Source: a virus
DNA length: 27,311 bases
Direction: 5' to 3' (one strand)
IMG/VR virus record: IMGVR_UViG_3300043446_001097
Span: 1 to 27,311 of that record
Both the position numbers and the translations under genes were made by a program. This document shows, in pieces, positions 1-27,311 of this stretch; the first letter of the stretch is position 1, and each line of letters starts with the position of its first letter. The notes below the pieces were generated by a model, which saw nothing but the letters and a program-made list of their open reading frames with translations, ran no database searches and was not told the DNA's origin.

Positions 1-1
1 T

Positions 2-622
2 AACTGGCAAAGCATCTGCTGGGCTCCTGAACTTGGGTTGCTTGTTGCAGTCGCCACTAACGGCACCGGCAACAGAGTGATGACTTCACCGGATGGCATC
101 ACATGGACAACAAGAACAAGCGCTGCGGACATCTTATGGACTGGCGTTTGCTGGGCTCCTGAACTTGGGTTGCTTGTTGCTGTCGGCTTGCTTGGTGCCG
201 GCAACCTAGTGATGACGTCACCGGATGGCATTAACTGGACAACAAGGACAAATGCTGCGAATATCTTATGGCGTAGCGTTTGCTGGGCTCCTGAGCTTAG
301 ACTGCTTGTTGCTGTTGCAAGCAGCGGCACCGGCAACAGAGTGATGACTTCACCGGATGGCATCACATGGGCCACAAGAACAAGCGCTGCGGACATTGGC
401 TGGTATAGCGTCTGCTGGTCGCCCGAACTTGGCTTGCTTGTTGCGGTCGCAAATGACGGCACCGGCAACCGCGTGATGACATCCTTAGATGGCATCACAT
501 GGACAACGAGAACAAGCGCTGTTGATAACAACTGGACTAGCGTCTGTTGGGCTGCTGAGCTTGGTCTGTTGGTTGCGGTTGCCCTTGGCGGCACCGGTAA
601 CCGCGTGATGACGTCATCATGA
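2..622 (+). CDS. Repeat-built (beta-propeller-like) phage protein, 5' truncated
   Basis: The reading frame is open from base 2 and has no start codon in the window, so the gene begins upstream. The protein is made almost wholly of 44-residue repeats that begin with Cys-Trp-Ala-Pro-Glu-Leu, pass through a hydrophobic LLVAVA strand and GTGNRVMTS, and contain DGITW. The DGxxW strand-turn pattern is typical of BNR/sialidase-like beta-propeller blades. Five blades are visible, the last cut short by the stop. The stop overlaps the next start (ATGA). The likely role is a surface or tail decoration protein that binds a ligand, but its place upstream of the tail terminator gene is not a usual fibre position. 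The fold and role are inferred from the repeats; no catalytic motif is seen. Confidence 0.7.
   Translation, partial: NWQSICWAPELGLLVAVATNGTGNRVMTSPDGITWTTRTSAADILWTGVCWAPELGLLVAVGLLGAGNLVMTSPDGINWTTRTNAANILWRSVCWAPELRLLVAVASSGTGNRVMTSPDGITWATRTSAADIGWYSVCWSPELGLLVAVANDGTGNRVMTSLDGITWTTRTSAVDNNWTSVCWAAELGLLVAVALGGTGNRVMTSS
17..613 (+). repeat. Five tandem 132-bp in-frame repeats
   Basis: Repeat units start at bases 17, 149, 281, 413 and 545, exactly 132 bp (44 codons) apart; the fifth unit is incomplete. The units are strongly alike at the nucleotide level, including synonymous positions, which points to recent duplication or gene conversion. Differences cluster around the residues just before GTGNR and just after SAAD, which may be the variable loops. 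Confidence 0.9.
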
Positions 623-774
623 ACATCAACGATCGCGTCAACCGCATTGAAGACCGCGCCACCACAGGCGCCGTCATCATCGACATCGACCACGAGGTTG
701 GCTGTGCTCTCATCCAATACGATGAAGGCGGCACCGGCTGGTGGCCGCTTGATTGTTTGGAGCTGCAGCAATGA
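619..774 (+). CDS. Small phage protein (51 aa), unknown function
   Basis: This 51-residue frame starts at ATG 619, overlapping the stop of the repeat protein (ATGA), and its own stop overlaps the start of the next gene at 771 (ATGA). The double overlap strongly supports a real, translationally coupled gene. The N-terminus is charged and probably helical (NDRVNRIEDR). The rest looks like a small beta structure (AVIIDIDHEVGCALIQYDEG, then GWWPLDCLEL), reminiscent of an SH3-like barrel. Its place just before the tail terminator gene suggests a head-tail or tail completion role, but that is inference. Confidence 0.65.
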   Translation: MNINDRVNRIEDRATTGAVIIDIDHEVGCALIQYDEGGTGWWPLDCLELQQ

Positions 775-1196
775 CCACCAAACGAGAGACCATCCTCGCT
801 GCATTGCGCAGCAGCCTCACCGGCACCGTTGGCGTCGGCACCAGGATCTACCGCAGTCGCGTTGAGCCGATCGCTCGACAGGAAAGCCCTGCCATCGTCA
901 TCGAACCGGTCATTGATGAGCCCGCGTTGCAAACACACCTAGCAACGATTGACTGGACGCTAAGAGTTCGGTTCACAATCATTGTCCGCGGCAACACGCC
1001 TGATCAGCTTGCTGATCCAATCATTGAAGACATGCACAGTAGGCTGATGGCTGATCCAACCATCGGCGGGCGTGCTATCGACATCTTGCCACTGCCGACA
1101 CGCTTCAACTTTGTTGAGGCTGACGGCCCCGCTGGCGAGATCGCATGCGACTATCGTGTGATGTATCGCACCCAGCTGGCAAATCTCACTTCCTGA
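771..1196 (+). CDS. Tail terminator / minor tail protein (lambda gpU-like position)
   Basis: The 141-aa product starts at ATG 771, with GGAG eight bases upstream and an ATGA overlap with the previous gene. The N-terminus resembles tail terminator and tail completion proteins (helix with ILAALRSSL, then a strand VGTRIYRSRVEP, then PAIVIEP). The middle has alternating beta strands (TLRVRFTIIVRG) and a helix (PIIEDMHSRLMAD), the usual alpha/beta layout of this family. Terminators form a hexameric ring that ends tail tube growth and joins the tail to the head. The position just before the tail tube gene matches the phage lambda order U-V-G-T-H. The family is assigned from fold pattern and synteny rather than a hallmark motif. 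Confidence 0.7.
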   Translation: MTTKRETILAALRSSLTGTVGVGTRIYRSRVEPIARQESPAIVIEPVIDEPALQTHLATIDWTLRVRFTIIVRGNTPDQLADPIIEDMHSRLMADPTIGGRAIDILPLPTRFNFVEADGPAGEIACDYRVMYRTQLANLTS

Positions 1197-1199
1197 GTT

Positions 1200-1373
1200 A
1201 TGGCTAAGATGATGGACGCATACCACGGGCACGGCGGAACCTATCTGCTGGATCCGAAAACCGGCAGCCGGAAGCTCATCGAGCGGACAGAGCCGGCCCA
1301 ACCCCTCACCACAATCGAGGAATTGAGCAATGCCGCTCCTGAGACGCAAGAGCCTGATCCTGGCGAAGACTGA
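1200..1373 (+). CDS. Small acidic-tailed phage protein (57 aa)
   Basis: This 57-aa frame starts at ATG 1200, three bases after the preceding stop, and ends 44 bases inside the tail tube gene in another frame. It begins MAKMMDAYHGHGGTYLLDP, has a short basic part (KTGSRKLIERT), and ends in an acidic, proline-rich tail (ETQEPDPGED). Small proteins with a GGTYxLDPKTG core are common next to phage tail genes, but I know no function. The long overlap lowers certainty, though the gene fills an otherwise empty 130-bp gap in a tightly packed module. Confidence 0.5.
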   Translation: MAKMMDAYHGHGGTYLLDPKTGSRKLIERTEPAQPLTTIEELSNAAPETQEPDPGED

Positions 1374-2262
1374 GACGACCTACGGCACCAGCGCCAGCCC
1401 CACGGGTAGCGATGCTGTATTGGTGCGCAATCTGGAGATCACACCGCTCGAGAGCGATGTGGTCAGCCGTGACCTGATCCGCCCTTACCTGGGCAACAGT
1501 GATCAGCTGCTGGCCAATCCTCGCGCACGCGTCACCTGTGAGGTTGAACTGGCAGGTTCCGGCACCGCCGGCACTGCGCCGCGCTATGACGCGCTGCTGA
1601 AGGCCTGTGGCATGTCGGCGACTATCGTTGCCAGCACCAGCGTTACTTACGCACCGGTCAGCGCCAGCTTTAGCAGCTGCACCATCGCCTACAACATCGA
1701 CGGCGTGCAGCATCTGCTGACCGGCGCTCGTGGCACATTCACCATGAACTGCCAGCTGGGTCAGATCCCGACGCTGCAGTTCGAGATGACCGGCATCTTC
1801 AACACTCCGACCGATACAGCGCAGCCATCGGTCACCTACGCGAACCAGGCAACGCCTCTGATCTTCCGCGATGGCAACACCAGCGCGTTCAGCTTCATGG
1901 GCTACAGCGGGTGCCTGATGTCGGTTGACATGAACCTCGCCAATGAGGTGGTCTATCGTGAGCTGATCGGCTGCACCAAGCAGGTGCTGATCACCGATCG
2001 CCGCCCTGCTGGCACGTGCGTGATCGAGGCCCCGACGATGGCCGCCAAGAACTTCTTTACCGATGCGCTTGGCACATCAACCGGCAGCCTGTCATTCCTG
2101 CATGGCACGACAGCCGGCAACCGTGTTACGTTCACATCGCCCCAGTCGGACGTGGGCCAGCCGACCTATTCTGAGTCGGACGGCGTTCAGATGCTCAACA
2201 TTCCCTACGTTGCGCTTCCGACCACTGCCGGCAATGATGAGTTCAGCCTCGCCTTTACCTGA
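1330..2262 (+). CDS. Major tail tube protein (lambda gpV-like)
   Basis: The 310-aa product starts at ATG 1330 with a GAGG ribosome site nine bases upstream. Its N-terminus (LAKTETTYGTSASPTGSDAVLVRN) is typical of siphovirus tail tube subunits, which begin with a short strand, 'E..YGT..tPtg.dAi', and a long loop. The rest is beta-rich with many Thr/Ser and no charged helices, as expected for a protein that stacks in hexameric rings around the tape measure. The length is within the range of tube proteins that carry an extra domain. It sits between the terminator and the tail assembly chaperone genes, as in lambda. Expression should be high, but no promoter is seen directly upstream. Confidence 0.85.
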   Translation: MPLLRRKSLILAKTETTYGTSASPTGSDAVLVRNLEITPLESDVVSRDLIRPYLGNSDQLLANPRARVTCEVELAGSGTAGTAPRYDALLKACGMSATIVASTSVTYAPVSASFSSCTIAYNIDGVQHLLTGARGTFTMNCQLGQIPTLQFEMTGIFNTPTDTAQPSVTYANQATPLIFRDGNTSAFSFMGYSGCLMSVDMNLANEVVYRELIGCTKQVLITDRRPAGTCVIEAPTMAAKNFFTDALGTSTGSLSFLHGTTAGNRVTFTSPQSDVGQPTYSESDGVQMLNIPYVALPTTAGNDEFSLAFT

Positions 2263-2267
2263 TTCCT

Positions 2268-2612
2268 ATGGCATTCGTCATCTCGCAATCGCAAAGCTAC
2301 AGCTGGCCGGTTGCGGTTGAGTTCCCAGTTGATGGCGGTCGATTTGATCGGCAGACGTTTGACGCACAGTTTAAGCGTCTGCCGCAAGATCGAATCCGTG
2401 AGGTGTGGGATCGAATCAAGGCCGATGAGTTGGACGATGACGGACTGTGCAATGAAATCCTTGTTGGATGGTCCGGCATCACCGATGACAAAGGCGCTGA
2501 GATTCCCTACAGCGAGAAGGCGCGAGCAAACCTGTTGAAGGTGCCGCTTGTTGCTGCTGCGATCGTTGGTGCATGGCTTGACAGTCTGAGCAAGGCGAAG
2601 CGAAAAAACTGA
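2268..2612 (+). CDS. Tail assembly chaperone, short form (gpG-like)
   Basis: The 114-aa product begins at ATG 2268, five bases after the tail tube stop. It starts with a beta segment (SYSWPVAVEFP) and continues with helices (DRIREVWDRIKADELDDDGLCNEILVGWSGITD), a pattern common in small tail assembly chaperones of the gpG type that bind the tape measure before the tube polymerises. It ends SLSKAKRKN-stop. The last codons carry an A-AAA-AAC slippery heptamer at 2603-2609, and the -1 frame is open straight through to base 2932, so this is the non-shifted product of a G/GT pair. Function rests on position between tube and tape measure genes plus the frameshift signal. Confidence 0.8.
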   Translation: MAFVISQSQSYSWPVAVEFPVDGGRFDRQTFDAQFKRLPQDRIREVWDRIKADELDDDGLCNEILVGWSGITDDKGAEIPYSEKARANLLKVPLVAAAIVGAWLDSLSKAKRKN

Positions 2613-2932
2613 TTGATGCCGCCGAGCATTGGGCAGGTGGCAGCGTAATTGACGACACTCAGGATGACGCAGCCGTCCTGGGTGTTGTTTTTGAGGATGA
2701 CGAAAAACCTGATCACTTTGAGGTGTTCCCTGAGAACTGGGAAGCCATCACAATGTGGACGCGGATCAGTACGCAATGGCGCGTGAGCATGGCCGGCGCC
2801 ATCGGCCTTGATTACACGGTTCTGCGTTGGCTGTTTGATCTATACGAGGTCAAGGATCAACGCGAACTGTTGGAAGACCTGCAGACGATGGAAGCGGCTG
2901 TCTTAGAGTACAGAGCACGGCAGAAGGACTGA
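2268..2932 (+). CDS. Tail assembly chaperone fusion made by -1 frameshift (gpGT-like)
   Basis: A -1 shift at the heptamer 2603-2609 joins the gpG-like frame to the frame ending at 2932. This gives a fusion of about 221 aa: 114 residues, then 107 starting LIDAAEHW. The downstream frame has a stop at 2579-2581, so it is open only from 2582 and has no good start near its beginning; a GTG at 2723 would lose a third of it. Its C-terminal half (STQWRVSMAGAIGLDY) matches the TQWR...GLDY signature I associate with the DUF1799 phage family found before tape measure genes. In lambda the rarer GT product recruits tube subunits to the tape measure. The two-frame layout is seen; the shift itself is inferred. 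Confidence 0.78.
2603..2642 (+). promoter_or_regulatory. Programmed -1 frameshift signal: slippery heptamer plus stem-loop
   Basis: The heptamer A-AAA-AAC (2603-2609) lies in the correct phase of the upstream frame (codons AAA AAC), immediately before its TGA. After a 7-nt spacer, TGCCGCC (2617-2623) can pair with GGTGGCA (2636-2642), a 7-bp stem with one G-T wobble and a 12-nt loop. Heptamer, spacer and stem agree with the canonical -1 frameshift design. Confidence 0.75.
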
Positions 2933-2937
2933 GCCAG

Positions 2938-5900
2938 ATGGCCTTCAATCTTGAGACAGCATTGCGCGTCGTCGCCAAGGTTCAAGGCCTGAATGAGTTC
3001 AAGGCGCTCACTGATAATCTGACGGCGACCGGTGCAGCGTCGCGTGATAGCAAGGCAAGCCTGCAGCAGCTGAGCACGGAATCAGCACGTCTGACGCAGG
3101 AGACGACGCGGGCATCTGGCGGCGTGAGAGCGCAGACGACAGCGCTGCAGGTGTTGACCGCTGCGCAACGTCAAGTCGGGCAGGAGACGGCCAAGACGGC
3201 GGCAGCAGTCAAGGGCCAGGCGGTCGTCGTGCAGGGCTTGACGGCTGATGCCGACCGCCTGGCGCAGGGCAGCGGTAAGGTTGTTGGCGGCATCAAGGGG
3301 CAGGCGGCAGCGCTGCAGGATCTCGCTGGCGCATCACGCAACAGCGCTGATGCACTGCAGAACGTTCAACAGGAGTCGGCTCAGCTCAGTGGCGCCGTGT
3401 CGCAACTGCGCAGCAATGCCGCGGGCGCATTGGATGGTCTGACCGGATCTGTGGCGAAGAGTGCGCGACAGATCAAGGATCTGCAAAGCAGCCTGCAGCC
3501 AACTGATGCGGCATTGTCTCAGCTGCGCGATGAGGTGCTGCAGGTTGGAGCTGCTAGCAAGCAAACTGAAAGGTCACTGGCACAGCAGGCGGAAGCACTG
3601 AAGACACTGCGCAGCCAAGCCGAGATCAATGGAGACGTCTACAACCAACTGACCGCAGACATTGAAAGGTTGAGTGCAACGGCAAAGGGATCAGCCGGCG
3701 CTGCACGTGAAATGGCTGCAGGGCAGGATGCGGCGGGCAAGTCGATCAACAACGGCTCAAAGGCGATTCAGGCGCAAGTGAAGGAACTGCAGAACCTGCA
3801 GAGCAACCTACGCAAAGGGAGCACAGAGTATCAGAACATCGGCCGTCAGATTGATGATCTCAAGGCGAAGGCCGCATCACTGGACCTCAGCAAGGGTCTG
3901 AACATCCCTGGAGGGATCGGCAGTGCCGCTACATCTGGTGCGCGCAACCTACTGCAGCTGAGGCGACAGCTTGCGCAGTCAATGCCAGGGCGTGTCGTAT
4001 TGGCTGGCGAGGGACTGGCGACTGCTGGCCTTGCCGGTGGCGCTGCAGCGGGCGCAGGCGCGGCGCTCGGCGGCTTGGCATCAGGGATGAGCCAGGTGCA
4101 GGCTGGCGTTGATGCGCTGGCCAACTTCGTGCGGATGACGCCGATGGTTGGCGAGAAGATGTCAGGGCCAATCATGCAATCAGCTGATGCGATTGCTGAT
4201 TTCGCGGGCAAGATCGCATCAACTCAGGCGCAGCTTGCTGATCTATCGGCACCGTTCCAGGCTGTTACTCATGCGATCCAATCAATCGGGCCTGAAGCAG
4301 CAGCAGCTGCTGGCGTTGCGTCACTTGCCTTTGCGTCGATCTATTCAGTAGCGGCGCCAAAGATCAAGGCACTGCAGAATGATTTGAGGATTGGATACAA
4401 GGGCGTCAGCGATGAAGTGCAGCGGATGCTGGAGGAAACATCGAAGATTGTTGTCAGTCCGGCATTCCGCAAGGGCGCATTAGAGGAGTTGCGGCAGGGT
4501 GGTTTGCAACGTCTTGGAGAGGCCGCACCTGGCAGTGCAGAGGCACGCCGTGCGGCTAACACGGTGGCAGTCGCTGAGCGTGAGATTGCAGAGATTCAAG
4601 CGGAGCAGAATCAACTGTTAGAGACTGCAAGGCAACGTCAGAATGCGTCCACTGATGCACTCAAAGCTCAGGTTCAGGTTGCCCGCGACCGACTGGATGT
4701 GCAGCGCAATCTGACGGCCGAGACGAAAGCAACAGCAGATCAGCAGAGGTTGGAACGTCAGATTGCCGGGTCTGTACGTCGTAATCAGGAGCGCTTAGCG
4801 CGAGAGGAAGCACGACAGGAACGACTCAGGCGGCGCGCCGCAGCTGCGTTTGCGCCATCGGCTGTGCTGGCGTTGCCAGCCGCTGGCCAGACGGCGTTCA
4901 GAGGTGCCGTTAGCGCTGAGGGCATCGGTGGCGGCGCCCGTCGCCTTGGCGCATACGAGGTGGCCGGCACAGGCCAGGCGATCGGCGCACCGATGGCCGG
5001 ATATAGCGCAGAGGCGCGCGCTGGACTGGCGCAGCAAGCTGATGCCGCTAACCGCACAACCGGAGCACTAGCCAAGCTGTTTATGGAGCTTGACCGGGTA
5101 CAGAAGGCAAGCAATGGCAGCATCGGCAGCCTGAACCAGCAACGTGCCGCATGGGACGCAATCAGACTGGCCGTCAACCCTGCAGCGCCAGCGTACGAAA
5201 CGGCGAAGAATGCAATCAGCAAGCTAGATGATGAGATCAAACAGCTGACGCAATCACCGAAGCAAGCTGGCAATGCAATCGCTGATCTGTTCAGCCGTAT
5301 TGACAAGTTGACGGCAGAGAGCAACGGCAGCATCAGTAGTTTGCAGCAACAGCGTGCTGCATGGTCTGAGCTGCGTAATATCGTCAACCCTGCAAGCTCT
5401 ACATTCGCCAGTGCATCGGCAAAGATAGAGCAGCTTGATGGCAAGCTGAAGGAACTTAGCGGATCAGTGGAGAAGCCACGCGGCGCGCTTGCTGGCATCT
5501 TTGCTGAGATCAAGAGGCTGGAGGGCGCCAGCAATGGCAGCATCGGCAGCCTGCAGCGTCAGCGTACGGCATGGGAAGCGTTGCGCGTAGCCGTGAACCC
5601 TGCGGCACCGGCGTACAAGACTGCGACCGATCGCATCAAGGATCTTGATGATGCGTTGAAGAATCTTAACGGGACACAGGAGCAGGCAGCTCGTCGTGGG
5701 ATGGGACGCGAGGCGCTAGGTGGCGCGATGGGTGCATTGGCGACCGGGGGCGGCCTGCAGTCTGCGGTGGGCGCAGCAGCTGGTACGCTCGCGTTCTCAG
5801 GTGGTCCTGGAGGTATCGCAGCCGGCGCGGCGCTGACTCTCGGCGCTGGATTGACCACACAAAGCGTCGCTAGTGCTCGCGAGCTTGAGGCACAGAGCAG

Positions 5901-8900
5901 GCGGCTGCGTGTGATGACTGATGACAGCGCCGCGCTACAAAGCCAAATTGTTGCACTTGTGCGCGAACAGAACTACCTAGCTGGATCTACAGAATCAACA
6001 GCAGCTGCATACGATGTACTGCAAGCTGGATTCACAAAGACAAGTGACATCATTTCGATCTTAAAAGCATCAACACTCGGCGCGGTTGGTGGATTCACTG
6101 ACATCACGACAGTTGCCGATGCCGCCACTTCCATCCTGAACGGATATGGATTATCAGCGTCAGAGGCTGGCCGCATCGTTGACCAGATGAAAGCATCAAC
6201 TGACGATGGCAAGATCAGCATGGAGGAATACGCGCAGCAGATCGGTAAGGTGGTTCCATCTGCTGCCGCCGCCAAGCTATCTCTTGATCAGATCAATGCG
6301 GCGATTAGCGCATTAACGGCGCAAGGCGTACCTGTTGAAACAACGTTTGCGGGTATCAATCAGATGATCAAAACGATCATCAAGCCAACCAAGGAAGCTC
6401 AAGAACTTGCCAAGTCGCTGGGACTAGAGTTTAACGCTCAAGCTCTTGCCGCAAAAGGCTTAGGCGGATTCCTTGAGGATGTCGCCAAGAAGACAGGTAA
6501 AAGCTCTGATTCTCTCAGTATCCTGTTCAGCGACATTGATGGATACAAGGCAGTTGTCGGCCTACTGAACGATGACCTAAGCCGCTTCAACAAGTTCCAA
6601 GACAATCAGACGCGAGCGATTGGCAGCAGCGCGACAGCAGCTGAGAAAGCGATTGATCCGCTCAAGAGGTTTGATAATGCCTGGAAAGATTTGAACGCCA
6701 CGCTCGGAAATCTGGTATTGCCTGGATTGACCGAGGTAATCAATCAATCAAGCAAGGCCATTGGATTGATGGCGCGACTTGCAGATACTCCACTGGTGAG
6801 AGCGGGTTTACAGGTTGGTCAGTTCGCGATGACGCGGATGCTACCAGGGTCGGATTTATACATGTCAATGTTGGATAGAAACAAGTTGCCGGCACCTGGC
6901 CAGGCTTTGACAGCACCTGCAGGAGGTACAATCCCTGCGCTGAAATCGCTGTTAGACCTGATCGGTGGCCAGCCTGGCACGACGCAGCGCACAGCACCAA
7001 CCGCGGCACCAGCTGGTCCGCGCACGCAGCCAGCTGGTGCGCGGCCTGCCGCAACACAGCCTCAAAGCGCTGCAGATAAAGAGAAGGAAGACAAGCAGCG
7101 CGCAGACGCAGAGGATCGCATCGCAAACGCACGCGAACAGCTCCTAGAGCGCCTTAGCGACCTTGAGCAGCGCATGATTCAACGACGTAGTCAAGCGGAA
7201 CGCGAGCTAGCAGATGATCGCATCAAACTTGAACAGCAGATAGCAGATGCCGCAATGGCAAGCCGCCGCCGTGCAATAGAAGCCGCCGGCGGCGATGTTG
7301 GCGTCATCGACATTCAACAGCGAATCATTGACATCAACCGCACCTATCAGGCTGCAGTGCTTGACGCACAGCGCAAATACGATGAAGAACGTAAGCAAAC
7401 AGAGAAAGAGATTGAAGACTACAAAGTCAACACAGCTAAGGAGATCGGCAACGTAATCGAATCCAGCGCCGGCCGTGCTGCAGGCGTCATCGCTCGCGTT
7501 GGCAGCACTGGCCAATCCACAGGCCCCCACCTAGACGCACGATGGACTGATGGTCGCCCTATCACCGCTGCAGACGCTGACCGTTACCTACGCATCAATG
7601 GCCGTGCACCTAGCTCATTCGGGGTCACCAGCCCCTACGGCCCGCGTCAGATGTTCGGGCGATCGTTCCATGCCGGCGTAGACATTGGCGCACCATCAGG
7701 CGCCGGGATCTCGCTGCAGGGTGGCGCGTCACTGCTCCGCAATCTTGGATTTGATCCAGCCGCTGGCAATCAGCTGGAGATCATGACCCCTCAGGGTCGG
7801 ATGCGACTGCTGCACCTTCAACCCGGAGCGGCTAGGCCGTCCGGTGGTGGCCTGCAGATGCCCGACCTCTCGGCTGTCGCTGGTCAGAGCGCATCCATCA
7901 CCGCGGCACTGGGGCAGCGTCGTGATGTGGCGATCCAATCAGCAGGCGTCACCGCGGCGCGTGATACAGCAGATGCCCTGGCGGCTCAAACCGTTGAGCT
8001 TGACAAGCAACGCAACACCGGCCGCGAACAGCTGGAAATGATGGTATCAATGGCAGCTCTGCAGCGCCGCGGCTTGTCGCCTGCAGTAGCTGAAGCGCGA
8101 CTGAACGCGCAGAAGCTCGCACAAGAGGAACGCGACCGCCTGATCGGAGCGCGTGAGCAGCTTGCAATTCAAGCTGCAGCAACCAATGCGAGCGCTTTGC
8201 AGGTAGAGACGGCACGGCAAGGCATGACGCTGATTGATGATCGTCTGTCGAAACAGCCTGAGATCATCGCTCAGATTGAAGCGGAAACGGCAGCGCTAGA
8301 GGTGCAGCGTTCTGCACTGGAACGCAACAAGCAGCTGACCGATGGCATCGCCAGTGCAATCGGTAGCGGCATGGCGGAAGGTATGAACCTGCTGTTCAGT
8401 GGCACTGAGAATTGGGGCGCAAGCCTCAGGAAGATTGCATCAGGTGTGCTGGAGAGCATCGCAAAACAGCTGATTCAGATTCTGGTCATTGAGCAAGCCA
8501 TCAGCGCCATTAAGGGCGTGCTGAATGCGCTGTCGCCTGCACCAGCCGCCGGGCCAGCTGTATCAGCCAGTGGCGCCGCGTCAATCGGTGCGGCAGCTGG
8601 CAGCGTTCAGTTCGCCAATGGCGGCATCTTCGATGCAACGAACACCATCAAGCCGTTCGCGATGGGCGCCATCGTGCGCAATCCGACGCTGTTCAAATAT
8701 GCCGACGGTGGAGCCTTCCAGCAGGGACTGATGGGCGAGGCCGGACCTGAGGCGATCATGCCACTGCGTCGCCTGCCAAACGGCCGACTAGGTGTTGAGG
8801 CAATGGGCAGCACCACAGGTGCATCAGCGCCGATCACGGTCAATGTCAGCGTCGATGCAACAGGCAGCCAAGTGCAGGGCAATGCTGGCCAAAGTCAGGC

Positions 8901-8979
8901 GCTGGGTCGCGCTATCGCGATCGCTGTACGCCAGGAGCTGGCGAATCAGAAGCGTCCCGGCGGCTTGCTGGCGCCCTAA
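2938..8979 (+). CDS. Tail tape measure protein with embedded M23-like peptidase domain
   Basis: The product is 2013 aa, starting at ATG 2938 five bases after the chaperone fusion. Residues 1-340 are coiled-coil (Gln/Ala/Ser-rich heptads). Gly/Ala-rich hydrophobic stretches lie near 360-390, 455-480 and 925-980. Residues 710-919 are three 70-aa repeats. Residues about 980-1220 resemble the TP901/PhageMin tail tape measure core. An acidic-basic coiled coil spans about 1370-1510. Residues 1522-1630 carry M23-type peptidase motifs in permuted order: STGPHLD (H1531, D1533), then FHAGVD (H1578, D1582), then LLHL (H1626). The C-terminus has the GEAGPEAIMPLRR motif shared by many tape measures. The protein sets tail length and enters the host envelope during DNA injection; the peptidase part would open peptidoglycan locally. 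Confidence 0.93.
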   Translation: MAFNLETALRVVAKVQGLNEFKALTDNLTATGAASRDSKASLQQLSTESARLTQETTRASGGVRAQTTALQVLTAAQRQVGQETAKTAAAVKGQAVVVQGLTADADRLAQGSGKVVGGIKGQAAALQDLAGASRNSADALQNVQQESAQLSGAVSQLRSNAAGALDGLTGSVAKSARQIKDLQSSLQPTDAALSQLRDEVLQVGAASKQTERSLAQQAEALKTLRSQAEINGDVYNQLTADIERLSATAKGSAGAAREMAAGQDAAGKSINNGSKAIQAQVKELQNLQSNLRKGSTEYQNIGRQIDDLKAKAASLDLSKGLNIPGGIGSAATSGARNLLQLRRQLAQSMPGRVVLAGEGLATAGLAGGAAAGAGAALGGLASGMSQVQAGVDALANFVRMTPMVGEKMSGPIMQSADAIADFAGKIASTQAQLADLSAPFQAVTHAIQSIGPEAAAAAGVASLAFASIYSVAAPKIKALQNDLRIGYKGVSDEVQRMLEETSKIVVSPAFRKGALEELRQGGLQRLGEAAPGSAEARRAANTVAVAEREIAEIQAEQNQLLETARQRQNASTDALKAQVQVARDRLDVQRNLTAETKATADQQRLERQIAGSVRRNQERLAREEARQERLRRRAAAAFAPSAVLALPAAGQTAFRGAVSAEGIGGGARRLGAYEVAGTGQAIGAPMAGYSAEARAGLAQQADAANRTTGALAKLFMELDRVQKASNGSIGSLNQQRAAWDAIRLAVNPAAPAYETAKNAISKLDDEIKQLTQSPKQAGNAIADLFSRIDKLTAESNGSISSLQQQRAAWSELRNIVNPASSTFASASAKIEQLDGKLKELSGSVEKPRGALAGIFAEIKRLEGASNGSIGSLQRQRTAWEALRVAVNPAAPAYKTATDRIKDLDDALKNLNGTQEQAARRGMGREALGGAMGALATGGGLQSAVGAAAGTLAFSGGPGGIAAGAALTLGAGLTTQSVASARELEAQSRRLRVMTDDSAALQSQIVALVREQNYLAGSTESTAAAYDVLQAGFTKTSDIISILKASTLGAVGGFTDITTVADAATSILNGYGLSASEAGRIVDQMKASTDDGKISMEEYAQQIGKVVPSAAAAKLSLDQINAAISALTAQGVPVETTFAGINQMIKTIIKPTKEAQELAKSLGLEFNAQALAAKGLGGFLEDVAKKTGKSSDSLSILFSDIDGYKAVVGLLNDDLSRFNKFQDNQTRAIGSSATAAEKAIDPLKRFDNAWKDLNATLGNLVLPGLTEVINQSSKAIGLMARLADTPLVRAGLQVGQFAMTRMLPGSDLYMSMLDRNKLPAPGQALTAPAGGTIPALKSLLDLIGGQPGTTQRTAPTAAPAGPRTQPAGARPAATQPQSAADKEKEDKQRADAEDRIANAREQLLERLSDLEQRMIQRRSQAERELADDRIKLEQQIADAAMASRRRAIEAAGGDVGVIDIQQRIIDINRTYQAAVLDAQRKYDEERKQTEKEIEDYKVNTAKEIGNVIESSAGRAAGVIARVGSTGQSTGPHLDARWTDGRPITAADADRYLRINGRAPSSFGVTSPYGPRQMFGRSFHAGVDIGAPSGAGISLQGGASLLRNLGFDPAAGNQLEIMTPQGRMRLLHLQPGAARPSGGGLQMPDLSAVAGQSASITAALGQRRDVAIQSAGVTAARDTADALAAQTVELDKQRNTGREQLEMMVSMAALQRRGLSPAVAEARLNAQKLAQEERDRLIGAREQLAIQAAATNASALQVETARQGMTLIDDRLSKQPEIIAQIEAETAALEVQRSALERNKQLTDGIASAIGSGMAEGMNLLFSGTENWGASLRKIASGVLESIAKQLIQILVIEQAISAIKGVLNALSPAPAAGPAVSASGAASIGAAAGSVQFANGGIFDATNTIKPFAMGAIVRNPTLFKYADGGAFQQGLMGEAGPEAIMPLRRLPNGRLGVEAMGSTTGASAPITVNVSVDATGSQVQGNAGQSQALGRAIAIAVRQELANQKRPGGLLAP
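5065..5694 (+). repeat. Three 210-bp repeats inside the tape measure gene
   Basis: Units begin at 5065, 5275 and 5485, exactly 210 bp apart, encoding three 70-residue copies (residues 710-919). Each copy has a helix, the motif SNGSI-SL, QQRAAW or a close variant, VNPA, and a Lys-Leu-Asp/Asp-Leu-Asp helix. The copies have diverged, so duplication is older than that of the repeats at the start of the window. Confidence 0.9.
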
Positions 8980-8988
8980 GATCAAATC

Positions 8989-9324
8989 ATGGCAACGTTC
9001 ACCTGGACACCATCATTCGAGGCAACAGAGAGCAGCCGCCCGAGAGCTCGGGTGGCGCGGTTCGGTGATGGATACGAACAACGCCTAAGGTTTGGCCTCA
9101 ACACTGACCCGAAAGAATGGGATCTGACGTTTTCTGAACGCACCGACACTGAGCGCGATCAGATTTCAGACTTCCTAGAAGCTCGTGGAGCTGTTGAGTC
9201 ATTTGACTGGACACCGCCTCGCGGTACTGCTGGTAAGTATGTCTGCGAGGATTGGCAGATCACATTGCGGGCCTGCAACTTGAATACGATACGCGCCAAG
9301 TTCCGAGAGGTATTTGAGCCGTGA
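8989..9324 (+). CDS. Minor tail protein, lambda gpM-like
   Basis: This 111-aa protein starts nine bases after the tape measure stop. It has the hallmarks of the phage minor tail (gpM) family: a strand beginning TFTWTPSFEAT, RVARFGDGYEQR near the N-terminus, a segment 'dpkeWdLTFser', a helix ending FLEARG, and SFDWTPPRG, which shapes the C-terminal half. gpM-type proteins are distal tail (Dit-like) parts added after the tape measure. The stop overlaps the start of the gpL-like gene by four bases (GTGA). Length is close to lambda gpM (109 aa). Confidence 0.9.
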   Translation: MATFTWTPSFEATESSRPRARVARFGDGYEQRLRFGLNTDPKEWDLTFSERTDTERDQISDFLEARGAVESFDWTPPRGTAGKYVCEDWQITLRACNLNTIRAKFREVFEP

Positions 9325-10709
9325 CGGTTCCAGTATCTGATCTGCAGGCAATCGCGCCTAGCTCAATCATTGAGCTGTTTGAGCTGACGCTGAACGTTGA
9401 GCAGCATGGTGTCGCTGAGACACATCGTTTCCATGCTGGTACCAGTCTGAACGCCAATGGTGAAGTCGTATGGAATGGCAATAGCTATCTGCGGCTGCCG
9501 GTTGAGATGGATGGATTCGAGTACAGCGGCAGCGGGCAACTGCCGCGGCCTAAGTTGCGTGTGAGCAATGTTATGAGTGTGATTACTGGCCTGCTGCTCA
9601 CGCTTAAGACTGCGCCATCTGGTGGATTGGAGGGTGCACAGGTCACGCGCATCAGAACGCTTGCGCGTTACCTTGACGCCGTGAACTTTCCTGGAAGCGT
9701 CAACCCATACGGCACGCCAGACCCTACTGCAGAGTTCCCGCGTGAGGTGTTTTACGTTGATCGTAAGTCTTCAGAGAATCGTGATCTGATTGAGTTTGAG
9801 CTGGCAGCTGCATTTGACCTTATGGGCGTCCGTGCGCCGAAACGCCAATGCCTAGCAGACGTATGTTCTTGGGAGTATCGCTCTGCTGAATGCGGTTATA
9901 CGGGTGCTGACTATTACGACAAGAACGATCAGCCAGTAACAACCCTGGCTCAGGATGTTTGCGGCAAGCGGCTGATCAGTTGCGAAACACGATTCAACCC
10001 CTTCACTCGCATCGGATCTGTCACGAGTGGTAGCACAACGCTAACAGTGCAGGAGCCTGTCAGTGCAGCAGCTGGAACGCCGATATTCGGCCACGGCATT
10101 GCAACCGGTGCGACCGTGGCCAGCGTCAACACTGCCGGAACGATTGTCACGATGAGCGCAGCGGCAACGGCGAACATGACAGAGACGCGCACCGGCACAA
10201 TACAGAGTAATCTGACGACGATTGTTGTAAGCAGCGCCAGCAACCTTGCCAAGGGAATGCCGATCAGTGGGCTAGGCATCAAGGCCGGCACGACGATCAC
10301 AGGCATTGCCGGAACAACGCTGACGCTGAGCCAAGCTGCAGACGTGAACCACACGCTGGCTGGAACGAAGAATGGAGCACTCGGCGCGACAACTAGCGGC
10401 AATGCAGTGCAGTTGCCTGATCTGGATGGCATTTACCTAACCTCGCCTATGTGGGTGACGGGGCCAGGATTGCCATCAGGTGTCTACACAGAGGTTACAG
10501 CGTGGCGCTCACAGTTTGGCCCGTATCCATTCCTGGCACTTGTCAACTACGCTGGCACCGGGTCTGGCACTTATAGCTTCTACTACGGTGCCGCCTATTC
10601 ATCCGCGACATATTCATTCACTGCTAGCCCGATCTACACATTCCGCAGCCCTAACGTTATCGGCCTACCCTATGGCGGATTCCCAGGCATCGGAGTGTAT
10701 GGCTCATGA
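9321..10709 (+). CDS. Minor tail protein, lambda gpL-like, with an internal insertion
   Basis: The 462-aa product starts at GTG 9321, overlapping the gpM-like stop. Residues 1-225 match the gpL family: '[17 protein letters not shown]', '[21 protein letters not shown]', and cysteines at 182, 191, 214 and 221. The spacing 9-23-7 is the same as I recall for the iron-sulphur ligands of lambda gpL. In lambda the chain then runs almost directly into LPFGGFPG. Here the equivalent [10 protein letters not shown] begins at residue 447, after about 220 extra residues rich in Thr, Gly and Ser. That insert contains two related beta units (each with 'GxGI..GtTV/I..I..tG..iTLS'). The core joins the tail tip; the insert is probably surface-exposed. 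The stop overlaps the gpK-like gene (ATGA). Confidence 0.88.
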
Positions 10710-11434
10710 TGCGCTGGCAGTTTGACGCACTGATTCACGCGAAAGAATCTCACCCTCGCGAATCCTGCGGGTTGGTTGTACTGATCAAGGGCCGCGAGCA
10801 TTACAGGCCGTGCCGCAACATGGCCGACAATCAAGCGGATCAGTTTATCCTGCACCCAGACGACTACGCAGCTGCTGAGGATGCCGGGGAGATCCTGGCA
10901 ATCGTCCACTCGCATCCGGCCACGCTGCCAGTGCCGAGCCAGGGCGACCTGATCGCGATCGAACAGCAGGACGTGCCCTGGTGGATCGTGAACCCGGTCC
11001 TTCAGTCATGGGGCGGCCCATTCCCGCCAACCGGCTACGAGGCCCCACTGATCGGCCGTCAGTGGGTGTGGGGCGTGTCCGATTGCTGGACACTGGCTCG
11101 CGACTGGTACGGGCAGCATGGCCTGCAGCTACGCGACTGGGAGCGCCCGCTGACGTTTCAGCAGTTTGAGGTTGATCCGATGTTTGACAGCTGCTGGCGA
11201 GAAGCTGGGTTCCGCGAGCTGGACGACGAAGAGAGTCTGCGCGCTGGCGACTTCCTGTTGATGAGCATCGGCAGCGCTGGCCTCAATCATTGCGGCGTCT
11301 ACCTGGGCGATCAGCAGCTGCTGCACCATTTGCGCGATCGTCTGAGCGGGCGTGATCTCTACGGCGGTTGGTTGCAGAAATGCACCGGCCGTCGGCTGCG
11401 CCATTACGATGCTGAGAGGCTACAGCTGAAATGA
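10706..11434 (+). CDS. Tail tip assembly protein, gpK-like: JAMM protease plus NlpC/P60 domain
   Basis: The 242-aa product fuses two hydrolase domains as in lambda gpK. The N-terminal JAMM/MPN+ metalloprotease has E19 in ESCGLVV and the zinc motif HSHP...PSQGD, with H68, H70 and D81 at the exact HxHx10D spacing. The C-terminal NlpC/P60 cysteine peptidase has C127 in [12 protein letters not shown]195 in NHCGVYLGD and further His at 207-208. Both active sites look intact. The likely jobs are processing a tail tip protein during assembly and cutting cell-wall peptides on infection. The start ATG overlaps the gpL-like stop, and its own stop overlaps the gpI-like gene (ATGA). Confidence 0.93.
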
Positions 11435-12015
11435 TGCTGCGCAAGATCCGCGTCTACGGCAAGCTGGCGAAGCAGTTAGGGCAGCGCGTGTTTGAGGCTG
11501 ACGTGGCGACTGCTGCTGAGGCCGTGCGGTTCTTGCTGGCTAACTTTCCGAAGCTGGAGCCTGTAATAGCTCAAGGTCACTACAAGGTCAGTGTTGGCCG
11601 TTATGACATTGAAGAACAGGAGTTGCATCATCCGGCCGGCCAGCAAGACATCAGCATTGTCCCTGTCGTCAGTGGCGCCGGTGGCGCTGGCAAGATCATC
11701 GCAGGCATTGCGCTTGTTGTTGCGTCAGCCTTTATCGGACCTGCCGCAATGGTGCTCGGCACATCACTCAAATCACTGGTTGCCGGCCTCGGCGTATCGC
11801 TAACCATTGGTGGCGTTGCGCAGCTACTCACCCCAATACCTCAGCTCAATCTGATCGGCACTGACTCACAAGATGATCCACGGCGAAGCTATAGCTTTAC
11901 TGGGCTGCAGCAATCATCACGGCAAGGTGTACCGGTGCCGATTGTCTACGGTGAAATGATCGTAGGTAGCGTGGTCGTCTCTGGTGGTATTGACACTGTT
12001 CAGGTGAAAGGATGA
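11431..12015 (+). CDS. Tail tip assembly protein, lambda gpI-like
   Basis: The 194-aa product has the gpI family layout: a ubiquitin-like N-terminal domain ([20 protein letters not shown] through [13 protein letters not shown], residues 1-85), a Gly/Ala-rich hydrophobic segment (about 88-135, two possible membrane-active helices), and a C-terminal part with [26 protein letters not shown], which closely resembles the conserved end of gpI and the start region of gpJ. In lambda, gpI is needed for tip assembly but is absent from the mature tail. The gene overlaps both neighbours by four bases, so coupled translation with the gpK- and gpJ-like genes is likely. Confidence 0.9.
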
Positions 12016-15000
12016 CTTACCTAATCGGCTCCGGCGGTGGCAGCAGTAGCGGCAAGGGTGGCGGAACGGCGCAGCAGTATGTGCCATCTGAGGCGCCTGA
12101 TAGCCTGGATTCAACGCAGTACGCAACGATCGTAGATGTCATCAGCGAGGGCGAGATACAGGGCTTAGTTGATGGCTATAAGTCAATCTACTTAGAAGAC
12201 ACACAGCTGCAGAACAAGGACGGAACCTATAACTTCAAGAACGCGGAAGTCGTCACACGCAATGGCACACAGGATCAAGCTGCAGTGCCATTTGCGCCTG
12301 ATGCACAGAGCACTGTCCCTGTCAATGTCACCGTTGTTCAGGTTTCGCCAGTTACGCGCACGATCACTGATCGCACGGTTGACGCTGTGCGCGTCACGAT
12401 CTCAACCCAGGCGCTGCAAGAACTGACAGACAAGGGCGACGTCATTGGCGCATCAGTGCGACTGCAGATCCTGACGCAATACAACGGAGCTGGGTTTAAT
12501 GTCGTAATCGACAACACGATCAGCGGCAGAACCGCCGACCTGTATCAGCGAGACTATCTCGTAGAACTGAGCGGGCAGTTCCCTGTTGAGATCCGTGTTG
12601 TTCGCGTCACGTCAGACAGCGCAAGTGCAAAGCTCAACAATGAGATCATCTGGTCAAGCTATACAGAGATCACACGTGCGCGGTTGCGTTACCCAAACTC
12701 TGCGCTTATCGCCTGGCGCATCGACGCGCAGCAGTTCAGCAACATTCCCTCTCGCGCATACCACGTGCGCGGAATCAAGGTGCGCATTCCCAGCAATGCA
12801 ACCGTCGATTCAGCGACCGGCAGATTGACGTACGCAGGTGTATGGAATGGAACGTTTGCCGCTGCTCAGTGGACGAATGACCCAGCATGGTGCTTATGGG
12901 ATTTGCTTACATCAACGCGCTATGGATTTGGGAGTCAGATTCTGACGCCATCGGAGCAATCTAGTTTCAATGGCAATGCAAGCCGTCTTGATAAGTTCGC
13001 CTTCTATGCTGCCAGTCAATACTGCAGCGAGCTGGTAGACAATGGCTACGGCGGCAAGGAGCCCCGTTTCTCCTGCAACATCAACATTCAGACACCAGAA
13101 GAGGCGTATAAGCTGATTAACAGCATGGCATCGGTATTCCGTGCGATGCCATTTTGGGCGGCAGGATCTGTGACTGTATCGCAGGATGCACCATCTGATC
13201 CTGTATATCTCTTCGGCAATGCAAACGTAATAGATGGCATTTTTGACTACGCCAGCAGCAGCCTAAAAAACAGGCCTACCGTTGTGCTGGTTTCATGGTT
13301 TGACATCAACGCCAGGGACAGAGCTTATGAGTCAGTAGAAGATCAGGAACGCGTCGCAATCTATGGCGCCATCACACGCGAGATAGAAGGCTTCGCCTGT
13401 ACCAGCAGAGGACAGGCGCGCCGCGTGGGCGAGTGGATTCTGTATTCTGAGTGGAATGAAGGCGAGGTCGTTTCATTCTCGGTCGGCATTGAAGCCGGCG
13501 TTATGGTCCGACCTGGGCACGTTATTTCAATATCGGACACACTGCGATCATCTGACCGGCGAAGCGGTCGGATCAGTGCCGCGACATCAACAACAATCAC
13601 AGTAGACAGTGCAACCGGCCTGACCTATGTAACAGGCTCGACTCTCTCTGTCATCCTGCCGACTGGCGTTGCCGAGAAACGAACCGTCACAAGCATTGCG
13701 TCTGGTGTGATCACAGTATCAGCAGCGTTCAGCGTGACGCCGAACGTGAACAGCATCTGGATTTATGAGACACCAGACCTGCAGCCAAGTACATGGCGTG
13801 TCTTAGGCGTTCAGGAAGAAGATGGAGCCAGGTACTCTATCTCTGCGATCTTCTATGACGCGTCGAAGTATGCGCACGTTGAGCAGGGATTGAATCTTGA
13901 GCCGCGCAATACATCGCCGCTAACCGTCATTCCTGATCCACCGGCTGCGATCACAGCTGAAGAAGTGTTGTATGACAGCAACGGCAGGGCAAGCTCCAAG
14001 ATCATCGTGAGATGGCAGCCTGTTGTAGGCATTGGTCAGTATCGCGTGATGTGGCGTTATGGCGACGGCAACTGGTCAACGATCACAACACCTGGCCCTG
14101 ATTACGAGATACTTGACTCGCAATCTGGCCGCTACAGCATCAAAGTCTTTTCGGTCAACAAAGCTAACCTGAGATCATCTACTGCAGCGGCTGAGATTCC
14201 GCTATTTGAAGCGCAGGGCAAGACTGCTGCACCAGAAACACCGACCGGAATCAGCCTGATCCCTATTGATCAGGCCAGCGCAATCCTCAGCTGGACACGG
14301 GCAACAGACCTCGATGTGCTACTCGGCGGCAAGGTGCTGATCCGCCACAGCCCAGCAATGACCGGCGCACTGTGGCAGGACTCGCAGGAGATCGTCGCAG
14401 CAGCAGCTGGCAGCCAGACACAGAAGCAGGTTCCGTTGCTCAGTGGCACCTATCTGATCAAGTTCGAGGATGACACTGGGCACCGATCGGTTGATGCGGC
14501 ATCTGCAGTAACGACGCTGCCGACCCCTCAGCCGCGTCTGCTGGTGCAGAGCTACAGAGAAGATCAGGAAGCAACGCCCTTCCCTGGTGTCGGCACTGAC
14601 ATGATCTACAGCGCAGAATATGACGCGCTGATGCTGGCGCTTGGCGTCTTGATTGATGACCTCGCGACTGATGGCGATTTCGACGCGCTGGTGTCCATTG
14701 ACGGTGAAAGCTTTGCGGGTTCCGGGTCGTATCAATTCGCCAGCACTCCCGACATGGGAGGTGTCTATGACGTCAATATGCGGCGCTACTTCGTCACCAG
14801 GGCGCTGCTGTTAAATGAGCTGATTGACAGCATGGTGTCCGATGTTGACAGCTGGAGCGATGTATTCGGCGCTACGACTGAGCCAGACTACGTGAGCGCA
14901 ACCCTCTATGTGCGCAGCACAAACGATGATCCATCTGGTACGCCAACATGGAGTGACTGGGTGGAGTTCGCTAACGCCACAAAACGCGGGCGAGCATTTC

Positions 15001-15326
15001 AGTTCAAGACTGAAGCTACGACGCTCAGCGCTGATCAGAATATCCTGATTGATGAGCTGGGCTGTGAGATCGAGCTTGAGCAGCGAGTGGCGACAGCAGG
15101 GCCGTTGACCAGTGGTGCAGCAGCCTATGGCGTCACCTTTGCCGAGCCGTTTTATGCAGCGCCTACGATTGGAGTCACGGCCTACAATATGGGCACCGGA
15201 GACTACTACTCCATTACCGCCATGTCGCGCAGCGGCTTCACGATCACCTTCTACAATGCGGCGGCTACTATGGTCAGCCGCAGCTTTACCTATTCCGCTG
15301 TTGGCTTCGGCCGGGAGATTGTCTAA
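12012..15326 (+). CDS. Host specificity / central tail tip protein, lambda gpJ-like
   Basis: The 1104-aa product shows the gpJ hallmark near residue 35-75 (IVDVISEGEIQGLVDG, then YLEDTQLQNKDGTYNF and RNGTQDQ). The central part (to about residue 620) contains the hub segments, including AYHVRGIKVRIPSNA and VRPGHVISISD. Two fibronectin-III-like modules span about 640-735 and 737-840. The last 70 residues (1035-1104, FAEPFYAAPTIGVTAYNMGTGDYY and GFTITFYNA) are a C-terminal receptor-binding style domain shared by many phage J proteins. It forms the trimeric tip that contacts the host surface. The stop overlaps the fibre start (TAATG). Confidence 0.93.
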   Translation: MTYLIGSGGGSSSGKGGGTAQQYVPSEAPDSLDSTQYATIVDVISEGEIQGLVDGYKSIYLEDTQLQNKDGTYNFKNAEVVTRNGTQDQAAVPFAPDAQSTVPVNVTVVQVSPVTRTITDRTVDAVRVTISTQALQELTDKGDVIGASVRLQILTQYNGAGFNVVIDNTISGRTADLYQRDYLVELSGQFPVEIRVVRVTSDSASAKLNNEIIWSSYTEITRARLRYPNSALIAWRIDAQQFSNIPSRAYHVRGIKVRIPSNATVDSATGRLTYAGVWNGTFAAAQWTNDPAWCLWDLLTSTRYGFGSQILTPSEQSSFNGNASRLDKFAFYAASQYCSELVDNGYGGKEPRFSCNINIQTPEEAYKLINSMASVFRAMPFWAAGSVTVSQDAPSDPVYLFGNANVIDGIFDYASSSLKNRPTVVLVSWFDINARDRAYESVEDQERVAIYGAITREIEGFACTSRGQARRVGEWILYSEWNEGEVVSFSVGIEAGVMVRPGHVISISDTLRSSDRRSGRISAATSTTITVDSATGLTYVTGSTLSVILPTGVAEKRTVTSIASGVITVSAAFSVTPNVNSIWIYETPDLQPSTWRVLGVQEEDGARYSISAIFYDASKYAHVEQGLNLEPRNTSPLTVIPDPPAAITAEEVLYDSNGRASSKIIVRWQPVVGIGQYRVMWRYGDGNWSTITTPGPDYEILDSQSGRYSIKVFSVNKANLRSSTAAAEIPLFEAQGKTAAPETPTGISLIPIDQASAILSWTRATDLDVLLGGKVLIRHSPAMTGALWQDSQEIVAAAAGSQTQKQVPLLSGTYLIKFEDDTGHRSVDAASAVTTLPTPQPRLLVQSYREDQEATPFPGVGTDMIYSAEYDALMLALGVLIDDLATDGDFDALVSIDGESFAGSGSYQFASTPDMGGVYDVNMRRYFVTRALLLNELIDSMVSDVDSWSDVFGATTEPDYVSATLYVRSTNDDPSGTPTWSDWVEFANATKRGRAFQFKTEATTLSADQNILIDELGCEIELEQRVATAGPLTSGAAAYGVTFAEPFYAAPTIGVTAYNMGTGDYYSITAMSRSGFTITFYNAAATMVSRSFTYSAVGFGREIV

Positions 15327-16453
15327 TGGCTCAGCATGACTACATCATTGCCAATCAGTCTGGTGCTGGGTTCAGGGCTGACCTGAACAATGCGCTGGCA
15401 GCAATCGTCAGCAACAACAGCGGCGCCACTGCACCGGCGACGACCTACGCATATATGCCATGGGCGGATACTACCACTGGCCTATTCAAGATCCGCAATG
15501 GCGCAAACAGCGCATGGATCACGCTGTACCAGCTGGACGGCGAATGGTCAACGATTGCGCTTGAGAATGGGACAGCAGCAGCTCCATCGCTGTATTTTAA
15601 GGATTCTGGCACTGACACGGGACTGTTCAGCGCTGGTACCGATCAGGTCAACATCGCTACTGCTGGCGTTGAGCGTGTTGAATGGGGCACGTCTGAGGTT
15701 GTCTTCAACGATAGCGGTGAGAACTACGACTTCAGGGTTGAAGGCGACACGCGCCCGAATCTGCTCCTAGTCGATGCCAGCGCTGATTCTGTTGGCGTTG
15801 ATGGCACGCTGAAAGTCACGAATGGTGTAGCTGAGCTAGCAGATGGCACAGCGGCGGCGCCATCTTTGACGTTTGGATCTGACACCAATACGGGCCTTTA
15901 TAGGGTCGGAGCCGATACGCTTGGCATTGCTGCTGGCGGTGTCAAGGTTGGAGAGTTTGGGTCTAATGGAATCACTGGAGTTGTCAGGACTGCCACGGCA
16001 GTTACAGCATCTGGCACTGCAGTTGATTTCACCAGTATTCCAAGCTGGGTTAAGCGCGTGACCGTGATGTTGAGCGCTGTATCACTCAGCGGCACTGCAT
16101 TGGTCCGCTTCCGCCTTGGTGATTCAGCTGTTGCCACGAGTGGATATTCAGGCACTGGTTCGCTCGTTGCGGCGGCAGGAGTGGCGTCAGTTGCGCAGAC
16201 CGCTGGGTTTGACATCTATACCAATGCAGCAAGCGCGTCGTCGTCCTTCTCTGGAGCGATTACGTTCACCAACGTAAGCAGCAACACGTGGGTGGCGTCT
16301 GGTTTGTTTGCGTCGTCAACCGGCAGTACCGGCACGTTCCCGATCGGCGGCACGATCACGCTTGCTGGCACGCTGACTCAGGTGCGGATCACCACTTCCA
16401 ACGGCACCGATACCTTCGATGCCGGCACCATCAACATTCTCTATGAGGGTTGA
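15326..16453 (+). CDS. Side tail fibre protein
   Basis: The 375-aa product starts at ATG 15326, sharing one base with the gpJ-like stop. The N-terminus (MAQHDYIIANQSGAGFRADLNNALA through NSAWITLYQLDG) is the conserved attachment region of a large class of phage tail fibres. Residues 79-121 and 171-212 are two copies of a unit with NGTAAAPSL or DGTAAAPSL followed by DTGLF/NTGLY, a hallmark of triple-beta fibre shafts. They flank a DFRVEGDTRPNLLLVDAS segment of the same type. Residues 215-375 are a Ser/Thr/Gly-rich beta domain, the likely receptor-binding head. No chaperone or endosialidase motif is seen. Confidence 0.85.
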   Translation: MAQHDYIIANQSGAGFRADLNNALAAIVSNNSGATAPATTYAYMPWADTTTGLFKIRNGANSAWITLYQLDGEWSTIALENGTAAAPSLYFKDSGTDTGLFSAGTDQVNIATAGVERVEWGTSEVVFNDSGENYDFRVEGDTRPNLLLVDASADSVGVDGTLKVTNGVAELADGTAAAPSLTFGSDTNTGLYRVGADTLGIAAGGVKVGEFGSNGITGVVRTATAVTASGTAVDFTSIPSWVKRVTVMLSAVSLSGTALVRFRLGDSAVATSGYSGTGSLVAAAGVASVAQTAGFDIYTNAASASSSFSGAITFTNVSSNTWVASGLFASSTGSTGTFPIGGTITLAGTLTQVRITTSNGTDTFDAGTINILYEG

Positions 16454-16455
16454 TC

Positions 16456-16572
16456 ATGCACCGCGTCGAAGTCAACGTTCAGACTGGCGAGCAGCGCATC
16501 GTTGAGCTGCCTGATGAGCAGGAAGCTCCTACCACTGATCCAGATACTGAGCCCGATCCCGATCATCCATGA
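16456..16572 (+). CDS. Tiny acidic-tailed protein (38 aa) after the fibre gene
   Basis: The frame starts at ATG 16456, three bases after the fibre stop, and ends with an ATGA overlap with the next small gene. The product begins MHRVEVNVQTGEQRIVELP and ends in a strongly acidic, Pro/Asp/Thr-rich tail. Short proteins with a 'VxVNVQTGE' start occur behind phage fibre genes, but I can assign no function. Packing and overlap support it as real. Confidence 0.6.
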   Translation: MHRVEVNVQTGEQRIVELPDEQEAPTTDPDTEPDPDHP

Positions 16573-16706
16573 CCGTTCGCAGCAAAACCGGCGCCATGGG
16601 GCGCGTTGAGCACACGCCAGGCAAACCGAAGCGCACACATCAGGGCCAATCGAAACGCAGCAAACCACGCGGCACACGCAAGCTGCAGCGTGGCCAGGGT
16701 CGCTGA
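16569..16706 (+). CDS. Very basic 45-aa protein (Arg/Lys/Gly-rich)
   Basis: The product has about 14 Arg/Lys and only one acidic residue in 45 aa, with MTVRSKTGAMGRVEHTPGKP, then RTHQGQSKRSKPRG, ending RGQGR. It starts in an ATGA overlap with the previous gene. From memory, short proteins with 'RxGxSKxTK' and a terminal 'YRGQG' recur in cyanophage genomes; if this is a member, it is a conserved cyanophage protein of unknown function. The charge suggests nucleic acid binding or a structural packing role, which is inference only. Confidence 0.6.
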   Translation: MTVRSKTGAMGRVEHTPGKPKRTHQGQSKRSKPRGTRKLQRGQGR

Positions 16707-16764
16707 TCTCTGCACAGCTGGCACAGAACACGTAGGCTGGCTCAATGGGCGCAGCTGGCGGCAG

Positions 16765-16792
16765 CTTGGCCCGTCGCTGCTGTGTCGTACCA
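16765..16792 (+). promoter_or_regulatory. Possible weak sigma-70 promoter before the lysis cassette
   Basis: TTGGCC (16765-16770) and TACCAT (from 16787) are 16 nt apart; each matches the consensus at four of six positions. The pair lies in the 85-nt gap after the basic protein. The -10 overlaps the ATG at 16792, so if it is used, translation would start at the in-frame ATG 16849. Confidence 0.25.
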
Positions 16793-17103
16793 TGAGCATT
16801 GCAACCATCGCGTCCGCCCGCTCATTCTCGGCCCCTCGCATTCCGACCATGGCACCACCTGAACCTAAAAGCGTGGGGCGCCAGCTCGAAGACGCAATCC
16901 CTGCAATGGTTGCAGCCGGCATGATCGCAATCGTCGGCACAGCCATCAGAGTGTGGGCTGGGATGGATGTCATACAGACTCAGATCCAAGCACTGGTTAA
17001 GTCTGACAATCAACAGAACGAAAGAATCGAGCTAGTGCGAACTGAGCTCAACAACCTACGCGTGCAAGTTGGTGTTCTGCGTGCATTAGGTGAACGGCAA
17101 TGA
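16792..17103 (+). CDS. Membrane plus coiled-coil protein, holin/spanin candidate
   Basis: The frame from ATG 16792 gives 103 aa; a second in-frame ATG at 16849 gives 84 aa beginning MAPPEPKSVGRQLEDAIPAM. One hydrophobic segment (AMVAAGMIAIVGTAIRVWAG) is followed by a helical, polar coiled coil (QIQALVKSDNQQNERIELV to LNNLRVQVGVLRAL). One membrane helix plus a periplasmic-type coiled coil resembles an inner-membrane spanin or an XhlA-like accessory. The gene directly precedes, and overlaps by four bases, a peptidase gene in the lysis cassette. The role is inferred from topology and position. No ribosome site is clear at either start. Confidence 0.6.
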   Translation: MSIATIASARSFSAPRIPTMAPPEPKSVGRQLEDAIPAMVAAGMIAIVGTAIRVWAGMDVIQTQIQALVKSDNQQNERIELVRTELNNLRVQVGVLRALGERQ

Positions 17104-17801
17104 TCAATGATCCGATACCGTTCTTTGAGCATTGGAAAGGACTACCGCATCAGCGCGCAGCAGTGCAGCAGCTGTGGGAAGCGGTACCGGCCAGTCTCAA
17201 GAAAGATGATGCGGCATGGTATGAAACATGGAAGGCGGCGGGCAAGCAATCAGAGCCGCGCAGTCTGAGCAATCCACTGCAGGTGCCCTACTACTCTCAA
17301 CGCGACAGCAGCACTCAGCACGCGCTGAGGATGTGCTTCAGCAGTTCCTGCGCGATGTTGCTGGAGGCGCTGAAGCCCGGCACCTTGCGTGGCCCGAATG
17401 GCGATGACGCATACCTGGGTCGGGTGCTGCGCTACGGCGACACCACCGACAGCGTGTCGCAGCTGAAGGCGCTGCAGTCGTTCGGCGTCGAGGCCAGCCT
17501 CACCCATGCCGCCAACTGGGCGACGATCACCGGACAGATCGACCGAGGCATCCCTGTGCCGCTCGGCATCCTGCACAAGGGGACCGTCTCAGCGCCGGTG
17601 GGTGGCGGCCATTGGATCTGCGCGATCGGTTACAGCGACGATGCACTGATCGTGCACGATCCGTTCGGCGACCTTGACCTGGTGGCCGGCGTATATGTCA
17701 ACAACTGGGGCGCACGGCTGCGCTACAGCAGGAAGAACCTCGGCCCGCGTTGGATGGTAGAAGGGCCCGGCACCGGCTGGGCGATCCTGGCGAAGCCTTA
17801 G
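17100..17801 (+). CDS. C39-like (papain-fold) cysteine peptidase, lysis-associated
   Basis: The 233-aa product has an N-terminal helical region (residues 1-55) and a C39-like peptidase domain. Q67 lies in VPYYSQRDS. The catalytic Cys is probably C79 in RMCFSSSCAMLLEAL, the form found in phage 'C39 family peptidases'. H171 sits in GGGHWICAIGY and D187 in VHDPFGD. All catalytic positions are present. The gene overlaps the membrane protein before it and precedes a lysozyme gene, so it probably attacks peptide bonds in peptidoglycan or acts on a cell surface target during release. Function as a second lysin is inference; the domain call is well supported. Confidence 0.8.
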   Translation: MINDPIPFFEHWKGLPHQRAAVQQLWEAVPASLKKDDAAWYETWKAAGKQSEPRSLSNPLQVPYYSQRDSSTQHALRMCFSSSCAMLLEALKPGTLRGPNGDDAYLGRVLRYGDTTDSVSQLKALQSFGVEASLTHAANWATITGQIDRGIPVPLGILHKGTVSAPVGGGHWICAIGYSDDALIVHDPFGDLDLVAGVYVNNWGARLRYSRKNLGPRWMVEGPGTGWAILAKP

Positions 17802-17826
17802 GCTGAACACAGACTGGAGAATCACC

Positions 17827-17964
17827 ATGGATGCGAACACCGCTGCGATCATCGCCATTGCCGTTGCCGCGGCCAGTGAGATTATCGGCCTGTCGCCGCT
17901 GCGCGCCAATAGCCTGATCCAGCTTGGCCTGCAGGCGCTGCGTCTTGCGTTCCCCCGTCGATGA
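17827..17964 (+). CDS. Small membrane protein (45 aa), holin candidate
   Basis: ATG 17827 has GGAG about nine bases upstream. The 45-aa product has one clear hydrophobic helix (AAIIAIAVAAASEIIGLSPL), a short linker with RANS, then an amphipathic helix (LIQLGLQALRLAFPRR). Its stop overlaps the lysozyme start (ATGA), a classic holin-endolysin arrangement. Similar tiny proteins (SEIIG.SPL.ANS) occur in cyanophages, as far as I recall. One membrane helix with a short C-terminal basic tail would fit a small holin or a helper protein. Confidence 0.65.
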   Translation: MDANTAAIIAIAVAAASEIIGLSPLRANSLIQLGLQALRLAFPRR

Positions 17965-18398
17965 TTGATCGCAACGCGATGGTGAGGCAGCTCCGACTCC
18001 ACGAGGGCGAGCGCCTCAAGCCTTACCGCTGCACCGCCGGCAAGCTGACGATCGGCGTAGGCCGCAACCTTGACGACCATGGCATCAGCGCCGAGGAGTC
18101 CGCCATGATGCTGGCCAATGACATCGCGGCAATGGAGCGCGAGCTGCAGCATGCGCTGCCGTGGGTGGCGACGCTGGATGAGGTGCGCCAGCGTGTGCTG
18201 GTGGACATGGCCTTCAACCTGGGCATCGTCGGACTGCTGGCGTTCAAGCGGACATTGGGCGCGATCGCGGCCGGCCAGTATCAACAGGCGGCGACGATGA
18301 TGCTGGACTCGAAGTGGGCCCGCCAGGTGGGGCAGCGTGCCGAACGACTCAGCCGGATGATGGCAACCGGCAAGGATCCGCGTGAGCTGTGGAGTTGA
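17961..18398 (+). CDS. Endolysin: T4-type lysozyme (glycoside hydrolase 24)
   Basis: The 145-aa product carries the GH24 signature RLHEGERLKPYRCTAGKLTIGVGRNLDD. The spacing of the T4 lysozyme triad E-8-D-5-T is kept with E15, C24 and T30, so the aspartate is replaced by cysteine. Cys here is a known natural variant of this E-(D/C)-T family and is expected to be active. The C-terminal region has the usual NLGI..L..FK.TL and a final helix (RAERLSRMMATGKDP). No signal peptide or anchor is visible, so release depends on a holin; the 45-aa gene upstream, with ATGA overlap, is the candidate. Confidence 0.95.
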   Translation: MIDRNAMVRQLRLHEGERLKPYRCTAGKLTIGVGRNLDDHGISAEESAMMLANDIAAMERELQHALPWVATLDEVRQRVLVDMAFNLGIVGLLAFKRTLGAIAAGQYQQAATMMLDSKWARQVGQRAERLSRMMATGKDPRELWS

Positions 18399-18418
18399 TG
18401 ACCCAGACGTGCAGAGCA

Positions 18419-18469
18419 GAGGGCTGGGCGCTGTCGGGCTGATGCTACTACTGTCCCGCCAGCACCCTC
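18419..18469 (+). terminator. Imperfect inverted repeat between convergent genes
   Basis: GAGGG (18419-18423) plus CTGG and CG (18424-18430, one bulged G) can pair with CGCCAG (18457-18462) and CCCTC (18465-18469), 11 bp with small bulges and a 26-nt loop. It spans the junction of the lysozyme stop (18398) and the leftward stop (18448), where a two-way terminator is expected. No T-run is present, so the call is weak. Confidence 0.3.
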
Positions 18470-18768
18470 AGGGCGTTGGCGTTCATCCAGCGGGAGACAT
18501 CAGCGATCAGCTCGATGCCGTCGTTGAGCATGGCCGCCAGCAGCTGCGCAGCTTGCCATGGCGTAGCGCGGCGCAGTGTTACCGAGATAGTGCCAGTAAC
18601 GCGGCCAGTTGAGTCGGCGTAGAGCACGCCGTAGGCCAGCTGCTTGACCGTGAAGTCGGCCGCCAGCTGCTCCAGCTGGCGCAGCTGCTGCTCGGCGCCG
18701 CCAACCTGATTGCGCTTCATTCGGTAAGAAGCCGGGATTGTTGCCAGAACAGCGGTGGCCGTTGCCAT
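18448..18768 (-). CDS. Leftward protein of unknown function (106 aa)
   Basis: The start at ATG 18768 is chosen because GGAGG lies eleven bases upstream and a near-consensus promoter sits just before it (18819-18846); TTG 18846 would extend the frame through that promoter. The product begins MATATAVLATIPASYRMKRN, has a coiled-coil-like stretch (EQQLRQLEQLAADFTVK), a beta pair (LAYGVLYADSTGRVTGTISVTLRR), then helices ending DVSRWMNANALRVLAGQ. I do not recognise the family. Its own promoter next to the lysis genes would allow expression apart from the structural module. Confidence 0.6.
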   Translation of the reverse strand: MATATAVLATIPASYRMKRNQVGGAEQQLRQLEQLAADFTVKQLAYGVLYADSTGRVTGTISVTLRRATPWQAAQLLAAMLNDGIELIADVSRWMNANALRVLAGQ

Positions 18769-18818
18769 GATCAGCGCAGCCTCCGGGCTGCCGTGTGGGG
18801 TCTCCCCCGATGCCACAC

Positions 18819-18846
18819 ATTGTAGCGCATAGCCTGACGGTTTCAA
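18819..18846 (-). promoter_or_regulatory. Near-consensus sigma-70 promoter (leftward)
   Basis: On the minus strand TTGAAA (18846-18841) is followed after 16 nt by TACAAT (18824-18819); each matches the consensus at five of six positions. The predicted transcript would begin near 18812 and carry a GGGG-AGA-CCCC hairpin (about 18798-18808) and GGAGG before ATG 18768. Confidence 0.6.
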
Positions 18847-19178
18847 TCCTCGCGAATCATCTGGATCAGCGTCGCCTTCGGCAGCCGGCGGCGCACACCA
18901 GCTAGCGCCATCAACTGCCGCTGGCTCAGATGCTCCAGGTCGTCGCCGCGCAACGACCTCACATCAGGCTCAGCCTCAAGCTCTCCATCAGCTGGCGCCA
19001 TCAATGCAGCCAGCTGCTGGCTGCGATGGTCAACAGCGCGGCGCAGCTCAGCGCCAGCTGCATAGGTAAGCCTGATCAGGTCAGCGACAACCACATAGCA
19101 CCACACGCCAGCGGCAGCGCTGACGCGTGATGCACGGTGCATGGCCGGTCCCCAGTCGGATTGAATAATGGTCTTCAT
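18843..19178 (-). CDS. Membrane-anchored small protein with SAP-like C-terminus
   Basis: The frame from ATG 19178 encodes 111 aa; ATG 19142 (MHRASRV..., with GGGGA upstream) gives 99 aa and is an alternative. A hydrophobic helix (AAAGVWCYVVVADLIRLTYAAG) lies near the N-terminus, followed by an Arg-rich helix and an acidic linker. The last part (LEHLSQRQLMALAGVRRRLPKATLIQMIRED) resembles a SAP or Rho-N-type helix-extension-helix module, which often binds nucleic acid. A copy of the 16-bp leftward motif lies 60 nt upstream of 19178. Function is unknown; membrane anchoring plus a SAP-like part is inference. Confidence 0.5.
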   Translation of the reverse strand: MKTIIQSDWGPAMHRASRVSAAAGVWCYVVVADLIRLTYAAGAELRRAVDHRSQQLAALMAPADGELEAEPDVRSLRGDDLEHLSQRQLMALAGVRRRLPKATLIQMIRED

Positions 19179-19225
19179 CGTGGCCGTGAGATGGACCGCT
19201 CAACCGTACCGGCGCCGTTCATCGC

Positions 19226-19594
19226 TCATTGATCATCAGCAACAATCCTTAACACCAGCGAGCCGCCGCGTACTGAAATCGTGACCTTATCGCCAGCCTT
19301 GGCGCCAAGCTCACGCGTATAGCTGGCGCCGACCGCCGCCTGCCCATTGTGCAGCACACGACCGCGATACGATGCCGGCCGACCGCGGCGCTTAGGCTCG
19401 CTCTGGAGCAGCTTGACGCCGTTTGCGTCGATCAGCGCCTGATAGAACGCGCTCATACGCAGACGACCATTGAACGAGTAGCCGCAGGCTTCGGCCACAG
19501 CATCGCGGTCCGCTTTCCGCATTTCTTTGACTTTCGCTAGCAGCGCCTCACCAGTCAGCATTGAACCAGACAGCAATTCAGGCAGAGCATACAC
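19226..19594 (-). CDS. AbrB-family transcriptional regulator (cyanobacterial cyAbrB type)
   Basis: The 122-aa product has the cyAbrB layout. An N-terminal region contains LTGEALLAKVKEMRKADRDAVAEACGY, and a middle part carries MSAFYQALIDANGVKLL. The C-terminal DNA-binding AbrB domain has RRGRPASYRGRVLHNGQAAV, then GASYTRELGAKAGDKVTI and a final strand. In cyanobacteria such proteins repress or tune carbon, nitrogen and stress genes. Here it sits in a phage-like cassette with a divergent neighbour starting 23 bases away, so it may act on phage or host promoters. The start is 19594 (122 aa) or ATG 19561 (111 aa); the longer one fits the usual short extension before LTG. The 3' end of the gene carries one copy of the 16-bp motif. 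Confidence 0.88.
   Translation of the reverse strand: MYALPELLSGSMLTGEALLAKVKEMRKADRDAVAEACGYSFNGRLRMSAFYQALIDANGVKLLQSEPKRRGRPASYRGRVLHNGQAAVGASYTRELGAKAGDKVTISVRGGSLVLRIVADDQ
19239..19254 (-). promoter_or_regulatory. Copy 3 of 16-bp leftward motif TGTTAAGnnTTGTnnC
   Basis: The minus strand reads TGTTAAGGATTGTTGC. It lies in the last codons of the abrB-like gene and ends 60 nt before the start at 19178. It has no clear -10 at the distance seen in the other two copies, so it may be coincidental coding sequence. It matches the others at all 12 conserved positions. Confidence 0.4.
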
Positions 19595-19617
19595 TGCAAA
19601 GGCATCGCGTCAATGCC

Positions 19618-19869
19618 ATGGGCTGGCTACGGTTCGACACCACAGCTGAAGAGTCGTTTGAGGTTGAGAGGGCCTGCCGGGTGATCCGCAGCACAACCGA
19701 TACCGATGAGCTGCGCAGGATCGCAGAACAGTGCTACCGGGCATGGGCGATGCAAACCCGACTGGCAACGCAACTGCTGCAGCAGATGGCCGAGCTGGAA
19801 GCCAAGGAGATCAGGCAACAGCCGCCGCAGCGGCGCCGCGGTCCGCTGGCGTGGTTTGGTGTAGGCTGA
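19618..19869 (+). CDS. Small conserved cyanobacterial-type protein (83 aa)
   Basis: The chosen start ATG 19618 gives MGWLRFDTTAEESFEVERACRV, a start I recall from small cyanobacterial proteins of unknown function. The rest is helical (TDELRRIAEQCYRAWAMQTRLATQLLQQMAELEAK) and ends in a basic tail (QQPPQRRRGPLAWFGVG). It is the only rightward gene between 18.4 and 23.9 kb and is divergent from the abrB-like gene with a 23-bp gap, suggesting shared control. No catalytic residues or membrane helix are seen; the all-helical shape would fit an adaptor or small regulator. Confidence 0.6.
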   Translation: MGWLRFDTTAEESFEVERACRVIRSTTDTDELRRIAEQCYRAWAMQTRLATQLLQQMAELEAKEIRQQPPQRRRGPLAWFGVG

Positions 19870-19904
19870 GCGCTCCAGAACGCAAGTCCTGGGCAGTCCG
19901 CTGG

Positions 19905-19957
19905 GTGATCGGCAGCGGCGAGGTGGGTTAGGCGCGTGAGCCACCGCCACCGATCAC
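19905..19957 (+). terminator. Long imperfect hairpin between convergent genes
   Basis: GTGATCG (19905-19911) pairs with CGATCAC (19951-19957); inside it GGC (19917-19919) and GGTGG (19922-19926) pair with CCACC and GCC (19941-19948), leaving small internal loops and a 14-nt loop. It lies in the 93-bp gap between a rightward stop (19869) and a leftward stop (19963), so a two-way terminator is likely. No strong T-run is present. Confidence 0.4.
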
Positions 19958-19962
19958 ACCAT

Positions 19963-20133
19963 TTAACGCGCCAGCAGCTGATCCAGGTGCAGCTCAGCCT
20001 GCCAACGATCCTCCGCATACCTGCAGTAACCATGAGCGCAGGCCCGGTGGTAGACGCAGCCGCGATGATCCTGCAGCACTTCAATCGTTCCGCCATCGCG
20101 GGCGATGGTCTCCAGTACCTGGGGAGCGGTCAC
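19963..20133 (-). CDS. Small Cys/His-rich protein (56 aa)
   Basis: The start is GTG 20133, overlapping the upstream stop (GTGA) and preceded by GGAGG at seven to eight bases. The product is MTAPQVLETIARDG, then GGTIEVLQDHRG, then a cluster of Cys and His (CVYHRACAHGYCRYAEDRW) and a helical end (QAELHLDQLLAR). The clustered Cys/His could bind a metal, but spacing does not match a standard zinc finger. Small coupled genes like this are typical of phage accessory modules. No function assigned. Confidence 0.6.
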   Translation of the reverse strand: MTAPQVLETIARDGGTIEVLQDHRGCVYHRACAHGYCRYAEDRWQAELHLDQLLAR

Positions 20134-20327
20134 GGGCTACCCTCCAGCTCAGCAGCAATACCCAGATCCGCCTGATGCTGCAAGTAGTCTGCTGCAGCGC
20201 TGTAACCAGCGCGGCGCAGATCATGGCCAACTTCCTGAATGGCCACAATCGCAGATCCTCTCAATGTGCGGCCGGTGCGCGGTGATGTCGCAAGACGCAC
20301 CATCAACCGCTCAGTTAGGTCACTCAT
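20130..20327 (-). CDS. Small protein of unknown function (65 aa)
   Basis: The start ATG 20327 overlaps the stop of the RTX-like gene (ATGA). The product is MSDLTERLMVRLATSPRTGR, then a basic/Gly segment, then a helix-rich part (GHDLRRAGYSAAADYLQHQADLGIAAELEGSP). It has no membrane segment or known motif. A TTG at 20339 is possible but would need four extra residues before the better ATG. The 4-nt overlap supports coupled translation with both neighbours. Confidence 0.6.
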   Translation of the reverse strand: MSDLTERLMVRLATSPRTGRTLRGSAIVAIQEVGHDLRRAGYSAAADYLQHQADLGIAAELEGSP

Positions 20328-21010
20328 TCCACCCACCAAAAGCTAGTGTTGGCTGGCATCGTGTCAATGTAAGTCCACGCAAGCAACGCGACTGGCTGAC
20401 CGTTGGCGTATAGCTCGGTGCCTGTGCGGTAGAACCCAGTGGCTGATTCGTACCGCTTGAACGTATAAGCAGCTCGCTTGTCGAGGCTTAGCCTGTCTTC
20501 CTTTGGGTTGAAGTCAGTAATAATGCAGCGCTCGCCGCTGCTGATGTTGACGTTGAAAAGATCGCGACCGGTGCCGCCTTCCATCACATCGCGGCCGGTT
20601 CCTCCATTCAATACATCATTGCCAGCTCCGCCAATCAATGTGTCGTTACCTTCGGCTCCAGTGAGATAGTCGTCGCCGTCGTCGCCGTTCATGCGATCGT
20701 CGCCTTCGCCGCCGAGTAATACATCCCTGCCGGCACCGCCTGAGATGTTGTCGTTACCGATTCCACCCCAGATGCGGTCGTTGCCATATCCTCCGCTGAT
20801 GTCATCAGCTCCTTGGCCGCCATTGATGATGTCGTTGCCGTCACCTCCTTGGATGATGTCATCGCCGAGGTTTCCGGTAATGTGATCATCGCCGGCCGTT
20901 CCGTAGTAAACCCGCCGAGGGTATCGGTTGACGGTAACGATGGGGCGCGTCGTTGTCGTAACTTGATTGATGACAGTGTACGTTGCGGTTTGTGTTTGTG
21001 TGACTTGCAT
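20324..21010 (-). CDS. RTX (calcium-binding nonapeptide repeat) protein
   Basis: The 228-aa product has an N-terminal Thr/Gln/Val-rich region (residues 1-35), then thirteen nonapeptide repeats (36-152) of the form GGxGxDxU, typical of RTX beta-rolls that bind calcium. The C-terminal part (153-228, with IITDFNPKEDRLSLDKRAAY and LYANGQPVALLAWTYI) matches the end domain that often follows RTX repeats in cyanobacteria. No enzyme domain, signal peptide or autoprocessing site is seen, so this is a stand-alone binding protein. The start shares one base with the dcd stop (TAATG), and the stop overlaps the next gene (ATGA). A virion or surface role and calcium-dependent folding are inferences. Confidence 0.85.
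   Translation of the reverse strand: MQVTQTQTATYTVINQVTTTTRPIVTVNRYPRRVYYGTAGDDHITGNLGDDIIQGGDGNDIINGGQGADDISGGYGNDRIWGGIGNDNISGGAGRDVLLGGEGDDRMNGDDGDDYLTGAEGNDTLIGGAGNDVLNGGTGRDVMEGGTGRDLFNVNISSGERCIITDFNPKEDRLSLDKRAAYTFKRYESATGFYRTGTELYANGQPVALLAWTYIDTMPANTSFWWVE
20555..20905 (-). repeat. Thirteen 27-bp units encoding RTX nonapeptides
   Basis: Residues 36-152 of the RTX gene are thirteen consecutive nine-residue units (GGxGxD pattern), i.e. 27-bp periodicity across this span. The units are related in protein sequence but vary at the DNA level. Confidence 0.85.
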
Positions 21011-21522
21011 TAGCCTTTGCTTTGTTGGACGGAAGTGTCGCCGTTGTAGCGGCCGGTGATGGCGTAGCTGCGCTGTGGTATGCCGGCCATCTGGTAAAAG
21101 ATCATCTGGCCAATCTTCATGCCAGGCCACAGCGGCACCGGTTGTAGCTGACGGCTGTTGTGCAGCTCCATGGTGAGCGTGCTGCCATGCCATCCAGGGT
21201 CGCAGTAGCCGGCCATCAGGTGCTCCAGCCCCTCGCGGGCGCGGCTGGACTTCAACAGGAACTGAGCCGCGATGTCATCTGGCAGGTTGAAGACCTCGAC
21301 CGTGTGCGCCAGTACGAACTGCCCGGGGCGCAACAGGTACGGGTTCTCCTGTGTGTGCCCACCCAGTGGGTACGGCACTAGGTCGGGGCCTTCGGCTGAT
21401 TCAATCAGCAGCACGTCGCCGAGGCGGACGTCATAGCTGGCCGGGTTGATCTGCTCACGGTCGAATGGGGTGATCATGCCGCCGGTTGCGCGGGCGGTGA
21501 TCTGCCAGTCGGCGAGGATCAC
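21010..21522 (-). CDS. dcd: dCTP deaminase
   Basis: The 170-aa product starts at GTG 21522, with AGGAGG seven bases upstream and a GTGA overlap with the gene before it. It has INPASYDVRLGD near the N-terminus and the active-site block KSSRAREGLEHLMAGYCDPGW, then LTMELHN. S92, R96 and E119 have the same spacing as S111, R115 and E138 of E. coli Dcd. The enzyme deaminates dCTP to dUTP, feeding the dTMP pathway; the thymidylate kinase gene at 23245 acts in the same route. It is shorter than E. coli Dcd (193 aa), with less C-terminal extension. The two enzymes suggest the phage raises host dTTP supply for replication. Confidence 0.9.
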   Translation of the reverse strand: MILADWQITARATGGMITPFDREQINPASYDVRLGDVLLIESAEGPDLVPYPLGGHTQENPYLLRPGQFVLAHTVEVFNLPDDIAAQFLLKSSRAREGLEHLMAGYCDPGWHGSTLTMELHNSRQLQPVPLWPGMKIGQMIFYQMAGIPQRSYAITGRYNGDTSVQQSKG

Positions 21523-21671
21523 GCTGCTACCTCCTGCTGGTGCAGTCCGGTATAAAGGCCGTGCAGCGGGTGGTCTGGATTGCCTCGACCGTCGGCCTCG
21601 TATAGGTCTTCCAGCCGGTTCTGCCGCGCCAGCTGTTCGTTCGGGTCGCAGTCGTTGGTGGTGGTGGTCAT
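21519..21671 (-). CDS. Small protein of unknown function (50 aa)
   Basis: The frame runs from ATG 21671, whose T is shared with the upstream stop (TGATG), to a TGA that overlaps the dcd start. The product starts MTTTTNDCDPNEQLARQNRL and has a short DPNE/RGNPDHPLHGLY segment. The packing with overlaps at both ends supports it as real. No motif or membrane segment is visible. Confidence 0.6.
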   Translation of the reverse strand: MTTTTNDCDPNEQLARQNRLEDLYEADGRGNPDHPLHGLYTGLHQQEVAA

Positions 21672-21991
21672 CAGATCACAGTGCGTGTGTTGTGGTTGGG
21701 ATCAGTCTCGTCGACGCCGTGGCATTCCGGGCCGAAACCGGTGGCGACGTGTTCGGCGGTGAGGCCATCAGGCGCTGCCGGTGCATCAACTGCACCGAGC
21801 GACGCCAGCCACGAGGCAAGCGCCTCACTGCTGGGTGTCTTCGGCGACAGCCGCAGCCACCGCCGCAGCTGCTTCGCGTCGCGGATGAACACCGCGGCGC
21901 CGTGGGCGTGGGCGATGTAGAACCGGCCGTTCCAGTCGCGGCCGGTTTCAACGCTCATCCCGCCGCCTAGGTGCAGACGTTCGCGGCGCAT
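21671..21991 (-). CDS. Protein of unknown function (106 aa)
   Basis: ATG 21991 shares one base with the preceding stop (TGATG) and has GGAGG eight bases upstream, which decides the start; an internal ATG 33 nt later is possible. The product has MRRERLHLGGGMSVETG, then a beta segment (NGRFYIAHAHGAAVFIRDAK), a helix (QLRRWLRLS), a Ser/Pro/Ala linker, and a C-terminal part with two further His (HVATGFGPECHGVDET). I recognise no family. Confidence 0.6.
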   Translation of the reverse strand: MRRERLHLGGGMSVETGRDWNGRFYIAHAHGAAVFIRDAKQLRRWLRLSPKTPSSEALASWLASLGAVDAPAAPDGLTAEHVATGFGPECHGVDETDPNHNTRTVI

Positions 21992-22593
21992 CAGGTGGCC
22001 TCCAGCTCGGCGGCGATGGCAAACACGTCCTGACGAATACCATCGGCACCGTTGATGCGGCCCGCCAGCGCGCGCAGCGCAGCAGCCAGGCACAGCTCCT
22101 GCCAGTTGCCGTCAAACGGACCGCACAGCTCGTGGCGAGCGTTGAACGCCGCCACGATGGCGCGGGCGGCGGGGGAGAGGTCATCATCGGTCGGCTCGAC
22201 AGCAGGGCGACCCCAGCGGGCGAGAACGGCGCGGGCAAAGGTCCGCCATTCGCGGCCATCCACTCCGCTGCCGCTTGCGAACCAGATAGCGTCTAGCTCC
22301 TCATCCGTCGGTCCCTGCGGTTCTGGCTGAGCGGCTGCGGTCTGCTCCGCCAGGTCGCAGTAGCTGGTGCCTCCGTGGCTGGAGATGATATGCGGGCAGG
22401 TGGTGGCGTCGGCCTCCAGTCGCTCAATCCGCAGCAGGTGCTGAACGCTCCGTCGCTTGAGGTTCTCTACATCATTGCCCCACTCCAGCTGGGTGGTCGT
22501 GAGCGCAGTCGTGGCCAGGCGCATCGTCTCGTACTTGGCCTCCAGCGCCGCGACCCTGGCGCGGAGATCGTCGAGTTCTTGGTAAAAGGTCAT
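21991..22593 (-). CDS. Coiled-coil phage protein (about 200 aa), unknown function
   Basis: ATG 22593 overlaps the upstream stop (ATGA); ATG 22599 (two residues longer) is an alternative. Residues 1-65 form a coiled coil (DDLRARVAALEAKYETMRLA and later LLRIERLEAD). The middle has a CPHIISS...CDLAEQ segment with two Cys. The C-terminal half repeats a helical theme starting PTDEELDAIW and again PTDDDLSPAAR, each followed by an Ala-rich helix. Proteins with PTDEELD plus a coiled-coil start are common accessory genes in picocyanobacterial phages, to my recollection. No enzyme signature is seen. Confidence 0.6.
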   Translation of the reverse strand: MTFYQELDDLRARVAALEAKYETMRLATTALTTTQLEWGNDVENLKRRSVQHLLRIERLEADATTCPHIISSHGGTSYCDLAEQTAAAQPEPQGPTDEELDAIWFASGSGVDGREWRTFARAVLARWGRPAVEPTDDDLSPAARAIVAAFNARHELCGPFDGNWQELCLAAALRALAGRINGADGIRQDVFAIAAELEAT

Positions 22594-22796
22594 CGCCATA
22601 AGATCGGTTTCCGTGACAGTTCAAGTTGACTGATGCGCCACTCATTACCAGTTGCATCAGCGACGATGTAATGAGGCCAGCGCGTGTTGCATTGATTTAA
22701 GATCAGCACTGAGTGGCCATCTGGCCAGTTTCGGACGTAAGCAGTATCGCCTGGCATGAACCGCCACGGCTGTGCATTTAACTGATGTAAGTTCAT
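22590..22796 (-). CDS. Small phage protein with SH3-like pattern (68 aa)
   Basis: The start ATG 22796 overlaps the upstream stop (ATGA). The core MPGDTAYVRNWPDGHSVLILN, then WPHYIVADATGNEWRISQLELSRK, reads as a compact five-strand barrel like KOW/SH3 small proteins found in phages. It is probably a small folded domain, perhaps a nucleic acid or protein binding module; the role is unknown. Confidence 0.6.
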   Translation of the reverse strand: MNLHQLNAQPWRFMPGDTAYVRNWPDGHSVLILNQCNTRWPHYIVADATGNEWRISQLELSRKPILWR

Positions 22797-22996
22797 TGAT
22801 GAATAGCGCGGATTTCAGTAGAGCAGCCATGGCACATCCTTAGCAGCTGCTGGCGCTCAATAGCGACATCAAGATCCGACAGCTGCCACGCTTTGGCCTC
22901 ATCATCCGTCAACCGCACAGCCGCAGGGATCAGGTGCGCTTGACGTGTTGGCGGCTTCACCCACTGCGAGCCACGGCGGAATCCGTATTGAGTCAT
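22793..22996 (-). CDS. Small protein of unknown function (67 aa)
   Basis: ATG 22996 overlaps the upstream stop (ATGA), and its stop overlaps the next gene. The product has a basic start (MTQYGFRRGSQWVKPPTRQ), then an acidic helix (LTDDEAKAWQLSDLDVAIERQQLL), and ends with a CHGC pair (RMCHGCSTEIRAIHQ). The CxxC motif could bind metal. No family is recognised. Confidence 0.6.
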   Translation of the reverse strand: MTQYGFRRGSQWVKPPTRQAHLIPAAVRLTDDEAKAWQLSDLDVAIERQQLLRMCHGCSTEIRAIHQ

Positions 22997-23160
22997 GGCT
23001 TAACACCATCACGAACAAGTTGCTCGCAAGCGTTGCCGATGCCACGTTGGCAATCAGCGCGGGTGGCATCGGTTAATCCACTGGTGATGCACCAAGCAAA
23101 AGCGCCTGCTAGGCCAAACGTGATACAGGCCCAAGCAGTGGCCAGAAGAATCGGTCGCAT
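22993..23160 (-). CDS. Small membrane protein (55 aa)
   Basis: ATG 23160 begins MRPILLATAWACITFGLAGAF, a single hydrophobic N-terminal helix, followed by a short polar tail with two Cys (DCQRGIGNACEQLVRDG). A TTG at 23241 would extend it but would run through the promoter-like region, so the ATG is preferred. Its position 74 nt downstream of copy 1 of the 16-bp motif suggests it leads a leftward transcription unit. A membrane or periplasmic role is inferred. Confidence 0.6.
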   Translation of the reverse strand: MRPILLATAWACITFGLAGAFAWCITSGLTDATRADCQRGIGNACEQLVRDGVKP

Positions 23161-23198
23161 GGTTGATGGGATAGTGAGACGTTGCCGCCTCGTGTGCC

Positions 23199-23250
23199 AA
23201 TTATCAGCCGCCGTCAGCGCAGTATCGCAGAGTCGTAACAATACTTAACA
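23199..23250 (-). promoter_or_regulatory. Copy 1 of 16-bp motif with -10-like GATAATT
   Basis: On the minus strand TGTTAAGTATTGTTAC (23250-23235) is followed after 29 nt by GATAATT (23205-23199), then ATG 23160. The motif overlaps the tmk stop codon. The spacing (motif, 29 nt, -10-like) is identical in copy 2 (27139-27190). No good -35 is present, so it may be an activator-dependent promoter. Confidence 0.5.
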
Positions 23251-23874
23251 GCTTGCGCAGATCGCCGCTTGGATCGCCTGCGTCACCACATCCGGCGGCT
23301 GTGCCGCGTCAATACGGCGCCAGCCATGCTGCCCCGCTAGCGAGCTGAACCCGTCGCAAACCCGCTGCAGAAAGGCGTCACCGCCGGCTTCGATGCGATC
23401 GGCTGGGCGACCGCCACGGCGACGCAGAGCCTCAGCCAACGGCAACTCCATCAGCAGCGTGAGATGGGGACAGATCCCGCTGGTGGCGATCGCGGCCAAC
23501 TGGTCAATCAGCGGCAGCGGCAGACCGCGGCCATAGCCCTGATAGGCGGCGGTGGAACCACTGAAGCGGTCGCTCAGCACCCAGTGGCCGGCCGCCAAAG
23601 CCGGGGCAATGCACTGCTGTACATGCTGAGCACGATCGGCGGCATACAGCAACAGCTCAGCGGTGCTGCTAGGTGCAGCATCGCCAGGGAAATGCAGCAG
23701 CAGCTGGCGCAGGGCCTGGCCCAGCGCAGTACCGCCGGGCTCCCGGGTCACCACCAGCTCAGCGCCAGGTGGCATCAGTCCACTGGCCGGCAACCAGGCG
23801 CGCAGGCGCTCTAGCTGCGTGGTCTTACCGCAGCCGTCAATGCCTTCCAGCACCAGAAAGCGCCCTGTGGTCAT
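23245..23874 (-). CDS. tmk: Thymidylate kinase
   Basis: The 209-aa product has the P-loop GIDGCGKT (residues 11-18), the TREPGGT loop (43-49), the DR(F) motif at 102-104 in SDRFSGSTAAYQGYGRGL, and a basic LID (RRRGGRPADR, 151-160). It phosphorylates dTMP to dTDP. All active-site elements are present and the length fits the family. The gene's sequence resembles cyanobacterial Tmk closely, e.g. SGLMPPGAEL and AELLLYAADRAQHVQQ, so a host origin is likely. With dcd it supports dTTP supply. A phage copy would override the host level; a rarely seen role in a prophage is the alternative. Confidence 0.93.
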   Translation of the reverse strand: MTTGRFLVLEGIDGCGKTTQLERLRAWLPASGLMPPGAELVVTREPGGTALGQALRQLLLHFPGDAAPSSTAELLLYAADRAQHVQQCIAPALAAGHWVLSDRFSGSTAAYQGYGRGLPLPLIDQLAAIATSGICPHLTLLMELPLAEALRRRGGRPADRIEAGGDAFLQRVCDGFSSLAGQHGWRRIDAAQPPDVVTQAIQAAICASC

Positions 23875-23905
23875 CTCCTAGCATTGATGGAACAGCCTCG
23901 ACACT

Positions 23906-24211
23906 ATGCAGGCCCGAATCGACGGCACCGAACTGGTGACCGCCAAACAGGCCCGCATCAGTTTTAGGCAGAGCATCTTCGCCGCATGGCAGCATCGCTG
24001 CGCATACTGCGACGCGCCAGCGCAGAGCCTGGATCACATTCAACCGCGGGCGAGAGGTGGCCTCACGGTCCGGCACAACCTGGTACCAGCATGTCTGCGT
24101 TGCAACAGGCTCAAGGGGCACCGTGAGGTTTTCAGCTGGTGGCGGCTGCAAGCTTGGTGGCAGCCAGACGCTCAGGCGGCGCTGATTGACTGGCTACGAT
24201 CTGGCGAATAG
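23906..24211 (+). CDS. HNH endonuclease family protein
   Basis: The 101-aa product has C32-x2-C35 (RCAYCD), D43-H44 (LDHIQPRARGG), N58 in HNLVPAC, then C63-x2-C66 and N67 with K70 (CLRCNRLKGH). This is the full HNH zinc nuclease pattern. The protein lies divergent from tmk with a 31-nt gap and overlaps the leftward gene at 24172 by 40 nt at its 3' end. The small size fits a homing or phage-encoded nicking enzyme. It is not next to terminase genes here, so a role in packaging is not indicated. Confidence 0.88.
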   Translation: MQARIDGTELVTAKQARISFRQSIFAAWQHRCAYCDAPAQSLDHIQPRARGGLTVRHNLVPACLRCNRLKGHREVFSWWRLQAWWQPDAQAALIDWLRSGE

Positions 24212-24498
24212 TTGATGCACTCATGTGCAAACCCGTGGCCGTCTTCCTTCGGGTCTGGGAAGCCTAGGTCGCATTCATCGCTGCGCCAATGCTGACACAG
24301 CGCGCAGCTATATTCAGCGGTTGGTGCGCGCACTGTATGCCAGCGCGGCAGATCAGGATGCACGTCACGAAACGACTTCCCGATGCGCACAGAGCGCACA
24401 GCTTCACGCGAGCAGCCTAAGACCTTTGCCATCTTGTGATGACTTAGCCCATAGGACTCCAGCGCGATCTTGACCTGATCTGGTGTCATCAGCGACAT
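24172..24498 (-). CDS. HTH plus Cys-rich (Zn) small protein
   Basis: ATG 24498 has GGAG at eight bases, which favours it over GTG 24507. The 108-aa product begins with a helix-turn-helix pattern (LESYGLSHHKMAKVLGCSREAVRSV, residues about 11-37) and a short wing (IGKSFRDVHPDLPRW). The C-terminal half has CALCQHW, then DECDLGFPDP and HECINY, four Cys that could bind zinc. This fits a DNA-binding accessory protein. The 3' end overlaps the HNH gene and the 5' end overlaps the 37-aa gene by 10 nt. Confidence 0.75.
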   Translation of the reverse strand: MSLMTPDQVKIALESYGLSHHKMAKVLGCSREAVRSVRIGKSFRDVHPDLPRWHTVRAPTAEYSCALCQHWRSDECDLGFPDPKEDGHGFAHECINYSPDRSQSISAA

Positions 24499-24602
24499 TG
24501 ATTCCACTCCATAGGGTCGCAGCGATCAACTGTTGTGTATGTCGCCCATCCTGCAATCGGAATGACGACCAACAGAAAGGAGATGATGCTAAGGCGGTTC
24601 AT
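24489..24602 (-). CDS. Tiny membrane protein (37 aa)
   Basis: The frame starts at ATG 24602, overlapping the upstream stop (ATGA), and ends inside the next gene. The product is MNRLSIISFLLVVIPIAGWA, a single hydrophobic helix or signal anchor, followed by a short polar tail with two Cys (TYTTVDRCDPMEWNQCR). The overlap supports it. Function is unknown. Confidence 0.55.
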   Translation of the reverse strand: MNRLSIISFLLVVIPIAGWATYTTVDRCDPMEWNQCR

Positions 24603-24820
24603 TTCAGGTTTGGGTTGCGTTCAGCTGGTGTCAGGCTTGGATGATTGTTCCAGTCGTCTGGAGGTTCTGCGCAAGCTGCATGATCAGTCATGAACTGGCG
24701 GCCCATGCGTGCCGCTTCATGCAGTGAGATCGGCAGTTCCAGCTCTTCGCTATCTTGGCAGATTTCACAGTAGAACCGTGGCGGCTGACTGCAAAGATCA
24801 ATGACGCAATGATCGTTCAT
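24599..24820 (-). CDS. Small Cys/His-rich protein (73 aa)
   Basis: ATG 24820 overlaps the stop of the winged-helix gene (ATGA), and its own stop overlaps the 37-aa gene. The product begins MNDHCVIDLCSQPPRFYCEICQD; C17-x2-C20-type pairs and later HAACAEPP could form a zinc site. It ends in an acidic/Asn-rich tail (NNHPSLTPAERNPNLK). No enzyme motif is seen. Confidence 0.6.
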   Translation of the reverse strand: MNDHCVIDLCSQPPRFYCEICQDSEELELPISLHEAARMGRQFMTDHAACAEPPDDWNNHPSLTPAERNPNLK

Positions 24821-25152
24821 CGTAGGGCAGACCAGTGGACGTGATAAACGCCGTCACCTGATGAAACATCAATGAGACCCAATGCTTGCAGGTTTGTGAT
24901 GCGCCGGCTGACGTTTGGCTGTGTCACCTTCCAGCGATCCATTAACTGCTGTGCGCTAACGATGCCTTCGGTTCCAATCGTTGTCAGTTCCAGCAGGTCT
25001 AAGACTTTCTTATCTCCGTACTTTTGCCGCATGTCAAGTAGGCGGCGGATACGGGGCGTGAATGATTCTGTCATTGGTGCAAAGGGTGGGTTGGCGAGTA
25101 GAAAACCGCCAGTGCCGGCGGTTGGCGGATACCAGTGGCCGGCAATGCTCAT
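24817..25152 (-). CDS. Winged-helix transcriptional regulator (MarR/ArsR-like fold)
   Basis: The frame starts at ATG 25152, overlapping the methyltransferase stop (ATGA), giving 111 aa; ATG 25074 (85 aa) is an alternative, as the first 26 residues have no homologous look. The C-terminal 85 residues form a winged helix: a helix TPRIRRLLDMRQKYGDKKVL, then LLELTTIGTEGIVSAQQLMD, the recognition helix QPNVSRRITNLQALGLIDV, and a beta wing (SSGDGVYHVHW). It probably controls the surrounding leftward genes or host genes. No ligand-binding residues stand out. Confidence 0.75.
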   Translation of the reverse strand: MSIAGHWYPPTAGTGGFLLANPPFAPMTESFTPRIRRLLDMRQKYGDKKVLDLLELTTIGTEGIVSAQQLMDRWKVTQPNVSRRITNLQALGLIDVSSGDGVYHVHWSALR

Positions 25153-26561
25153 GACTGTTGCCGGCTCTTGCGCCGCAGCTTCTCGGGCAGCACGAGGCCT
25201 TTGATCCGGGCGACCCTGGCATTGAGAGCAGCCCAGTCCTCCTGGCTCTTAAACCGGAAGTGGCCGGTGCCCTTCTTGTAGACCTTGAACTCGAAGAAGC
25301 CCCAGTCGTGCCAGACGCCGGGCTCCAGCCGGTCATAGCCACACGCTGGATCCTCCACCTCGGCATAGGGCCGGCCGGTGATGTAGCAGAGCGCCTTGAT
25401 CAGGTCGCGCACACGCGGGAAGTTGCTGCTCCACCGCTTCAGGCTCACGGTGTGTGGCATATAGTCCGGCTCGGCCAGGTGTGGCACGATGAACTTCTGG
25501 TTGAACAGGTAGGCGTCGTTCGTCGCCCACCCCTCCACCTGCCAGCGGTTCTCCTTCGTGTGGCGGGTGAGCTCATCAAACGCAGCTTCCACGGCCCGGT
25601 CGATCCGCTGGTCAGTGGTGCCGGCGATGATCTGCAGCATCCGAAACAGGTTCCGCTCGGTGAACGGCACTTTCGTCTGCTGCTCTACAAACGTGTTGAT
25701 GTCGCCCTGTAGCTGGCTGGTGGCCAGCTCACGCGGCAACATCTCGGCGATCACCGACTCCCAGAACGCCTTCTGCAGCTCCTTGCGAAAGCGGTTCCGG
25801 CTGGTGGCGCAGCCTTCCATGCTGATCTGGATGCCCAGCTCGCCCGTGTAAATGCCGCCCACCTGGGCCTGCAACCGCACGCCAGCCGTTAGCTGCTCGT
25901 CATAGATCCGGCAGGCCTCGACGTACCGGTTCACCAGGTCACGGCTGCGGCGGTAGGGGATGAGCCCCTCGCCTTGGGCCTCGATGTCGTCTGGGCCCAG
26001 GAAGAACCCGTCGAACTCGTCAGCGCCGCTTACACGTTGCCCCGGTTTTGTCAGCCGAGCCAGGCCGATCTCGCAGCGCGTCGTGCGCTCGGCATCGGTG
26101 AACACCGGCCCCAGGTTCTGGCTGCTGCCGTATTGCTCGATCAATGTGCACAGCTCCAGCTGCGCGCGGGTGCTGCGGTAACCGTCGACCGTGGCCCAGT
26201 TGCAGAGGCTCACGATCTCGCAGCCGGCAGGAGCGATGGCCCAGGCGTGGAGGATGTGCCGCTCATCCGCCGAGAAGGGCGGGTTCATCACGATCACGTC
26301 CGCGTGGGCGATCTGTTCAGGTGTCACCTGTAGCCAGTCGTTGCCGATTAGGTGGCAGCAGGGGATAGCGGCGAGGATGGCCCGCAGCTTCGGCTCGGGC
26401 TCCACCGCCAGCACTTCAGCTGCATCGAGGGCCAGGCACTCGCGCACCAGGTTCCCGGAGCCGGCCGATGGCTCCACCACCACCCGGCCGCGCAGATCGA
26501 GCGGGTCGAGCATGGTGGCCGCCACCTCGGGCGGCGTGGGGTAGAAGTCGGGATTGAACAT
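25149..26561 (-). CDS. DNA adenine methyltransferase with DUF4942-like C-terminus (orphan)
   Basis: ATG 26561 shares one base with the preceding stop and has AGGAG eight bases upstream, giving 470 aa. Residues 29-38 (VEPSAGSGNL) are SAM-binding motif I and 93-96 (NPPF) are the catalytic N6-adenine motif IV. Residues about 1-20 carry FYPTPPEVAATML, a common start of this class. The rest, from about residue 230 (helical RFRKELQKAFWESVIAEM, later VEGWATNDAYLFNQKFIVPH and DWGFFEFKVYKKG), matches the DUF4942 style of phage methyltransferases. No restriction nuclease lies next to it, so it is probably an anti-restriction or regulatory methylase. The stop overlaps the winged-helix gene. Confidence 0.88.
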   Translation of the reverse strand: MFNPDFYPTPPEVAATMLDPLDLRGRVVVEPSAGSGNLVRECLALDAAEVLAVEPEPKLRAILAAIPCCHLIGNDWLQVTPEQIAHADVIVMNPPFSADERHILHAWAIAPAGCEIVSLCNWATVDGYRSTRAQLELCTLIEQYGSSQNLGPVFTDAERTTRCEIGLARLTKPGQRVSGADEFDGFFLGPDDIEAQGEGLIPYRRSRDLVNRYVEACRIYDEQLTAGVRLQAQVGGIYTGELGIQISMEGCATSRNRFRKELQKAFWESVIAEMLPRELATSQLQGDINTFVEQQTKVPFTERNLFRMLQIIAGTTDQRIDRAVEAAFDELTRHTKENRWQVEGWATNDAYLFNQKFIVPHLAEPDYMPHTVSLKRWSSNFPRVRDLIKALCYITGRPYAEVEDPACGYDRLEPGVWHDWGFFEFKVYKKGTGHFRFKSQEDWAALNARVARIKGLVLPEKLRRKSRQQS

Positions 26562-26836
26562 CAAGCCCGCTCCTGGCCACGGCGAGCATCCATGGCGTGA
26601 AGCTCCCACGCCTCGGCATAGTCTGAGACCAGCTGAAGCAACCGGAACGCTTCAGCGCGCTCAGCCTGAGCTGTGTGCCAAGCGATCGGCTCCTGAGGGT
26701 AGAAGTCGCGGCGGTTGCAGGTGGCTGCAGCAAGCGCATCAGCAGCAGCAGCAATGGCTTTGCGCACTGCTCTGTACTCGCGCTGAAGAGAGTCGGCTCC
26801 TGTGCCGTTGAGGTGGATGGTGGGCAGGATAGGCAT
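26561..26836 (-). CDS. Small conserved phage protein (91 aa)
   Basis: ATG 26836 starts MPILPTIHLNGTGADSLQRE, a start I associate with a widespread small phage protein of unknown function ('PTIHLNGT...L...Y'). The middle has RRDFYPQEPIAWHTAQAERAE and a helical end (LLQLVSDYAEAWELHAMD). It is all-helical apart from the N-terminus. Its stop shares a base with the methyltransferase start. Function unknown. Confidence 0.65.
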   Translation of the reverse strand: MPILPTIHLNGTGADSLQREYRAVRKAIAAAADALAAATCNRRDFYPQEPIAWHTAQAERAEAFRLLQLVSDYAEAWELHAMDARRGQERA

Positions 26837-26870
26837 GGAATGAGAGCGATGGGATGAGGTGGGCCGCTGC

Positions 26871-27101
26871 TCAGGGCATCACGACGACGGTCTGGACGGC
26901 GGCCAATGGCGAGCGGTAGTCGCTGGCGTGAAGGCGGGCCCACTTCTTCGCCTCGGTGAGCGTCATGCCGCCGGGGCTGAACACCGTGTGCTCCAGGTAG
27001 TCGTGGCTGTTGTGCTTGGCCCAAGGGCAGAACGCCCAGCTGCCGCGACCACGCGGTGAGCGACCGTGCTCGCGCTCGTAGACGATGGTGGAGAAGGTCA
27101 T
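26871..27101 (-). CDS. Small protein of unknown function (76 aa)
   Basis: ATG 27101 begins MTFSTIVYEREHGRSPRGRG, followed by WAFCPWAKHNSHDYLEHTVFSPGG and a helix-rich end (MTLTEAKKWARLHASDYRSP). It has an Arg/Gly-rich patch and two His but no clear motif. Copy 2 of the 16-bp motif lies 73 nt upstream and a strong GGGCG-GAGA-CGCCC hairpin lies in the likely leader, so it probably leads a leftward operon that runs to 24172. Confidence 0.6.
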   Translation of the reverse strand: MTFSTIVYEREHGRSPRGRGSWAFCPWAKHNSHDYLEHTVFSPGGMTLTEAKKWARLHASDYRSPLAAVQTVVVMP

Positions 27102-27117
27102 TGATCCGTGGGGTGGT

Positions 27118-27131
27118 GGGCGTCTCCGCCC
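27118..27131 (-). promoter_or_regulatory. Leader hairpin GGGCG-GAGA-CGCCC
   Basis: A perfect 5-bp GC stem with a GAGA loop lies 16 nt before ATG 27101. It is downstream of the predicted -10 of the leftward promoter, so it would be in the 5' untranslated region. Confidence 0.4.
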
Positions 27132-27138
27132 GTGGGTG

Positions 27139-27190
27139 AATCATCCCGCCGGGGCGCTCGCTTGCGCGGTCCGTGTCACAACGCTTAACA
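27139..27190 (-). promoter_or_regulatory. Copy 2 of 16-bp motif with -10-like GATGATT
   Basis: On the minus strand TGTTAAGCGTTGTGAC (27190-27175) is followed after 29 nt by GATGATT (27145-27139) and then ATG 27101, 73 nt after the motif. It overlaps the stop of the partial gene at 27185, just as copy 1 overlaps the tmk stop. Confidence 0.5.
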
Positions 27191-27310
27191 ATCCAGTGGT
27201 GAGCCGATCAGCCGCCAGCGGTCCCGTAGGGTCTGCTGGCGCCCGTACAAGAACGCGCACAGCGTGCTGACAGGCACGCCATGATCCGCTGCCCACTGGC
27301 GGCGGCTTGA
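27185..27310 (-). CDS. Partial HTH-like protein (3' end only, 41 aa)
   Basis: The frame enters from outside the window and ends at TAA 27187-27185. The last 41 residues (SSRRQWAADHGVPVSTLCAF, then LYGRQQTLRDRWRLIGSPLDC) read as a helix-turn-helix: WAADHGVPVSTLCAFLYGR has the helix, Gly-Val turn and second helix. It resembles the end of small phage DNA-binding proteins. The start and full size are unknown. Confidence 0.6.
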   Translation of the reverse strand, partial: SSRRQWAADHGVPVSTLCAFLYGRQQTLRDRWRLIGSPLDC

Positions 27311-27311
27311 G

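Follow-up and report, generated by a model that had tools for sequence, protein, structure and literature searches.

A close counterpart of the locus considered here is the G/GT frameshift of phage lambda, reportedly the subject of the 2004 work of Xu, Hendrix, and Duda. In lambda, G occupies the slot between the tail tube and tape measure genes, a -1 shift near its 3' end leads into T, which has no start of its own, and both a short and a long product are made, according to the literature at about 30 gpG per gpGT. The T1-like phages (e.g., Sushi and Silvanus) have a comparable 'tape measure chaperone' pair, whose T belongs to the same DUF1799 family and which is annotated as a joined G/T CDS. 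A third system, E. coli dnaX, is laid out as a Shine-Dalgarno (SD)-like element, an A_AAA_AAx heptamer, and a stem-loop, a layout that the family of the present locus probably shares; this is a resemblance of mechanism and not of membership, and the dnaX shift shortens its product, whereas the shift proposed here would lengthen it.

Overlapping G and T frames in a lambda-like tail module

The left half of the window (the whole stretch of DNA analysed, a 27,311-base IMG/VR virus record) is occupied by a siphophage tail module that resembles the one of lambda and is encoded on the + strand, in which two overlapping frames, G and T, sit between the tail tube and tape measure genes, as in the G/GT systems (Table 1). 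We take the locus, with high confidence, to be a lambda-type (G/GT) site of programmed -1 ribosomal frameshifting, as the original prediction had proposed: the heptamer, a -1 frame devoid of an early start, and the stem are all present, are conserved in distant relatives, and lie in the syntenic slot. This kind of system has long been known; the new aspects are the member itself, the corrected annotation of its relatives, the covariation support for the stem, and the finding that heptamer and stop are almost always adjacent. What sets the source phage apart from lambda is an A_AAA_AAC that touches the stop, with a covarying stem in its support. Silvanus, too, has A_AAA_AAC immediately before TGA together with a strong stem; the T1-like pair is about 35-45% identical, or less, to the source phage over T.

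Table 1. Features of the tail module and of the G/T junction in the window.
Feature	Position	Strand	Evidence or remark
Tail terminator	774-1196	+	
Tail tube protein, upstream neighbour of G	1330-2262	+	Pfam Phage_tube_2 E=2.8e-20; predicted partner of T
Gene G, tail assembly chaperone, zero-frame product of 114 aa	2268-2612	+	PHROG 569 E=2e-19; PHROG 313 (tail assembly chaperone) E=2e-5; start ATG 2268, by direct reading
SD-like stretch CAAGGCGAA, core AAGG	2591-2599	+	-3.5 kcal/mol here; weak
Slippery heptamer A_AAA_AAC	2603-2609	+	direct reading; in phase, abutting the stop
Zero-frame stop TGA of G	2610-2612	+	direct reading; directly 3' of the heptamer
T, extension in the -1 frame (107 aa past the shift); predicted GT fusion of 221 aa	2609-2932	+	DUF1799, PHROG 680
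Stem-loop: 7-bp stem 2617-2623/2636-2642, 12-nt loop, 7-nt spacer from heptamer	2617-2642	+	
Tape measure protein, 2013 aa, downstream neighbour	2938-8979	+	Pfam PhageMin_Tail E=1.1e-25; predicted client of G
M-, L-, K-, I-, and J-like genes	3' of the tape measure gene	+	

Direct reading bore out every coordinate first given for the module, viz., those of the heptamer, the stem, and the -1 frame at 2582-2932. This frame follows a TGA at 2579-2581, stays open to the TGA at 2930-2932, and has, as had been claimed, no credible start at its beginning, the first possible one past the junction being a GTG at 2723, 38 codons in and well within the conserved T domain. The forecast product lengths of 114 and 221 aa likewise follow from the sequence, with ...KRKN/LIDAAE... 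at the junction of the predicted GT product.

The T protein is recognized by both Pfam DUF1799 (E=1.6e-18, 67.1 bits against a cut-off of 26) and PHROG 680 (E=1.3e-29), and its model (mean pLDDT 88.8) has a predicted fold matching the predicted structures of the T1-like 'tape measure chaperone' proteins; a likeness to ribosomal L20 in the search of solved structures by sequence amounted to chance-level matches only. For G, the identification as a tail assembly chaperone is supported by its PHROG matches and by Pfam Phage_TAC_4, which is matched by 12 of 25 aligned relatives (best 2.3e-5). The G protein of the window itself gave no match to Phage_TAC_4 at E<=1, a search of solved structures by sequence found none for G, and a Foldseek search of its model in the PDB returned no meaningful match. 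Several G and T family labels (PHROG 569/680, NC_016164 gp14, NC_019724 gp15) read 'tail length tape measure protein', which is apparently a misannotation by neighbourhood.

Further features of the window include a 132-base tandem repeat at 11-616 (4.6 copies, cut by the edge of the stretch), which encodes repeats of the type VCWAPELGLLVAVA..GTGNRVMTSPDGITWTTRTSA that have no Pfam match; a 289-aa protein with RTX-type calcium-binding nonapeptide repeats at 20324-21193 on the - strand (HemolysinCabind, E=1e-34); and a nucleotide-metabolism pair, also on the minus strand, comprised of dCTP deaminase-like (21010-21522) and thymidylate kinase (23245-23874) genes.

A slippery heptamer against the stop codon of G

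The last codons of G are CGA (2601-2603), AAA (2604-2606), and AAC (2607-2609), followed by TGA, which sets A_AAA_AAC in the X_XXY_YYZ phase that tandem -1 slippage requires. In-phase heptamers of this form number only 5 in the 5183 codons of the tail genes, so that one lying exactly at the G/T junction is roughly a 1-in-1000 event per codon. A second in-phase A_AAA_AAC, at 13265-13271 in the J-like gene, is probably a chance occurrence, as its -1 frame closes after 12 codons.

Relatives were gathered with T and G queries from viral contigs, isolates, and genome contigs, and yielded 201 loci with a readable junction, comprising 135 distinct junctions in 51 clusters at 80% identity. The G query alone found 49 loci in viral contigs, with identities of 46-100%, and protein identity among the relatives falls to about 35%. 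The nearest isolates are S-CBS1 (T 54%, tube 61% identical) and S-LBS1 (T 40%, tube 52%), and these two together with S-CBS3 show the same A_AAA_AAC-TGA junction, and a stem. The junction pattern recurs in E. coli phages HK578, HK639, and Rtp, Pseudomonas phage AUS531phi, Stenotrophomonas phage Silvanus, Rhodobacter phage RcapMu, and a Vibrio phage. Judging from the nearest isolates, S-CBS1, S-LBS1, and S-CBS3, the host would be a cyanobacterium, probably one of the picocyanobacteria; a genome scan for prophages returned only three metagenome-assembled contigs, two labelled alphaproteobacterial and one Burkholderiales, and yielded no host assignment.

The comparison of the heptamer in relatives had been set beforehand as one point on which the prediction could fail. 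An in-phase heptamer is present at the end of G in all 135 distinct junctions, and this conservation excludes a chance heptamer at the G/T junction. Most of the junctions (118) have A_AAA_AAC directly followed by the stop and 14 have G_GGA_AAC followed by the stop, while the remaining ones place A_AAA_AAC (two) or A_AAA_AAG (one) a codon before it; among the junctions recovered, T is always -1 relative to G. Two Klebsiella Weberviruses, Sushi (L121) and VAC112 (L120), which were found only by a distant T match and lie outside this set, read GCA AAA GTT TAA where G ends (at 1123); T is still in the -1 frame, there is no canonical X_XXY_YYZ heptamer, and Sushi is annotated as a joined gene despite this sequence. 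These Weberviruses may use a different slip site.

The stop after the heptamer varies among the 51 clusters (TGA 28, TAA 18, TAG 4, and one TCA then TAG), and the heptamer lies directly against it in 49 of them, in phages of several bacterial classes. The residue ahead of the KN pair also differs among relatives (R, V, A, E, Q, S, or T), and its codon always has A in the third position if AAA AAC comes next. Such a fixed codon ending is the pattern expected of selection on nucleotides; in these genes lysine is encoded by AAG 154 times versus 66 times by AAA. Further, T residues L1, A4, A5, and W8 are conserved ahead of any start codon in most relatives, which points to selection acting on the fusion.

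Candidate stimulatory elements flanking the heptamer

The 7-bp stem that had been placed 7 nt past the heptamer is paired throughout, with one G-U, and folding prediction gives it as the minimum-energy structure (-15.0 kcal/mol). In the source sequence alone, 25% of synonymous shuffles fold as stably, and the stem is thus not significant singly; its support comes from the family. For the 51 clusters, the 44 nt after the stop codon were compared with shuffles in which the protein is unchanged and codons are sampled according to family usage: the mean minimum free energy is -19.3 kcal/mol versus -13.6 in the shuffles, none of 300 shuffle sets reaches the observed mean, and the junction is more stable than its shuffles in 47 clusters. 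This excess is local to the junction, with windows elsewhere in G and T showing little of it. The relatives' stems are mostly of 7-11 bp, start mostly 4-8 nt past the heptamer, and have a 3' arm that is shifted by one codon among them. In an alignment of 19 clusters, four of eight helix pairs have changed in both arms, and pairing holds in 91% of cells; for example, GCCGTTG stands opposite CAACGGC in L086, and GCCGCTG opposite CGGCGGC in others. On these comparisons of sequence, the downstream stem is to be regarded as real at the family level. An Rfam search of the whole 27,311-nt stretch returned no match.

An SD-like element upstream of the heptamer is an addition to the original prediction. 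When duplex energy with the anti-SD sequence of 16S rRNA was compared with that of synonymous shuffles, the family mean directly before the heptamer was -4.92 versus -4.00 (z = -3.96); the excess is confined to that one offset, and farther upstream the tendency is mostly reversed. Because equally strong absolute energies occur elsewhere in G (e.g., 96 and 120 nt upstream), the evidence for the element lies in the synonymous excess and not in the raw energy. Strong versions (AGGGAG, AAGGAG, or GGGG) are carried by many relatives, such as L020 with AGGGAG 7 nt before its heptamer. This spacing of about 7 nt is one codon shorter than that in dnaX, where AGGGAG lies 10 nt upstream of A_AAA_AAG, and compares with a dnaX-type criterion of 9-14 nt upstream of the shift site. 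The element is a probable stimulator at the family level; that it acts as one in the source phage is doubtful.

Proposed mechanism, alternatives, and implications

What the analysis establishes is that the sequence elements exist, that they are conserved, and that they are under selection; from the protein families and the lambda system (PMC5009743) we infer ribosomal shifting, the balance of the two products, and the chaperone roles of G and GT. A point against the proposal is that the same review reports A_AAA_AAC to be a weak shift site in E. coli, far less prone to slippage than A_AAA_AAG. We propose that most ribosomes would read G to its TGA and release the 114-aa chaperone, whereas a minority would be held at A_AAA_AAC by the stem 7 nt downstream, assisted in many relatives by the upstream SD-like contact, and would slip back one base, bypassing the stop and adding 107 T residues to give the 221-aa GT. 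By analogy with lambda, G might then coat the tape measure protein, GT might use its T part to recruit tail tube subunits, and both would leave before the virion is complete.

The S-CBS1, S-CBS3, HK578, and RTP records list T as a gene of its own, but we see very little likelihood in this reading, in which T would be translated by re-initiation or from a start within it once G has terminated: the first 12 T codons lack ATG, GTG, and TTG in 44 of the 51 clusters, the first of these in the source sequence is codon 39, the conserved N-terminal helix LIDAAEHWA precedes the first T start codon, and re-initiation has no need of the fixed codon choice in the heptamer. It is similarly improbable that RNA polymerase slips on the A run to produce some mRNAs that are short of one base or have gained two, and that are read straight through. 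The run of six A in the source sequence and most relatives (seven in a few) would suit such slippage, but the 14 G_GGA_AAC junctions contain no A run longer than three, A runs never exceed seven before the C, and the stem, at a ribosomal spacing (mostly 5-8 nt), and the anti-SD match are under selection. A sequencing error or recent mutation splitting one gene, for which nothing speaks beyond the broken frame itself, is already refuted by the comparison, in which independent assemblies and several isolate genomes (those of E. coli, Pseudomonas, Stenotrophomonas, Rhodobacter, and Vibrio phages among them) give 135 distinct junctions with the same -1 arrangement.

Within programmed ribosomal frameshifting, a more tentative suggestion, which we consider unlikely, is that the adjoining zero-frame stop is itself part of the signal, with slippage occurring when the stop enters the A site. 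This would be compatible with a heptamer that nearly always adjoins the stop while the identity of the stop varies. It would also help account for the use of A_AAA_AAC, a poor heptamer in E. coli. Were it true, frameshifting would compete with release factors and the GT:G ratio would track the termination efficiency of the host.

The expectation that automatic annotation would split the gene or miss its second half is realized in the records of five relatives: T is started at an internal codon in S-CBS1 and S-CBS3, cut to <50 aa in S-LBS1 (where G is called an ABC-transporter ATPase), begun from an ATT codon in HK578, and not listed in HK639. There is no frameshift annotation in the S-CBS1, S-CBS3, and S-LBS1 records, and the S-LBS1 paper makes no mention of a frameshift (PMC6157547); the RcapMu record carries the note 'potential -1 frameshift'. 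Searches of the full-text literature on S-CBS1 with frameshift and on DUF1799, with subscription papers outside their reach, gave nothing relevant. The gene model is hence wrong or incomplete in the annotated cyanosiphoviruses and several other phages, and is corrected here. The signal, with its heptamer, stem, and SD-like element, is clean and ready for testing in a phage group that probably infects picocyanobacteria, and the adjacency of heptamer and stop across hosts poses a testable question on termination versus frameshifting.
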